Assembly (NCBI RefSeq): GCF_003076755.1
Contig: NZ_QDKM01000001.1
Span: forward strand, 1-64,000
Reading direction: 5' to 3'
DNA: 64,000 nt
From: Pararhodobacter oceanensis
GTDB lineage: Bacteria > Pseudomonadota > Alphaproteobacteria > Rhodobacterales > Rhodobacteraceae
Part shown: positions 1-64,000 of the stretch, in pieces
How positions within the stretch are numbered: the first letter of the stretch is position 1
Layout of the letters: every line of letters begins with the position of its first letter
Notes under the pieces: model-generated
What the model was told of the DNA's origin: nothing
What the model saw: the letters and a program-made list of their open reading frames with translations, nothing else
The model's database searches: none
Made by a program: the position numbers and the translations under genes

Positions 1-34
1 AGGCGATGACCAACGGTGACCGGCCCCCGGAACC

Positions 35-121
35 GTCCGGGAATTACCGAAATCCCTGTCCGGGATTTACCGAAACGTGTGTCCGGGAATTACTGAAATC
101 CGTGTCCGGGAATTTGCGAAA
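35..121. repeat. Four 18-bp units at 23-bp spacing (IS-end type)
   Basis: Four near-identical 18-bp units (consensus GTCCGGGAATTACCGAAA) start at 35, 58, 81 and 104, a period of exactly 23 bp. Later units differ at one to three positions. Regularly spaced multiple binding sites at an element end are typical of IS21-like insertion sequences, so this is probably the end of an element lying mostly outside the window to the left. The assignment to IS21 is inference; no transposase of that type is in the window. The array cuts into the 3' end of the IS66 tnpA fragment. Confidence 0.7.
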
Positions 122-486
122 CCCGCAGACAGCGCGGTCGCGCCCTCCACCAGAATGCGCCGACCATCTGACAACGCAATGTCGACGCGGTGCGCCGTGA
201 GGGGGTTGCTCGAGGCTAGCGACGAAAGCCGGGCTGTCGGCGTTGACGAAGCGCCCGTGATCTCAATCGGGAAAAACGTCGCGTCCTCCACCTCGGCTTC
301 GTCAGTGGTCGGCGTCTCCGGCGCAAACCGGGGATCGCGTAGCCACGTATGGATCAGATTGGCGTTCATCGCGAAGCGTCGTGCCACCTGCGCAACCGAG
401 ACCCCCGGCACACGCGCCTGCGCGCAGATCGAGCGCTTCTCATCATCCGACCAGAACCGCCGCTTCTGACCCTTCCTGCCTGCCAT
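67..486 (-). pseudogene. IS66-type TnpA, 3'-truncated
   Basis: The predicted protein starts MAGRKGQKRRFWSDDEKRS and has the Transposase_8 helix-turn-helix of the IS66 accessory protein TnpA (about residues 8-55), followed by the usual acidic linker and a segment reading IALSDGRRILVEGATALSA. Full TnpA proteins continue for another stretch after this point. Here the last ~20 residues are encoded by the 23-bp repeat array, so a neighbouring insertion has replaced the natural C-terminus. The start at 486 follows a GAGGTGAG ribosome-binding site. No tnpB or tnpC of this copy follows. Confidence 0.75.
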
Positions 487-497
487 CGCTCACCTCA

Positions 498-525
498 AGA
501 TGTCCATTATCGTTGATGGACATCT
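498..525. repeat. 10-bp perfect inverted repeat upstream of IS66 tnpA
   Basis: AGATGTCCAT (498-507) and ATGGACATCT (516-525) are perfect inverted repeats with an 8-base loop. They lie between the tnpA start and the IS3 orfB fragment. They could form a small hairpin in the leader of tnpA or be part of an IS end. Function is not known. Confidence 0.6.
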
Positions 526-839
526 AGCAGGCACTTCATCGCGCCGTCAGAGCGCCTCAACCGGACGGATACCATCAATCCCATCAACCTTCGCACACGA
601 TGGCGGCCTGCATGGAACCCGTTTCTGGGCAAATATGCCGCGATCTGGCGGCTGCCAAAGAACGGGTATTTCGTAAAAACCCGGTCGATTTCGTTCATCA
701 GCTTCAGCGTCTCGGCATTCACGCCGACCGGCGTGTAATACAGTGATGACCGGCTAATCTTGAGCAGTTTGCATTGCTTGATCAGACTTAGGTCGGCGTG
801 ATCTTTGCGGATCATCGCTTTGCGTTCGTTCGGGCTCAT
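507..839 (-). pseudogene. IS3-family OrfB, N-terminal fragment
   Basis: The reading frame begins MSPNERKAMIRKDHADLSL and matches the HTH_21-containing start of IS3-family OrfB transposases (KISRSSLYY, then PFFGSRQIAAYL). It runs only to the segment before the integrase core and then ends in unrelated residues at 507, so the DDE catalytic domain is missing. It overlaps the stop of OrfA as ATGA (836-839), the usual IS3 arrangement. The element is therefore dead. Confidence 0.85.
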
Positions 840-1180
840 CGCTTCAGCCCTTGTGACAAAAAATCGTTTTCGACCGCCAGCTTTCCGATCTTCGCGTGAA
901 GCTCTTTGACTTCGGCCTCATTGTCTTCTGGTTTCCTGGCCTTGCCAGAAAACACACCCGTCAGGCCATCAATCGCCTGTCGCTTCCACGTCGTTACCTG
1001 TGTGGGATGGATCTTGTGCTTGGCCGCAATCTCTTGCGCCGTCTTGTCTCCACGCAGCGCCTCAAGCGCTACCGTGGCCTTAAACTTGTCCGAAAAACTG
1101 CGTCTCTTCGTCATTTGTGTATCCTGTCGTAAGTGTTGGATACATCTTAGCAGGCTGTCCAGTTTTGCCGGACCACTTCA
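534..1180 (-). mobile_element. Partial IS3-family element
   Basis: The element comprises OrfA and the first part of OrfB. Its left inverted repeat is at 1156-1180 (reading TGAAGTGGTCCGGCAAAACT on the minus strand from 1180). The far end is lost within orfB near 534. It abuts the C-terminal remnant of a second IS3-type orfB at 1181-1288, which indicates nested insertions followed by deletion. Confidence 0.7.
836..1114 (-). CDS. IS3-family OrfA transposase subunit
   Basis: This 92-residue protein (MTKRRSFSDKFKATVALEAL at the N-terminus) is a Transposase_8 helix-turn-helix protein with a C-terminal leucine-rich stretch, the OrfA of IS3-family elements. Near its 3' end the coding strand reads GAT TTT TTG TCA, a T6G slippery heptamer. 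A -1 shift there leads directly into the OrfB frame without a stop, which would give the OrfAB fusion transposase. OrfB is truncated downstream, so the frame is intact but probably has no function. Confidence 0.85.
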   Translation of the reverse strand: MTKRRSFSDKFKATVALEALRGDKTAQEIAAKHKIHPTQVTTWKRQAIDGLTGVFSGKARKPEDNEAEVKELHAKIGKLAVENDFLSQGLKR

Positions 1181-1288
1181 TGGCACCGTTGTGGTGGCGA
1201 CGCCATCTTTCGATGTGGATCTGGGTCTCGTGCAGCGTGTAATAAGCCTCGCTGTTCAGCAACTCGTCGGGGAAGCGGGCATTGACGC
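1181..1288 (-). pseudogene. IS3-type OrfB C-terminal remnant
   Basis: On the minus strand the frame reads CVNARFPDELLNSEAYYTLH and continues HETQIHIERWRRHHNG, the characteristic C-terminal block of IS3-family integrases (the part after the catalytic glutamate). It is preceded by an in-frame stop and interrupted at 1180 by the inverted repeat of the next IS3 element. Only about 35 residues remain. Confidence 0.75.
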
Positions 1289-1350
1289 AGGGTTAAGGCG
1301 GCCCGGCGTCAATCCATTTGCTCAAGCATCGTTCGAAGCTGGTTCGAGTT

Positions 1351-1824
1351 TCAGAAATTGTTCCCTTCCTGTGCCTCGGTTTCAAGTGCTTGGCTGTCAG
1401 AGCAACTGACGGTAAAATCCTGATCGTCCGATCGCGGGCACGTCTCCATCTCGGCGACAAGTCGACAACCGCCGATTGCGGTTCCCAACCAGTCACGGAC
1501 CCTTTGCCCGCTGATCCCGAAATCGGAATCGGTGCCCAGCACGACCTCGCGATCATAGAACGCGTAACCGTTTGCGACCCCCACTTGCAGCGCAACCGGG
1601 ACTTCGGCGACCGACATCGAGATGACATGCGGGGACATCGTGTATCTCAAGTCCTGCGTTGCAAGATCCGCTGCGATCATCGGGGAGGCAACAACCCTTC
1701 TCGCCCTTTCGACGCTGCTACCCTGTGCAAAACATAGAACGATGCCGCTTGTCTGCGCCTGTACCATCCCGGGTAGAACCAGGGAAACGACGCCTGCTGC
1801 AGCAACATAGCTGAACAATTTCAT
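1351..1824 (-). CDS. Secreted hypothetical protein (157 aa)
   Basis: A 157-residue protein begins with a clear Sec signal peptide (MKLFSYVAAAGVVSLVLPGM, with likely cleavage after VQA). The start at 1824 has an AAGGA ribosome-binding site seven bases upstream. The mature part has four cysteines and no motif that I recognise. It lies 71 bp downstream of the large secreted protein gene on the same strand, so the two may be co-transcribed. Both are bracketed by IS fragments, which suggests acquired cargo. Function unknown. Confidence 0.65.
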   Translation of the reverse strand: MKLFSYVAAAGVVSLVLPGMVQAQTSGIVLCFAQGSSVERARRVVASPMIAADLATQDLRYTMSPHVISMSVAEVPVALQVGVANGYAFYDREVVLGTDSDFGISGQRVRDWLGTAIGGCRLVAEMETCPRSDDQDFTVSCSDSQALETEAQEGNNF

Positions 1825-1895
1825 ATGGTTTTTCCTTCTTCAATTGCGGCAATGACGCTGCGGCAGGTGATCAGTCGATGCTTCATACCGCCCAA

Positions 1896-4148
1896 TCAGC
1901 GCATGCGCTGCACGTCCGAAACACTCCATTCACACGTGGATTCTGACCAAGAGGCAATAAGGGAAAACGGGGCAGGCGCGATTTCAAATAGGCTACAGTC
2001 AATGGCCTGGCGGGTCCGAGAAGTTGAATTGCTTTGGCAGGACAACCAGGCATTCACGCCCATAGAGAACCGACCATTACCCGCGGGAACCTGATCCACA
2101 ATTGTGGCTCTCGTCACGCGGAACGAAAGCTCAGGCTGTGAGAAGCTGGTGGTCAGCCGCGACTGAACGCGACACCGATTACTGGACCCAGTGAAGTCCA
2201 GAATCGCCAGCGCCAGCGGGTTGCCTTGCGGGTCGCGACCGTTCGCAGCATCGTCTAGCCAAAAGGACAGGAAATCAGCGTTGGTGCAATGAGACACAAG
2301 GAAACTGTTGACGGCGACAGCCAGCAATCGCTCGGATGGGCCATCTTCGCTCCGGCTTGAAACGCACATCGCCTCTCGAGCGCTCTCAGACAAGGCTTGA
2401 TATTCCGCCAGCAATGCGTCTCCCGCGTTGGTGTAGTGACCCAGCAATTGCATCACATGTTCGCAGGTCACGCGACTTTGCAACGTGCTCCAATCCAGAG
2501 GCTGCCGTTCTGTATCATCAGCGGACAACTGGCCGAACGCCGTGCCAGCAAGGATTGCGCCGGTTGCATGCCCGTAAGGATCGTTTCCGATGTTCAGCAT
2601 ATTGGGGTTCAAAGCGCCCCGCCGGCACCATTCGGCGTCATTTTCCAAGGCTTCAACGATCTCTGACATTGCATCACCCGTGAACCCGTCGTTTATGACC
2701 TCTGGAACCATTCCGATGGCGTCTTGAAATGTCTGCTCGGCAGCCTGTCGCATTGCCGCCAAGTGAGCCGGGGCGTAAACCTCTGCAAATTGGTCCAGAC
2801 AACCGCGGAAATCCGCCAGAGTGCGCATGTTCGGTTGGCAATTTGAAAGCGACAGGGTTTCACTAAAAAGCTGATTGCGTAGATACCCGACTGACCGGCA
2901 GTTAAGGGCCGTATTGGTAAATGTCAGTCGTTCATTTCGGTTTCTGATAAATGCCATCCCGAGGGCCGACATATCGCGGCGAATACTATCAATCATATTG
3001 CGACATTCGCTTGTTGATGGGACAAGCGTGCCGGATGGCACCAAAGAGTGCAGGGCCAAACCAGTGTAGTTTCTGATCGAACCGGGCCCTGCGTTATAGA
3101 TAATCGACTGAAAGATGCAGGCACCGATCTGGTTTCTTGTGCGCGCGGTTCGGCAGGATTCGCCGACCGTGTGCAAGTTCAACATCTGAGCCGCTGCCAG
3201 TTCGGATCCGGCCTGCGTCGACGCGTCATTGCGCGGTGCGAGACTGCCTGGAACAGGAACAAAGGTCAGCGCCCGACACCCTTGATGGCGGCTCTCGATT
3301 TCGTTCAGGTCCGCCGAAACATAGACTTGCCAACCATTGACCCAGAAGTCACGCATTCCCGCATCGCGGAACGCTTCATAATCTAAGACAAAAACCAAAC
3401 GTCGAGAAACAACGCTGGCCGATCGGGCAGTCATGGGCCCCTGAACGCGGACCACACCCGCCGCGTTTGCCAACGTGAATCGCCCGGTGATCCGCGGCGA
3501 GGTCACGCCAGGCTGAATATCCGTAAGGTGGATCCGAAGACGAAAGCCTGCCATCTCAGAGCAAGAGATTTCGGCCTCATAGCTCTCTAGAAACACATCC
3601 TCGGGCACACCAATCGTGTGATAGGCGCTGCGCGCCAAGAGTGCGGTGGCGGGGTTCGGCACCGAGGAAAAGGGATCTCGTCCGGCGATCACGGGCACCG
3701 AGGAAAAGGGATCCCGTCCGGCGGTCTCGGGAACGAAGAAAAAGGGATCCCGTCCGGTGGTCTCAGGCACCGTGGTGTCGCCAAGCCCCGCAGCAGCGCG
3801 CACATTGATCCGCGTTTCAAGGATCGCTTTGGCTCCGCGGACCGCCGGCTGTAGACGAACCACATAGGCTCCGGCGCTTACGCCGCGGAACGTCACATCG
3901 AAAGTGAATCCCGGATGAACGTTGGCATATTCAACGTAGTCGCCATTGCTGCCAGTCTGTGTCGCAGGATCGAACAGCACCGCCCAATAAGGAGTACTTG
4001 CCTCGAGCCCAGAGTAGCGAAGTGAAAACGGCTGGTCGGCATGAACGGCACCTTCGGAAATGATCTCGGCATGGGGCTGCGCGCGGACTGCCAGAGGCGC
4101 GATGACTATGCTTAGGATGAGCAAAGCCTGGAATAACAATCTGCTCAT
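1896..4148 (-). CDS. Large secreted hypothetical protein with 12-aa repeats
   Basis: I place the start at 4148 (MSRLLFQALLILSIVIAPLA, a strong signal peptide cleaved near VRAQP), preceded by a GAAAGG ribosome-binding site. The frame is open further upstream to 4244, but those residues are charged and would bury the signal. The mature protein (total 750 aa) starts with a beta-rich region of about 100 residues (Ig-like by appearance), followed by three 12-residue repeats containing GRDPF at about residues 130-165, and a long cysteine-rich C-terminal part (over 15 Cys). No catalytic motif is recognisable. It is probably periplasmic or extracellular, and is paired with the small secreted protein downstream. 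Confidence 0.6.
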   Translation of the reverse strand: MSRLLFQALLILSIVIAPLAVRAQPHAEIISEGAVHADQPFSLRYSGLEASTPYWAVLFDPATQTGSNGDYVEYANVHPGFTFDVTFRGVSAGAYVVRLQPAVRGAKAILETRINVRAAAGLGDTTVPETTGRDPFFFVPETAGRDPFSSVPVIAGRDPFSSVPNPATALLARSAYHTIGVPEDVFLESYEAEISCSEMAGFRLRIHLTDIQPGVTSPRITGRFTLANAAGVVRVQGPMTARSASVVSRRLVFVLDYEAFRDAGMRDFWVNGWQVYVSADLNEIESRHQGCRALTFVPVPGSLAPRNDASTQAGSELAAAQMLNLHTVGESCRTARTRNQIGACIFQSIIYNAGPGSIRNYTGLALHSLVPSGTLVPSTSECRNMIDSIRRDMSALGMAFIRNRNERLTFTNTALNCRSVGYLRNQLFSETLSLSNCQPNMRTLADFRGCLDQFAEVYAPAHLAAMRQAAEQTFQDAIGMVPEVINDGFTGDAMSEIVEALENDAEWCRRGALNPNMLNIGNDPYGHATGAILAGTAFGQLSADDTERQPLDWSTLQSRVTCEHVMQLLGHYTNAGDALLAEYQALSESAREAMCVSSRSEDGPSERLLAVAVNSFLVSHCTNADFLSFWLDDAANGRDPQGNPLALAILDFTGSSNRCRVQSRLTTSFSQPELSFRVTRATIVDQVPAGNGRFSMGVNAWLSCQSNSTSRTRQAIDCSLFEIAPAPFSLIASWSESTCEWSVSDVQRMR
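3658..3765 (-). repeat. Three tandem 36-bp coding repeats
   Basis: Three 36-bp units start at 3658, 3694 and 3730 within the large secreted protein gene. They encode VPETTGRDPFFF, VPETAGRDPFSS and VPVIAGRDPFSS. The period is a multiple of three, so copy number can change without breaking the frame. Confidence 0.85.
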
Positions 4149-4317
4149 TTTGGGCCTTTCAGTTTTGTCGGTGTGCGAACGGCGCGGTCCCTGCGCCTTT
4201 GTCGGGTGATCGGTGCGCGACGGGTTGACAGTGTCCTGGTTCATTCGCCATCACCCGTTTCTAGCATGGTCAGCATGTCGGTAGCGACACGGGTGTATCT
4301 AACCAGCGGAATCTGCT

Positions 4318-4640
4318 CAGGTAAAGTCGCCAATGAGAATGACACGGCAGGCGTGCGGATGGGAAGGGCGTGATGAGGCGGCGGTTGTTGCAGAAGCTGA
4401 TCCAATCGCCGAAGAAGCGGTTTCTATGTCGGATGCCTTCGCAGCGACGTCGATGAATGCCTGCTTCAGGCCATAGCTGCAGACGATGGCCGTGAAGTGG
4501 CGACTGTTGAAGACCAGCCCGTTGTCCGACCTCAATAGGAACTCCTCCGCCGCGCATCAGCCCAGCGCCACCCAGGCGGTGGCGGCTAAGGCGAAAGCTC
4601 TGACGCATTCCAAATCTCACTTGGTCGGCGCGACCGGTGC
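4318..4640 (-). pseudogene. Decayed IS3-family OrfB (rve core)
   Basis: Pieces of an IS3-type integrase are visible in two minus-strand frames. One reads LRSDNGLVFNSRHFTAIV with YGLKQAFI, the region around the second catalytic aspartate. The other carries IGDWISFCNNRR-like residues from the C-terminal block. Frameshifts separate the parts and the catalytic glutamate region is lost. Boundaries are approximate. Confidence 0.65.
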
Positions 4641-4677
4641 TGTACTTGGGGTCAGAGACTGTTGAGTTCTGCGAGGA

Positions 4678-4790
4678 ATTGACCCATTTTTCCAAAACGC
4701 CGTGACCCACTGATTTCAATAATTCCGCCGACTTCTCATGAGATTATCATATTTCAGAGGGGTCAGCGCCAAATGGAAAAATGGGTCAAT
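4678..4790. repeat. 113-bp element with perfect 17-bp terminal inverted repeats
   Basis: ATTGACCCATTTTTCCA at 4678-4694 is matched exactly by its reverse complement at 4774-4790, with 79 bp between. The internal part is AT-rich relative to the surroundings and has no gene. The layout resembles a miniature inverted-repeat element or the two closely placed ends of a deleted insertion sequence. Confidence 0.7.
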
Positions 4791-5077
4791 CCGACACGAA
4801 AATCAACACCGAACGGCGCTTACAGCCACCCAAGATTTTGGGCCGCATTTTTTGTCGTTGGCTAGGGGGTTGTTAGCGCTCACCACAGTTGGATGATTGC
4901 TCCCGCAGTCTCGATGAGAGTTTTGAGGCGATTGCAGTCGGCCACCCTCGAGGCCATCGCGCGCGGGATCCCCAAAACCGTATCGTCGAATTGCTGCCTT
5001 GGAACTTCAACCGGTCAACCTGAAATCGACGTGCTGTCCAACTGACGCTTACCCCTGACCACCAGTCATACGCGGCT
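4791..5077. other. Intergenic, no gene seen
   Basis: I see no coding sequence here. The heptamer CGCTTAC occurs at 4817-4823 and 5046-5052. This is the terminal sequence of IS66 right ends, so worn IS66 ends may be present, but a heptamer alone is weak evidence. Confidence 0.4.
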
Positions 5078-6434
5078 CTAAAATTTCTCTATAAACAGAT
5101 TGCATTGCTTTTGATATGACATCAGATTGTCGATTCCCGACGTGACATCTACCCGCCAAGTTGCTCCAGATCCTTTTTCGCGGATGTGAACAATTCGATC
5201 ATGAAAGTGCTCGCCGCGCGATGGCTCCCACGGACTCAAGACAACGTCTCCAGATAAATGCGGCTGAGAAATACTTCGCAACCCTTCGCTTTGACTTTGC
5301 CGATGATCGTTTCCATTTCGCGGGTTCCAAGTCAGTGTTAACCGTTCAATTGAGATATCAACTTGCCGAAGGGCGCGAAGAAATTCACCAAGTTTTTCAC
5401 GGTTACGATGTTGCGCAGCCACATAAGGATCTTGGATATCCAAAGATACTGTTTTCCCCTTAAGATCTTCGAATACCGCCGAGATATTCCGAGGCGCTCC
5501 AGCTTGAAACCGGTGGACTACGAGGCGATCAAGGAGCCTAGAAAATATCTCTGACTTCGGGGCCTCCAGAATCTTATGCACGTGTTTGGCGATCCACAGC
5601 GAAGACAAGTCTTCCATCCCATGTCGCCTAAAACAAACCCCATTTCCCAAGCCAGACAAAAAGCTCTGCCTCGGCTCATCATCAAAGAGCTCTTCGTTTG
5701 ATATGCCGCCGAACATCGTCAATCTCGGCGCGTTTTGCATCTCTTCCTCGGACAACCTAACAAAAACCAGACGCCCGCTCTCTTCGGCGGGCCGAAGCAT
5801 TTGGGCGATTTGGCGGTCCGCTCCTGTGGGGCTGATTTCATCTCGATCTGAAGCTGCAAGCCAGGCGCAACGATCACGACCGTCGTCCAACCAGTCGCGA
5901 AGTGCGCGGGCGCTGCCCAAAGAAGCCTCGGGCTCCTCAGCGCCCCAAATGGAAGATCCAACAGCAATTACTTGTTTGTGGCCCTTTAGAACCGGACCGA
6001 GGGCAATGCCAATAGGCGACATGCATGGGACGGCTTCCTTGGGCACGTGGCTCGGCCGAGCGATAGATCGTGATACTACTTTCTCCAGCCACACCCGCGA
6101 GAGGTGTCGATCCATGCGGTCCCACCAAATTTGATTGGAATAGTCATTCAAGCAATGAACGCAGGTAGTTTGGCAGTCTTTTTCGCAATCGAGCTTACTG
6201 ATCGCTTCGAGAAGTAGCCTACGGGCAGAAAATCGACTTTCCTCAATAAGCCGCCGAGCATAGCCCGCACCGCCGGGTGTGGAATCAGCCAAAACAATGT
6301 CGAAGCCTCCCGCCGGAGCCAGTTCAAAAGTTGCCCGCAAGTCCCGTGTATCTGTCCCGAGCATGTCAGCTGCAGCGAGCCTAATTGCTTCCGCTGCACC
6401 ACGCAGGACATCTTCCTGCCATCCACGTTCATCT
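5078..6434 (-). pseudogene. DUF1998 helicase-like protein, C-terminal part (split by IS66)
   Basis: This is the downstream half of a gene interrupted by the IS66 element. It carries the DUF1998 signature: DSTPGGAGYARRL, then CEKDCQTTCVHCLNDYSNQ (four cysteines, probable zinc site) and WDRMDRHLSRVWL. About 300 further residues follow that I do not recognise. The extreme C-terminus (FHDRIVHIR, then WRVDVTSGID) has a weak resemblance to PLD-like C-terminal domains. DUF1998 occurs in MrfA-type helicases and in defence proteins such as DrmB of DISARM. Removing the IS66 and one target-site copy rejoins this frame to the segment ending at 8960 as VADERGWQED, giving a 723-codon frame. A GTG or ATG inside could still yield a fragment. 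Confidence 0.75.
6427..6434. repeat. IS66 target-site duplication, left copy
   Basis: GTTCATCT immediately precedes the left end of the IS66 element and is repeated at 8960-8967 immediately after its right end. Eight bases is the normal duplication length for IS66. Confidence 0.9.
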
Positions 6435-6518
6435 GTAAGCGCCACGGCGATCCCCTCCTGCCATTACTGACTTGATCGAGCCATTCTGTGCGCATGGGCG
6501 TGACGGAGGGTTTGGAAC

Positions 6519-6953
6519 TTGGAAGTAGACGGCAAAATGGGCGTCCATTTGGACGGCTCGATGGGCGTTGGAGTTTCCCGTCTTGAAGTGATCGAGGGGC
6601 CGAGTGGTCGACGGCGGCGCACGAAGGCAGAGCGGGCGCGGATCGCGGCGGAGAGCATGATGCCGGGGGTGACGGTTGCCGATGTGGCGCGCAAGCATGG
6701 CACAACCCGCTGGCAGATCTACGATTGGCGCAAACAGATACGCAAAGGCAATCTAGTGGTGCCCGAGAGCGTGGCATCCCTGCCGGTATTCGCGGAACTG
6801 ATGGTCGACGACAGTTCGGCGGAGGCACCTGCGGCGGTTGCAGGGTCCGTTCTCGAGATCGCCGTGGGCGATGTGGTGATCCGCGCTGGCGCTGGTGTCG
6901 ATGAAGGTCAACTGACGCGGGCGATCCGCGCGGCACGGGCTGCGGCATCGTGA
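6519..6953 (+). CDS. tnpA: IS66 accessory protein TnpA
   Basis: A helix-turn-helix protein of the Transposase_8 type (KAERARIAAESMMPGVTVAD, then HGTTRWQIYDWRKQIR at about residues 30-75) with the usual C-terminal segment ending QLTRAIRAARAAAS. It is required with TnpB for IS66 transposition. The start is uncertain: TTG at 6519 or ATG at 6537. The stop TGA overlaps the tnpB start as TGATG, indicating translational coupling. It is distinct in sequence from the truncated TnpA at 67-486. Confidence 0.85.
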   Translation: MEVDGKMGVHLDGSMGVGVSRLEVIEGPSGRRRRTKAERARIAAESMMPGVTVADVARKHGTTRWQIYDWRKQIRKGNLVVPESVASLPVFAELMVDDSSAEAPAAVAGSVLEIAVGDVVIRAGAGVDEGQLTRAIRAARAAAS

Positions 6954-7306
6954 TGTTCGGTCATGGTGGGCCGGTGAAGGTCTTTGTGGCGACCCGGCCG
7001 GTGGACTTTCGCAAGGGCATGGATGGCTTGGCATTGGCGGTGCAGGAGATGTTCGGGATGGACCCGTTCTGCGGAGCCGCCTTCGTCTTCCGCGCGAAGC
7101 GGGCGGACAGGATCAAGCTTTTGATCTGGGATCAGACCGGGATGGTTCTGGTTCACAAGCGCCTGGAGGGCGGAAAGTTCGTCTGGCCGCAGGTGCGTGA
7201 TGGCGTCATGCGCATGTCCAGCGCGCAGTTTGCGGCCCTTTTTGAAGGCGTCGATTGGCGGCTGGTGCGGCCAGAGCGGGCACGGCGCCCGCTGGTGGCC
7301 GGATGA
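6953..7306 (+). CDS. tnpB: IS66 accessory protein TnpB
   Basis: The protein has the conserved IS66 Orf2 signature: KVFVATRPVDFRKGMDGLA near the N-terminus, then LKLLIWD-like residues (IKLLIWDQTGMVLVHKRLE) and FVWPQ. Full family length (about 117 aa). The start is ATG 6953, sharing two bases with the tnpA stop; GTG at 6950 is an alternative. The IS66 TnpB proteins are accessory to transposition and unrelated to the RNA-guided TnpB nucleases of IS200/IS605. Confidence 0.92.
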   Translation: MFGHGGPVKVFVATRPVDFRKGMDGLALAVQEMFGMDPFCGAAFVFRAKRADRIKLLIWDQTGMVLVHKRLEGGKFVWPQVRDGVMRMSSAQFAALFEGVDWRLVRPERARRPLVAG

Positions 7307-7373
7307 CGGAAAACTGTGCCGAAAGGCCTTTTTTTACTGGCCTGACAGGGTATCTTGTGATTCACTTCCTGCC

Positions 7374-8939
7374 ATGGAAACCGCTGATCTTGCGCGCGAA
7401 AATGCCCTGCTGAAAGCCCGCCTCGCCGAGGTCGAGGCGACGCTGGTCGAGACGCAAGAGGCCAATCGGCGGCTGCAAGATATTCTGAGTGCGGCGCAGC
7501 GCGAGAAGTTCGGCAAGCGCTCCGAGAAGCTGTCGGCAGACCAGTTCAACCTGCCGCTGGAGGATGCCGAACTGGCCCAGGGTGTGCTCGAGGCGGCGCA
7601 GGAAAAGGCTGAAGCCGCGATGCAAAGGGCAAGCGGGGATGCGCCCCGCAAGCCCAGGCGCAACCGCGGGCATCTGCCGGCGCATCTGCCCCGGGTCGAG
7701 CGCGTGATCGAGCCCGCCAGCACCCAGTGCCTCTGCGGGTGCAGCGAGATGGCGAAGATCGGCGAAGATGTCTCCGAACGTCTGGACGTGATCCCGGCGC
7801 AGTTCCGGGTGCTGGTCACGCGGCGCCCCAGATATGCCTGCCGCCGCTGCGCGCAGGCCGTGGTGCAAGCACATGCACCTGAACATGTCGTGCCCGGTGG
7901 ACTGCCTACGGAACTCTTCATCTCCTGGATTATCGTCTCGAAGTTCGGCGATCACCTGCCGTTGTATCGGCAGGCCGAAATCTTCAAGCGGCAAGGGATC
8001 GATCTGGACCGCGGCACGCTCGGCAACTGGGTTGGGCGCGCCTGTTTCCACCTCATGCCGGTCATCAACCATATGCGTGCCCATCTGCGTGGCGCCGACC
8101 GGATCTTCGTGGATGAAACCCGCGCGCCGGTTCTGGAACCGGGCCTGAAACGCACCAAGAGCGGCTTCTTCTGGGCCGTCGTGTCCGATGATCGCGGCCA
8201 TGGCGGTGCCGGCCCACCCATCGTGCTGTTCCACTACGCCCCCGGTCGGGGCAAGGCGCATCCGCTGAACTTCCTCGCCGGATACCGCGGCCGCTTCCTG
8301 CAGTGCGATGCCTACCAGTCCTACAACGCGATGACCGAAATCGCGCGCGACAATGGCCCATGGCAACTGGTCTATTGCTGGACGCATGTCCGCCGCCGCT
8401 TCGTGAAACGCTTCGACAGTGACGGCTCGCCCATCGCCGAGGAAATGCTGCGCCAGATCGCGCTGCTTTATCAGATCGAGAAGTCCGTCCGCGGCAAGGA
8501 GGCGGGTGCGCGCCTCGCCGCCCGGCGTGAGCATTCGGCCCCGATCATTGCGGCGCTGAAACCTTGGCTGGAAGCCCAGCTCTCGCGCATACCGCAGAAA
8601 TCCCAGCTCGCCGAAGACATCCGCTACACCTTGGCGCACTGGCCCGGACTGATCCGCTTCCTCGAGGACGGCATGCTGGAGCTCGACACCAACCCGGTCG
8701 AGAACCAGATCCGACCGATCGCCCTGACAAGAAAGAATGCACTATTTGCAGGGAATGAAGTCGGCGCCGAGAACTGGGCCATCCTCGCCTCGCTGGTGGC
8801 CACCTGCAAGATGTCCGCCGTGAACCCCGTCGACTATCTCGCCGCCACCCTGCGCGCCATCCTCGACGGCCACCCGCAAAGCGGAATCGAAGACCTCATG
8901 CCATGGCGCTTCAATGAGCCGTCAAGCCTTGCCGCATAG
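7374..8939 (+). CDS. tnpC: IS66 transposase TnpC
   Basis: This 521-residue DDE transposase has an N-terminal coiled coil (LARENALLKARLAEVEATL), a zinc-binding segment (CLCGC and CRRC, about residues 118-160), and the catalytic core: VDETRAPV (first Asp, ~245), FLQCDAYQSY (second Asp, ~305) and a glutamate in NPVENQIRPIALTRKNALF (~445). The C-terminal IS66_C segment is present. Start ATG 7374 begins METADLARENALL; the frame is open further upstream but that part overlaps tnpB. No disruption is visible. Confidence 0.95.
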   Translation: METADLARENALLKARLAEVEATLVETQEANRRLQDILSAAQREKFGKRSEKLSADQFNLPLEDAELAQGVLEAAQEKAEAAMQRASGDAPRKPRRNRGHLPAHLPRVERVIEPASTQCLCGCSEMAKIGEDVSERLDVIPAQFRVLVTRRPRYACRRCAQAVVQAHAPEHVVPGGLPTELFISWIIVSKFGDHLPLYRQAEIFKRQGIDLDRGTLGNWVGRACFHLMPVINHMRAHLRGADRIFVDETRAPVLEPGLKRTKSGFFWAVVSDDRGHGGAGPPIVLFHYAPGRGKAHPLNFLAGYRGRFLQCDAYQSYNAMTEIARDNGPWQLVYCWTHVRRRFVKRFDSDGSPIAEEMLRQIALLYQIEKSVRGKEAGARLAARREHSAPIIAALKPWLEAQLSRIPQKSQLAEDIRYTLAHWPGLIRFLEDGMLELDTNPVENQIRPIALTRKNALFAGNEVGAENWAILASLVATCKMSAVNPVDYLAATLRAILDGHPQSGIEDLMPWRFNEPSSLAA

Positions 8940-8959
8940 GGTGAGGCCGTAGCGCTTAC

Positions 8960-8967
8960 GTTCATCT
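8960..8967. repeat. IS66 target-site duplication, right copy
   Basis: GTTCATCT follows the right inverted repeat of IS66 and is identical to the left copy at 6427-6434. Confidence 0.9.
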
Positions 8968-9782
8968 GCCACAGATTGCGGAAGATCGATCGGCACGCAT
9001 ACCCGTAAGAGTCTGATATCCGTAGAATAAGTGTGAGCTAGGTCCGTCGAACCTTTGATTTCTTCGACAGGGCACGGATCACCGGAGCGAGGGTCGTAAT
9101 GCTTTGAACTCAAAGGGGCGAAGCCGAAATAACTCTTAGGTGCGGGCTCAGCGTGCTCGCACCTGTGACATCGCATATACCCTGTCCCATTTGGACCGCG
9201 GTTCACGACAATCATCTGGCCCTCAGGATGATCTTTACTACCAAGAGCCGAGGCGAAAAAGGTGCTTACATCACGAACGTCCGTCGTAGCCATAAGGTTC
9301 GCTGGCGCCTTGGTCAGCAAACGCGCTTCATCGACTGCGCGAGGGCGCAGCCGCGACGATCCTGGTTCACCACCAGCACGGTCGCGATAATTGGTCAGAA
9401 ATCCAACTGGTTCTACAAACCGCCGAGGCGGCTCCAATTTCCCTTCACAAGATGGACAAATTTGGAGGACATCCCCATCATTAGGAAGGCGTTCCACGTT
9501 TCGGCAGGTTCGACAAATCTGAAGGCTACCTTCTTCCATCCAAACGTCATTCGCACTATGAGAACTTCGTCGAGATATGCCTGCGCTGGTCCAGACGCGC
9601 CCAGCCGCGATGGTTTCTGCTCCCGGAGCAAATTCAGAAATTGCGAGCGACGCATCGCGTGCCAATTCGATATCTTCGCTTCCGCGCCCGTGCCCGCGAT
9701 CTCGGACAACCTCCAAGCTCAATGAACTCACCGGAAAACTGTAGGTCGGTATGATGGCAAGCCTTGAAAGGCTTTCGGTCAA
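8960..9782 (-). pseudogene. DUF1998 helicase-like protein, N-terminal remnant (split by IS66)
   Basis: This is the upstream part of the gene ended by the IS66 insertion. It reads IPTYSFPVSSLSLEVVRD and ELARDASLAISEFAPG, followed by a CRTC...CPSC zinc site (Cys 90, 93, 109, 112) and RRFVEPVGF. A second Cys/His segment (GYMRCHRC) ends in DLAHTYSTDIRLL. These are landmarks of the region C-terminal to the helicase core in DUF1998 proteins. The frame begins with TTG at 9782 exactly where the HsdR fragment ends, so the helicase ATPase half has been deleted. The last residues CGKA in the present frame are encoded by IS66. Confidence 0.75.
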
Positions 9783-10487
9783 AAGCCGATCATCGGCAGC
9801 ATGGCGTCGCGCCTGTCGCCCTCATTCAGCTTCAGCCAATCGGCGAAATGCTCATAATCGGCGGTGATCGACCCCATCTTTGCCTGCTCGCCATTGCCCA
9901 GAATGACAAAGGCGTTGAAGTGGAACAGATGCGGGACGGTGTCTTTGTAATCCGACAGGTTTTCGTTATAGGCGCGGCGCAGGTCGCGGTCGGGGCGCTT
10001 GAGCTCGCAGAACATCAGCGGCAGACCGTTGACGAACCCGACGATATCGGCCCGCCGCCGGTGGGCATAGCCGCGGATCCACATTTCCCGCACGCAGAGG
10101 AAATCGTTGTTTTCAGGATCGTCATAATCGAACACACGCAGGCGCTCGATCTTTTGCTCGTCATCCTGACGGAATTTCACCTTCACCCCGTCGCGGATCA
10201 GGGCGTATTTGTCCTGATTGATGCGGATCAGCGATTGCGACCCGAAAATGTCGGTGATTTCACGCAGCGCATGGCTGTAGGCCACATCCGGCAGGCCGGG
10301 GTTGAGCCGCACCAGCGCCTCGCCCAGATAGCGCGTCAGCACCACCTCCTTGTCCGAGCGACGGCCCAGCGTGCCCTCGGGGCCGAAGGTCTCGCGGTTC
10401 CACGCCATGACCGAGCGCCAGCCGTGGGTCTCGGCGAGGTAGTCGGCCATGGTTTTCTGGACAAGGTTGTCTTCGGTATCCCGAAGC
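9779..10487 (-). pseudogene. hsdR: Type I restriction enzyme HsdR, N-terminal fragment
   Basis: The frame contains the HsdR N-terminal nuclease domain: DNLVQKTMADYLAETHGW, RSDKEVVLTRYLGEALVRLN, then RRADIVGFVNGLPLMFCELK (the D...ExK catalytic motif) and AYNENLSDYKDTVPHLFHF. It stops after about 235 residues, before any helicase motor, at 9779. Intact HsdR proteins exceed 900 residues. The 5' end is fused to an IS1182 fragment and the 3' end joins the DUF1998 fragment, so it lost both ends. No hsdM or hsdS is in the window. Confidence 0.85.
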
Positions 10488-10695
10488 AATAGCCGACCAG
10501 AAGCATACGGATCAGAAGCTCGGGATCAATCGAAGGCCGACCCGTGTGACTGTAGAAGTCCGCGAGGTAGGCACGGATTCCGGTCAAATCAACAAAACGG
10601 TCGATGGAGCGCAGCAGGTGGTCCTGCGGGACGTGTTCCTCAATTGAGACCTCGTAAAACAGTGCGCCTTGCGCCTCTTGCTTCGGCCCCAGCAT
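10488..10695 (-). pseudogene. IS1182-family transposase, N-terminal fragment
   Basis: The start MLGPKQEAQGALFYEVSIEE, then VPQDHLLRSIDRFVDL and SHTGRPSIDPELLIRMLLVG, is the well-conserved N-terminus (DUF772) of IS1182-type DDE transposases. Homology ends at GYCFGI near 10488, after about 69 residues, and the frame continues into hsdR sequence in another register. The catalytic domain is absent. Confidence 0.85.
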
Positions 10696-11024
10696 CGCAG
10701 TTCCCCCCCCCAACAGAATAAGAGGAATTGAATCAGCGACTAGCGTTCAAATCAACAATAGTTGTTCAACAAAATAGGCCGGAATCAGCCTCGGTCGAGA
10801 GTGAGGTTTTCGGAAGTTCGCTGCTATTGCGAGCCTCCGTTGCCGATACGCTCAAAGCTGCCAATCGCGAGCGCATTGCGCCCATAGCATCAGGAATTTG
10901 GGCGCCCCAACGATTAAAGATCCCATGAATCCGGGAAACACGTGGGTTTGGATAGGAAACGCTTTACCATCACCGTTGGTTTCGACAGACACGACACTGC
11001 TTATTCTCGCGTTGTGGTGCCCTC
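10696..11024. other. Intergenic, nothing recognised
   Basis: About 330 bases with lower GC than the core region. It has an A/T-rich patch at 10720-10780 and a run of Gs on the minus strand at 10701-10710, just upstream of the IS1182 fragment. I see no gene, repeat or RNA. Confidence 0.4.
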
Positions 11025-11363
11025 TTAAGCGCAGACAAGATTTCCACAAGCGTCGAGACCAACGCCGCGGCACAACACTTGGCGTCGGGCGAAGAACGTT
11101 TCTTCGGCTTTCATGGGATATCCCATCTTTTCGATGAAGTCATCGAGCCAAGCGATTTCCTCAAACTCGGTCAATTCGGTCGTGTCGCGCTCGCCCGCTA
11201 ATGCGGCCATGATATGCCCGTAGTCGAAGGCGCCTGAACGCTCGATCGCCCGACCGATTTTAAGCCAATGAGTGATCTGACCGGCCAGTGACCGGCTTTG
11301 AAGGTCCGCCTCACGGCGGACCAAAGCCATGATGTCGTCGGCAAGCTTCACTGGTTGCGCCAT
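11025..11363 (-). CDS. ParD-like antitoxin protein
   Basis: The 112-residue protein starts MAQPVKLADDIMALVRREAD and continues SRSLAGQITHWLKIGRAIER, which fits the ParD_like family of type II toxin-antitoxin systems: a ribbon-helix-helix-type N-terminus with basic residues, then a C-terminal neutralising tail (FFARRQVLCRGVGLD). A GGAGGCGAAC ribosome-binding site precedes the start at 11363. No toxin gene is recognisable on either side: 330-450 bp of apparently non-coding DNA flank it. It is either orphan or its partner has decayed. Confidence 0.65.
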   Translation of the reverse strand: MAQPVKLADDIMALVRREADLQSRSLAGQITHWLKIGRAIERSGAFDYGHIMAALAGERDTTELTEFEEIAWLDDFIEKMGYPMKAEETFFARRQVLCRGVGLDACGNLVCA

Positions 11364-11809
11364 GTTCGCCTCCTACGTCAATCCACACTTAGCAAAATCC
11401 AGCTGGTAGTCGAAAGTCGGCGGACCATCGTGTTCTGCACAGAACTCGGTGCAGGCGACTTACGGCGTTCGATCGCGTTATCCGCGCCGCAGAATCCCGA
11501 AGCCCTTGCATGGTGATCAAATTCGTCCGACGGGTCCCGCTCAGAATGATTGCCAAATTAGACGGCCCCAACTAACGCCGTTACGCGCTGACCACGAAGG
11601 GAAACTGCCTGCTTCAAAGCTATAGGGATCGGCAAGTTTCCAACCGAAAACACGCCGACCCCAATTTTAACCCTAAGTATCTGATATAATTACAAATTAC
11701 AGCAAAAGACCTGACCCGATGGACAATTTATGCGTGTCCAATGGTCATAAAAAACGCCAAAATGGTCACTTTTTGGTGGGTCTGACAATAACTGGCGCCT
11801 AAAGCCCCC
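11364..11809. other. Intergenic, nothing recognised
   Basis: This 446-bp stretch marks the edge between mobile-element debris and core genes. It is AT-rich at 11660-11770. It contains TGGACA and TGTCCA 9 bases apart (11719-11739), a weak inverted repeat. No gene or RNA is evident, and I see no terminator for nrdJ with a clear stem and U-run. Confidence 0.4.
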
Positions 11810-14086
11810 TCACCCGCATTTCGAGTGGCCACAGGCGCGGCAGGTCATGCAGCCTTCGATCATCGACATCTCGAAGGCCCCGCAGCTCGGGCAGCTGGCG
11901 CCGCGGGGGGCGTTGCCGACGGCGGAGACCTCGGCCTTCGGGTCGGATTTCAACCCCAGTCCGGCGCCTTCGATGAAGCCGATCAAGATCAGATGTTCCT
12001 CGATCACCCCGCCGATTGCCGCCAGGATCGAGGGCACATATTTCCCCTGCATCCAGGCGCCGCCGCGCGGGTCGAACACGGCTTTCAGCTCTTCAACCAC
12101 AAAGGACACATCGCCGCCGCGCCGGAACACCGCCGAGATCATCCGCGTCAGCGCCACGGTCCAGGCGTAATGCTCCATATTCTTGGAGTTGATGAACACC
12201 TCGAACGGCTGGCGGCGACCGCCGACGATGACATCGTTAACCGTGATATAGATCGCGTGCTCGGACACCGGCCATTTCAGCTTATAGGTCTGGCCTTCCA
12301 AGGCGGCGGGCCGGTCGAGGGGTTCCGAGAGGTAGATCACCTCGGCCCCGCTATCGACCTGCGGCGCGGCTTCGCTAGTTTCCGAGACGCTCAACACGCT
12401 GCCGGTGACCGCGTTGGGGCGATAGGTCGTGCAGCCCTTGCAGCCCATGTCCCAGGCCGCCTGGTAGACGTCCTTGAACGCCTCGAACGAGATATCCTCG
12501 GGGCAGTTAATCGTCTTGGAAATCGAGCTGTCGATCCATTTCTGCGCCGCGGCCTGCATTTTTACATGGTCAATCGGGTCCAGCGATTGCGCCGAGACGA
12601 AATATTCGGGCAGCGGTTTGTCGTCGAATTTCTCGCGCCAGAGGGCGACGGCGTAATCCACCACTTCCTCTTCGGTGCGCGAGCCATCTTTTTGTAATAC
12701 CTTGCGATTATAGGCATAGGCAAAGACCGGCTCGATCCCCGAACTGACGTTTCCGGCGTAGAGGCTGATGGTGCCGGTCGGTGCGATCGAGGTCAGCAAA
12801 GCGTTGCGGATGCCGTGCTCTTTGATCGCCGCGCGCACATCGTCGTCCATCGCCAGCATATTGCCCGAGGCGAGGAATTTCTCGGCGTCGAACAGCGGGA
12901 AGGCGCCCTTTTCGCGGGCCAGATCGACCGAGGCGAGATAGGCGGCGCGGGCGATGGCCTTCATCCAGACCTCGGTTTGCGCGACCGCTTCATCCGAGCC
13001 ATAGCGCAAGCCGACCATCAAGAGTGCGTCGGCCAGACCGGTGACACCCAGCCCGATGCGGCGTTTGGCCTGTGCTTCCTGCGCCTGTTCCGGCAGCGGA
13101 AAGCGGCTGGCGTCGACGACATTATCCATCATCCGCACCGCGGTGCGGACCAATTCGTCAAGCTCCGCCACGTCGATATCGGCGCCGCCCTCGAAGGGGG
13201 TGTTAACCAAACGCGCAAGGTTAATGGAGCCGAGCAGACAGGCGCCGTAGGGCGGCAGCGGTTGCTCGCCGCAGGGGTTGGTGGCGGCGATGGTTTCGGC
13301 GTAATTCAGGTTGTTCGCGGCGTTGATCCGGTCGATGAAAATCACCCCCGGTTCGGCATAGTCATAGGTCGCGCGCATGATCTTGTTCCACAGATCGCGC
13401 GCCTGCACGGTGCGGTAGGTGCGCCCGTCAAAGACCAGATCCCAAGGCGCATCCGCCTGCACCGCTTCCATGAAGGGATCGGTGATCAGCACCGAAAGAT
13501 TGAACATCCGCAGCCGCGCGCTGTCCTGTTTCGCGGCGATGAAATCCTCAACATCGGGGTGGTCGCAGCGCATCGTCGCCATCATCGCGCCGCGGCGGCT
13601 GCCCGCCGACATGATCGTGCGGCACATCGCGTCCCAGACATCCATGAAGCTCAGCGGCCCCGAGGCATCCGCCGCAACCCCGGTGACCTGCGCGCCTTTG
13701 GGGCGTATGGTGCTGAAATCATAACCAATTCCGCCGCCCTGCTGCATCGTCAGCGCGGCCTCTTTGAGCATCGAAAAGATCCCGCCCATGCTGTCGGGAA
13801 TGGTGCCCATGACAAAACAATTGAACAGGGTCACCGAACGTCCGGTGCCTGCACCGGCCAGAATCCGACCGGCAGGCAGAAAGCGGAAGTCTTCCAGCGC
13901 GGCATAGAACTTCTGTTCCCAAGCCTCGGGTTTCGCCTCGGTGGCGGCCAGCGCGCGCGCCACGCGCAGCCAGCTGTCCTCGGGCGTGGCGTCAAGCGGC
14001 TGCCCCTCGGCATCCTTGTAACGGTATTTCATATCCCAAATTTGCTCGGCGATCGGAGCAGCAAAACGGGTCGCATGAGGGGTCAT
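11810..14086 (-). CDS. nrdJ: Adenosylcobalamin-dependent ribonucleotide reductase (class II)
   Basis: This enzyme reduces ribonucleotides to deoxyribonucleotides using a B12-generated thiyl radical, so it needs neither oxygen nor a second subunit. The 758-residue sequence has the class II core: FRFLPAGRILAGAGT, FNCFVMG (Cys90), MQQGGGIGYDFS (~114-124), SAGSRRGAMMA and NPCGEQPL (270-277, catalytic region). The C-terminus carries CPSC and CMTCRACGHSKC, the redox-active tail cysteines that are re-reduced by thioredoxin-type donors. Start ATG 14086 has an AGGA site eight bases upstream. I saw no cobalamin riboswitch or clear NrdR box upstream. It is the first core gene after the mobile region. 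Confidence 0.95.
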   Translation of the reverse strand: MTPHATRFAAPIAEQIWDMKYRYKDAEGQPLDATPEDSWLRVARALAATEAKPEAWEQKFYAALEDFRFLPAGRILAGAGTGRSVTLFNCFVMGTIPDSMGGIFSMLKEAALTMQQGGGIGYDFSTIRPKGAQVTGVAADASGPLSFMDVWDAMCRTIMSAGSRRGAMMATMRCDHPDVEDFIAAKQDSARLRMFNLSVLITDPFMEAVQADAPWDLVFDGRTYRTVQARDLWNKIMRATYDYAEPGVIFIDRINAANNLNYAETIAATNPCGEQPLPPYGACLLGSINLARLVNTPFEGGADIDVAELDELVRTAVRMMDNVVDASRFPLPEQAQEAQAKRRIGLGVTGLADALLMVGLRYGSDEAVAQTEVWMKAIARAAYLASVDLAREKGAFPLFDAEKFLASGNMLAMDDDVRAAIKEHGIRNALLTSIAPTGTISLYAGNVSSGIEPVFAYAYNRKVLQKDGSRTEEEVVDYAVALWREKFDDKPLPEYFVSAQSLDPIDHVKMQAAAQKWIDSSISKTINCPEDISFEAFKDVYQAAWDMGCKGCTTYRPNAVTGSVLSVSETSEAAPQVDSGAEVIYLSEPLDRPAALEGQTYKLKWPVSEHAIYITVNDVIVGGRRQPFEVFINSKNMEHYAWTVALTRMISAVFRRGGDVSFVVEELKAVFDPRGGAWMQGKYVPSILAAIGGVIEEHLILIGFIEGAGLGLKSDPKAEVSAVGNAPRGASCPSCGAFEMSMIEGCMTCRACGHSKCG

Positions 14087-14254
14087 GGCGGCATCCTGAA
14101 GTGACGTGGAAACGGGCGCAACACATAGGCCAGAGCAATCCCATCGTCAACGGAGGGGTTGGCTGTTTTCTACGTCTTGCGCTTGCCATTTTCTCTTGCC
14201 TTCACCTCGGGATCGCCCCTTGAACCTGCCGCCAGATACAGCACATATAGGGGT

Positions 14255-14680
14255 ATGACGGTTCATATCATCAAATTATGCGTTGGCGCCGAGGGTGTCG
14301 ACTCGCTGATCGACTGGCAGAATTCTGCCAGATCGCGCGGCCCGGACGGGCTGCCGCGCCATGTCACCCGCATGACCCCGAAACGCGCTGCCGAGGTGCT
14401 GGATGGCGGCTCGCTCTATTGGGTGTTCAAGGGTCAAGTTCTGGCACGGCAACGCATTTTGCGTCTCGATGAGGTGGTGGGTGAGGACGGTATCAAACGC
14501 TGCGGCTTCGTGTTTGATCCCGAGATTATCCGCACCGAACCGGCACCGCGCCGCCCGTTTCAAGGCTGGCGCTATCTGAACCCCGAGGATGCGCCCCGCG
14601 ATCTGCCACAGCAGCGCAAGGGGGATGATGACTTGCCGCAGGGTATGGCGGAAGCGCTGGCGGAATTTGGCCTGCATTAA
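14255..14680 (+). CDS. DUF1489 family protein
   Basis: A 141-residue protein starts MTVHIIKLCVGAEGVDSL. It has the DUF1489 landmarks HVTRMTPKRAAEVLDGGSLY, WVFKGQVLARQ and PFQGWRYL. The family is widespread and conserved in alphaproteobacteria and its function is unknown. I chose ATG 14255 because AGGGG lies just upstream; the upstream in-frame extension looks non-coding. It is divergent from nrdJ and converges on the HAD gene. Confidence 0.88.
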   Translation: MTVHIIKLCVGAEGVDSLIDWQNSARSRGPDGLPRHVTRMTPKRAAEVLDGGSLYWVFKGQVLARQRILRLDEVVGEDGIKRCGFVFDPEIIRTEPAPRRPFQGWRYLNPEDAPRDLPQQRKGDDDLPQGMAEALAEFGLH

Positions 14681-14837
14681 TTTGGCCCGCATTAATTTAC
14701 CTTGCATCGGGGGTATGCGCTTATCGCATGGCGTCCTCCGTCTCTGTACCCCCTCTCGTGAGGCTATGAGAACAAAGTAGCAACCAAGGGTTGCGAAAAG
14801 GTTAAGATCGCTGGCGGGAGTTGAGGCGATAAGGGGC

Positions 14838-14958
14838 GCGCCCGACCTTGGGTGGGCGCAAGCAGCGCTGTTATGACGTGCTGCGCTTCAAAGCGAGGAT
14901 GTCGCGTGAGCCGCGAATGACATCGCCGAGGCGCCCTCCCGGGGGGAGGGTCGGGCGC
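14838..14958 (+). repeat. 121-bp dispersed repeat, copy 1
   Basis: Bounded by GCGCCCGACC (14838-14847) and its inverse GGTCGGGCGC (14949-14958). The interior has the TGGGTGGGCGC motif on the left and the palindromic CCCTCCCGGGGGGAGGG on the right. Same family as copies at 44886, 55706, 58583 and 60880. It lies between the convergent DUF1489 and HAD genes. Confidence 0.85.
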
Positions 14959-15058
14959 GGCCCGGGGTGCCCCCTGGCGTAACGGTTTCAAGGGGCAACG
15001 TCGCTCTACAGCTTCGCAGTATTAGCTTTAAGAGCGCCGCCTAACCCGCTCGAAAACC

Positions 15059-15691
15059 TCAGTCTTCCGCCCGCAGCAACAGCGGCATCAGCGCCTGCGC
15101 CAGCGCCATCGCACCGCCCGACTGATAGTGCCAAACCTGCCAGCCACGGGTATCCGCCGCGTCAATATTCCGCTCGCGATCGTCGATCAGCAAAAGCTCC
15201 TCGGGCGCCAGTTTCATCGCCTCTTCGATCCGCTGGAAGAACCCCGCATCGGGTTTCGCCACGCCCAATTCACCCGAGGCGAAAATCGCGTCAAACCGCT
15301 CGGCCCAGCCGCCCTCGACCGCCAAGAACCGCGCCCGCCGTGCGTCGCAATTCGTCGCCATCACCTGCGCCACGCCGGCGCGGTCCAATTGCGCGATCAT
15401 CAGCAGCAATTCGCGGTCCGGCGCGTTGTCTTGTTCGAACAAAACCTCGAGAATATCCTCGGCATTGCCCTCGAACCCGCTCTCGGCGACGAAGGCCTCC
15501 AGCCGGTCGAGAATATCATCCTCGCCGATCTGCAACGCGCGCCGGTTGCGTTTGAACACCGCCTGCTCGAACGCCTCAGGATCAAGGCCCAGTTCGGCCC
15601 GTAGAGCCGCCCGCCAGCCATCCCCCGCGATATTCAATACACCGTTGAAATCCCACGCAATTGCGCGAATATTTTCGATCCCCTCGATCAT
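15059..15691 (-). CDS. HAD-superfamily hydrolase downstream of hisG
   Basis: A 210-residue HAD-IA enzyme. Motif I is AWDFNGVLN with nucleophile Asp14 and Asn16 at the +2 position, as in YihX-like proteins, in place of the usual Asp. Motif II is MATNCD, motif III the lysine of GVAKPDAGFF, and motif IV LLIDDRERNIDAA. Such enzymes hydrolyse small phosphoesters. The start ATG overlaps the hisG stop by four bases (ATGA), so it is the last gene of the hisS-hisZ-hisG operon. A role in histidine or nucleotide metabolism is possible but is inferred only from position. Confidence 0.85.
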   Translation of the reverse strand: MIEGIENIRAIAWDFNGVLNIAGDGWRAALRAELGLDPEAFEQAVFKRNRRALQIGEDDILDRLEAFVAESGFEGNAEDILEVLFEQDNAPDRELLLMIAQLDRAGVAQVMATNCDARRARFLAVEGGWAERFDAIFASGELGVAKPDAGFFQRIEEAMKLAPEELLLIDDRERNIDAADTRGWQVWHYQSGGAMALAQALMPLLLRAED

Positions 15692-16392
15692 CCCGCAACC
15701 CTTTCACGCAGATGCGCCAGAATGTCGGCGCTGGCCCCCGACCAATCCGCCGAGAGCGACCGATAAAGCGTCGCCTGCGAGCGTAAAACCGGCGCGGTAT
15801 TAAGGATTTTCAAATGGTTCGCGCGCAGGGTTTCGCCGGTCGAGGTGATATCCGCCACCGCCTCGGCGGTCAGGTTGCGGATCGTGCCCTCGGTCGCGCC
15901 CTGACTGTCGACCAATTGGTAATCCGCGACCCCGTTGGCGCGCAGAAACTCGCGCACCAGCCGGTGATATTTCGTCGCAATCCGCAGCCGGAACCCGTGA
16001 TCCTGCCGGAACGCCGCCGCGACGGCATCCAGATCATCCAGCGTTTCCACATCGACCCACGCCTCGGGCACCGCGATGATCAGATCGGCATGGCCAAAGC
16101 CCAGTTCCGCCATCACCTCCAGCTGCGCGCGCCAATCCGCCAGCTTTTCGCGCACCAGATCGGTGCCGGTGACGCCAAAATGAATGCGCCCCGCCGCCAG
16201 TTCACGCGGGATTTCCGAGGCCGAGAGGAGCACCAGATCGACCCCCTCAAGCCCGTCCACCGCGCCCGAATACTCGCGTTCGGCACCGGTGCGGCGCATG
16301 GTGATGCCGCGCGCCGAGAACCAGTCAAAGGTTTTCTCCATCAGCCGCCCCTTCGACGGCACCCCGATTTTCACCCGCTGATCAAGGCTCAT
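15688..16392 (-). CDS. hisG: ATP phosphoribosyltransferase, short form
   Basis: HisG catalyses the first step of histidine synthesis, joining ATP and PRPP. The protein is 234 aa, the short form lacking the C-terminal regulatory domain, and so depends on HisZ. Recognisable segments are KIGVPSKGRLMEKTFDWF at the N-terminus, GVTGTDLVREKL, and the PRPP-binding region around VDSQGATEGTIRNLTAEA and ADITSTGETLRANHLKIL. Start and stop overlap both neighbours by four bases (ATGA), giving tight coupling with hisZ. Confidence 0.95.
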   Translation of the reverse strand: MSLDQRVKIGVPSKGRLMEKTFDWFSARGITMRRTGAEREYSGAVDGLEGVDLVLLSASEIPRELAAGRIHFGVTGTDLVREKLADWRAQLEVMAELGFGHADLIIAVPEAWVDVETLDDLDAVAAAFRQDHGFRLRIATKYHRLVREFLRANGVADYQLVDSQGATEGTIRNLTAEAVADITSTGETLRANHLKILNTAPVLRSQATLYRSLSADWSGASADILAHLRERVAG

Positions 16393-17513
16393 GCGCCGCC
16401 CTCCAGTTCCACCAAGAGCGCCGGACGCACCACCCCGCCGACCGCCGGGATCGACGAACCCTGCCCCAGCACCGTGGTTAACGCGTCAAACCGCCCGCCC
16501 GAGGCCACCGGCGGCAGATCCTCGCGCCCATCGGCGGAAAACCCGAAGACGAACCCGTCGTAATATTCCAGCGTCGTGCGCCCGTAGCTGGCCTCGAAAT
16601 CCAGCGCATCCACATCAATGCCAAGCGCCGCAAGCGCCGCCAAACGCTGCTCCAACAGGTCCAGCGAGGGCGCAATCCACGGCATATCACCGGCATGGGC
16701 GCGCATTTGTGCCAGCGCTTTCGGCGCTTTATCGGCGACATTCAGCAGCGCCTCGACCCGGTCCACCAGCGCCCCCGGAATATGCGGCGTCTGTGCGTCA
16801 CTCAGCAGTTTCGTCAGCCGCGCCTCGACCTCGGCGCCACTGCGCAGCCCGATCTGCGGCGCCGCGCTCTCCACCCGCTCGCCCGCCTGCAACCGCGCTA
16901 GTAGCGCCGCACGCGCCTCGGGCAAGGGCGCACGCCCCGCGAACCGCTCCAAAAGTGCGCGAAACCGCTGCGGCCGCCACAGATGGCGCATCAGCGCGGC
17001 GCGGCGCAAATCGGACGTCGGCAGCCCGTTCACCGCCGCCCGCAAAATCCCGATATCGCCAATCGAGGGCCGCAACGCTCGCCCGCTGAGCAGCCGCGCG
17101 AACAGCGCAAACACCTCGGCATCGGCGCGCTGCGGATTGGCGCGGTCGAAAACCTCATAGCCGACCTGCAGATACTCCGAGGCCCGCGCCCCGCCCGCGC
17201 CCTCCTGCTTGCGAAACACCTCGCCCATATAGCAATAGCGCGCCGGTTCCGCGCCGCCCGCCATATGGGTCTGCACCACCGGCACGGTGAAATCGGGGCG
17301 CAGCATCATCTCGCCCTGCACCGGATCATGGGTGACATAGGCACGGGCGCGGATATCCTCGCCGTAAAGATCCAGCAAAGTCCCCGCCGGCTGCAAGATC
17401 GCCGCTTCAATCGGCACCGCGCCCCAGTTCTGGAACGCGCCAAACAGCCGCTGCGCCTCGGCCCGCGCCGCCTGCCCGTTGCCGGGTTGCCCGCCGTTGT
17501 TTTGCGCGCTCAT
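16389..17513 (-). CDS. hisZ: ATP phosphoribosyltransferase regulatory subunit
   Basis: HisZ is a class II tRNA synthetase paralogue that activates short-form HisG and mediates histidine feedback; it does not charge tRNA. The class II fold shows in MLRPDFTVPVVQTHM, ARYCYMGEVFRKQ and the final GRTTLEYYDGFVFGF and SGGRFDALTTVLG. I place the start at ATG 17513 (MSAQNNGGQPGNG), two bases after the hisS stop codon; the longer frame would overlap hisS heavily. The product is 374 aa. Confidence 0.93.
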   Translation of the reverse strand: MSAQNNGGQPGNGQAARAEAQRLFGAFQNWGAVPIEAAILQPAGTLLDLYGEDIRARAYVTHDPVQGEMMLRPDFTVPVVQTHMAGGAEPARYCYMGEVFRKQEGAGGARASEYLQVGYEVFDRANPQRADAEVFALFARLLSGRALRPSIGDIGILRAAVNGLPTSDLRRAALMRHLWRPQRFRALLERFAGRAPLPEARAALLARLQAGERVESAAPQIGLRSGAEVEARLTKLLSDAQTPHIPGALVDRVEALLNVADKAPKALAQMRAHAGDMPWIAPSLDLLEQRLAALAALGIDVDALDFEASYGRTTLEYYDGFVFGFSADGREDLPPVASGGRFDALTTVLGQGSSIPAVGGVVRPALLVELEGGA

Positions 17514-17515
17514 AC

Positions 17516-19021
17516 TCACGCCGGATCGTCCAGCATCGCCTGCACCGTCGCCACCAGATCTTCGCGCTTCACTTCCACCTGCGCGGGCCGCGATTTCCAC
17601 TCCTCAAGGCTGGCACTCTCGGCAATCTTCGCACCCAGCACCAGATCCTTGACCTGCACCACGCCCGCCTCGGCCTCATTCGAGCCCTGAATGATGGCCA
17701 CCGGAGAGCCGCGTTTATCCGCGTATTTCAACTGGTTGCCAAAGTTCTTCGGGTTGCCCAGATAGACCTCGGCGCGGATACCGGCGCGGCGCAACTCGCC
17801 GACCATCGCCTGATATTCCGTCATCCGCGCGCGGTCCATCACCGTCACCACCACCGGTCCCAGCGCGGGCTTGGCGCCCTGCCCTTTCGCCGCCAGCGCC
17901 GCCAGCAACCGATCGACACCGATCGAGACGCCCGTCGCGGGCACCGCTTGGCCGGTGAAGCGCTTGACCAGATCGTCATAGCGCCCGCCCCCCGCGACCG
18001 AGCCGAACTGCCGCTTGCGACCCTTCTCGTCGAGGATCTCGAAGGTCAACTCCGCCTCATAGACGGGGCCGGTATAATAGCCCAACCCGCGCACCACGGA
18101 TGGGTCAATGACAATGCGGTCCGCGCCATACCCCTGCGCTTCCAAGAGCCGCGCCATCTCTTCCAACTCGGCGACACCCTCGGCACCGATCACCGATCCG
18201 CCGACCAACTCGCGCAGCACTGCGCAGGTCTCGGCCCCGCTGTCGCGCCGCGCGCCGGTGAACGCCAGCACGGTATCCGCCGCACTCGCAGGCAGCCCCG
18301 CGCCCTTGGTGTAATCGCCGCTCTCGTCCTTGCGCCCCTCGCCCAGAAGCGCGCGCACACCGGATTCGCCCAGCCGGTCCAGCTTGTCGATGGCGCGCAG
18401 CACAATCCCGCGCTCCTCTTCAAATTTCGACGGGTCGGCAGGGTCCAACACCCCCGCCGCCTCCATCACGCCATTCAACACCTTGCGGTTGTTAATCCGC
18501 ACGATATAGTCACCGCCCAGCCCCAACTCCTCGAATACATCCGACAGCATCGCGCAGATCTCGGCATCCGCGGCCACATTGCCCGAGCCCACCGTATCCG
18601 CATCGCATTGATAAAACTGCCGGAATCGCCCCGGCCCCGGCTTTTCATTGCGCCAGACCGGCCCCATCGCATAGCGCCGGTAGGGCGACGGCAGATCATT
18701 GCGGTATTGCGCCGCGACACGGGCCAAAGGCGCGGTCAGATCATAGCGCAGCGCCATCCAATCGCCCGCCTTACTCTCGCCCTCATCCTCTTGCCAGGCA
18801 AACACCCCCGCATTGGGCCGGTCCACATCGGGCAGAAACTTGCCCAAGGCCTCCACCGTCTCCACCGCGCTGGTCTCCAAAGGGTCGAACCCATAGCGAT
18901 GATAGACCGCGGCGATCTTCGCCAGCATCTCGTTGCGGGCGGTCACTTCGGTGCCGAAATAATCACGGAACCCCTTGGGCGCTTCGGCGCGGGGGCGGCG
19001 GGGGGCTTTGGATTTGCTCAT
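17516..19021 (-). CDS. hisS: Histidyl-tRNA synthetase
   Basis: This cytoplasmic enzyme charges tRNA-His. The 501-residue protein has class II motif 1 near [21 protein letters not shown] (~95-105), motif 2 around [20 protein letters not shown], the histidine-specific [14 protein letters not shown], motif 3 [13 protein letters not shown], and a C-terminal anticodon-binding domain. It is longer than the usual ~420 aa, with an insertion around residues 180-260, which fits alphaproteobacterial HisS. It is the first gene of the operon with hisZ, hisG and the HAD hydrolase, linking synthesis and use of histidine. Confidence 0.95.
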
Positions 19022-19121
19022 GAAACCGTCCTGAATCTGTCGCGCGTGGTCTAGCTTACAGCAGGCTTATGAGCAAGAAGGAGCCGTTGACCTCGCCGCG
19101 CATTTGCCCCATTCAGCGCCT

Positions 19122-19328
19122 ATGAGTGAAAAAACCGCCCTTCTCGAAGAGAAAATCGCCCATCTGACCCGCGCGGTCGAGGATCTATCCGATGTGGTCG
19201 CCGATCAGGCCAAGCTGCTGGACGTGATGTCGCGGCGCCTCGGCGCCCTGATGCAGCGCGAGGCCGAGCGGGAGGCCGATAGCGGCAGCTCCGTCCCCCT
19301 CGCCGACCAGCGCCCGCCACATTGGTAA
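19122..19328 (+). CDS. slyX: SlyX family protein
   Basis: A 68-residue coiled-coil protein reading EEKIAHLTRAVEDLSDVV and ending LADQRPPHW, the C-terminal motif that defines SlyX. Its function is not established. ATG 19122 is preferred because homology starts at MSEKTALLEEK; a TTG at 19104 would add six residues. It is divergent from hisS with about 100 bp between. Confidence 0.9.
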   Translation: MSEKTALLEEKIAHLTRAVEDLSDVVADQAKLLDVMSRRLGALMQREAEREADSGSSVPLADQRPPHW

Positions 19329-19385
19329 ACCGCGCCTAATCCGCCCGCGCCGCTCACCCGCCGCGCCCGTCTACAGCACCCCCCC

Positions 19386-19419
19386 GGCTTCATCTTGCCA
19401 AAAATACTCACCTTCTGGC
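19386..19419 (+). repeat. Short dispersed repeat (GCTTCATCTTGCC type), copy A
   Basis: It reads GGCTTCATCTTGCC then AAAAATACTCACC and TTCTGGC. It lies 57 bp after the slyX stop. The rest of the 19329-19754 interval holds no gene that I can support. Confidence 0.85.
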
Positions 19420-19754
19420 GCAACCTCGGGGCCAGAGAATCGGGCAGAATTTCCGCCAGCCCATAGCGCAAATTCCCACACCAAAACCGCCCCGAAATCG
19501 CCCCAATCCGGCCCTTGTATTACCGCAAATCCCCGCGCCACCCCGTTGAAAACACGGGAAAAACTGCCGCGCGCGCAAAGCTGTGCCCGAAATCCCACAA
19601 TTGCACGAATTGAAACATACATATGAGCCATCTCAATACGCTAACCACGAGCTAAGGCATCATTGCTCAACTTATAGGCGCAACGCCCTCGCCCGATGCA
19701 GGTTCCCGCAGGTTTCGGGCCACAAGGGGCGCCGCCACTGTTTGGAGTAAGACG

Positions 19755-20099
19755 ATGCCGCCAAAGGCCCCTCAAAACACACCCGCAAATGCCGCCCCCG
19801 ATCGCGGCGAAGACCTGTTGATCTGGGAGATGGTCAACGCCATGGAGATTGATCTGGCCTGCGCCATCCAGCGTGATGAACTGCCGATCAAGACGCTCGG
19901 CGCGATGATGCGTAATTGCCATGCCTGCCCCGCGCCGCGCCTATGTGGGGTTTATCTCGACAGCCGCGCGGGGCGCACCGCGCAGGCGCCCAGCTTCTGC
20001 CCGAACCGCGAAAAACTCTCGGATCTACAGCGCAACCGCCGCTACAGCACCGCCGCCGCGCCTCACAAGACGACAGCGCCCCAAGACGCCGCCCCCTAG
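19755..20099 (+). CDS. DUF6455 family protein
   Basis: A 114-residue cytoplasmic protein with a cysteine pattern: NCHACPAPRLCGVYL (about residues 54-68) and SFCPNREKLSDL (~84-95). The pattern resembles a small metal-binding or DUF6455 domain common in Rhodobacteraceae. A GGAGTAAG ribosome-binding site precedes ATG 19755. Function unknown. The stop codon TAG is part of the short dispersed repeat that follows. Confidence 0.75.
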   Translation: MPPKAPQNTPANAAPDRGEDLLIWEMVNAMEIDLACAIQRDELPIKTLGAMMRNCHACPAPRLCGVYLDSRAGRTAQAPSFCPNREKLSDLQRNRRYSTAAAPHKTTAPQDAAP

Positions 20100-20131
20100 C
20101 TTCATCTTGCCAAAAATACTCACCTTTTGGC
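20098..20131 (+). repeat. Short dispersed repeat, copy B
   Basis: The best-formed copy: AGCTTCATCTTGCC followed by AAAAATACTCACCTTTTGGC. TTGCCAAAA and TTTTGGCAA are perfect inverted repeats around a 9-base loop, so the RNA could fold into a hairpin right after the DUF6455 stop codon. Confidence 0.88.
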
Positions 20132-20180
20132 AAAACCACAGCAAAAGCACCGCGGGCGCCCCCTAAGCGCCCGCGCCCCT

Positions 20181-20618
20181 TTACCAGCTGATCACAAAAT
20201 ACAGCCCCAGCGCCAGTATCCCACCGCCGATCAGCACGCAGGCGGCGCCGGTGATAATCCCTGAACGGCAGCCATCCAGTTGCACCTCTTTCGGCGCGTT
20301 GAAATTCACCAAAATCTCGCGGGTCGAGCCGATCGGATATTGCATATTCACCCCGCAACTCGCCGCCAGCGCGCGCAGGGTGCTGCCATCGGGGGCGGAG
20401 AATTCAAAACTCGGTTGGTAGTAAAGCGTCTCGGCACGACCGCTGCCGAAATGCCGATGGGTGATGATCTCGACCACCGTGCCGGTCACCGTCTCGCAGG
20501 CTTGGCGAAACCGCCAGACGCGGGCCAGCATCCCGCAGCCAGCCAGCATGATGATCGCCGGCAGGATCACGAAACACACATAGATCAACAATTGCAGCCA
20601 AGCCGGCAGATCACTCAT
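20181..20618 (-). CDS. DUF3592 membrane protein
   Basis: A 145-residue protein with an N-terminal membrane segment (LLIYVCFVILPAIIMLAGCG, ~9-28) and another at the C-terminus (GIITGAACVLIGGGILALGL). They flank an extracytoplasmic beta-rich domain (TVTGTVVEIITHRH, then YYQPSFEFSAPDG), the layout of DUF3592 proteins. The start at 20618 begins MSDLPAWLQ. Role unknown; it stands alone downstream of groEL. Confidence 0.75.
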   Translation of the reverse strand: MSDLPAWLQLLIYVCFVILPAIIMLAGCGMLARVWRFRQACETVTGTVVEIITHRHFGSGRAETLYYQPSFEFSAPDGSTLRALAASCGVNMQYPIGSTREILVNFNAPKEVQLDGCRSGIITGAACVLIGGGILALGLYFVISW

Positions 20619-20701
20619 CACAGCCTCCCCCGCGCTCCCGACACGCGGCACACAGAGTATACACGCGGGTATTTAACCCCAGAGCCCCCGCGTCAGGCAA
20701 G

Positions 20702-20727
20702 AAAAAAGGGCGACCCGAAGGCCGCCC
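20702..20727 (-). terminator. Rho-independent terminator of groESL
   Basis: On the minus strand GGGCGGCC-TTCG-GGTCGCCC is followed by six Ts. It lies 26 bp after the groEL stop codon. Confidence 0.93.
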
Positions 20728-20752
20728 TTTCCCTGTGCCGTCAGGCGCATGA

Positions 20753-22423
<1,671 letters not shown>

Positions 22424-22454
22424 TCAGGTTGGAAGGAAAGGAAACGTCAGCGGA

Positions 22455-22742
22455 TCAGGAGATCACGCCGAGGATGTCGCTTTCTTTCATGATCAGCAGC
22501 TCTTCGCCGTCGACCGTGACTTCGGTGCCCGACCATTTGCCGAACAACACGCGGTCGCCTGCAGCAACGTCCAGCGCGATGCGTGCACCGGCTTCGTCAC
22601 GCGCACCGGCACCGATGGCGATGATTTCACCTTCGGCGGGCTTTTCTTTTGCCGACTCGGGGATGATCAAACCACCCTTGGTCTTTTCATCGCTTTCGAC
22701 ACGGCGGACCAATACGCGGTCATGAAGGGGCTTGAAGGCCAT
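22455..22742 (-). CDS. groES: Co-chaperonin GroES
   Basis: The 95-residue lid of the GroEL chamber. It starts [16 protein letters not shown] and has the mobile loop around [17 protein letters not shown] and the closing [10 protein letters not shown]. First gene of the groESL operon; the 5' leader contains the CIRCE operator 37 bp upstream of the start. Confidence 0.98.
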
Positions 22743-22778
22743 TTGTGAACACTCCCTAAGGTTCAGGTATGAAGGGTT

Positions 22779-22805
22779 TTAGCACTCACCCAAGGCGAGT
22801 GCTAA
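22779..22805 (-). promoter_or_regulatory. CIRCE operator (HrcA site)
   Basis: TTAGCACTC (22779-22787) and GAGTGCTAA (22797-22805) separated by nine bases match the CIRCE consensus perfectly. HrcA repressor binding here controls groESL in response to heat stress. hrcA is not in the window. Confidence 0.96.
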
Positions 22806-22813
22806 CGAGGATT

Positions 22814-22842
22814 GAGATAGGCAGAGGCGGCGCGCGTGTCAA
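22814..22842 (-). promoter_or_regulatory. Predicted groESL promoter
   Basis: On the minus strand TTGACA (22842-22837) and TATCTC (22819-22814) are separated by 17 bases, a housekeeping-type promoter. The expected start of transcription falls at the edge of the CIRCE element, so the operator would overlap the initiation region. Confidence 0.75.
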
Positions 22843-23101
22843 CACCGGTGTTGCAGGAATTTTTCAGGCGCCTCCGGTCTGGCGTTGTGCAGGCGCTTGG
22901 CCTCAAAATTCCCAGCAAATACGGGCCGAATGGCGGCGTATCTGGCACTCTCTCAAGATTGGAAATGACGCTAGGGCGTCTTGATGAACCTATGCATTGC
23001 CAGAGGGTTTTCAAGGGCTTACCCTCGGCATTTGCACCGCACCTAAGCTGCAACATTCCGGCAGGGGCTGGACAGGCGGGCGCATAGATCAGGGGGCGAT
23101 C

Positions 23102-23614
23102 ATGACGGCGACATTTACCATCTGCACCCTGCCCGCGCTGCCGTCGCAGACAGCCCGCCCCCACGGCAGATTGGCCCTCTGCCCAGTGCCGCGTGAGGCC
23201 GAAGATTTCGCGCAGGTCAAGGCGCTGGCCCCCGATCTGATCCTCAGCCTGACGCCATTGAGCGAAAACACCGCCCTTGGCGTGCCGGACCTGCCCCGCC
23301 AGCTCGCCGCGCTCACCAAACAATTCCGCGCCTTCCCGATCACCGACTATGCCATCCCGCCCGATCACGCCGATTGGGCCGCCGTCTCACGCGCGGCGCA
23401 GTCCGTCCTCGCCGCCCATGGCACGGTGTTAACCCATTGCAGGGGTGGCTTTGGCCGCTCGGGCATGATCCTCTTGCGCCTGATGATCGAGGGCGGTGAA
23501 GACCCCGCCGCCGCCCTCGCCCGCCTACGCGCCACCCGCCCGGGAGCGGTGGAAACTGCGGCGCAACTACATTGGGCCACGGCGGGACCAACGGAGGCTG
23601 ACACCGATGAATGA
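23102..23614 (+). CDS. Protein-tyrosine/dual-specificity phosphatase family protein
   Basis: A 170-residue phosphatase with the cysteine-based signature HCRGGFGRSG (Cys113, Arg119), which binds phosphate and forms the phosphocysteine intermediate. Asp91 in PPDHADW is the likely general acid. Substrate unknown. ATG 23102 follows an AGGGGG site; the frame upstream is not conserved-looking. Its 3' end overlaps the M20 amidohydrolase start by eight bases, so they form a two-gene unit. Confidence 0.85.
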   Translation: MTATFTICTLPALPSQTARPHGRLALCPVPREAEDFAQVKALAPDLILSLTPLSENTALGVPDLPRQLAALTKQFRAFPITDYAIPPDHADWAAVSRAAQSVLAAHGTVLTHCRGGFGRSGMILLRLMIEGGEDPAAALARLRATRPGAVETAAQLHWATAGPTEADTDE

Positions 23615-24746
23615 CGCATTTCTCACCGACCTCACCGCGTTGCGCCGCGCGTTCCACCGCCACCCAGAATTCGGCTTTGAAGAGCATCGCACCGCCGCAA
23701 GCGTCGCCGATGTCTTGCGCGCGGCGGGGCTTGAGGTCACCGAAGGGATCGGCGGCACCGGCGTTGTCGCCACGCTCCAACGCGGCACCTCCAGCCGCGC
23801 GATTGCCCTGCGCGCCGATATGGACGCCCTGCGCATCACCGAGGCCACCGGCGCCGAACACGCCTCACAAACCCCCAGCTTGATGCACGCCTGCGGCCAT
23901 GACGGGCACACCGCCATGCTCTTAGGTGCCGCGCAACTCTTGGCCCGCGAGGGCGGCTTTGACGGCACCATCCGCTTTCTCTTTCAACCCGCCGAGGAAT
24001 GGGGGCGCGGCGCGCAAGCCATGCTTGATGACGGGCTGATGAGCCGCTTTCCCTTTGATGAAATCTACGGCCTCCACAATATGCCCGGCCTGCCGCTCGG
24101 CCATTTCGAGACCCGCGCGGGCGCGCTGATGTCCGCCGAGGATGTTTTCGAGATCACCCTGAGCGGCCAAGGCGGCCATGCCTCTCGTCCGCATATGATC
24201 CGCGAGGCGATGCTGCCCGCCTGCGCGCTGGTGATGGAACTGCAAAGCATCATCGCGCGGCGCATTGATCCCGCCGAGATCGCCGTGCTTTCGGTCACCG
24301 AACTCCTGACCGACGGCACCCGCAACGCCCTCCCCGGCGAGGCGCGTATTCTCGGCGATTGCCGCAGCTTCAACCCCGAGATCTCGGCGAAAATCGAGGC
24401 GGAAATGCAGCGTCTCGCCCATGCCGTGGCCGAGGCTCACGGGGTCACCGCACATCTCACCTACAGCCGCGAATTTATCCCGCTGATCAATGACGCGGAC
24501 CTCGCCGAGGCCTTTCTCGACGCCGCCGCGCCGCACTCCGAAGTGGCCAAATTGCGCCCCGCGCCGATGACCGCCTCCGAGGATTTCGCCCGCTTCCTCG
24601 CCCATGTCCCCGGCGCCTTCGCCTATATCGGGAACGGCGAGACCTCCGCCCCGCTGCACAGCCCGAGTTATGACTTCAACGACGCCGCATTGGCCCACGG
24701 TGTCGCCACGCATATGGCCATTGCACGGGCGCGGCTGCCCGAATAA
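23607..24746 (+). CDS. M20 family amidohydrolase
   Basis: A 379-residue member of the M20D (hippurate hydrolase/IAA-amino acid hydrolase) family: FHRHPEFGFEEHRTAASVAD, RADMDALRITEATGAEHAS, HACGHDGHTAMLLGAA (metal ligands), FQPAEEWGRGAQAMLDDG and the lid region starting HASRPH. It hydrolyses an N-acyl amino acid or related amide; the exact substrate cannot be read. ATG 23607 lies nine bases after GGAGG within the end of the phosphatase gene. Confidence 0.9.
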   Translation: MNDAFLTDLTALRRAFHRHPEFGFEEHRTAASVADVLRAAGLEVTEGIGGTGVVATLQRGTSSRAIALRADMDALRITEATGAEHASQTPSLMHACGHDGHTAMLLGAAQLLAREGGFDGTIRFLFQPAEEWGRGAQAMLDDGLMSRFPFDEIYGLHNMPGLPLGHFETRAGALMSAEDVFEITLSGQGGHASRPHMIREAMLPACALVMELQSIIARRIDPAEIAVLSVTELLTDGTRNALPGEARILGDCRSFNPEISAKIEAEMQRLAHAVAEAHGVTAHLTYSREFIPLINDADLAEAFLDAAAPHSEVAKLRPAPMTASEDFARFLAHVPGAFAYIGNGETSAPLHSPSYDFNDAALAHGVATHMAIARARLPE

Positions 24747-24822
24747 CCCGCCGTGTGACGGGGCGGAACATGGTCAACCCGAGGTTAACGCGACAGGCCA
24801 AGCTCTTGATATTGCGTGTCCC

Positions 24823-25542
24823 TCACTCTGTCCCACGCGTGGGACGATCAGCGGAATGATCAGCAGGGTCGCCCTCCTCCGGCAGCGCCCCGTCCCAATC
24901 CGCCAGCCCCTTTTTACCCGCCTCACTCAGCCGGTAGACGCCTATTTCGACCCGTTCAAACCAGCCGTAATGATTGGAAGCCATCAACCGCGTCGCCACC
25001 GGAACGCCGGTATCCTTGGCCACCGCCGCCCCCTTCGCCGCCCCGTATTCCGCCAGATAGGCGGCACATCTCAACGCATCCTGCCGGTATCCCGTCACGA
25101 TCCCATGCCGCGTCGCCCCGCCCGCATTCGGATCGCCCTGCCGCCGCGCAAACTCCGCTTCAATCCGCTTGCGTTTCACCTTCGATATCCGCGGCGCATA
25201 AGGCCCCGGTTCCGCCAGCACCTCGACAAACAAATCCCGCGCCCGCACCACCATCAGGCCCAGCCCCAGCCGCCGGCTCATCGCGGTGTTTTCCTTGATC
25301 ATCCGCCGCGCCGCCCGCCCCTCGGGCCGCATCACCGCCAGATAAACCTGCGGCGTCACCTTCAGCCGCTCGATCCCCTGATGATAGAGCGCCAGCGAGA
25401 ATTTCAGCTTCATCTCGACAATCACCGGCTCATCGCCGCCCATCGCCACCAGATCCGCCGCGCCAATCTCGCCCTTCACGGTCAGCCCGCGCGCTTCAAA
25501 GAACGCCTTCAGCGGCGCATAGAGTTCGGATTCGCGCTGCAT
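24823..25542 (-). CDS. DUF2161 protein, PD-(D/E)XK nuclease-like
   Basis: A 239-residue protein of the DUF2161 family. Residues 25-50 read GEIGAADLVAMGGDEPVIVE followed by MK, the D...ExK pattern of the PD-(D/E)XK nuclease fold. The C-terminal half carries a basic segment (RISKVKRKRIEAEFARRQ) and a winged-helix-like end (ASNHYGWFERVEIGVYRLSE). Function is not established. Convergent with the M20 gene and divergent from ppaC. Confidence 0.82.
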   Translation of the reverse strand: MQRESELYAPLKAFFEARGLTVKGEIGAADLVAMGGDEPVIVEMKLKFSLALYHQGIERLKVTPQVYLAVMRPEGRAARRMIKENTAMSRRLGLGLMVVRARDLFVEVLAEPGPYAPRISKVKRKRIEAEFARRQGDPNAGGATRHGIVTGYRQDALRCAAYLAEYGAAKGAAVAKDTGVPVATRLMASNHYGWFERVEIGVYRLSEAGKKGLADWDGALPEEGDPADHSADRPTRGTE

Positions 25543-25653
25543 TTGCCCACAACGGGAGCAATATCGCCCGCCGACATCCTCCCGCCCCCTTTTCCTATCA
25601 TCCCCGCTTGCCTATAAGTCCCGCGAATTGCAACTCCTACAGGATGCCCACGC

Positions 25654-26574
25654 ATGACCACGCTCGTTTTCGGCCATAAATCCCCCGACACCGATTCCAC
25701 CGGCTCGCCGATCATCTGGGCGTGGTATCTCAACGAGATCAAAGGCCAGCGCGCCGAAGCCGTGTTTCTGGGCGAACCCAACACCGAAGCCGCCTTTGTG
25801 CTGGAAAAATGGTCCTGCCCCAAGCCGCGCATCGTTGAAAGCTTTGAAGCCGGCACCAAAGTCGTGATCGTCGACACCAACAACCCCGCCGAGCTGCCCG
25901 CGAATATCAACAACCTCGATATCACCGCGATCATCGACCACCACAAGCTGGTCGGCGGGCTGGAAACCAAAGGCCCGATCGACATCACCATCCGCCCCCT
26001 CGCCTGCACCGCAACCCTGATGCATGATCTGATGGGCGCGGATGCCGATAAGATGCCCGACTGGGTGAAGGGGCTGATGCTGTCCTGCATCCTCTCCGAC
26101 ACGCTGGAATTCCGCTCGCCCACCACCACCGCGACCGACCGCGCATTGGCTGAGAAACTGGCCGCCGAGTTGAACCTCGATCTCTCCGCCTATGCCGCGC
26201 AGATGTTCGAAGCGAAATCCGACATCTCTGCTTTCACGGACGCGGAACTCTTGCGCATGGACAGCAAGGAATACACTGCCGCTGGCAAAGCGCTGCGGGT
26301 CTCGGTTCTGGAAACCACCGCGCCGAAACTGATCCTCGACCGCAAGGCCAGCCTGATGGCGTCGATGACTGCCGTCGCCGCTGAAGACGGCGCCGATCAG
26401 GTGCTCTTGTTCGTCATCGACATCCTCAATGAGGAAGCCACGCTTTTGGTGCCCAATGATCTGGTCAAACAATTCGCCGAGAAAAGCTTTGGCGCGACGG
26501 TCACCGGTGATACCGTTGTCCTGCCCGGCGTGATGAGCCGCAAAAAGCAGATCATTCCGGCCCTGACCCTGTAA
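25654..26574 (+). CDS. ppaC: Manganese-dependent inorganic pyrophosphatase
   Basis: This family II (DHH) enzyme splits pyrophosphate to phosphate and pulls biosynthetic reactions forward. The 306-residue sequence shows the metal ligands FGHKSPDTDSTGSP, VIVDTNN, IIDHHKLVGG, and SDTLEFRSPTTTATDR, with the substrate-binding SRKKQI near the C-terminus. AGGA precedes ATG 25654. It stands alone and converges on the aminopeptidase gene, with two strong hairpins in between. Confidence 0.96.
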   Translation: MTTLVFGHKSPDTDSTGSPIIWAWYLNEIKGQRAEAVFLGEPNTEAAFVLEKWSCPKPRIVESFEAGTKVVIVDTNNPAELPANINNLDITAIIDHHKLVGGLETKGPIDITIRPLACTATLMHDLMGADADKMPDWVKGLMLSCILSDTLEFRSPTTTATDRALAEKLAAELNLDLSAYAAQMFEAKSDISAFTDAELLRMDSKEYTAAGKALRVSVLETTAPKLILDRKASLMASMTAVAAEDGADQVLLFVIDILNEEATLLVPNDLVKQFAEKSFGATVTGDTVVLPGVMSRKKQIIPALTL

Positions 26575-26666
26575 GGAGGGTCTTTGGCACTATAGGGCGC
26601 GTTTGCCGGCGGATCGTTCATCTGACGCCATCGGTTCAAGTCCGATGGACGATGAGCCCCCGACAA

Positions 26667-26718
26667 ACGCCGGGGGTATTGCACCCCCGGCGTCCCTGCG
26701 GGCCGCTCCCCCGCAGGA
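26667..26718. terminator. Two adjacent GC hairpins between convergent genes
   Basis: ACGCCGGGGG-TATTGCA-CCCCCGGCGT (26667-26693) is followed at once by CCTGCGGG-CCGCT-CCCCGCAGG (26695-26718). Neither has a U-run. Their place between ppaC and the aminopeptidase suggests bidirectional attenuation or transcript protection. Confidence 0.6.
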
Positions 26719-26749
26719 TATTTGCGGCATAAAGTGATGGGCGGCCCGA

Positions 26750-28000
26750 TTAGTTTGCCCAAGCGCCCTTGCGCATCACCGGCACACGCTCACCCGATTG
26801 GGTGATGCCGTCGATGTCGATCTGATCCGAGCCGATCATCCAGTCGATATGGATTGCGCTGGCATTGCCGCCGCGGCGCGCGATCTCGTCACTGTCCATT
26901 GTCTCGCCGCGATGGAAACAGGTCGAATAGCATTGCCCCAGCGCGATATGGCTGGCGGCGTTTTCATCAAACAGCGTGTTGTAGAACAGCAGGCCGGATT
27001 GCGAGATCGGCGAGGCATGCGGCACCAGCGCCACTTCGCCCAAGCGGCGGGCGCCCTCGTCGGTGTCGAGCACTTTATTCAGCACCGACTCGCCGCTGCT
27101 CGCCGTCGCTTGGGTGATCGCGCCGTCTTTGAACTCCACCGCGATGTCCCGGATCAACGTGCCCTGATGCGAGAGCGGTTTGGTCGCCGCGACCCTGCCC
27201 TCGACGCGCAGCTTATGGGGCGTGGTGAAGACTTCCTCGGTCGGAATATTCGGGTTGCAGGAGATTCCGTTCTGCGCCTCAGTGGCGCCGGCGATCCATT
27301 TGTGTCCGTCCGCGAGGCCGATGGTTAGATCGGTGCCGGGGCCGGTGTAATGGAGCGCGGCGAAGTTTTGCCCGTCGAGCCATGCAGCGCGACGGCCCAG
27401 CTCGGCGTTATGGGCGGCCCAACTCGCCACCGCGCTATCGTCCGAGACCCGCGAGGCGGCAAAGATCGCCTCGGCCAGCACATGCACCGCCTCGTCTTCA
27501 GGCAGGTCCGGCGAGACCAGCCGCGCCCAAGCGGGATCGGGATAAGCGACAATCGACCAATTGGTTTTGAACTGGGTGATGCGCTCGCGTGCCGGCGTAT
27601 AGGCCAACGCCATGGCTTTATTGGCACGGGCGACCTTGTCGGGGTCTTCATTGGCCAAGAGCATCGGGTCGCCCCCCGCCACCGCCAGCCGCGCCGCGCC
27701 CTTGTCGTAGGCCTGCGCCATGCCGTCGAACATCCAGCCCGCGGCACGGTCAAATCCGGCGTCATGCCCATAGCGGTAGCGGGCCAGCGCGGTTTGATCA
27801 TCCGAGAGGATCGGCGTCACCAGCCCCGCGCCCGCCTTATAGGCGTGTTCAACGATTTTGCGCACCAAGGGCAGCGCGGTGACCGAGGCCGAGAGGATCA
27901 GATCCTGCCCCTCTTGCAGGTTGAGGCCGGTGCGCACGGCGACTTCGGCCAAGCGGTCAAGTTTCACGGGATCGATGGCGGGGCTCGTTTTGGTGCTCAT
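26750..28000 (-). CDS. M29 family aminopeptidase
   Basis: A 416-residue metallo-aminopeptidase (AmpS/PepS/thermophilic M29 type). Visible family blocks are NLQEGQDLILSASVTALPLV, YTGPGTDLTIGLADGHKWIA, NIPTEEVFTTPHKLRVEGR, SHIALGQCYSTCF and NASAIHIDWMIGSDQIDIDG, which supply the Glu/His/Asp metal ligands. It removes N-terminal residues from peptides in the cytoplasm. ATG 28000 (MSTKTSPAIDPVKLDRL) is preferred over an upstream in-frame ATG. Confidence 0.92.
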   Translation of the reverse strand: MSTKTSPAIDPVKLDRLAEVAVRTGLNLQEGQDLILSASVTALPLVRKIVEHAYKAGAGLVTPILSDDQTALARYRYGHDAGFDRAAGWMFDGMAQAYDKGAARLAVAGGDPMLLANEDPDKVARANKAMALAYTPARERITQFKTNWSIVAYPDPAWARLVSPDLPEDEAVHVLAEAIFAASRVSDDSAVASWAAHNAELGRRAAWLDGQNFAALHYTGPGTDLTIGLADGHKWIAGATEAQNGISCNPNIPTEEVFTTPHKLRVEGRVAATKPLSHQGTLIRDIAVEFKDGAITQATASSGESVLNKVLDTDEGARRLGEVALVPHASPISQSGLLFYNTLFDENAASHIALGQCYSTCFHRGETMDSDEIARRGGNASAIHIDWMIGSDQIDIDGITQSGERVPVMRKGAWAN

Positions 28001-28120
28001 TCTATGCCTCTGTCGGGTCTGCGCGTTTCGGGTCATGTGATGGAACCGCGCGGCGATTGCGCCAGTTCGCTTGGCAGGATAGACCGACCCTCGCCGCCGT
28101 CAACGTCTCAGGAGCATTTC

Positions 28121-29002
28121 GTGACCCAATTGATCAGCCGCCTTGATGATATCGCTGCGCCCTATGATGTGTTGCTCTGCGACCTTTGGGGCTGCCTGCA
28201 TAACGGCAAGGCGCTTTACCCCGAGGCGGTGGCCGCGTTGCAGCGGTTTCGCGAGCGTGGCGGGGCGGTGGTGCTTTTGACCAACGCGCCGCGCACGCGT
28301 CATGCGGTGAAAAAGCGGCTCGATGCCATGGGGTTACCTGCCGATGCCTATGATCTGATTGTCGCTTCAGGCGATGCCACACAGGAGGCGATGCTGAGCG
28401 GGGCGGCGGGGCGAAAGCTCTGGCATTTGGGACCGGGCAAAGATGCGGATCTGTTCGAGATCATTCCCGAATGGCTGCAGGACCAACCGCCGATTGAGCT
28501 GGTGCCACTGGAAGAGGCAGAGGGGATCATCTGCACCGGCCCGTTTGACGAATTTAACGACGCGCCCGAGGATTACCGCGCGCAGTTTCTCTATGCCAAA
28601 ACCAAGGGCCTTAAGATGCTGAACGCCAACCCCGATCTGGTGGTGGATTTCGGCGAGACACGGCTGATCTGCTCGGGCGCTTTGGCCGCGCTCTATGACG
28701 AAATGGGCGGCGAGGTGCTGTCCTTTGGCAAGCCGCATCCGCCGATCTACGACTTTGCCCGCCGGGAGCTGGCCAAGATCGGCGCGCGCTCCGAGAGTGA
28801 CGCGATGCTGGCCATTGGCGACGGGGTGCGCACCGATATTCGCGGCGCGCAGGCCGAGGGGATCGACGCGGTGTTTGTCACCGGCGGGCTGGAGACCGCG
28901 CATTTCGGCCCCGACCCGGACGCCCCCGATGCCGCGGCATTAGAGGCATGGCTCGCGGCCGAAGACCTGCATCCGCGCTTTGCCATCGGGCGGCTGGCGT
29001 AA
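28121..29002 (+). CDS. TIGR01459-type HAD hydrolase
   Basis: A 293-residue HAD of class IIA. Motif I is VLLCDLWGCLHNGK (Asp21), with Trp at +2 in place of the usual Asp, typical of the TIGR01459 group. Then VVLLTNAPRT, the lysine of SFGKPHPPIYDFA, and AIGDGVRTDIRGAQ. Substrate unknown. I place the start at GTG 28121, six bases after AGGAG; the frame upstream overlaps the divergent aminopeptidase gene. Confidence 0.88.
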   Translation: MTQLISRLDDIAAPYDVLLCDLWGCLHNGKALYPEAVAALQRFRERGGAVVLLTNAPRTRHAVKKRLDAMGLPADAYDLIVASGDATQEAMLSGAAGRKLWHLGPGKDADLFEIIPEWLQDQPPIELVPLEEAEGIICTGPFDEFNDAPEDYRAQFLYAKTKGLKMLNANPDLVVDFGETRLICSGALAALYDEMGGEVLSFGKPHPPIYDFARRELAKIGARSESDAMLAIGDGVRTDIRGAQAEGIDAVFVTGGLETAHFGPDPDAPDAAALEAWLAAEDLHPRFAIGRLA

Positions 29003-29141
29003 TCCGCGCGGCCTCAGGGTTTCCCCTGCCATTTTGCGTTTTGCGCTTCCCTTCCACGACAAGATCGTCTAAGCGCCACAGCGATGCGCATCCACCCTTG
29101 GAGGGGCGCATCTTACGCAATCTTATTCTAGGAGAACCGAT

Positions 29142-29780
29142 ATGGCTAAAGAGATCCCTGATCTCGTCGCCGAGGTCCGGACGGGGACAGGCAAGGGGGC
29201 CGCTCGTCAAGCTCGTCGTGATGGTTTGGTGCCGGCAGTGGTTTACGGGGGCGGCGAAGAGCCCGTCTCGTTGAACTTTAAATACAACTACCTGCTCAAG
29301 CTGCTCAAGCAAGGCCGCTTTCTGTCGACGCTGTTCAACCTCAAGGTTGAAGGCCAGGACGATGTCCGCGTGATCTGCCGCAATGTGCAGCGCGACGTGG
29401 TCAAAGACCTGCCGACCCATGTTGACCTGATGCGCCTGCGCCGCACCTCGCGGATCAGCCTGTACATCCAGATCGACTTCATCAACCACGAAGAGGCCCC
29501 GGGTCTCAAGCGTGGCGGCACGCTGACCGTGGTGCGCCCCGAAGTTGAACTGAACGTGCTGGCCGGTGACATCCCCGAGCAGATCACCGTTGATCTGGCC
29601 GGTCTGGATATCGGCGACGTGGTGCATATCAACGACGTCACCCTGCCCTCGGGCGCCAAGCCGACCATCCAGCGGAACTTTGTGCTGGCCAATATCGCCG
29701 CCCCGTCGAGCCTGCGCTCCTCGGATAGCGAAGATGATGGTGCCGAAGACGCTGCTGGCGAAGAGGCCGCAGAAGAGTAA
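29142..29780 (+). CDS. rplY: 50S ribosomal protein L25/CTC
   Basis: The long (CTC) form of L25, 212 residues, binds 5S rRNA. The L25 core ([20 protein letters not shown], about residues 17-36) is followed by the TL5-like C-terminal beta domain ([34 protein letters not shown]) and an acidic tail rich in Asp/Glu. GGAG stands eight bases before ATG 29142. It is followed by a terminator and then pth, a common order. Confidence 0.96.
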
Positions 29781-29807
29781 TCTTCCGCACCCGCGTCATG
29801 CATTTGA

Positions 29808-29834
29808 ACCCCGCCCCTTTGGGCGGGGTTTTTC
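29808..29834 (+). terminator. Rho-independent terminator after rplY
   Basis: AACCCCGCCC-CTTT-GGGCGGGGTTTTT, 28 bases after the rplY stop codon. Confidence 0.93.
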
Positions 29835-29918
29835 GTTGCGCCACCCGCGTCATCCCCGCCCGCGAGAGTTTTGCCGCAGGTGATAGACAGCACTGCCGCC
29901 ACCGCGTAAAACGCCGCC

Positions 29919-30614
29919 ATGAAATTACTTGTCGGCCTTGGAAATCCCGGCGCGAAATACGCGCAGAACCGCCATAACATCGGGTTTATGGCGCTCGACC
30001 ATATTGCCGCGGATCACGGGTTCGCCCCGTGGAAAGCGCGGTTTCAGGCGCAGATCAGCGAGGGGCGTTTTGGCTCCGAGCGGGTTATGTTACTGAAGCC
30101 GCAGACCTTTATGAACCTCTCGGGTCAAGCGGTTGGCGAGGCGATGCGCTATTTGAAACTCGCGCCCGACGACGTGGTGGTATTCCACGATGAGCTTGAT
30201 TTAGCGCCCGGCAAGCTGCGGCTGAAGTCCGGCGGCGGGCATGCTGGGCACAACGGGTTGCGCTCGATCCACCAGCATATTGGCGCCGAGTATGACCGTG
30301 TGCGCCTCGGCATCGGTCATCCGGGGAATAAAAACGCCGTGGCGGGCTATGTGCTGCGTGATTTCCCCAAGGCGGATGCCGAATGGCTGGATGACCTGCT
30401 GCGCGGGATCTCGGACGGGGCGCCGCATCTGGTCGCCGGTGACGGCAGCCGGTTCCAAAACGCTGTCGCCCTCCGCGTGGCACCGGCGCGCAACGCCTCC
30501 AAAGAGCCGCCCGCGCAAGCAACAACCGAGCCCGCGGCCAAAGCACCTGCCCCCGCGGACCCACCCGAGGACACCCGCAGCCCCTTGCAACGCCTGGCCG
30601 ACAGGTTTCGCTAA
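29919..30614 (+). CDS. pth: Peptidyl-tRNA hydrolase
   Basis: Pth releases tRNA from prematurely dropped peptidyl-tRNA. The sequence begins KLLVGLGNPGAKYAQNRHNI with catalytic His20, then LKPQTFMNLSGQAVGEA and FHDELDLAPGKLRLKSGGGH, AGHNGLRSI. It is 231 aa, some 35-40 residues longer than the E. coli protein because of an Ala/Pro-rich C-terminal tail that ends PLQRLADRF, as is usual in this bacterial group. A weak ribosome-binding site; it is probably transcribed with rplY by readthrough or from its own promoter. Confidence 0.96.
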   Translation: MKLLVGLGNPGAKYAQNRHNIGFMALDHIAADHGFAPWKARFQAQISEGRFGSERVMLLKPQTFMNLSGQAVGEAMRYLKLAPDDVVVFHDELDLAPGKLRLKSGGGHAGHNGLRSIHQHIGAEYDRVRLGIGHPGNKNAVAGYVLRDFPKADAEWLDDLLRGISDGAPHLVAGDGSRFQNAVALRVAPARNASKEPPAQATTEPAAKAPAPADPPEDTRSPLQRLADRFR

Positions 30615-30653
30615 CCAGCCTGTTGCCCCGCCCGCAGGCCCCTCGCATCCTCC

Positions 30654-30678
30654 GGCTTCATCTTGCCTAAATACTCAT
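30654..30678 (+). repeat. Short dispersed repeat, copy C
   Basis: GGCTTCATCTTGCC followed by TAAATACTCA, 40 bp after the pth stop codon and 73 bp before hemF. Confidence 0.82.
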
Positions 30679-30750
30679 ATCACCGCGACGATCTGGCGCA
30701 TCGCTCCCCGCAACGGGCGCTATACACCGAGCCAAGCACAGGAGAGCCCG

Positions 30751-31623
30751 ATGACCCATAGTGATTTCACCGCACGCAAGAAACAGGCGGCGGATTGGTT
30801 CCATACATTGCGCGATACCATCGTTGCACGGTTCGAGGCGCTGGAAGACAGCACCGAGGCGGACGCGCCTGCGGGGCGGTTCGAGGTCACCCCGACCCAG
30901 CGTGACGAGGGGCGCGGTGGCGGCGGGATCATGTCGGTGATGCGCGGCGGGCGGCTGTTTGAAAAGGTCGGCGTCAACTGGTCGGAAGTGCACGGCACGC
31001 TGGGTGAGCGCGCGCAAAAGGCGATGGCGGCGCGCGGCGTGCCCGGCATGGCCGATGACCCGCGGTTCTGGGCCTCGGGGATCAGCCTTGTCGCCCATAT
31101 GCAAAACCCGCATGTGCCCGCCGTGCATATGAACACGCGGATGTTCTGGACGCCGAATGCCTGGTGGTTTGGCGGCGGCGCCGATCTCAACCCCTGCCTT
31201 GAATACCCCGAGGATACCGCGCATTTCCACGGCGAGATGCAGCGCGCATGTGATGCCCATGACGCGGGCTATTACGACCGCTTCAAAGCCTGGGCGGATG
31301 AGTATTTCTACGTCCCCCACCGCGGTCGCGCGCGGGGTGTCGGCGGGATCTTTTATGACGATCTGAACACCGGCGATTGGAAGGCGGATTTTGCCTTTAC
31401 CAAAGCCGTCGGCGAGGCCTTCCTGCCCGCTTTCGCACCACTCTGCGAGAGCCGCCGCGCCACGCCATGGACCGAGGCCGACCGCGACGCGCAGCTGGTG
31501 CACCGCGGCCTCTATGCCGAGTATAATCTGGTCTATGATCGCGGCACGAAATTCGGGCTGGAGACCGGCCATGACGCGAATGCTGTTCTGATGAGCCTGC
31601 CGCCGCTGGCGAAATGGACCTAG
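30751..31623 (+). CDS. hemF: Oxygen-dependent coproporphyrinogen III oxidase
   Basis: HemF converts coproporphyrinogen III to protoporphyrinogen IX in heme (and bacteriochlorophyll) synthesis using oxygen. The 290-residue protein contains GRGGGGIMSVMRGGRLFEKV, ASGISLVAHMQNPHVPAVHM, WWFGGGADLNPCLEYPED and the C-terminal VYDRGTKFGLETGHDANAVL, all characteristic. CAGGAG lies ten bases before ATG 30751. hemE is also in the window but about 18 kb away. Confidence 0.97.
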   Translation: MTHSDFTARKKQAADWFHTLRDTIVARFEALEDSTEADAPAGRFEVTPTQRDEGRGGGGIMSVMRGGRLFEKVGVNWSEVHGTLGERAQKAMAARGVPGMADDPRFWASGISLVAHMQNPHVPAVHMNTRMFWTPNAWWFGGGADLNPCLEYPEDTAHFHGEMQRACDAHDAGYYDRFKAWADEYFYVPHRGRARGVGGIFYDDLNTGDWKADFAFTKAVGEAFLPAFAPLCESRRATPWTEADRDAQLVHRGLYAEYNLVYDRGTKFGLETGHDANAVLMSLPPLAKWT

Positions 31624-31635
31624 AGCCGCAATCCT

Positions 31636-31681
31636 AATGTCAGACAATTTTGCGAGGAGCTCCGCCTTATTGTCTGACATT
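31636..31681. repeat. 13-bp inverted repeat between hemF and dnaE
   Basis: AATGTCAGACAAT (31636-31648) and ATTGTCTGACATT (31669-31681) are perfect inverted repeats with a 20-base loop containing GGAGCTCC. It lies between two convergent genes, so a bidirectional terminator is the simplest reading. The 3' T-rich tails are short. Confidence 0.7.
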
Positions 31682-31685
31682 GTAT

Positions 31686-34600
31686 TTAGACCTCTGCGAC
31701 CTCCAACACACCTTCGACACCGCGCAGCGTGGCTTTGAGCACCGGCGTCACTGGCACTTCGCGGCCGACGTCGATTTCGATCTCGCCGCCGGTCTCGGGA
31801 TCGGGCACATAAAACAGCAGCGGTCCCAAGGATTTGCGCGGCGCTTTTTGCGGCGGGTGCAGATCAAGGACCTCGGCAACTTCGGCCAAAGCATGCGGGC
31901 CCTCCAACCGCAGGCAGAGCCCCGCCGCACCGGCATCGGCCACCACATCGTCAATCGGCTGCGCCCCGCGTGCCAATAGCTTCAGCGTATCGGCTTCAAG
32001 CGTCGCCTCGACGGTCAGCACCACATTCATGCCGGTTTCCAGATGCTGTCGCGCCGCCTCCAGCGTGTCGGAGAACACCGTCACTTCGTAAAGTCCCGTC
32101 GTGTCAGAGAGTTGCACAAAGGCAAAACGGTTGCCGCGGGCGGATTTACGCTCTTGCCGCGAGGACACCGAACCTGCGATCCGCGCCACCAGAGCGCCGC
32201 GTTCGGCGCGTTTGGTCAGCTCGGCGACGGTGATGATATCCTTGCGCTTCAACGCGCCTTCATAGTCGTCCAGCGGATGGCCGGATAGGTAGAACCCGAT
32301 TGCTTGATGCTCGGCGGCCAGACGGTCCATCGGCAGCCATTCACCCTTGGTTTTCAGACGCGGCGGCGGCAGATCGTCGCCACCCGAGAACAGCGAATGC
32401 TGCCCCGAGGCCGCAGCGGCATGGGAGGCGGCGGAATAAGCGGTCAGCGCATCCAGCCCCTCGAATACCTTCTTGCGGCTCTTCTCCAGCGCGTCAAAGG
32501 CTCCGGCACGGGCCAGCATTTCCAGCGAGCGTTTGCCAACCCGTTTCATATCCACACGTTGCGCAAAGTCGATCAGATCGCGGAACGGCGCATCGCCGCG
32601 CGCCTCAACGATCATCCCCATCGCATCAACGCCGACGTTCTTGAGCGCGCCCAAAGCATAGACCACTTTGCCGTCAGCGACGCTGAAACCGGCTTTCGAC
32701 AGGTTGACGCAAGGCGCGATGACCTCGATGCCCATCCGGTCGACCTCACGCTTATAAACTGCAAGCTTTTCAGTGAGATGGATGTCGCAGTTCATCACCG
32801 CGGCCATGAATTCAACCGGATGGTTGGCCTTCAGCCAAGCGGTTTGATAGCTGACCACCGCATAGGCAGCGGCGTGGGATTTATTGAACCCATAGTTGGC
32901 GAATTTCTCAAGAAGATCAAAAACTTCTCCAGCCTTCTTCTTGTCGACACCGTTCTCGATGGCGCCCGAAATGAACTTTGGGCGTTCCTTGGCCATCTCC
33001 TCGGCAATCTTTTTACCCATCGCACGGCGCAACAGGTCGGCGCCGCCCAGCGAGTAGCCGCCCATTACCTGCGCGATCTGCATCACCTGTTCCTGATAGA
33101 CGATGATGCCCTGGGTTTCCTCAAGGATATGATCAATAGAAGGGTGAATAGATTCAATGGGTTTGAGGCCGTTCTTAACCTCGCAATAGGTGGGGATGTT
33201 CTCCATCGGACCAGGACGATAGAGCGCCACCAGCGCCACGATATCCTCAATACAGGTCGGTTTCATGCGCCGCAGCGCATCCATCATGCCGGTGCTTTCC
33301 ACCTGAAACACCGCAACGGTGCGTGCCGAGGCATAGAGCTTATAGGTCGGCTCGTCATCCAGCGGGATCGCGTTGATCTCGTTTTCCGCGCCCTCGGCGG
33401 GCGTGTAGATCTGGTGCCCGTCCGGCGCGATATGGATGTCGCGGCCCGAGGTGTGGATCAGGTCGATGGCGTTCTGGATCACCGTCAGGGTTTTGAGGCC
33501 CAGAAAGTCGAATTTCACCAGACCGGCGGCCTCGACCCATTTCATATTGAATTGGGTGGCCGGCATATCCGAGCGCGGGTCGCGGTAGAGCGGCACCAGC
33601 TCATCCAGCGGCCGGTCGCCGATCACCACGCCGGCGGCGTGGGTCGAGGCGTTACGCAGCAGGCCTTCGACCTTCTCGGCGTAATTCAGCAGCCGCCCGA
33701 CGACCTCTTCTTTGGCCGCCTCGCGCATCCGCGGCTCATCGGCCAGCGCCTTGGTGATCGACACCGGTTTGACCCCTTCGACGGGGATCATCTTGGACAG
33801 GCTGTCGACCTGCCCGTAGGACATTTGCAGCACGCGGCCCACATCACGCACCGCCGCTTTCGACAAGAGCGCACCGAAGGTGATGATCTGCCCGACCTTG
33901 TCGCGGCCGTATTTGTCCTGCACGTAGCGGATCACCTCTTCGCGGCGGTCCATGCAAAAGTCGATGTCGAAGTCGGGCATCGACACCCGCTCTGGGTTGA
34001 GGAACCGCTCGAACAGCAGCGCATAGCGCAGGGGGTCAAGGTCGGTGATGGTCAGCGCATAGGCGACCAGCGAGCCCGCACCCGAACCGCGCCCCGGCCC
34101 CACCGGAATGCCCTGATCCTTGCCCCATTTGATGAAGTCGGCAACGATCAGGAAGTAGCCGGGAAAGCCCATGCCTTCGATGATATCCAGCTCAAAATCC
34201 AGCCGCGCCTGATACTCTTCGACCGGTGCCGCATGGGGGATCACCTTGAGACGGTTTTGCAGCCCTTCGTTGGCTTGGCGGCGGAGTTCCTGCACCTCGT
34301 CATCGGCGAATTTGGGCAGGATCGGATCGCGTTTATAGGCGGCAAAGGCGCAGCGGCGCGCGATCTCGACGGTATTGGCCAACGCCTCGGGCAGATCGGC
34401 AAAGAGCGCGGCCATTTCCTCGGCGGATTTCAGGTAATGCTGCGGCGTCAACCGGCGGCGCGGGGCCTGTTGGTCAACATAGGCGCCCTCTTTGATGCAC
34501 AAGAGCGCGTCATGGGCCTCATACATATCGGCGTTGGGGAAATGCACGTCATTGGTGGCGACCAGCGGCAGGTCCATCGCATAGGCCATCTCGACAAAGG

Positions 34601-35180
34601 GGCGCTCGGTGGCGGTCTCGGCGGCGGTGGGCTGGCCGCCCTCGCCGGGATGACGCTGGAGTTCCACATAGAGCCGCTCGGGATAGATCGCCGCCAGCGT
34701 CGTCATCAGCGCCTGCGCCCGCGCCGCCTGCCCGTCTTGAATGAGCTTGCCGACCACGCCATTGGCGCCGCCCGAGAGGCAGATCAGCCCCCCGGCATGG
34801 CTGGCGAGGTCTTCGGGCGTCACATGGGGCAATTGCCCGTCGCCGCGCAGATACAGACAGGAGTTCAGCTTCATCAGGCTTTCATAGCCCGCCTCATTCT
34901 GCGCCAGCAGGACCAAAGGCGCGGGCGGGCGCGGCTTATCGCCGGTCTGCTCGGGCGGCAGCATCACATCGATCTGCATGCCGACAATCGGCTGCACGCC
35001 GGCGCCTTGGGCCAGCACCGAAAACTCCAGCGCGCCGAACAGCGCGTTCGAATCGGTGACCGCCACCGCCGGCATTTGGCGCGTGCCGCAGTGTTTGATA
35101 AGCTCTTTGAGCGGCAGCGCCCCTTCGAGCAGGGAATACTCGGTATGGACGCGCAGATGGATGAATTTCGGGTCTGACAT
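31686..35180 (-). CDS. dnaE: DNA polymerase III alpha subunit
   Basis: The replicative polymerase, 1164 aa. Order of domains: PHP (FIHLRVHTEYSLLEGALPL at the N-terminus), palm with GRGSGAGSLVAYAL and PDFDIDFCMDRREEVIRYV (catalytic aspartates), fingers with YRPGPMENIPTYCEVK and GYSLGGADLLRRAMGKKIAE, then a helix-hairpin-helix and OB fold near AERGALVARIAGSVSSRQER. I place the start at ATG 35180 (MSDPKFIHLRVHTEYS) where the PHP homology begins; 17 further residues could be read upstream. A very long open frame on the other strand is a codon-bias shadow. Confidence 0.97.
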   Translation of the reverse strand: MSDPKFIHLRVHTEYSLLEGALPLKELIKHCGTRQMPAVAVTDSNALFGALEFSVLAQGAGVQPIVGMQIDVMLPPEQTGDKPRPPAPLVLLAQNEAGYESLMKLNSCLYLRGDGQLPHVTPEDLASHAGGLICLSGGANGVVGKLIQDGQAARAQALMTTLAAIYPERLYVELQRHPGEGGQPTAAETATERPFVEMAYAMDLPLVATNDVHFPNADMYEAHDALLCIKEGAYVDQQAPRRRLTPQHYLKSAEEMAALFADLPEALANTVEIARRCAFAAYKRDPILPKFADDEVQELRRQANEGLQNRLKVIPHAAPVEEYQARLDFELDIIEGMGFPGYFLIVADFIKWGKDQGIPVGPGRGSGAGSLVAYALTITDLDPLRYALLFERFLNPERVSMPDFDIDFCMDRREEVIRYVQDKYGRDKVGQIITFGALLSKAAVRDVGRVLQMSYGQVDSLSKMIPVEGVKPVSITKALADEPRMREAAKEEVVGRLLNYAEKVEGLLRNASTHAAGVVIGDRPLDELVPLYRDPRSDMPATQFNMKWVEAAGLVKFDFLGLKTLTVIQNAIDLIHTSGRDIHIAPDGHQIYTPAEGAENEINAIPLDDEPTYKLYASARTVAVFQVESTGMMDALRRMKPTCIEDIVALVALYRPGPMENIPTYCEVKNGLKPIESIHPSIDHILEETQGIIVYQEQVMQIAQVMGGYSLGGADLLRRAMGKKIAEEMAKERPKFISGAIENGVDKKKAGEVFDLLEKFANYGFNKSHAAAYAVVSYQTAWLKANHPVEFMAAVMNCDIHLTEKLAVYKREVDRMGIEVIAPCVNLSKAGFSVADGKVVYALGALKNVGVDAMGMIVEARGDAPFRDLIDFAQRVDMKRVGKRSLEMLARAGAFDALEKSRKKVFEGLDALTAYSAASHAAAASGQHSLFSGGDDLPPPRLKTKGEWLPMDRLAAEHQAIGFYLSGHPLDDYEGALKRKDIITVAELTKRAERGALVARIAGSVSSRQERKSARGNRFAFVQLSDTTGLYEVTVFSDTLEAARQHLETGMNVVLTVEATLEADTLKLLARGAQPIDDVVADAGAAGLCLRLEGPHALAEVAEVLDLHPPQKAPRKSLGPLLFYVPDPETGGEIEIDVGREVPVTPVLKATLRGVEGVLEVAEV

Positions 35181-35395
35181 GGGGCAAGGATATCCTTGGG
35201 GTCGGGCGGCGCAAGGTGGAATGATTTTCAATGATGCGTAGAAAATGCATAGCTGATATGTGGATAATTCCTACTTGCCAGATCGGGCGAAAGAATGCTC
35301 ACATTAACTTAGCATATATGGCATCCCGTGCAGGCCTTACGCCGCATCAGGCCCGAGGGAAAGCCAGTCACATATCGACAGCGGCGGATTGACCC

Positions 35396-36781
35396 ATGAG
35401 CACATTGAGCTTTGTTCTGAATGGCACGGCGGTGGAGGTTGCGGACCAGCCCCCGACGCGCACCCTATTGGACTGGCTGCGCGAGGACCGCGGCTTGCAC
35501 GGCACCAAAGAGGGCTGCAACGAGGGCGACTGCGGCGCCTGCACGGTGATGGTCTCTGATAAGCGCGGCACGCGGGCGGTCAATGCCTGCATCCTGTTCC
35601 TGCCGCAACTGCACGGCAAGTCTGTGCATACCGTCGAGGGGCTGCGCGCGCCGGACGGGGCTTTGCATCCGGTGCAGGAAGAGATGATCACCCATCACGG
35701 CAGCCAATGCGGCTTTTGCACGCCCGGTTTCATCGTCTCGATGGCCACCGGTCATCTTAATGGGGTCAGCGATCATGACACCCATCTGGCGGGCAACCTG
35801 TGCCGCTGCACCGGCTATGCGCCGATCATCCGCGCTGCCGAGGCTACGGCGGCAAAACCGGTGCCCGATTGGCTGATCTCGGGCACAAGCCGCGACTTCA
35901 TCTTGCCCGAAATACTCAATTCCCCCGATCTCGCCCTGCCGCGAAGCTCGGATGAACTTGCTGCATGGTATGACGCAAACCCGGACGGGTTGCTGATTGC
36001 CGGTGCCACCGATGTTGGGCTTTGGGTGACCAAACAGCTGCGCGATCTGGGACCGGTGGCCTTTGTCACCGGCGCCGTGGACCTGCAAGAGATCACCGTC
36101 ACTGAGGACAGCATCCGCATCGGAGCGGCCGCCACACTGGCCGAGATCATGCCCGCGATTGCCCCCTATCATCCCGATTTCGCCGAGATGATCCGCCGCT
36201 ACGGTTCGGCGCAGGTGCGCGCGGCGGCGACGCTGGGAGGGAATGTCGCCAATGGCTCGCCTATCGGGGACGGCCCGCCCGCGCTGATTGCGCTGAATGC
36301 GACGCTGAATCTGCGCAAAGGCGATGCGCGGCGCGAAATGCCGATTGAAGAGTTTTTCATCGACTACGGCAAACAGGACCGCGAAAAGGGCGAGTTCGTC
36401 GAATTCATCACCATCCCGCGCCAGACTGACCGGCTGAAATGCTTTAAAATTTCGAAGCGTTTCGATCAGGATATCTCGGCGGTTTGCGGCTGTTTCAATA
36501 TTATTGTCGAGGATGGCGTGGTCACCGAGGCCCGCATCGCCTTTGGCGGTATGGCCGGCACGCCCAAACGCGCCAGCGCGGTGGAGGCGGCGCTGACCGG
36601 CCAACCGTGGACGCAAGACACCGTGGCCGCCGCCCTGCCCGCTTTTGCCCAGGACTATACACCGCTGAGCGATATGCGCGCCTCGGCGGCCTACCGTCTG
36701 ACCATCGCGCAGAACTTATTGGTGCGGTATATCCTTGAGGATCAAGGGTTTGACACCCGTGTGCTGGAGGTCGAAGCATGA
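35396..36781 (+). CDS. xdhA: Xanthine dehydrogenase small subunit (2Fe-2S and FAD)
   Basis: XdhA passes electrons from the molybdenum centre to NAD. The N-terminal domain holds Cys41, 46, 49 and 65 ([12 protein letters not shown]) for one [2Fe-2S] cluster and Cys105, 108, 136 and 138 ([18 protein letters not shown]) for the second. The FAD domain follows from about residue 190 ([35 protein letters not shown]). The linker at residues 165-176 ([12 protein letters not shown]) is encoded by a copy of the short dispersed repeat. The stop overlaps xdhB as ATGA. Confidence 0.96.
35894..35919 (+). repeat. Short dispersed repeat, copy D, inside xdhA
   Basis: GACTTCATCTTGCCC then GAAATACTCAA matches the intergenic copies over about 24 bases and is translated in frame as DFILPEILN between the iron-sulfur and FAD domains of XdhA. 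Confidence 0.8.
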
Positions 36782-39141
36782 GCGTCCATAAACCCCTGCC
36801 GCATGACGCAGCCCCCCTGCATGTCACTGGCACCGCGCGTTATGTCGATGATATTCCGACGCCCAGTGGCACGCTGCATCTGGTCTTTGGCCTCTCCGAA
36901 GTTGCCGCTGGCAGCATTGACGCGATGGATCTGGAAGCGGTGCGTGCCGCCGAAGGCGTGGTCGCGGTGCTGACCGGTGAGGACATCGGCCATGTCGATT
37001 GTAGCCCGTCCAATCACGACGAGCCGCTACTGGCGCTTGGCGAGGTGCATTACGTCGGCCAGCCGGTCTTTCTGGTGATTGCCAAGACCCATCTCGCCGC
37101 CCGCAAGGCGGCGCGGTTGGGCAAGATCACCTATAGCGAGCGCCCTGCCCTCCTGAGCATCGAGGACGCGCTGGCCGCGGACAGCCGCTTTGAGGAAGGC
37201 CCGCGGATCTGGGCGCGCGGTGACGCCGGGGCGGCGATCTCAGGCGCGGCGCATCAGATCGAGGGCCGCATCGAGATGGGCGGGCAAGAGCATTTCTACC
37301 TTGAGGGTCAGGCCGCTCTGGTCACCCCGCAGGAATGCGGCGATATGCATGTGGTCTCTTCGACCCAGCACCCGACCGAGATCCAGCACAAGGTGGCCGA
37401 GGCTTTGGGCGTGCCGATGCATGCGGTGCGGGTCGAGACGCGGCGCATGGGTGGCGGTTTTGGCGGCAAGGAAAGTCAGGGCAATCATCTGGCGATTGCC
37501 TGCGCGCTGGCTGCGCGGCTGACCGGCAAATCCTGCAAAATGCGCTATGACCGCGACGACGATATGGTGATCACCGGCAAACGCCATGATTTCCGCGTCG
37601 ATTACCGCGTCGGTTTTGATGCCGAGGGCCGCGTTGAGGGGATCGAGTTCACCCATTACACCCGCTGCGGCTGGGCGATGGACCTGTCGCTGCCGGTGGC
37701 AGATCGGGCGATGTTGCATGCCGATAACGCCTATTTCCTGCCCGATGTACGCATCGAGAGCCACCGGTTGCGCACCAATATGTGCTCGGCCACCGCTTAC
37801 CGGGGCTTTGGCGGGCCGCAGGGCATGCTGGGCATCGAGCGGGTGATGGATCACATCGCGCATACGCTGGGCCGCGAGGCTTTGGAAGTGCGCAAGGTGA
37901 ATTACTACCGCGCCAAAGCCGCGCAACCCTCGGGCGCGGGCACGGCGAAACGCTTTGGCGGCGCGCATAGCCCCGCCGCGCCTGCCGATGATGGCCCGCA
38001 GACCACGCCTTACGGGCAGGTGGTCGAAGATTTCATCCTGCATGAGATGACCGAGAGGCTGGAGGCGACCTCGGATTACGCCGCCCGCCGCGCCGCGGTG
38101 GACGCGTGGAACGCTCAGAACCCGATCCTCAAGAAAGGTCTGGCACTGACGCCGGTGAAATTCGGCATCAGCTTTACCCTGACCCATCTCAATCAGGCGG
38201 GCGCTTTGGTGCATGTCTATCAAGATGGCTCGGTGCATCTGAACCACGGCGGCACCGAGATGGGGCAAGGTCTGTTCCAGAAGGTCGCGCAGGTCGCGGC
38301 GAGCGTCTTCGGGCTGGATCCGGTGATGGTCAAGATCACCGCCACCGACACCGCCAAAGTGCCCAACACCTCGGCCACCGCGGCCTCTTCGGGCTCGGAT
38401 CTCAACGGGATGGCGGTGCAGGCCGCCTGTGTCACCATCCGTGACCGGATCGCGGCGCTCTTGGCCGAGACCCATCAGGCCGACCCCAAGGATGTTGAGT
38501 TCAAGGACGGGCGGGTGATTGTTGGCGACGACGAATTCAGCTTCGCCGAGGCCGCCAATCTGGCCTATATGGCGCGGGTCAGCCTGTCCTCGACGGGTTT
38601 CTACGCGACGCCCAAGGTCGCATGGGACCGGCTGAAGGGCGACGGCAACCCGTTCTTCTATTTCGCTTACGGCGCCTCGGTTTCCGAGGTGGTGATCGAC
38701 ACGCTGACCGGCGAGAACCGCATTCTGCGCGCCGATATCCTGCATGACGTGGGCAGCAGCCTCAATCCGGCGCTCGATATCGGGCAGATCGAGGGCGGCT
38801 ATGTGCAGGGCGCGGGCTGGCTGACCACCGAGGAACTGGTCTGGGACGATAAGGGACGGCTGCGCACCCATGCGCCCTCGACCTATAAAATCCCCGCCTG
38901 CGGCGACCGGCCACGGATTTTCAACGTCGAGCTGTTTGATCGCGCCAACCCCGAGGATACGATCCACCGCTCAAAGGCCGTCGGTGAGCCGCCATTCATG
39001 CATGGCAATTCGGTGCTGATGGCGCTTTCGGATGCGGTGCAGGCCTGCGGCGATGGCTCGCTTTATGCCGATCTGAACGCGCCTGCCACCGCCGAATGCA
39101 TCCTGATGGCGGTCAACCGGCAGCGAGGCGTCGATGTTTGA
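36778..39141 (+). CDS. xdhB: Xanthine dehydrogenase large subunit (molybdopterin)
   Basis: This 787-residue subunit hydroxylates hypoxanthine and xanthine to urate. Family blocks: [19 protein letters not shown] (N-terminus), [26 protein letters not shown] (~222-234), [31 protein letters not shown], and [12 protein letters not shown] with the catalytic glutamate near residue 735. It overlaps xdhA by four bases and xdhC by eight, so the three are translationally coupled. Confidence 0.96.
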
Positions 39142-40078
39142 CCGCGCCACCATCGCGCAGGCACTGCAAGGGCGCGATGCGGTCGTGCGGGTGGTGATCT
39201 GCAGCTACCAAGGCTCGTCCCCGCGTGAGGCGGGGGCGGCGATGCTGGTCTTTGCCGAGGGGCAGACCGGCACCATCGGCGGCGGCGCGCTGGAGTATGA
39301 CGCCAGTCTGAAGGCGCGCGCGATGCTGACGGGCGGCGATTTGCCCCGCGTTGAGCGCGTCGCATTGGGCCCCAATCTGGGGCAATGTTGCGGCGGTGCG
39401 GTGACGCTGGCCTACGAGCGGTTTGACGCGAATTCTTTGGCCATGTTGCCCGAGGACGGGCTCTATGCCCGCCCCGTGGCCGCTGATGCGCCCGAAGAGA
39501 TGCCGCTACCAATCCGCCGTGCGATGAAAACCGCGCGCGGCCAAGGCGTGATGGCGCCGCGGTATTTGCAAGGCTGGCTGGCGGAACCTGTGGCGCCACC
39601 GCAGCGGCAGCTCTGGGTCTGGGGCGCGGGCCATGTCGGGCGGGCAATCGTGCATACCATTAACCCCTTGCCCAATGTCGCAATCACCTGGCTGGACACC
39701 GCGCGCAACCGCTTCCCTGAGGTGATCCCCGAGGGCGTGACCGCGCGCATCGCGGATAATCCCGCCGATCTGGTGCCCGAGGCGCCTGCGCAGGCCGAGC
39801 ATCTGATCCTGACCTATAGCCACGCGCTTGATCTCGATCTGTGCCACCGGCTGCTGACCCATGGATTCGGCTTTTGCGGGTTGATCGGCTCGGCTTCGAA
39901 ATGGGCGCGGTTTCGCAGCCGCTTGACAGCGCTGGGTCATCCGCCTGAGAAGGTTGGAGAAATCACCTGCCCGATCGGGGACCCGTCTTTCGGCAAACAC
40001 CCGAATGCCATCGCCATTTCCGTCGCCGCTGCGTTTCTCTCGCGGGCGGAGCCTGTCCAGAAAAGAGAACGCGCATGA
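39134..40078 (+). CDS. xdhC: Xanthine dehydrogenase accessory protein
   Basis: XdhC binds molybdenum cofactor, helps add the terminal sulfido ligand and inserts it into XdhB. The 314-residue protein has the N-terminal XdhC/CoxI domain (SPREAGAAMLVFAEGQTGTI, GGGALEYDASL, GPNLGQCCGGAVTL with conserved cysteines) and a C-terminal Rossmann part (LWVWGAGHVGRAIVHTI). The start lies inside the end of xdhB, and the stop overlaps the ABC ATPase start by four bases, so the transporter is part of the same operon. Confidence 0.95.
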   Translation: MFDRATIAQALQGRDAVVRVVICSYQGSSPREAGAAMLVFAEGQTGTIGGGALEYDASLKARAMLTGGDLPRVERVALGPNLGQCCGGAVTLAYERFDANSLAMLPEDGLYARPVAADAPEEMPLPIRRAMKTARGQGVMAPRYLQGWLAEPVAPPQRQLWVWGAGHVGRAIVHTINPLPNVAITWLDTARNRFPEVIPEGVTARIADNPADLVPEAPAQAEHLILTYSHALDLDLCHRLLTHGFGFCGLIGSASKWARFRSRLTALGHPPEKVGEITCPIGDPSFGKHPNAIAISVAAAFLSRAEPVQKRERA

Positions 40079-41595
40079 TGACAACGCCACTTTTGTCCTT
40101 ACAGGGGCTGACCAAGGAATACCCCGGAGTCGTCGCCAATAGCGATGTGACGTTCGACATTGGCGAGGGTGAGGTGCACGCGCTTCTGGGCGAGAATGGC
40201 GCCGGCAAATCAACGCTGGTCAAGATGATCTACGGGCTGGTGCGGCCCAATGCGGGCACGATGAGGTGGCGCGGTGAGGCCTATGAGCCGCATGCGCCCG
40301 CGCAGGCCCGCGCCAGTGGCGTGGCGATGGTGTTCCAGCATTTCAGCCTGTTTGACGCGATGGACGTGGCGGAGAATGTGGCGCTGGGGATGGACAACCC
40401 GCCGCCGATCCGCGAATTGGCCGCCAAGATCACCGAAGTGTCGAACAACTACGGGCTGCCGCTCGACCCTGACCGGATGGTCGGCGATCTTTCGGCTGGT
40501 GAGCGCCAGCGGGTCGAGATTATCCGCTGCCTGCTGCAAGACCCGCAACTGTTGATCATGGACGAGCCGACCTCGGTGCTGACCCCGCAAGAGGTCGATA
40601 TCCTGTTTCGCACCCTCCGCCAGCTGCGCGCCGAGGGGAAATCGATCCTCTATATCTCGCATAAACTCGAGGAAATCCGCGCGCTTTGCGAGAATGCCAC
40701 GGTGCTGCGGCTGGGCAAAGTCGTCGGCAAGGCCGATCCGCGGCAGGAAAGCGCGCGCTCGCTGGCCGAGATGATGGTCGGGCAGGTGCTGCACCAACCC
40801 TCGCGTGAGGCGGCGGCGCCGGGCAAGACATTGCTTGAAGTCACCAACCTGTCGCTGCCGCCGCAATCGGCCTTTGGCACCTCGCTCAAAGAGATCAATA
40901 TCACCGTGCGGGCCGGCGAAATCCTCGGCATTGGCGGGGTTGCGGGCAACGGGCAGGATGAACTCTTGGGCGCGCTATCGGGCGAGATGCGCAGTGCCCG
41001 TGAGGCGGTGCGTATGGCGGGTGAGCCGGTCGGCCATATCGGCCCCACCGCGCGCCGTGCCTTGGGGCTGCTTTGCGCCCCCGAAGAGCGGCTTGGCCAT
41101 GCCGCCGCCCCCGATATGAGCCTGAGCGAAAACGCCCTCTTGACCGGCGCCTACCGCGAGAGGTTGGTCAAGCGCGGCTTTGTGAATTGGGGCAAGACCC
41201 GCAAATTTGCCGAACGCGTCATCGAGACTTTCGACGTGCGCACACCCGGCGCGCATGTGGCGGCGCGGGCGCTTTCGGGCGGGAACTTGCAGAAATTCGT
41301 CATTGGCCGCGAGATCATGCAGCGCCCCTCGGTTTTGGTGGTCAACCAGCCGACATGGGGCGTCGATGCCTCGGCGGCGGCGGCGATCCGGCAGGCCCTT
41401 CTGGATCTGGCGGCAGCCGGAGCGGCGGTGGTGGTGATCAGCCAGGACCTTGATGAAATCCTTGAAGTCGCGGATAGTTTCGCGGCTTTGAACGCCGGAA
41501 GATTAAGCGCACCGCGACCTGTGCAGGGCTTGACGATGGACCAGATCGGCCTGTTGCTGGGTGGCGCAGAAGGAGACAGCGATGCTGCGGCTTGA
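40075..41595 (+). CDS. Nucleoside/nucleobase ABC transporter, double ATPase
   Basis: A 506-residue duplicated ATPase of the sugar/nucleoside (NupA, RbsA-like) type. The first half has Walker A GENGAGKSTLVKMI (~39-48), signature LSAGERQRVEI and Walker B LLIMDEPTSVL. The second half has a degenerate Walker A (GVAGNGQDELLGAL) and signature LSGGNLQKFVIGREI. Its position straight after xdhC and before two permeases and a BMP-type binding protein points to purine nucleoside or nucleobase uptake. Confidence 0.92.
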   Translation: MMTTPLLSLQGLTKEYPGVVANSDVTFDIGEGEVHALLGENGAGKSTLVKMIYGLVRPNAGTMRWRGEAYEPHAPAQARASGVAMVFQHFSLFDAMDVAENVALGMDNPPPIRELAAKITEVSNNYGLPLDPDRMVGDLSAGERQRVEIIRCLLQDPQLLIMDEPTSVLTPQEVDILFRTLRQLRAEGKSILYISHKLEEIRALCENATVLRLGKVVGKADPRQESARSLAEMMVGQVLHQPSREAAAPGKTLLEVTNLSLPPQSAFGTSLKEINITVRAGEILGIGGVAGNGQDELLGALSGEMRSAREAVRMAGEPVGHIGPTARRALGLLCAPEERLGHAAAPDMSLSENALLTGAYRERLVKRGFVNWGKTRKFAERVIETFDVRTPGAHVAARALSGGNLQKFVIGREIMQRPSVLVVNQPTWGVDASAAAAIRQALLDLAAAGAAVVVISQDLDEILEVADSFAALNAGRLSAPRPVQGLTMDQIGLLLGGAEGDSDAAA

Positions 41596-42703
41596 AAAGC
41601 GCCCCAATCCCTCGCAATTTTGGAATTACGCCACGCCGGTGGTTGCGGTTCTGCTGACCATGGTCGCCGGTGGCATCCTGTTCTGGGTGCTCGGCAAGAA
41701 CCCTTTCGAGGCGATCAAGCTGATCTTCTGGGACCCGCTGTTTTCCGAGCAATTCGCCGCCTATTCGCGCCCGCAACTCTTGATCAAAGCGGGCCCGCTG
41801 ATCCTGATTGCGGTCGGGCTGGCGATCGGCTTTCGCGCCGGTATCTGGAACATCGGCGCCGAAGGCCAATATATCATCGGCGCGCTCTGTGCCGCGCAGA
41901 TGGCGCTGTGGTTCTACCCCGCCGAGCTGTGGATCGTGTTCCCGCTGATGATCCTTGCGGGGGCCTTTGGCGGCTGGCTCTGGGCGATGATCCCTGCGGT
42001 GCTGAAGACGCGGTTCAACACCAATGAAATCCTTGTCTCGCTGCTTCTGGTCTATGTCGCCGAGAAAATTCTCGCCGCCGCCGCCACCGGCTTTATGCGC
42101 AACCCCGAAGGCTCGGGCTTTCCCGGATCGCGCAATATTTTCAACTACAGCGCGGCATCCAATCAGGAATTGATTGCCAATTCCGGCCTGCATTGGGGTG
42201 TGGTTGCAGCGTTCATCGCGGTGATTTTCGCCTATGTGCTTCTGCACCGGCATCTTCTGGGCTTTCATGTGCAGCTTGCCGGTCAAGCACCGCGCGCGGC
42301 CAAATTCGCCGGTGTCGCGCCGGCGCGTCTGGTGCTCTTGTGCCTTGGCATCTCGGGGTTGATGGCGGGGCTTGCGGGGATGTTCGAGGTTGCCGGCCCT
42401 GCCCGTCTGATCACCATTGATTTCAACTCGGGCTACGGGTTCACCGCGATTATCGTGGCGTTTCTGGGCCGGTTGCACCCCATCGGCATTGTGCTGGCAG
42501 GGCTGTTGCTGGCGCTGACCTATATCGGCGGGGAATTGGCGCAATTCATGCTCAACCTGCCCTCAGCGGCGATTCAGGTGTTTCAGGGCATGCTGTTGTT
42601 CTTCCTTTTGGCGCTGGATGTCCTGTCGAATTACCGCCTGCGCCTGATGCGCCCGGCGCCGGTCACAGCGCCCGCGCCCAAACCCAGCACGGAGAGTGTC
42701 TGA
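41582..42703 (+). CDS. Nucleoside/nucleobase ABC transporter permease 1
   Basis: A 373-residue inner-membrane permease of the BPD_transp_2 family with about ten hydrophobic segments. It contains GFRAGIWNIGAEGQYIIGAL, the EAA-like loop region of this family, and NTNEILVSLLLVYVAEK. ATG 41582 lies inside the end of the ATPase gene (overlap of 14 bases), and the stop shares bases with the next permease (TGATG). Confidence 0.93.
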   Translation: MLRLEKRPNPSQFWNYATPVVAVLLTMVAGGILFWVLGKNPFEAIKLIFWDPLFSEQFAAYSRPQLLIKAGPLILIAVGLAIGFRAGIWNIGAEGQYIIGALCAAQMALWFYPAELWIVFPLMILAGAFGGWLWAMIPAVLKTRFNTNEILVSLLLVYVAEKILAAAATGFMRNPEGSGFPGSRNIFNYSAASNQELIANSGLHWGVVAAFIAVIFAYVLLHRHLLGFHVQLAGQAPRAAKFAGVAPARLVLLCLGISGLMAGLAGMFEVAGPARLITIDFNSGYGFTAIIVAFLGRLHPIGIVLAGLLLALTYIGGELAQFMLNLPSAAIQVFQGMLLFFLLALDVLSNYRLRLMRPAPVTAPAPKPSTESV

Positions 42704-43635
42704 TGGACCTGAGCTCAATCAATCCGGTCGTGTTGATCGCCTCATTGATGGTGGCGGCGACACCGATCCTGCTGGCCGCCATCGGCGAATTGGTGGTCGA
42801 GAAATCCGGCGTGCTGAACCTTGGCGTCGAAGGGATGATGATCGTCGGTGCGGTCTCGGGATTTGCCATCGCGGTGACCACGCAGAACCCCTATCTGGGG
42901 ATGCTGGCGGCGATTGTCGCCGGTGCGCTGGTGGCGCTGATCTTTGCCGCGCTGACGCAACTCTTGATGGCCAATCAGGTGGCCTCGGGTCTGGCATTAA
43001 CGCTGTTTGGCCTCGGGTTCTCGGCGCTGGTCGGGCAGAACTATGTGGGCATCGTGCCGCCGCGCACACCCAAGCTGGACTTTGGTCCACTAACTGATCT
43101 GCCGGTGGTCGGGCGGATCATCTTTGGCCATGATATTCTGGTCTATATCTCGCTCCTGATCGTCGCCGCGACGTGGTTCTGGCTCAACAAAACCCAAGGC
43201 GGGCGGGTGTTGCGCGCGGTTGGCGAGAATCACGATAGCGCCCATGCGCTGGGCTATAAGGTCACCCGCGTGCGGATTCTGGCAATCATGTTCGGCGGTG
43301 CCTGCGCCGGTCTGGGCGGCGCCTATCTCAGCCTTGTGCGGGTGCCCAGCTGGACCGAGGGCATGACCGCAGGCGCGGGCTGGATCGCGCTGGCGCTGGT
43401 GGTGTTTGCCTCATGGCGGCCATGGCGGGTGCTGGCCGGTGCCTATCTTTTCGGTGGAATCATGGTGTTACAGCTGAACCTTCAGGCCGCGGGTTTCCGG
43501 ATTCCGGTGGAATACCTGTCGATGTCGCCGTATCTGATCACTATTGTCGTTCTCGTCATAATGTCGTCAAGTCGAGGACGCAGATCCATGGCCGCGCCCG
43601 GCTCTTTGGGTCGGTCGTTCCACGCCGCCGGGTGA
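42703..43635 (+). CDS. Nucleoside/nucleobase ABC transporter permease 2
   Basis: A 310-residue partner permease, BPD_transp_2 family, with about eight to nine membrane segments: [40 protein letters not shown] and [20 protein letters not shown]. Together with permease 1 it forms the membrane channel. The C-terminal tail is basic ([13 protein letters not shown]). Confidence 0.93.
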
Positions 43636-43684
43636 TCTGGCAGCACTTTAAGGGCACAACGCCCGTTCAACTGGGAGAGTCTCA

Positions 43685-44773
43685 ATGAAACGCAGAACCC
43701 TACTTACCTCCTCGGCCATGGCGCTCGGCCTTGCCGCGACCATGGGCACCGCCGCGCTGGCGCAGGATGAGCCGCTGAAGGTCGGCTTTATCTATGTCGG
43801 ACCGGTCGGCGACTTCGGCTGGACCACCGCGCATGACGTCGGCCGTCTGGCCGCGGTCGAGCATTTCGGCGACTCGCTGGAGACGGTCTTTGTCGAAAGC
43901 GTGCCGGAAGGCGCGGATTCGGGCCGCGTGATGACCCAGATGGCGCTCTCGGGTGCGGATATGATCTTCGCGACCTCCTTTGGCTATGGCCCCGAGATCA
44001 ACGCCGTCGCGCAGCGCTTCCCCGACATCGCTTTCGAGCATGCCACCGGCTACCTGCAGGAAGCGCCGAATGTCTCGCTCTATAACGCGCGTTTCTACGA
44101 GGGCCGCGCGGTCATCGGCCATATTGCGGCACGGATGACGGAATCGAATGTGGTGGGCTATATCGCCTCCTTCCCGATCCCCGAAGTGATCATGGGCATC
44201 AACGCCGCCTATCTGGCTGCCAAGGCCGCCAATCCCGACATCGAGTTCCGCGTGGTCTGGGCCTATACGTGGTTTGACCCCGCGCAAGAGGCCGCCGCCG
44301 CCGAAGCGCTGATCGAACAGGGCGCTGACATCATCATGCAGCACACCGATTCGACCGCGCCCCTGACCGTGGCACAAGAGCATGGTGCGCTGGCCTTTGG
44401 TCAGGCCTCGGATATGTCCTCCTTTGCCCCCGATGTGCATCTGACCGCGATCGAGGACAATTGGGCGCCCTATTACATCCGCCGCATCCAAGAGCGGATG
44501 GATGGCACCTGGGAGGCCGACAACGTCTGGCTCGGCATTCCTGATGGCGAAGTGGTGCTCTCGCCGTTCAACGACCGTATTCCTGCGGATGTGCAGGAAG
44601 AAGCCAACGCGATGATCGCGGCGATCACCGATGGCTCCTTCCACCCGTTCACCGGCCCGATCAACCGTCAGGACGGTTCGACATGGCTGGCCGAGGGTGA
44701 AACCGCGCCGGATGGTGACCTCTTGGGCATGGATTTCTATGTCGAAGGCATGACCGGCGAAATCCCGAACTGA
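43685..44773 (+). CDS. BMP family ABC transporter substrate-binding protein
   Basis: A 362-residue periplasmic protein with a signal peptide (MKRRTLLTSSAMALGLAATM, cleavage near ALA-QD). The mature part has the BMP/PnrA (Med) fold landmarks VGFIYVGPVGDFGWTTAHD, GADMIFATSFGYGPEINAVA and GADIIMQHTDSTAP. BMP proteins bind purine nucleosides or nucleobases. A GGGAG site precedes ATG 43685. As the last gene of the xdhABC-transporter operon, it most likely captures purines for oxidation by XdhAB. Confidence 0.94.
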   Translation: MKRRTLLTSSAMALGLAATMGTAALAQDEPLKVGFIYVGPVGDFGWTTAHDVGRLAAVEHFGDSLETVFVESVPEGADSGRVMTQMALSGADMIFATSFGYGPEINAVAQRFPDIAFEHATGYLQEAPNVSLYNARFYEGRAVIGHIAARMTESNVVGYIASFPIPEVIMGINAAYLAAKAANPDIEFRVVWAYTWFDPAQEAAAAEALIEQGADIIMQHTDSTAPLTVAQEHGALAFGQASDMSSFAPDVHLTAIEDNWAPYYIRRIQERMDGTWEADNVWLGIPDGEVVLSPFNDRIPADVQEEANAMIAAITDGSFHPFTGPINRQDGSTWLAEGETAPDGDLLGMDFYVEGMTGEIPN

Positions 44774-44794
44774 TCGGAGCGTTAGTCTAATTCG

Positions 44795-44825
44795 AAGGGC
44801 GGTCCGTGTTGCGGGCCGCCCTTTT
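44795..44825 (+). terminator. Rho-independent terminator of the xdh-transporter operon
   Basis: AAGGGCGGTCCG-TGTTG-CGGGCCGCCCTTTT, 22 bases after the stop codon of the binding-protein gene. Confidence 0.9.
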
Positions 44826-44885
44826 CTGTGGCGTCGTAACGCTATGTCGTTGTTCGAACCGCCCTGCCCGTGGCCCCCACGGGCC

Positions 44886-45006
44886 GCGCCCGACCCTCCC
44901 CCCGGGAGGGCGCACTCGCGAAGTCATTCACTGCTCGAACCCCATCAATGCTTGTAAGCGCTGCCCGTTGCGGAGACGGAACAAGCGCCCAGCCAGGGTC
45001 GGGCGC
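44886..45006 (-). repeat. 121-bp dispersed repeat, copy 2
   Basis: Bounded by GCGCCCGACC (44886-44895) and GGTCGGGCGC (44997-45006). The CCCTCCCCCCGGGAGGG palindrome is at the left, so orientation is opposite to copy 1. A small hairpin (GTGGCCCCCAC) lies just outside the left end. It lies between convergent genes. Confidence 0.88.
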
Positions 45007-45097
45007 TGCCCTCATCGCTTTGCGTCGAGCGATGCGGTGATCGGAACGAGGCGAAAACGGCGGGGCAGCAGTCCGAGGCACCGATGCCTGCCTGTGC

Positions 45098-45433
45098 CTA
45101 CCCCGCCAGCCCGTCCCAGATTTCCAGCGCGCGGCCTGCGTTCATCACCACTGGCCCGCCGCCCATCTGGATCGACATTGCCAGCACATCACAGAATTCC
45201 TCTCGCGTGCCGCCCAGTTTCTGCAGCAAATCCGCGTGATAGCCGACGCAATCATCGCAGCCCTGCACCACGGCGATGCCGAGGGCGATATATTCCTTTT
45301 CCTTATTGCTCAGCGCCTCCGCGGCTTTCACCGCCGCGCTGACCCCGCCAAAGGCTTTCATCGTTGGTTTCACCGCTTGGATCAACGCCCGCGAGCGGTC
45401 CTTGGTGCGTTCGAGATCGGCTTTCGCGCCCAT
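45098..45433 (-). CDS. Carboxymuconolactone decarboxylase/AhpD-like protein
   Basis: A 111-residue protein of the CMD family. Its active-site segment is VVQGCDDCVGYHADLLQKLG (Cys59, Cys62, His66), the CxxC-xxxH arrangement of AhpD-like disulfide reductases as opposed to true decarboxylases. It probably acts in peroxide or thiol redox defence. ATG 45433 is used, with AAGGGAAT upstream. Confidence 0.88.
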   Translation of the reverse strand: MGAKADLERTKDRSRALIQAVKPTMKAFGGVSAAVKAAEALSNKEKEYIALGIAVVQGCDDCVGYHADLLQKLGGTREEFCDVLAMSIQMGGGPVVMNAGRALEIWDGLAG

Positions 45434-45501
45434 AATATTCCCTTTCATGAATGTCTCATGCAAGGGATCGCACAGCCGCGCGGCGCGGGCTTTGATTCAG
45501 G

Positions 45502-46161
45502 TCAAGCCGAGAGCGGGCGCCGCGCCAGTAGCATCAGATTATCCGCGGGCATCTCGATGAGTTCAATGGTTTGGAGACCGGCGCTGCGCAGGCGCTCTTG
45601 CACCCACTCGATATCCTTATAGCCGATCGCGGGATCCTGCGCGCGCAAGGAGGCATCAAAGGCGCGGTCGCCCTCGCTGACCAGCGCGCCACCGCGTTTG
45701 AATGGACCGTAAAGACAAAACACCCCCTCGGGCGCCAGCGCCTGCGCGACCTCCTCCAGCAAAGTCTCGGCCTCGGGGGTGGAAATCAGATGCAGCAGAT
45801 TGGTCAGATGGATCGAGGTCAACGCCCGGTGATCGCGCCGCCATGCCTGCGCCCAACCCGTTTTGCAGGCGTCGAGAACCTGCGGCGGCAGGATATTCGC
45901 CTGCCCTTCGCACCACGCCGCAATTGAGCCGAGGTTTGCCGGATTACCGTCACTCGGCTGCCAGCGAATATGCGGAAACCGTTCCCCGAAGGCGGCGATA
46001 TGCTGGCCGGTGCCGCTAGCGATCTCGAGCGCGGCGCCGCTGTCGGGCAATGCCTCGGCCAGAACCGCGAGGATCGGCGCCAGATTGCGCTCGGCCGAGG
46101 GGGCGTTGCGGCGTCCCTCGGCAATAAGCGCGGCGCTGTCCGGTAGCTGAAGTTTGCGCAT
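45502..46161 (-). CDS. DUF938 family SAM-dependent methyltransferase-like protein
   Basis: A 219-residue protein with a Rossmann-type SAM-binding start (ALEIASGTGQHIAAFGERFP) and the family blocks WQPSDGNPANLGSI, SIHLTNLLHLIS and GVFCLYGPFKRGGALVSEGD. The DUF938 family is methyltransferase-like with unknown substrate. ATG 46161 (MRKLQLPDSAALIAEGRRNA) is chosen; further upstream residues overlap the divergent gene. Confidence 0.88.
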   Translation of the reverse strand: MRKLQLPDSAALIAEGRRNAPSAERNLAPILAVLAEALPDSGAALEIASGTGQHIAAFGERFPHIRWQPSDGNPANLGSIAAWCEGQANILPPQVLDACKTGWAQAWRRDHRALTSIHLTNLLHLISTPEAETLLEEVAQALAPEGVFCLYGPFKRGGALVSEGDRAFDASLRAQDPAIGYKDIEWVQERLRSAGLQTIELIEMPADNLMLLARRPLSA

Positions 46162-46252
46162 TTCGCCCTGCCCTGATGATCCCGCGACGTTACCTCTCGC
46201 CAATTCCTTAAGGGTGTCAGAGGATGCAGACCAGCACAAGGAGGGCGGCGCA

Positions 46253-46900
46253 TTGCAGATCATATTGGGGGGCGTGGCCGCCGTGGCGGCGCTGGTCTAT
46301 TGGTTGCGATATGCGGGAGCCGAGACGCCCTCACCCGCCGCCTCCTGCGTCAAAACCCTGAGCACCGCAGCGCTGGCGCTGCTGGGCTGGTGGCTGAATG
46401 CGCCGCTTTTGGTGGTGATCGGGCTGGCCTTCGGATCGCTCGGCGATCTGGCACTATCGCGCGCCGGAGACCGCGCGTTTCTCGCCGGTATGCTGGCCTT
46501 CGCTGTGGGCCATCTGGCCTATGTGATTGAATTCGCGCGGCTTCTCGCGGCGGGCGACCCGCAGGTCGGCTCGGTGTTCTGGGTGACCGTGGCGGCAATG
46601 GCCCTGCTCGTGCCGTTGACCCTGCTGTGGATCGCGCCAAAAGCGGGTGGTCTCGCCTGGCCGGTGCGCGCCTATGCTCTGATCATCGGCGCGATGGCGC
46701 TGGCGGCCAGCCTCCTGCCGCATTCCTCGGGGCTTTGGCTGCTGCAAATCGGCGTCGCGGCGTTTCTCGCGTCGGATTTCATCCTCGCGCTGGGGAAATT
46801 CATCGCCACACATCCGCGCACACGGCTGCTCGCGGCGCGCAGTCTCTGGCCACTATATTGGGGCGGTCAAGCGCTGATCCTCTGGGGCGCGGTGCTCTGA
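46253..46900 (+). CDS. YhhN family membrane protein (lysoplasmalogenase-like)
   Basis: A 215-residue inner-membrane protein with about eight hydrophobic segments. Family landmarks are LVVIGLAFGSLGDLALSRAG, RAFLAGMLAFAVGHLAYV and ASDFILALGKF. The conserved acidic residues in these segments form the putative catalytic site of TMEM86/YhhN lysoplasmalogenases. The start is probably TTG 46253, nine bases after AAGGAGGG; no good ATG is available. Confidence 0.85.
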   Translation: MQIILGGVAAVAALVYWLRYAGAETPSPAASCVKTLSTAALALLGWWLNAPLLVVIGLAFGSLGDLALSRAGDRAFLAGMLAFAVGHLAYVIEFARLLAAGDPQVGSVFWVTVAAMALLVPLTLLWIAPKAGGLAWPVRAYALIIGAMALAASLLPHSSGLWLLQIGVAAFLASDFILALGKFIATHPRTRLLAARSLWPLYWGGQALILWGAVL

Positions 46901-46901
46901 C

Positions 46902-47681
46902 CTAGGCGGTTTGCAGGACCGTATCGCAATGGAAATCCACGATCTCCTGAATTTCCGCGCGCGAGGCGCTGGTCGGATCGATCTCCCATAGCGCACGCAG
47001 CCGTGCCAGCAACAGGCGCACGGTGTCGACGGGGGCGGAAGCCTCGGGCAATTGCCAGCGGCCATGGACCGGATAGCCGGAGAGCGCGGGTAAATCCTCG
47101 GCTGCGACCTCGCCCAAGGTGATCACGATATCCATCACCGGCGCGTCGGGGCCGGTGAAGAGATCGAGCGATTTCGACCACAACACGCCGGCTTGAAACC
47201 CCTGTTCCTCAAGCATCGCAAGCACCTCGGGGTCAGGCTCGGAGGCCGCATGAAGCCCCGCCGAGAAGACCTCGAACCGCTCACCCGCAAGGGTGCGAAA
47301 GGCGGCTTCGGCCATCAGACTGGCGGTGGAGTTCTGATGGTCAACAAACAGCAAATTGCGGATGCGTGGCCCGGCAGCGGACAATTCAGGCAGCCCGCGC
47401 CCCTGACACAGATCGCCAATCCATGCCGTGTTGAAACCAGCCAATGCCTCGGGCACGATGGAATACAACAGCGAGGTGCCGCGCCGCTCTTGCGCGATCA
47501 GACCGGTCTCGACCAGTTGCGCAAGATAGCCCGAAAGCGTGCTGGGTTTGAGCCCGAGCCGCGCGCCAATCGCTCCTGCGGCCACCGGCGCGGGATGCTG
47601 GCGGACCAGCAAATGCATGATCTGCAGGCGTTGCGGATGCGCGAGGGCCGCGAAAACGGGCACGAGATTATGTTCCATCAT
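46902..47681 (-). CDS. ArsR-type regulator fused to a degenerate ArsC domain
   Basis: A 259-residue fusion. Residues 1-95 form a winged-helix ArsR repressor (PVFAALAHPQRLQIMHLLVR, GARLGLKPSTLSGYLAQLVE). Residues 107-255 align with low-molecular-weight phosphatase/arsenate reductase, but the P-loop CxxNxxR is replaced: it reads LFVDHQNSTAS, with Asp114 at the cysteine position and Ala120 at the arginine. The second cysteine region reads VITLGEVAAED, also without Cys. It cannot reduce arsenate and may act as a ligand-sensing domain. Start is ATG 47681 or 47678. No arsenic resistance genes are adjacent. Confidence 0.82.
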   Translation of the reverse strand: MMEHNLVPVFAALAHPQRLQIMHLLVRQHPAPVAAGAIGARLGLKPSTLSGYLAQLVETGLIAQERRGTSLLYSIVPEALAGFNTAWIGDLCQGRGLPELSAAGPRIRNLLFVDHQNSTASLMAEAAFRTLAGERFEVFSAGLHAASEPDPEVLAMLEEQGFQAGVLWSKSLDLFTGPDAPVMDIVITLGEVAAEDLPALSGYPVHGRWQLPEASAPVDTVRLLLARLRALWEIDPTSASRAEIQEIVDFHCDTVLQTA

Positions 47682-47820
47682 AAGCGAAATACTGCACTGC
47701 AGAATGCATGGCAAGATTTTTCTGCATCGCAGCAATCGCAAACTGCTGCCGATCCCGCCACTGTGGCAATTGCTTGACGCGCCAATCGTGTTAGCCTGCG
47801 CCAAACAAAGGGAGATCCGC

Positions 47821-48654
47821 ATGTCACGCACCGCAACGCAATCCATCGGCGACGCCGAAGTGGTCATCCTGACCGACGGCGGCCTTGATTTCGGCACCGA
47901 GCTATTTCCCGGCACCAGTGAGGCGCATATCGCCGAACTGCTGACTGCGCAGGCGGCCAATGCGATCGCCACGAATTTCAACGCGGTGCTGATCCGCACT
48001 GCGCGCAACACCATCCTTTGCGACGCCGGTCCGCGTGACCTGTTTGGCCCCACCTGCGGTTTTCTGCCCGACGCGCTGCGCGAAGCGGTGGCGGCGCCCG
48101 GCGATATCGACACGCTCTATGCCACGCATTTACACCCCGATCATATCGCCGGGATGATCACCCCGGAGGGCGCGGCGGTGTTTCCCAATGCCGAACTGGT
48201 GGTCAGCGAGGCTGAGCACGCCTTCTGGAGCGACGCCGCAAATACCGACAACCTGCCCGAGCCGATGCCCGATTGGGGTGCTTTGGCGCGGGCGGTTCTG
48301 GCGGCTTATGCCGACCGGCTGCGGATAGTCTCGGGCGGTGGCGAGATCGCGGCGGGGCTGCATATCCTGCCGCTCGCGGGTCATACGCCGGGGCATGGCG
48401 GCTGGCGGCTGGAGAGCGGGCGCGCGCAATTGCTGCATACCGGCGACATTATCCACGCCCCTGTCCTGCAGGCCGCCGATCCGAATATCGCGATTGCCTT
48501 TGACATGGACGCCGACACCGCGCGCGAGACGCGCAAACGGCTGCTCGATGAATTGGCCAGCGACGGGGCGCTGTTCACCGGCGGGCATTTCCTGCATCCG
48601 GCATTTCATCAGGCGGTGCGCGACGGGGATGGCTACCGGTTGGAGCGCCCGTAA
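47821..48654 (+). CDS. MBL-fold metallo-hydrolase
   Basis: A 277-residue metallo-beta-lactamase-fold protein. The metal site is ATHLHPDHIAG (His103, His105, Asp107, His108), with further ligands in LAGHTPGHGG, LLHTGDIIH and TGGHF. No signal peptide, so it is cytoplasmic. Closest in layout to lactonase/quorum-quenching-type members, but the substrate cannot be read. A GGGAG site precedes ATG 47821. It is divergent from the ArsR-ArsC fusion with 139 bp between, so it is a candidate target of that regulator. Confidence 0.88.
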   Translation: MSRTATQSIGDAEVVILTDGGLDFGTELFPGTSEAHIAELLTAQAANAIATNFNAVLIRTARNTILCDAGPRDLFGPTCGFLPDALREAVAAPGDIDTLYATHLHPDHIAGMITPEGAAVFPNAELVVSEAEHAFWSDAANTDNLPEPMPDWGALARAVLAAYADRLRIVSGGGEIAAGLHILPLAGHTPGHGGWRLESGRAQLLHTGDIIHAPVLQAADPNIAIAFDMDADTARETRKRLLDELASDGALFTGGHFLHPAFHQAVRDGDGYRLERP

Positions 48655-48670
48655 CTGCGCCAGACATGCG

Positions 48671-48698
48671 AAACGCCCGGGGGTAAGCCGGGCGTTTT
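48671..48698 (+). terminator. Terminator after the MBL gene
   Basis: AAACGCCCGG-GGGTAAG-CCGGGCGTTTT, 17 bases after the stop codon. Confidence 0.9.
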
Positions 48699-48722
48699 GA
48701 GTATTTTTGGCAAGATGAAGCC
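48699..48722 (-). repeat. Short dispersed repeat, copy E
   Basis: On the minus strand GGCTTCATCTTGCC then AAAAATACTC, immediately after the terminator of the MBL gene and 27 bp from the hemE stop. It is the only copy in this orientation. Confidence 0.85.
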
Positions 48723-48748
48723 GCAGGGTGCTCTGCGATCCGGGTTGG

Positions 48749-49789
48749 TCAGCCGCGAATGGCTTCGAGCATGCGCAGGACGTTGTCGGGGTTGGCGTCG
48801 GGGGTGATACCGTGGCCGAGATTGAAAATATGCGGCCCGCCCGAGAATGCCTTGACGATGCGTTTGGTCTCGGTGATCAATTCCGGCCCGCCCTCAACCA
48901 TGTGACGCGGCGCCAGATTGCCCTGCACGCAGCCGTCTTTTTGCACGTTTTCTGCGGCCCAAGAGGCGCTGACCGAATTGTCGAGTGCCACGCAATCGGC
49001 GCCGGTGGCTTTGGCGAAACCGATATAGCGGTCACCGGCCTCGCGCGGGAAGGCGATGATCGGCGTCTGCGGGTGGCGGGCCTTGAGTGCGGAGATGATC
49101 GCGGCGGTGGGCTTGAGGGCGAAATCGTCGAAATCCTGCCCCTTGAGGCTGCCGGCCCAGCTGTCGAAAATCTTTATCACTTCGGCGCCAGCCTTGATCT
49201 GCGCCGAGAGATATTCGATTGTCGCCTCGGTCAGCCGGTCGATCAACATCGCAAAGCCTTCGCGGTCCGAAGCGATGAACGCATGCGCGGGGCCTTGATC
49301 CGGCGTGCCGCGGCCAGCGGTCATATAGGTCGCCACGGTCCAGGGCGCGCCGGCAAAGCCGATCAGCGTGGTCGGCGCGGGCAGCTCGCGGGTGAGGATC
49401 TTGATCGTCTCATAGATCGGCGAGAGTGTCTCATGCACATCACCCGCGGGGCGCAATGCGGCGACGCCGCTGCGGTCGGTGATCGTGGAGAGACGAGGCC
49501 CCTCGCCCTCGGCAAACCAGAGTTTCGCACCAAGCGCCTGACAGATCAGCAGAATATCGGCAAAGAGGATCGCCGCATCGAAATCAAACCGGCGCAGCGG
49601 CTGCAGGGTGACTTCGGCGGCCAGTTCGGGGTTGTAGCACAGCGACAGGAAGTCTCCGGCCTGCGCGCGGGTCGCCTTATACTCGGGCAGATAGCGCCCC
49701 GCCTGCCGCATCATCCACGCAGGTGGCACTGGCAGGGTCTCGCCTGCGAGAGCACGCAGAATGGTCTTTTGGGGGGCGGTCTGGGTCAC
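48749..49789 (-). CDS. hemE: Uroporphyrinogen decarboxylase
   Basis: HemE removes four carboxyl groups from uroporphyrinogen III to give coproporphyrinogen III, two steps before the HemF reaction. The 346-residue sequence contains [20 protein letters not shown] (substrate-binding), [16 protein letters not shown] (Asp), [17 protein letters not shown] and [14 protein letters not shown]. The start is GTG 49789, after GGAGTG; no ATG is suitably placed. Confidence 0.96.
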
Positions 49790-50002
49790 GGGAACACTCC
49801 TTATAACGTCGCCTGTCGATGGGCTGCAGGGGCTGCGATGTCAAGCCGCGCCGCCCGAGCCGCGACATGATGCCCGTGTGGAGGCGGTCGGCGGGGCCGT
49901 ACGCGTGTTCTGCAATACGCCCTGCAATTGGCGCGGGCCGATAGACGCGCGGGCAGCGCTGGTTTATACCAAGTGCTGGCTTGTCATTGCTGGGTGGCTC
50001 TT

Positions 50003-50989
50003 TTGGCACAACATTTCGCCCCTTGGCGCCTCTCGGTGGCGCCGATGATGGATTGGACCGATTCGAATTGTCGCCAGTTTCACCGGCGGCTGTCGCGGCA
50101 TGCGCTCCTTTATACCGAGATGGTGACCTCGGCGGCGCTGGTGCGCGGCGGGGCGCGGCATTTGCTGGAATTTGATCCGGTTGAGCAGCCGGTGGCCTTG
50201 CAACTCGGTGGCTCGGATCCGGTGGAACTGGCGCAGGCGGCGCGGATGGGGGCCGAGGAAGGCTACGGCGAGATCAACCTGAATGTCGGCTGCCCTTCGG
50301 ACCGGGTGCAATCGGGGAGTTTCGGCGCGGTGCTGATGAAATCACCCGGGTTGGTCGGCGAATGTCTGGCGGCGATGAAAGCAGCGCAGGGAGCTGAAGT
50401 CACGTTGAAATGCCGCATCGGGGTGGATGATCAGGACCCCGAGGAGGCATTGCCAGCGGTTTTGGAGGCGGCACAGAATGCGGGGATCACGCGGGTCAGC
50501 GTGCATGCGCGCAAAGCTTGGCTGCAGGGGCTCTCGCCCAAGGAAAACCGCGACATCCCGCCGCTGGATTACGCGCTGGTCGAGCGGATGTTAACCGAAT
50601 TTCCGGCCCTCACCATCTGCCTGAACGGCGGGATCGCCACGCTGGACGAGGCCGAGGCGCTGTTGGCGCGCGGATTTGCCGGTGTGATGCTGGGGCGCGC
50701 CGCTTATCACCAGCCGACGGCGGTTCTTGCGGCGGCGGACCGGCGGATTTTTGGCAGCAGTGCGCCCGATGCCGATCCGGTGCAGGTGGCCTACGAGATG
50801 CTGCCGGTGATCGAAGCGCATCTGCAGCGTGGCGGCCGGTTGATCGGCATCACACGGCATCTGCTGGGGCTGTTTGCCGGACAGACCGGCGCGCGGGCCT
50901 GGCGCCGGGCGCTTTCGGAAATGCCCAATGGCACGCTGGCGGATCTCGAGGAGCTGCTGGACGGCGTGCAACAGCGGAGCGCCGCGTGA
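50003..50989 (+). CDS. dusA: tRNA-dihydrouridine synthase (DusA type)
   Basis: This flavoenzyme reduces uridine 20/20a in the D-loop of tRNA. The protein has SVAPMMDWTDSNCRQFHR (FMN site), HALLYTEMVTSAALV, EINLNVGCPSDRVQSGSFGA with catalytic Cys, VSVHARKAWLQGLSPKENR and CLNGGIATLDEA. About 328 aa with a TTG start at 50003 (reading MAQHFAPWRLSVAPMMDW); an upstream in-frame start is possible. The stop overlaps the next gene as TGATG. Confidence 0.92.
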   Translation: MAQHFAPWRLSVAPMMDWTDSNCRQFHRRLSRHALLYTEMVTSAALVRGGARHLLEFDPVEQPVALQLGGSDPVELAQAARMGAEEGYGEINLNVGCPSDRVQSGSFGAVLMKSPGLVGECLAAMKAAQGAEVTLKCRIGVDDQDPEEALPAVLEAAQNAGITRVSVHARKAWLQGLSPKENRDIPPLDYALVERMLTEFPALTICLNGGIATLDEAEALLARGFAGVMLGRAAYHQPTAVLAAADRRIFGSSAPDADPVQVAYEMLPVIEAHLQRGGRLIGITRHLLGLFAGQTGARAWRRALSEMPNGTLADLEELLDGVQQRSAA

Positions 50990-52425
50990 TGCGCGCGGTC
51001 GGGCGCCTTGGACCCTATGCAACTGCCGGAATTCTTGGCATTTTTGCGCTGGGTGCCTGCACGCCGACCGGACAGGTGCAGCGGCTCGAGGTGGCCAGCG
51101 GCGCAACCGCGCCGGTGACCAGCTACGCGCCCGGAACGCCGCGCCCGCTGCCCGCCAGCCGCCCCAATGCCGAGATGGTGACTGATTTCATCGAGCTGGG
51201 GTTTGCCATGGAAAGCGGGCGCGAAATCCCGCAGTTCTCGCGGTTTGAAGGGCCGGTGCAGGTGATCACACGCGGGCCGGTGCCGGCTCAGGCACTGGCG
51301 GATCTGGACCGGCTGCTGGCCCGTTTGCGCGGTGAAGCGGGGATCGAGATCAACCGCGCCGCGCCCGCAGCCACTTTGGTTAACGCCTCATTCAACGCCT
51401 CCGATGTGCCGCAAAACCTGATCGCCGTTGAATTCCTGCCGCGCCGACAGATGCAAGCGGTGGTGCCGAATGCGGCCTGTTTTGTCGTGCCGAATGTCAG
51501 CAATTGGTCGGATTTTGTCGCCAACCGGCGCAGTTCGGCGATCGACTGGACACGGGTGGTGTCCCGCACGCAGGCGGCGGTTTTCGTGCCCAGTGACACC
51601 ACGCCGCAGGAAATCCGCGACTGTCTGCATGAGGAAATCGGCCAAGCGCTCGGCCCGCTCAACGATCTGTTCCGCCTTGCCGACAGCGTGTTCAATGATG
51701 ACAATTTCCAGACCACGCTGACCGGTTTTGACATGCTGCTGCTGCGCGTCTGGTATGCGCCGGAATTGCGCTCGGGGATGAGCAAAGCCGAGGTGCAGGC
51801 GCGGTTGCCGACGCTGTTCAACCGGCTCAATCCAAGCGGTCGCCGCCCCTCGAATGTCGATCCCGGCCCCACGCCGCGGGTCTGGCAGCAGGCGGTGGAA
51901 CAGGCGCTGGCCTCGGACGGCGGGCTGGTGGAACGGCGCGCCGGTGCCACGCGGGCGCTGTCATTGGCGCGCGCGCAGGGCTGGCGCGACAACCGGCTGG
52001 CGCTGAGCCTGATGTTGAATGCCCGTTTGGCGCCCCGCGATCAGGGTGAGGCGGCGCTGGATGCGCTCTTGGCCGCCGCCGAACTCTATCGCCGCGCGCC
52101 GGGTGGCGAGGTGCATGCGGCGCATATCGACATGCATCTGGCGGTGCAGGCGCTGGCCACCGGTCAGGCCGAGATGGTGCTGGACCTCACCGCTCGCGCC
52201 CTGCCCGCCGCCGAACGCAGTGAAAACGCCGCTTTCATCGCCTCTCTGGGCTTTTTGCGCGCCGAAGCGCTGAGCCTGATCGGCCGCACCAATGAGGCCG
52301 AGCGGCTGAGGGTCGACTCCTTTCCAGCCGCGCGATATGGCTTTGGCACCGAGGCCGCCGCGCGCGCCCGGATGGATGAAATCGCCCGGATCGGGACCGC
52401 CGCCCAACGGCTTGCGCGTCTGTAA
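50989..52425 (+). CDS. DUF2927 lipoprotein
   Basis: A 478-residue protein with a lipoprotein signal (YATAGILGIFALGAC, lipobox LGAC with Cys at about residue 21). It has a DUF2927 domain at about residues 80-250: DFIELGFAMESGREIPQFSR, then RDCLHEEIGQALGPLNDLFR and a YAPELRSGMSKAEVQARLP stretch. The C-terminal part is helical and repeat-like. The HEEIxQ segment resembles a metalloprotease helix, but this is unproven. Start ATG 50989 overlaps the dusA stop. Confidence 0.88.
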   Translation: MRAVGRLGPYATAGILGIFALGACTPTGQVQRLEVASGATAPVTSYAPGTPRPLPASRPNAEMVTDFIELGFAMESGREIPQFSRFEGPVQVITRGPVPAQALADLDRLLARLRGEAGIEINRAAPAATLVNASFNASDVPQNLIAVEFLPRRQMQAVVPNAACFVVPNVSNWSDFVANRRSSAIDWTRVVSRTQAAVFVPSDTTPQEIRDCLHEEIGQALGPLNDLFRLADSVFNDDNFQTTLTGFDMLLLRVWYAPELRSGMSKAEVQARLPTLFNRLNPSGRRPSNVDPGPTPRVWQQAVEQALASDGGLVERRAGATRALSLARAQGWRDNRLALSLMLNARLAPRDQGEAALDALLAAAELYRRAPGGEVHAAHIDMHLAVQALATGQAEMVLDLTARALPAAERSENAAFIASLGFLRAEALSLIGRTNEAERLRVDSFPAARYGFGTEAAARARMDEIARIGTAAQRLARL

Positions 52426-52446
52426 ACCGGCCAGTTTGAGGCACTT

Positions 52447-52611
52447 ATGATCATCATCGCAGGTCTGGTAATCGGCGCCATTTGGGGCGTGATCTATACC
52501 CGCCGACGCAATGGCAACCGCTTCGATATCGCCCAATATGCCGCTGTCTGGGCGCTGATCGGCGCTTTGCTCGGTGTCTTCCTGACCCTTGGAATTGAAC
52601 GGCTTTTGTAA
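52447..52611 (+). CDS. Small two-helix membrane protein (54 aa)
   Basis: A 54-residue protein starting MIIIAGLVIGAIWGVIYTRR, with a basic cytoplasmic loop (RRRNGNR) and a second hydrophobic segment (YAAVWALIGALLGVFLTLGI) before its end ERLL. It fills the gap between the DUF2927 and VWA genes exactly, and its stop overlaps the VWA start as TAATG, which supports its being translated. Function unknown. Confidence 0.8.
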   Translation: MIIIAGLVIGAIWGVIYTRRRNGNRFDIAQYAAVWALIGALLGVFLTLGIERLL

Positions 52612-53795
52612 TGTTTCGCCCCTTCCTCGAACAGCTGCGCCATCACGGTGTGCCGGTCACGGTGCGCGAGTATCTGGGCTTTCTGGAAGCGATGGATGCG
52701 GGGCTGGCGCGCTTCGATCCCGAGGGGTTTTACTATCTCGCCCGCACCACGATGGTGAAGGACGAAAAGCACATCGACCGCTTTGATCAGGCGTTCTCGG
52801 CGACGTTCAAAGGGCTGGATCAGATCACCCCCGAGGCGGTGGTGCAGGCGATGGATCTGCCCGCCGAATGGCTGGAGAAACTGGCCGAGAAACACATGAG
52901 CGAAGAAGACCGCGCGCAGATCGAGGCGATGGGCGGGTTTGAAAAGCTGATGGAGACACTGAAAAAGCGGCTTGAGGAGCAAAAGGACCGCCATCAGGGC
53001 GGCAGCAAATGGATCGGCACCGCTGGCACCAGCCCGTTCGGCGCCTACGGCTATAACCCCGAAGGCGTGCGCATCGGCCAAAAAGAGGGCCGTCACGGGC
53101 GCGCCGTTAAGGTCTGGGACAAGCGCGAGTTTCGCAATCTGGACGACACCGTAGAATTGGGCACGCGCAACATTAAGGTCGCGCTCAAACGGCTGCGCAA
53201 CTGGGCGCGCGACGGGGCGCATCAGGAGCTGGACCTCGACGGCACCATCCGCGCCACCGCCGAACAGGGCTGGCTGGATGTGAAAACCCGACCCGAGCGG
53301 CACAACGCGGTGAAAGTGCTGCTGTTTTTCGACATCGGCGGCTCGATGGACCCCTATGTGCAGGTGGTCGAGGAATTGTTCAGCGCCGCGCGCGTCGAGT
53401 TCAAGCATCTCGAGCATTTCTATTTTCACAACTGTCTTTACGAATTCCTCTGGCGCGACAACGCGCGGCGCTGGGACGCGCGGACCCCGACTTGGGAGAT
53501 CCTGCGCACCTATGGCTCTGATTATAAGTGCATTTTCGTCGGTGACGCGAATATGTCGCCCTATGAGGTCGCCTATGTCGGCGGTGCCAATGAGCATTGG
53601 AACGAAGAGAGCGGCGCGACCTGGTTAACCCGCGCGCGCGAACATTGGCCCGATACCCTCTGGATCAACCCGACGCCCGAGCACTACTGGCAGCATTCGC
53701 ATTCAACGCGGATGATATCGGAGATTTTCGAGGACCGGATGGTGCCGATGACGCTGGACGGGTTGACCAAAGGCATGCGGATGCTCGGTCGCTAG
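52611..53795 (+). CDS. VWA domain-containing CoxE-like protein
   Basis: A 394-residue cytoplasmic protein. The N-terminal half is helical with a charged, glutamate/lysine-rich region (~115-130). The C-terminal von Willebrand A domain has the metal-binding MIDAS motif VLLFFDIGGSMDPYVQ, and later FVGDANMSPYEVAYVGGA. Proteins of this type work with MoxR ATPases in maturing metal enzymes. No MoxR gene adjoins; the nearest is at 61.8 kb. It is translationally coupled to the small membrane protein. Confidence 0.88.
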   Translation: MFRPFLEQLRHHGVPVTVREYLGFLEAMDAGLARFDPEGFYYLARTTMVKDEKHIDRFDQAFSATFKGLDQITPEAVVQAMDLPAEWLEKLAEKHMSEEDRAQIEAMGGFEKLMETLKKRLEEQKDRHQGGSKWIGTAGTSPFGAYGYNPEGVRIGQKEGRHGRAVKVWDKREFRNLDDTVELGTRNIKVALKRLRNWARDGAHQELDLDGTIRATAEQGWLDVKTRPERHNAVKVLLFFDIGGSMDPYVQVVEELFSAARVEFKHLEHFYFHNCLYEFLWRDNARRWDARTPTWEILRTYGSDYKCIFVGDANMSPYEVAYVGGANEHWNEESGATWLTRAREHWPDTLWINPTPEHYWQHSHSTRMISEIFEDRMVPMTLDGLTKGMRMLGR

Positions 53796-53921
53796 CCTGT
53801 GGCAAGATGCTGCACTGCTTTGCCGCTTTCTGCGGTTGCAAATCAGTCTGGAATCATTCTAGAACGTGCCGCGATGCAGCTGAAAATGCTTGCTAAATTT
53901 TGCACTATCGAGAGAGAGACC

Positions 53922-54470
53922 ATGCACACAGGCTATAAACTTCCCGCCGTGACCTTCCAGACCCGCATCCGCGACGAGAGCATCGAGGGGCCGAACCCGT
54001 TCCGTTGGGAAAGCAAGTCCACCGAAGATTATTTCGCTGGCAAGCGCGTGGTTCTGTTCTCGCTGCCCGGCGCCTTCACCCCGACCTGCTCGACCTACCA
54101 GCTGCCCGGATTCGAGAACGGCTTTGCGGATTTCAAAGCCCAGGGCATCGACGCGATCTATTGCATGTCGGTTAATGACGCCTTTGTGATGAACAAATGG
54201 GCGCAGGACCAGAAGCTGCAAAACGTGCAGGTGATCCCCGATGGCTCGGGCGAATTCACCCGCCGTCTCGGCATGCTGGTGCGCAAGGACAATCTGGGCT
54301 TCGGGTTGCGCTCGTGGCGCTATGCCGCAGTGATCAACAACGGTGTTGTCGAAGCATGGTTCGAAGAGCCGGGCCTCTGCGACAACCACGGCGAAGACCC
54401 CTACGGCGTTTCCTCGCCCGAGACCGTGTTGAACTGGCTGAACGACGCCAATCGCGAGCAAGCCGCCTGA
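53922..54470 (+). CDS. Peroxiredoxin (Prx5 family)
   Basis: A 182-residue thiol peroxidase. The peroxidatic cysteine is in LPGAFTPTCSTYQLPGF (about residue 47), the Prx5/AhpE2-type motif P-x(3)-T-x(2)-C. Further blocks are CMSVNDAFVMNKWAQD and VIPDGSGEFTRRLGMLV. A possible resolving Cys lies in EPGLCDNHGEDPYGVSSPE. It detoxifies peroxides in the cytoplasm. The start ATG 53922 is preceded by GAGAGAGA. Confidence 0.94.
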   Translation: MHTGYKLPAVTFQTRIRDESIEGPNPFRWESKSTEDYFAGKRVVLFSLPGAFTPTCSTYQLPGFENGFADFKAQGIDAIYCMSVNDAFVMNKWAQDQKLQNVQVIPDGSGEFTRRLGMLVRKDNLGFGLRSWRYAAVINNGVVEAWFEEPGLCDNHGEDPYGVSSPETVLNWLNDANREQAA

Positions 54471-54499
54471 GCGACAGCTTTGCATCTGCAGCAGAATTC

Positions 54500-54530
54500 G
54501 GGCCGCCCTTTGATCAAGGGGCGGCCCTTT
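54500..54530 (+). terminator. Rho-independent terminator after peroxiredoxin
   Basis: GGGCCGCCC-TTTGATCAAGG-GGCGGCCC followed by TTTCT, 30 bases after the stop. Confidence 0.88.
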
Positions 54531-54650
54531 CTCATTGCGTCCGCAATCACAGCCATGCGCCGCAGACATGGAGCCACGGCGGCAGGTTTCTTGCCACTTG
54601 CGCAGCGGGGGTCTATTGTGCAGGCAGATTTCTATCAAGGGAACGACCCG

Positions 54651-55604
54651 ATGCGCGACCTCAAACTGCCAGACCAACGCCATCCCGAAAAAGCGCATCG
54701 TCCCGATCAGGCTGTGCAGCCGAAGAAACCCTCGTGGATCAGGGTCCGCGCGCCCGGTGGTGAGGGCTATAACCAGACGCGGCGCATCATGCGTGACAAC
54801 AATCTGACCACGGTTTGCGAAGAGGCCGGCTGCCCGAATGTGGGCGAATGCTGGAGCCAGGGCCACGCGACGATGATGATCATGGGCGAGGTCTGCACCC
54901 GCGCCTGCTCGTTTTGCAACGTGGCGACCGGCAAGCCCGACGCGCTTGACGCGTTCGAACCCGGCCGTGTGGCGCATGCGGTGGCCACGCTGGGGCTCAA
55001 CCATGTGGTGATCACCTCGGTTGACCGCGACGATGTGGCGGACGGCGGGGCCGAGCATTTCGCCCAGACGATCCGCGCCGTGCGCCACCGTGCGCCGGAT
55101 ACCACGATTGAAATTCTGACCCCCGATTTCCTGCGCTGCGACGATTCGGCGTTGGAAACCGTGGTTGCGGCGCGGCCGGATGTGTTTAACCACAATCTGG
55201 AAACCGTGCCCGGCCTCTATCCGAGCGTGCGGCCCGGGGCGCGGTATTTCCACTCCTTGCGTCTATTGCAGCGGGTTAAGGAACTTGATCCCGGGATGTT
55301 CACCAAATCCGGCATCATGGTCGGTCTGGGCGAGGACCGGCAGTCGGTATCGCAGGTGATGGATGATATGCGCGCGGCGGATATCGATTTCCTGACCATC
55401 GGCCAATATCTGCAGCCGACGCCCAAGCATCACCATGTCGATCGCTTCGTCACCCCTGAGGAATTCGCCGCCTATGAGAAGGCTGCTTATGGCAAGGGGT
55501 TCTTGATGGTTTCGGCGACGCCGCTGACGCGCTCTTCGTATCACGCGGGGGATGATTTCGCCCGTCTGCGCAGCGCCCGCGAGGCGCATCTGGGCCGCGC
55601 GTAA
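54651..55604 (+). CDS. lipA: Lipoyl synthase
   Basis: LipA inserts two sulfurs into octanoyl groups on 2-oxoacid dehydrogenases by radical SAM chemistry. In the 317-residue protein Cys56, 61 and 67 ([12 protein letters not shown]) bind the auxiliary cluster, and Cys82, 86 and 89 (CTRACSFCN) bind the radical-SAM cluster. Other blocks are [19 protein letters not shown] and [18 protein letters not shown], and the C-terminal [16 protein letters not shown] stands ahead of ATG 54651. Confidence 0.97.
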
Positions 55605-55619
55605 TCCGTTGAGAATTGA

Positions 55620-55651
55620 GGCATTGCCGCTTTCAAAGCATCGGCAATGCC
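55620..55651 (+). terminator. Hairpin after lipA
   Basis: GGCATTGCCG (55620-55629) and CGGCAATGCC (55642-55651) form a perfect 10-bp stem 15 bases after lipA. There is no clean U-run, so its terminator role is tentative. Confidence 0.55.
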
Positions 55652-55705
55652 TATCTCTTCCGGCATTTGCTAAAGCACCTCTCTAGCCCGTGGGCGCCAC
55701 GGGCC

Positions 55706-55826
55706 GCGCCCGACCCGCCCCCCGGGAGGGCGCATTGGTAGTGACATCCACCGCTCAAACGACATACATGCTTCTGAGCGCAGTGCGCTGTGGAAAAGTT
55801 ACTAGCGCCCACCCAGGGTCGGGCGC
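55706..55826 (-). repeat. 121-bp dispersed repeat, copy 3
   Basis: GCGCCCGACC (55706-55715) and GGTCGGGCGC (55817-55826) bound the element. It has the CCC(C)GGGAGGG palindrome on the left and GCCCACCCAGGG at the right, as in copies 2 and 4. A CGTGGGCGCCACG hairpin lies just outside the left end. It lies between convergent lipA and marR. Confidence 0.88.
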
Positions 55827-55914
55827 GTCCCTTTTCGCGACAATTGGGCGAAATGCACGGCGCGGCGCGTGATCCCCCAGCGCGTTACGTAGGGATCAGC
55901 ACCGCCGCAAGCCC

Positions 55915-56436
55915 TTAATAAATATACCGGATTTTCTCGGACCAATACCGTTCCATCCGTTTAAGCGCGCCGTTGATCCGGTCCAATTCGTCAATCTCGA
56001 TCACCCCTTTGCCGACCAACCCCTCGGCGTGGCGGGCGAATAATTCGGTCACGATCCGGCGCACATCCTGCCCGCTTTCGGTCAGCTTCACCCGCACCGA
56101 ACGGCGATCAATCTCGCAACGCGCGTGATGCATATAGCCGTTTTCGACCAGCTTCTTGAGGTTATAGGACACATTCGAGCCCTGATAATAACCGCGCGTC
56201 TTCAACTCGCCGGCGGTTACCTCATTATCGCCGACATTGAACAGCAAGAGCGCCTGCACCGCATTGATATCGAGCACCGCGAGGCGTTCGAATTCATCCT
56301 TGATCACATCGAGCAGCAAACGGTGCAAGCGTTCGACCAGTGACAGACTATCAAGGTAGCGTGGCAACAGGTCCAAAGTGTCGGACCTGCCGGCGTCATT
56401 CTGCGTGGTTTGGTTGACTGGTGTATGAAAACTCAT
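55915..56436 (-). CDS. MarR-family transcriptional regulator (LdtR-like)
   Basis: A 173-residue winged-helix repressor. The DNA-binding part reads TAGELKTRGYYQGSNVSYNL, then KKLVENGYMHH, with the wing EIDRRSVRVKLTESG. N- and C-terminal helices form the dimer. The recognition-helix region resembles LdtR/PetP-type regulators of alphaproteobacteria. A GGAGG site precedes ATG 56436. It is divergently placed from two secreted-protein genes, which are candidate targets along with itself. Confidence 0.88.
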   Translation of the reverse strand: MSFHTPVNQTTQNDAGRSDTLDLLPRYLDSLSLVERLHRLLLDVIKDEFERLAVLDINAVQALLLFNVGDNEVTAGELKTRGYYQGSNVSYNLKKLVENGYMHHARCEIDRRSVRVKLTESGQDVRRIVTELFARHAEGLVGKGVIEIDELDRINGALKRMERYWSEKIRYIY

Positions 56437-56692
56437 AGGGCCTCCGACTTGGCATTTGAGCCAGTATGCGCGCCAATTACCAACAGCAGGTTAAGCCGTG
56501 AAAACTTTTTTAGATTTCTCGGTATTTGATGGCTTTCGCCTGCCCGCAGACCGCGTATACAGCCGTGTTCTGCGCGGCCCATTCCGTAACGCCTGTTAGG
56601 TGCCACCTCACAAAATCGGCACCCCCGTGCAAGACCGTTGACCGATGAAATTCGCTGTGCCATCCATACGCTATAAGTTCACAGGAGTTCCC

Positions 56693-57184
56693 ATGCGTCT
56701 GATTTCCAATGCCTTTTTTGCCGCCGCTTTGATCGGTGCACCTTTTCTCGCCAGCGCCGCCAGCGCGCAAAGCTGCCCGAGCTACGGCAGCTCCGGTAGC
56801 GCGCTGAGCTATGACAGCGACACCGTCTATAGCGCCCAGAGCCATGACCTCTATGCCGGTGGCGATATCCAGCTGGGTAACTGCGATGACATCCCCGGCT
56901 ATGGCTATATTGTCGAATCGCCCGATTTCACCCTGCAATATGATGCCCAAGACCGTGGCCGGGCGCTGGAATTCCGTGTTGAGGCCGAATGCGATGCAAT
57001 CCTTCTGGTGAATGATTCGCGCGGCGGCTGGCATTTCAACGATGACGATCAGGTCGAAGGCGGCGGGATGATCCTTGACCCGCGCCTGCGTCTGGCCAAT
57101 GCGCCGAGCGGTCAATACGACATTTGGGTCGGCACGCTTGGTGAAGATATCTGCGACGCCACGCTTTATATCGAGAGCTGGTAA
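56693..57184 (+). CDS. Secreted single-domain protein, paralogue of the next gene
   Basis: A 163-residue secreted protein with signal peptide MRLISNAFFAAALIGAPFLA (cleavage near ASA-QS). The mature part is one ~125-residue domain: GYGYIVESPDFTLQYDAQDR, then FRVEAECDAILLVNDSRGGW, HFNDDD and APSGQYDIWVGTL, with four cysteines in the spacing seen twice in the downstream gene. It looks like a beta-sandwich of the pre-peptidase C-terminal kind, but I cannot assign it firmly. CAGGAG precedes ATG 56693. Confidence 0.75.
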   Translation: MRLISNAFFAAALIGAPFLASAASAQSCPSYGSSGSALSYDSDTVYSAQSHDLYAGGDIQLGNCDDIPGYGYIVESPDFTLQYDAQDRGRALEFRVEAECDAILLVNDSRGGWHFNDDDQVEGGGMILDPRLRLANAPSGQYDIWVGTLGEDICDATLYIESW

Positions 57185-57504
57185 CGCAAGGGTGCTGGCG
57201 GATGCTGGCGGGGTGCTGCGGTGCCCTGCTGGCGCCGTCAGCTCTGCGGAGGCTGTGGAAATTATGGCCAGAGCCCCGCTTTCGGCCTCGCATCCGCCCC
57301 GAATTGACCCCGGATCGGGCGCATATCGGACACACGCGGGCCGTGTATTGCATCCATACGACCATCCAAAAACAACGCGTCAGACCCCATCGGGACCCCA
57401 GCGCGTTCACCAATTGCTGAAAACCCGTTTACCTTCCAGTGTCTTGACTGGTCTGTGAATAGTCGCCAACGTCTCTTAGCCAAATTTTTTTGGGAGGAAC
57501 CAAT
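57185..57504. other. Intergenic between the two secreted paralogues
   Basis: I see no gene in these 320 bases. The 3' part is AT-rich, with a run of Ts (57485-57491) just before the GGGAGGAAC ribosome-binding site of the next gene. A separate promoter for that gene is plausible. Confidence 0.4.
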
Positions 57505-58434
57505 ATGAATATTCGTACCATCCGGACCGCATTTTTCGTCGCGGCCAGTGGCGCAGCATTGTCTATTGCTGCCGCCGGAAGCGCTGCGGCGCAGGAATGT
57601 CCGCAGTGGCAATTGAACGGCGTGCCGGTGATGACCGATGCCGACACCGCCTCGAACCCGCAATCAATGCCGATGTATGCGGGCGGGATGCTCGATCTGC
57701 GCAGCTGTGGCGAGGTTCCGGGGGTCGGCTATATCACCGCCGCGCCAAATTTCTCGCTGTCTTATGATGCGCGCAATGCCGGTCGCAATCTGAATGTCCG
57801 CGTCGAAGCCGAATGCGACACCACATTGCTGATCAACACCGCCTCCGCAGGCTGGGAGTTCAACGACGACGACGGCAGTTTCAATCCGGGCCTGCAGTTG
57901 ACCGCCGCGCCGAGTGGCCGCTATGACATCTGGGTCGGCACCTATAGCGAGCAGTCCTGCCCCGCGACGCTGATCGTCCAGAGCGCCGAGAATATGCCCG
58001 CCGCCTGCCCCGATTGGTCGTTGGGCGGAGCGCAGATCAACAGCGGCGCCGGTCAGACCAGCACCCATCAGGTTGTCGCCGGCGGACAGGTCAATCTGTT
58101 CGACAGCTCCTGCGGCACTGGCGGCCATGGCTACGTGGCACAAGCGCCTGATTTCTCGCTCTATTTCGATGCGATGGGCCAGTCGAGCACGCTCACGCTC
58201 AGCGCCAACGGCGAATGTGACGAGGTGATGTTGATCAATGACGCCAGCGCCACTTGGCATTTCAACGACGATAGCGGCGATCTGCATCCGGCGATTTCGC
58301 TGCCGAATGCCGCCTCGGGTCGCTATGACGTCTGGATCGGCACCTACGGCGCCTCGACCTGCGCCTCGACGCTGACCGTCAGCTCCTCGGGCGCCGCTGC
58401 GGCACCGACAGCGCCTGCGACGCCGGGCAAGTAG
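57505..58434 (+). CDS. Secreted two-domain protein (tandem repeat of the same domain)
   Basis: A 309-residue secreted protein: signal peptide MNIRTIRTAFFVAASGAALS (cleavage near AAA-QE), domain 1 at about 31-160 and domain 2 at about 165-300, each with the pattern AGG...L..C...GY..-APDFSLYFDA-type, EC-D..LIN, W.FNDD, SGRYDIWVGTY and a final Cys-x2-TL-x-V. Ends in a short Ala/Pro/Thr tail. Homologous to the single-domain neighbour, so duplication is evident. GGGAGGAAC precedes ATG 57505. Function unknown; the domain may bind ligands or cap a surface complex. Confidence 0.75.
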   Translation: MNIRTIRTAFFVAASGAALSIAAAGSAAAQECPQWQLNGVPVMTDADTASNPQSMPMYAGGMLDLRSCGEVPGVGYITAAPNFSLSYDARNAGRNLNVRVEAECDTTLLINTASAGWEFNDDDGSFNPGLQLTAAPSGRYDIWVGTYSEQSCPATLIVQSAENMPAACPDWSLGGAQINSGAGQTSTHQVVAGGQVNLFDSSCGTGGHGYVAQAPDFSLYFDAMGQSSTLTLSANGECDEVMLINDASATWHFNDDSGDLHPAISLPNAASGRYDVWIGTYGASTCASTLTVSSSGAAAAPTAPATPGK

Positions 58435-58462
58435 GCCGAGATACAGTAACTGCAACTATGCA

Positions 58463-58490
58463 AAGGCCGGGTCATTGATCCGGCCTTTTC
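58463..58490 (+). terminator. Rho-independent terminator after the two-domain protein
   Basis: AAAGGCCGG-GTCATTGAT-CCGGCCTTTTC, 28 bases after the stop codon. Confidence 0.92.
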
Positions 58491-58582
58491 CCTTTTCTGA
58501 CACGTACCGTGATCAGGCACCTACATTGAATAGGTGCAGAACATGGGTGATCTAGCCGTCAGGCCCGTGGCCACCACGGGCC

Positions 58583-58702
58583 GCGCCCGCCCCTCCCCCC
58601 GGGAGGGCGCATTGGCGATGACGTGAATTGCTCGACCGGTATGCATGCTTTTGTGCGCGCGCTTTGTGGAAGGCTCGCACGCGCCCACCCAGGGTCGGTC
58701 GC
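58583..58702 (-). repeat. 121-bp dispersed repeat, copy 4
   Basis: GCGCCCGCCC (58583-58592) and GGTCGGTCGC (58693-58702) are slightly mutated ends. The CCCTCCCCCCGGGAGGG palindrome and GCGCCCACCCAGGG are intact. A CGTGGCCACCACG hairpin lies outside the left end. It lies between convergent genes. Confidence 0.83.
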
Positions 58703-58768
58703 GGCCCTTTGCACTTTATGCCGAACGTCTAAACTGGCCAGCGGTTCACACCACAGACCCGCCCCCAA

Positions 58769-60795
<2,027 letters not shown>

Positions 60796-60828
60796 GCCGC
60801 GGCCCTTAGCCCTTAATCACTACGCTTT

Positions 60829-60854
60829 ACGCCCGGCCCACGCGCCGGGCGTTT
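60829..60854 (+). terminator. Terminator after aatA
   Basis: ACGCCCGGC-CCACGC-GCCGGGCGTTTG, 33 bases after the stop. The U-run is short. Confidence 0.75.
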
Positions 60855-60879
60855 GCGTTGAACCAAAGCACAGAGGGCG

Positions 60880-61001
60880 GCGCCCGACCCTGGGTGGGCG
60901 TTTGCAGGGTTTGCCACAAAGTGCATGGCTCAGAAGCATCGATGTCGGTCGAGCATTGCACGTCATCGCCAAAGCGCCCTCCCGGGGGGAGGGTCGGGCG
61001 C
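60880..61001 (+). repeat. 121-bp dispersed repeat, copy 5
   Basis: GCGCCCGACC (60880-60889) and GGTCGGGCGC (60992-61001) bound a 122-bp copy in the same orientation as copy 1, with CCTGGGTGGGCG at the left and CCCTCCCGGGGGGAGGG at the right. It is the only copy between co-directional genes (aatA and the methyltransferase). Confidence 0.88.
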
Positions 61002-61097
61002 GGCCCGGGCTGGGCCCCCGCCCAGCGTTCGATTTCCAGCGTTTGATTTTTGCCAACCCTGCGCGCATAGTTCCGGCTTCTGCACAGGGATTGTTAT

Positions 61098-61721
61098 ATG
61101 AGTATTACCGACCCGTTTTGGGACAAGGCCGCGCGTAAATACAACGCCAGTAAAATCGGCAATGTGCCCGCCTATGAGCGCACGCTGGACCATACGCGCG
61201 CCTATCTGACACCAGATGCCAATGTGCTCGAGATCGGCTGCGGCACCGCCTCGACCGCGCTGTTGCTCGCCCCCGATGTTGCCGCCTATACTGCCAGCGA
61301 TATCTCAACCGAGATGGTCGAGATCGGGCGCGAAAAGGCACGGGCGGCGGGGATCGACAATCTGCGCAATCTCCACGCGACATTGGGCGACCCGCAAATC
61401 GGCCCCGGCCCCTATGACGCGGTGCTCGGCTTTAACCTCCTGCACCTGATGCCCGATGTGGAGAGCGCCGCGCGGCAGGTCCATGCGCTGTTGAAACCCG
61501 GCGGCATGTTCATCTCGAAAACCGCCTGCCTCTCGGGCTGGCGCGGGCTCTTGCGGGTGCCGATCGCAGGGATGCGGCTGTTCGGCAAGGCGCCATGGGT
61601 GACTTTCATGTCCACCGAGGTGCTCGAATCCCATATCCGCGCCGCCGGTTTCGAGATCGTGGAATCCTTTGATCCCTCGGGCTCGCCAATGGGCCATTTC
61701 GTTGCCGCGCGCAGGCTCTGA
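61098..61721 (+). CDS. Class I SAM-dependent methyltransferase
   Basis: A 207-residue methyltransferase: SAM-binding motif I VLEIGCGTASTALLLAP (~42-58), acidic loop SDISTEMVEIG, and motif IV DAVLGFNLLHLMPDVESA. A later segment LKPGGMFISKTACL is the usual beta-5 element. A hydrophobic patch (GLLRVPIAGMRLFGKAPWV) may bind a lipid or quinone-like substrate. The exact target is unknown. Confidence 0.88.
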   Translation: MSITDPFWDKAARKYNASKIGNVPAYERTLDHTRAYLTPDANVLEIGCGTASTALLLAPDVAAYTASDISTEMVEIGREKARAAGIDNLRNLHATLGDPQIGPGPYDAVLGFNLLHLMPDVESAARQVHALLKPGGMFISKTACLSGWRGLLRVPIAGMRLFGKAPWVTFMSTEVLESHIRAAGFEIVESFDPSGSPMGHFVAARRL

Positions 61722-61798
61722 CCCGCGCATATCGGGCAAACCCGCTGGCCCTTGACCCTCAGCCGCGCACTGTCCAGCATGGTCGCAATCGCAACCCA

Positions 61799-62725
61799 TT
61801 GAAAGTGCCCGCCGTGTCCCAGCTTCCGCAGACCATCGACGATGTGCAACAGATGCTGGCGCATGAGGATTATGTCTGCGGACGCGCGCTCGCCACGGTG
61901 ACATTTCTGGCGCTCAAACTGCAGCGCCCGCTGTTTCTCGAGGGCGAACCCGGCACCGGCAAGACCGAGATCGCCAAGGCCATTGCCACGGCGCTCGGGA
62001 GGCGGTTGATCCGGCTGCAATGCTACGAGGGGCTCGACGCCTCCTCAGCCGTCTATGAATGGAATTTCGCCGCCCAGATGGTTGCGATCCGCGCCGCCGA
62101 GACCGGCCAGAGCGCCGATGGCGCATCCCTGCGCACCGAGGTTTTCGGCCCCGATTTCCTTATCGAGCGCCCGCTCCTGCAAGCGATGCGCGCGCAGGAT
62201 GGCGGCGCGCCGGTGCTGCTGATCGACGAGATCGATCGCACCGATGAGCCCTTCGAGGCCTTCCTGCTCGAAGCGCTCAGCGATTATCAGGTGACCATTC
62301 CCGAGTTGGGCACAATCTCAGCCCCGCAGCCGCCGATTGTCATCCTGACCTCCAACCGCACCCGCGAGGTCCATGACGCGCTCAAACGCCGCTGCCTCTA
62401 TCATTGGGTCGGCTACCCCGATTTCACCCGCGAACTCGAGATCCTCAACGCCCGCGTGCCCGAGGCCTCGACCCAGCTTTCGCGCGAGATTGTCAGCTTT
62501 GTGCAACGTCTGCGCGGTGAGGATCTGTTTAAACGACCCGGCGTGGCGGAAACCATCGACTGGGCGAAATGCCTGCTGGCGCTCGATGTGCTGACCCTCT
62601 CGCCCGAGGTGATCGCCGACACGCTGGGCGCGATCCTCAAATACCAGGACGATATCGCGCAGCTTCAAGGGCTCGAGACCCAGAAAATCCTCAATGAGGC
62701 GCGCAAATCGCTGGAACAGGCATGA
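61799..62725 (+). CDS. MoxR-family AAA+ ATPase (CoxD-like)
   Basis: A 308-residue AAA+ ATPase. Walker A is LEGEPGTGKTEIAKAIA (~47-63), Walker B LLIDEIDRTDEPFEAFLLE, sensor 1 VILTSNRTREV, arginine finger region LKRRCLYHW. CoxD-type MoxR proteins act with a VWA partner to mature the Mo/Cu centre of CO dehydrogenase or similar enzymes. The start may be TTG 61799 or GTG 61814. The CoxE-like gene follows 75 bp later with a short dispersed repeat in between. Confidence 0.9.
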   Translation: MKVPAVSQLPQTIDDVQQMLAHEDYVCGRALATVTFLALKLQRPLFLEGEPGTGKTEIAKAIATALGRRLIRLQCYEGLDASSAVYEWNFAAQMVAIRAAETGQSADGASLRTEVFGPDFLIERPLLQAMRAQDGGAPVLLIDEIDRTDEPFEAFLLEALSDYQVTIPELGTISAPQPPIVILTSNRTREVHDALKRRCLYHWVGYPDFTRELEILNARVPEASTQLSREIVSFVQRLRGEDLFKRPGVAETIDWAKCLLALDVLTLSPEVIADTLGAILKYQDDIAQLQGLETQKILNEARKSLEQA

Positions 62726-62756
62726 GGCGGCACCCTGCCCCCGATGCGCAAGCCCC

Positions 62757-62789
62757 GCTTCATCTTGCCCTAAATACTCATCTTTTGGC
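62757..62789 (+). repeat. Short dispersed repeat, copy F
   Basis: GCTTCATCTTGCCC then TAAATACTCATC and TTTTGGC, lying between moxR and coxE, just 11 bp before the coxE start codon. It overlaps the place where a ribosome-binding site would be expected. Confidence 0.82.
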
Positions 62790-62800
62790 GGACGGCTAAA

Positions 62801-64000
62801 ATGCCCCCCACCTACCCCGATCTGGCGCTCCCCGAGGCACCGAAACTGGTCGACAATCTGACCCATTTCGCCCGCGCCCTGCGCAAGGCGGGGCTGCCGG
62901 TGGGTCCGGGGCGGGTGATGATGGCCATCGAGGCGGTGGCCGCCGCCGGTTTCACCAGTCGGGTGGATTTCTACTGGACCTTGCACGCCTGTTTCGTCAA
63001 CCGTCCCGAGGAGCGGCAGGTCTTTGCGCAGGTCTTCCGCCTGTTCTGGCGCGATCCGCAATATCTTGAGCATATGATGTCGCTGATGCTGCCGGCCATT
63101 CACGGCGTGCAGGAAGAGCATGCCGCCGATGCTGCCGCCAAACGCGCCGCCGAAGCGCTTCTGGACGGGATGGAACCCGAGGCGCCCGAGCCCGCGGCAG
63201 ACAGCGATGACACGCAGATCGACATCGACGCCGCTTTCACCGCCTCGCAAAACGAGATCCTGCGCAGCCTTGATTTCGAACAGATGAGCAGCGCCGAGAT
63301 CGCGCAGGCTAAACGCATGCTGGCGCGACTGAAACTGCCGGTGAAGCCGTTGAAAACCCGCCGCCACCGCGCCGATGTCACCGGATTGCAGCCCGACGGG
63401 CGGCGCACCTTGCGGGCGGCGGCGCGCAGTGGCGGCGAGATCAAGAGCATCGCGCGGCGCAGTCCGACCACGCGCTGGCCCTCATTGGTGGTGCTTTGTG
63501 ATATCTCCGGCTCGATGGCCAGCTATTCGCGCATGGTGCTGCATTTCACCCATGCGGTGGCCAATACCCAAGGTCAGGGCTGGGCCAAGACCCATGCTTT
63601 CACCTTCGGCACGCGGCTGACCAATATCACCCGCCATCTGCGCCAGCGTGACGTGGATAGCGCGCTGGCGGCGGCTGGGGCGGAGGCGCAGGATTGGCAA
63701 GGCGGCACCAGGATCGGCGCTTGTCTGCACGACTTCAACCGCGACTGGTCGCGCCGTGTTTTGGGGCAAGGCGCGGTGGTCTTGCTGATCACCGACGGGT
63801 TGGAACGCGGCGACCCCGCGCAGCTGGCCCGCGAGATGGAGCGGCTGCATCTGTCGTGCAAACGCCTGATCTGGCTCAATCCTTTGCTGCGCTTTGACGG
63901 CTTCGCGCCGAAAGCGCGCGGAGTCAAAGCGATGTTGCCCCATGTCGACACTTTCCGCGCCAGCCATTCGATTGCGTCGCTGGAGGCGCTGGCCGAAGCG
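62801..64000 (+). CDS. VWA protein, CoxE-like (runs off the window)
   Basis: The frame starts MPPTYPDLALPEAPKLVDNL and stays open to the window edge, 400 codons, without a stop. The N-terminal half is helical (THFARALRKAGLPVGPGRVM; HACFVNRPEERQVFAQVFRL). The C-terminal VWA domain has the MIDAS motif VVLCDISGSMASYSRMVL and LLITDGLERGD. It is the usual partner of the MoxR-type ATPase just upstream. No structural cox genes are visible; they could lie beyond the edge. The ribosome-binding site is weak. Confidence 0.9.
   Translation, partial: MPPTYPDLALPEAPKLVDNLTHFARALRKAGLPVGPGRVMMAIEAVAAAGFTSRVDFYWTLHACFVNRPEERQVFAQVFRLFWRDPQYLEHMMSLMLPAIHGVQEEHAADAAAKRAAEALLDGMEPEAPEPAADSDDTQIDIDAAFTASQNEILRSLDFEQMSSAEIAQAKRMLARLKLPVKPLKTRRHRADVTGLQPDGRRTLRAAARSGGEIKSIARRSPTTRWPSLVVLCDISGSMASYSRMVLHFTHAVANTQGQGWAKTHAFTFGTRLTNITRHLRQRDVDSALAAAGAEAQDWQGGTRIGACLHDFNRDWSRRVLGQGAVVLLITDGLERGDPAQLAREMERLHLSCKRLIWLNPLLRFDGFAPKARGVKAMLPHVDTFRASHSIASLEALAEA

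Follow-up and report, generated by a model that had tools for sequence, protein, structure and literature searches.

Pseudo-ArsRC: a conserved subfamily of ArsR-ArsC fusions with a catalytically dead reductase domain and apparent control by the PHB regulator PhaR

What role is left to an arsenic repressor when the arsenate reductase domain fused to it has lost its catalytic residues? The question is raised by a gene, here termed pseudo-ArsRC, in a 64,000-nucleotide stretch of the Pararhodobacter oceanensis genome (hereafter the window). Its open reading frame on the minus strand (46902-47681) comprises 259 codons when read from the ATG at 47681; the ATG at 47678 is the likelier start, because eight other dead genes of this type begin with MEH, MDH or MEP. 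The gene so defined (46902..47678, minus strand, stop included) encodes a protein of 258 residues beginning MEHNL, with a wHTH domain at residues 8-92 in the MEH numbering (47403..47657, minus strand), which contains KPSTLSGYLAQL, and a dead domain of the ArsC/LMW-PTP fold at residues 106-233 (46980..47363, minus strand). Pfam recovers HTH_20 and HTH_5 above cutoff and LMWPc with 34.1 bits (cutoff 23.2), and the NCBIfam profile NF033788 (HTH_metalloreg) scores 58.3 bits (cutoff 55), confirming the ArsR-ArsC architecture proposed in the initial annotation. The former P-loop (47322..47342, minus strand) reads DHQNSTA, with D114-HQNST-A120 replacing the C-x5-R signature of the thioredoxin-type ArsC (Cys to Asp, Arg to Ala), and the region of the former second cysteine (47094..47123, minus strand) reads ITLGEVAAED, with G190 at the position of the second cysteine of its relatives. 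Both readings agree with that annotation, as does the 139-bp gap to a divergent MBL-fold hydrolase gene, which becomes 142 bp when counted from the preferred start.

A structural model of the window protein, built from an alignment with 14 relatives, has a mean pLDDT of 85.9 and a pTM of 0.59; the block 111-120 reaches 94 and the linker at residues 93-104 is poorly defined. The model of a P-loop-intact sister (L071) has a pLDDT of 90.7 and a pTM of 0.88. The C-terminal part of the window model aligns with the ArsC of pI258 (VIA-align, Z 17.5, rmsd 1.9, 125 residues), which places it in the LMW-PTP fold of the thioredoxin-type ArsC, and the N-terminal part with AfArsR (6j05; Z 15.2, 95 residues). 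The earlier proposal that the ArsC fold survives around the dead site is thus borne out, as far as a predicted model can do so.

The residue comparison covered 55 fusion homologues, namely 41 "ars-type" rows (those outside the clade linked to the MBL gene), four P-loop-intact, one half-dead and nine dead members of the MBL-linked clade. Left out were L062-L071, taken to be copies of L006-L015 on account of their equal identity and position, L021, which is truncated at a contig end, and L028 (G017:C1:3617750-3618457), which has an in-frame TAG within the match and is the second fusion in its genome. In the ars-type rows the P-loop Cys (Cys1), the Arg, Cys2 and the Asp are each present in 41/41 and Cys3 in 40/41, versus 0/9 for each of the five in the dead rows, confirming the loss of catalytic residues suspected from the window copy. 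The two further redox cysteines of the thioredoxin-type ArsC, which we take to be Cys82 and Cys89 in the pI258 enzyme, are accordingly at 0/9 and 0/9. The P-loop Asn and a loop Ser/Thr are kept in all nine dead genes. Eight of these share the loop GxxNAGP(S/T), with Gly and Pro at the former Cys and Arg positions; the window copy (DHQNSTAS), with Asp and Ala there, deviates from it. The intact rows (L014-L017) have Cys1, Arg, Cys2 and Asp in 4/4 and Cys3 in 0/4, and in the half-dead L018 Cys1 is the sole survivor of these five, with Arg changed to Leu and Cys2 to Ser.

The As(III) site was placed by aligning one ars-type fusion to 6j05 (CCRGRPDLC versus CCHGTRD-C), the three aligned cysteines of AfArsR being, we presume, its As(III) ligands. 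The first, second and third cysteines of this triad are present in 34, 32 and 30 of the 41 ars-type rows; the dead rows retain the second alone (9/9; Cys91 in the window protein), and the third is found in none of the four P-loop-intact rows of the MBL-linked clade. Given that the CC...C triad is broken as well, arsenic is an unlikely ligand of pseudo-ArsRC, in support of a doubt already voiced in the initial annotation. Since the intact rows already lack Cys3 as well as the last cysteine of the triad, the arsenic-linked features seem to have been lost first and the P-loop afterwards. Separately, six paralogues in the genus (L020, L024-L027 and L029) have a complete ArsC active site and none of the three triad cysteines, and a different sensing site is therefore expected in them.

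Within a sample of the family, 165 of 295 genomes contain a match to the fusion at E 1e-25 or better; plasmid records gave 24 matches at E 1e-30, all below 60% identity among the matches listed. The MBL-linked clade itself was found in 14 of 18 genomes of one genus, probably Pararhodobacter, with carriers that appear to include P. zhoushanensis, P. aggregans, P. marinus, the strains CCB-MM2 and SW119 and, besides several MAGs, a record under the label Rhodobacter sp. Nine of these genomes have the dead version (L001, L006-L013), one the half-dead (L018) and four the P-loop-intact version (L014-L017); G008 contains only a fusion fragment truncated at the end of a contig, and no MBL-linked fusion was found in G003, G006 and G014. 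The dead fusions form a single clade (support 100/98, tree of 39/55 fusions), outside which branch L017, then L014 with L015, then L016 and then L018, the last on a long branch that makes its position less certain. The initial annotation had held that close relatives retaining the Cys and Arg would imply a recent inactivating change in one strain. Such relatives do occur, in four genomes, yet they fall outside the dead clade, which argues that the residue loss is old and shared; inactivation in a single strain is rejected, and the dead P-loop marks a conserved subfamily present in nine genomes.

The four intact genes and the half-dead one all have this MBL hydrolase gene as their divergent neighbour. 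At the intact loci (4/4) the order is MBL | arsRC-gapdh-arsJ, and at E 1e-60 none of the four genomes has an arsJ match other than the one at this locus; gapdh likewise lies within the locus in 35 of the 41 ars-type rows. At the ten dead or half-dead loci no gapdh or arsJ match, and hence no arsRC-gapdh-arsJ operon, was found beside the gene in flanks of 7-13 kb (eight loci) or 3.7-3.8 kb (the window gene and L018). Eight of these ten genomes encode arsJ elsewhere, in seven of the eight on the contig of an ars-type fusion, and no arsJ match was found anywhere in G005 (85% complete) and G017. The window genome has its single arsJ match on contig 13, together with an ars-type fusion and gapdh. 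The earlier statement that no ars genes are near thus stands for the window locus and fails for the four relatives with an adjoining gapdh-arsJ pair. On one side, hemE and dusA are present at the window locus and at the six dead loci with sufficient flanks (L063-L065, L067, L069 and L070). Judged by these gene neighbourhoods, pseudo-ArsRC is an orphaned arsenic repressor-reductase, since the intact four head arsRC-gapdh-arsJ, the dead and half-dead versions lack it, and most of the latter genomes have arsJ at another place.

The divergent neighbour (47821..48654, plus strand) encodes an MBL-fold hydrolase of the AidB/OPHC2/dihydrocoumarin-hydrolase-like kind with an HLHPDH motif, whose structural relatives include 7y7u, the organophosphorus hydrolase 4le6, the dihydrocoumarin-hydrolase ancestor 5hif and methyl parathion hydrolase; with the AidB lactonase profile NF047979 it scores 198.6 bits, below the cutoff of 360. 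It adjoins 13 of the 14 fusions and, being their common neighbour, is the best candidate for a target that pseudo-ArsRC would repress. The MBL partners of eight dead genes form one clade (100/99), and those of the intact genes and of the half-dead gene fall into one group (91/91), which also includes three MBL genes beside which no fusion was seen; the MBL tree does not repeat the ladder of the fusion tree. The one exception to the pairing is CCB-MM2 (G004, L063), in whose genome no MBL match was found and the dead fusion is kept beside hemE; the stretch from hemE to the fusion (L063, 5880-6000) is without an MBL gene and its PhaR box is imperfect. Conversely, G003 and G014 have kept the MBL gene with no adjoining fusion, and the contig of G006 ends at the MBL gene. 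On the MBL side of eight gaps no conserved operator was found, dyads with 5-bp arms being common to at most two of them. A second MBL paralogue, 60% identical, lies away from the fusion in another genome (G009:C2:50966-51781).

The gap between the two genes (47682-47820) does carry a conserved palindrome, whose match is to the box of PhaR and not to the operator of an ArsR protein. CTGC-N3-GCAG is the PhaR site of R. sphaeroides in the parts of PMC12542648 and PMC3206438 that treat it, and the former describes PHB as drawing PhaR off its target promoters. Two such boxes lie 30 bp apart upstream of pseudo-ArsRC (47692..47702 and 47722..47732). A consensus scan of this promoter detected no -35 or -10 element; by eye, a putative -35 TTGCCA (47709..47714, minus strand) sits between the two boxes and is separated by 17 bp from a putative -10 TATTTC (47686..47691, minus strand), so that the first box lies between -35 and -10. 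The phaP promoter of the same genome (phaP named by eye) has two boxes 29 bp apart. CTGC-N3-GCAG occurs in 8 of 13 gaps between fusion and MBL gene, those of six dead genes, L014 and L015, versus a mean of 0.07 and a maximum of 2 gaps in 2000 draws under a first-order Markov null; it thus precedes six of the eight dead genes with an MBL partner, or six of all nine. The exact box was not found at L008, L012, L013, L016, L017 and L018, nor within 60 bp upstream of any of the 41 ars-type genes, and only one of 13 loci in other genera has it upstream of the MBL gene (L109, 242 bp upstream). The 4.08 Mb window genome has 144 short boxes (40 for the reversed pattern), so that about 0.005 would be expected in a 139-bp gap, and the pseudo-ArsRC gap has two.

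The longer palindrome ATNCTGCRSYGCAGTAW has 15 places in 13 of the 18 genus genomes, and its reversed control has none. Six of the 15 are at dead fusions, three in phaZ-phaC gaps, three near MaoC/ribF, two in purU-like/exoD gaps and one elsewhere (assigned partly by eye; phaC/phaZ by Pfam in L125, by eye in L117 and L122). In the window genome it is found solely at the pseudo-ArsRC promoter and in the phaZ-phaC gap, about 2.7 kb from which lies a phaR gene; the genome thus combines the box in this promoter with the regulator itself. On this evidence PhaR, the regulator of carbon storage as PHB, appears to control pseudo-ArsRC and would bind at the two boxes. The palindrome was also considered as the operator of pseudo-ArsRC itself; this was rejected because it marks phaZ-phaC or other genes in genomes without a dead fusion (G003, G006, G013 and G014).

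Other placements of these sites deserve a record of their own. The palindrome that separates a purU-like formyltransferase gene from exoD in two genomes (L113 and L118, site at 1501; genes by Pfam in L118 and by eye from likeness in L113) may mark a new PhaR target, and in two other loci it precedes a MaoC-domain (PhaJ-like) gene (L115 by Pfam and L121 by eye, site at 1501), the ribF neighbour of these two loci being shared by L120. In the window genome, two short boxes 19 bp apart lie near what by eye is a LysR-type regulator gene (G000:C1:201800-201829, L129).

A different element characterizes the ars-type genes, 34 of 41 of which have a dyad WTTC-N10-GAAW within 60 bp upstream, presumably their operator. 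In the MBL-linked clade it is kept only by L016 and L017, and it was not found in the 60 bp upstream of any of the nine dead genes. A TTC-N10-GAA dyad spans the start codon in eight of the nine dead genes, its left half in the window lying within the putative -10. It could be a shifted operator or could reflect mere -10 spacing plus codon 2, and because the GAA doubles as codon 2 we treat it as a lead.

Selection on the two domains was estimated by the Nei-Gojobori method on gene pairs, with the ArsC part and the HTH taken separately. For the ArsC part dN/dS is 0.142 and 0.150 in the close dead pairs L010/L011 and L012/L013 and 0.127 in the intact pair L014/L015, with corresponding HTH values of 0.087, 0.097 and 0.078; the C-terminal tail has higher values in all three pairs (0.22-0.26). 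By these codon comparisons the dead domain is under purifying selection in close pairs. The distant dead pairs (L007/L010, L006/L009 and L001/L006) have ratios of 0.16-0.47 in the two domains at a dS of 0.65-1.45, which we regard as weak evidence for looser constraint. The reading frame is open in all nine genomes with the dead version, and the evolutionary rate of the fusion far exceeds that of the MBL enzyme (window end branch 1.13 versus 0.19).

Taken together, the subfamily is real and old, and the most likely working model is that of a metalloid-blind regulator dosed by PhaR, in which the pseudo-ArsC domain has either a structural or a sensing role. The explanation that we favour, with moderate confidence, is a pseudoenzyme regulator blind to metalloids, supplied in a PHB-dependent dose and probably controlling the MBL gene. 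Its ancestor would have been the ArsR-ArsC fusion of an arsRC-gapdh-arsJ operon divergent to the MBL hydrolase gene. One line of the genus, most members of which have arsJ elsewhere, would then have lost gapdh-arsJ at this locus after it had a further ars operon, or because it had one. The fusion, freed from arsenic, may next have been left with one As(III)-site cysteine of the three and with none of the ArsC catalytic residues, both folds and, apart from the single exception seen, the place beside the MBL gene being kept. Today it would act as a wHTH regulator; since its promoter has lost the ars-type dyad and carries PhaR boxes, its expression is predicted to follow PHB, the protein being made, like the phasin PhaP, when PHB granules draw PhaR off the DNA. 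Most likely it would repress the divergent MBL gene and possibly itself, the pseudo-ArsC domain serving as a rigid dimer partner or as a pocket for a small molecule.

Among more specific readings, a possible one, though we would not bet on it, makes the dead domain a structural or dimerisation remnant in a constitutive, inducer-free repressor or autorepressor whose dose is set by PhaR. The known sensing and catalytic residues are gone from a fold that is kept, and the promoter boxes and the dyad over the start codon fit such a regulator; the GAA of that dyad, however, is the second codon and possibly meaningless, and a mere remnant could be lost, yet the domain is kept in 9/9. More doubtful is a ligand-sensing role, in which the rebuilt loop binds a metabolite, for example a lactone or a hydroxyacid related to the MBL substrate, and thereby relieves repression. 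Conservation of the loop Asn and Ser/Thr, the loop common to eight of the nine, purifying selection in close pairs and a neighbour of the lactonase/hydrolase kind speak for this reading, but the loop of the window copy differs from the consensus and the MBL gene and fusion are not always together. A complete rewiring of the arsenic sensor-enzyme to carbon storage, with PhaR setting the dose and the rebuilt ArsC pocket reading such a metabolite to switch the lactonase-like gene, and with the intermediate steps surviving in one genus, strikes us as unlikely. It is quite improbable that the gene, left over from the lost operon, is in slow decay and without function today: the stepwise loss of residues and operon partners, the long branches and the distant-pair dN/dS of up to 0.47 would accord with decay, but the frame is open throughout, close-pair dN/dS is 0.09-0.15 in both domains and the promoter boxes are conserved in six of nine. 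Arsenic sensing through another site, despite descent from arsRC and the one triad cysteine kept in 9/9, is very hard to credit with the other two site cysteines and WTTC-N10-GAAW absent from all nine dead genes and no gapdh-arsJ at their loci.

One genus displays a series from an intact operon through loss of partners to a half-dead and then a dead but conserved domain, that is, an enzyme domain becoming a pseudoenzyme inside a repressor. This makes it testable how a metalloid sensor changes its signal and its network, and the PHB (PhaR) regulon gains a predicted regulator gene. Among the open-licence PMC literature matches listed there was no report of an ArsR fusion with a dead ArsC domain or of an ArsR-type gene under PhaR.

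ArsR-ArsC fusions as such are already known, as described in portions of PMC6205960 and PMC6514093. Those of arsRC-gapdh-arsJ operons, e.g. on pDE of Cereibacter sphaeroides 2.4.1, where the annotation has gapdh and arsJ after a gene of the ArsR family, share domain order and, by the tree, common descent with pseudo-ArsRC, four sister loci of which keep gapdh-arsJ; unlike these fusions, it has no catalytic residue, a broken triad, no gapdh-arsJ and no ars-type dyad, and PhaR boxes instead. With AfArsR (PDB 6j05), an As(III)-responsive repressor, it shares the wHTH fold and keeps one of the three cysteines. The thioredoxin-coupled ArsC proteins (pI258, 1jf8/2cd7; B. subtilis, 1jl3; D. indicus, 8p5n) and LMW-PTP are alike in fold (Z 14-17.5); the pseudo-ArsC domain keeps the loop Asn, Ser-Ala-Gly and Lys positions, whereas C-x5-R, the two further cysteines and the Asp of the DP motif are gone. 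The neighbouring MBL protein resembles AidB lactonase, OPHC2 and dihydrocoumarin hydrolase over nearly its whole length, though below the cutoff of NF047979. The promoters controlled by PhaR (phaP and phaZ-phaC) have their counterpart in the putative paired CTGC-N3-GCAG sites, at phaP-like spacing, of pseudo-ArsRC, with the difference that the boxes of phaP and phaZ-phaC precede PHB genes whereas those described here precede the gene of a regulator.
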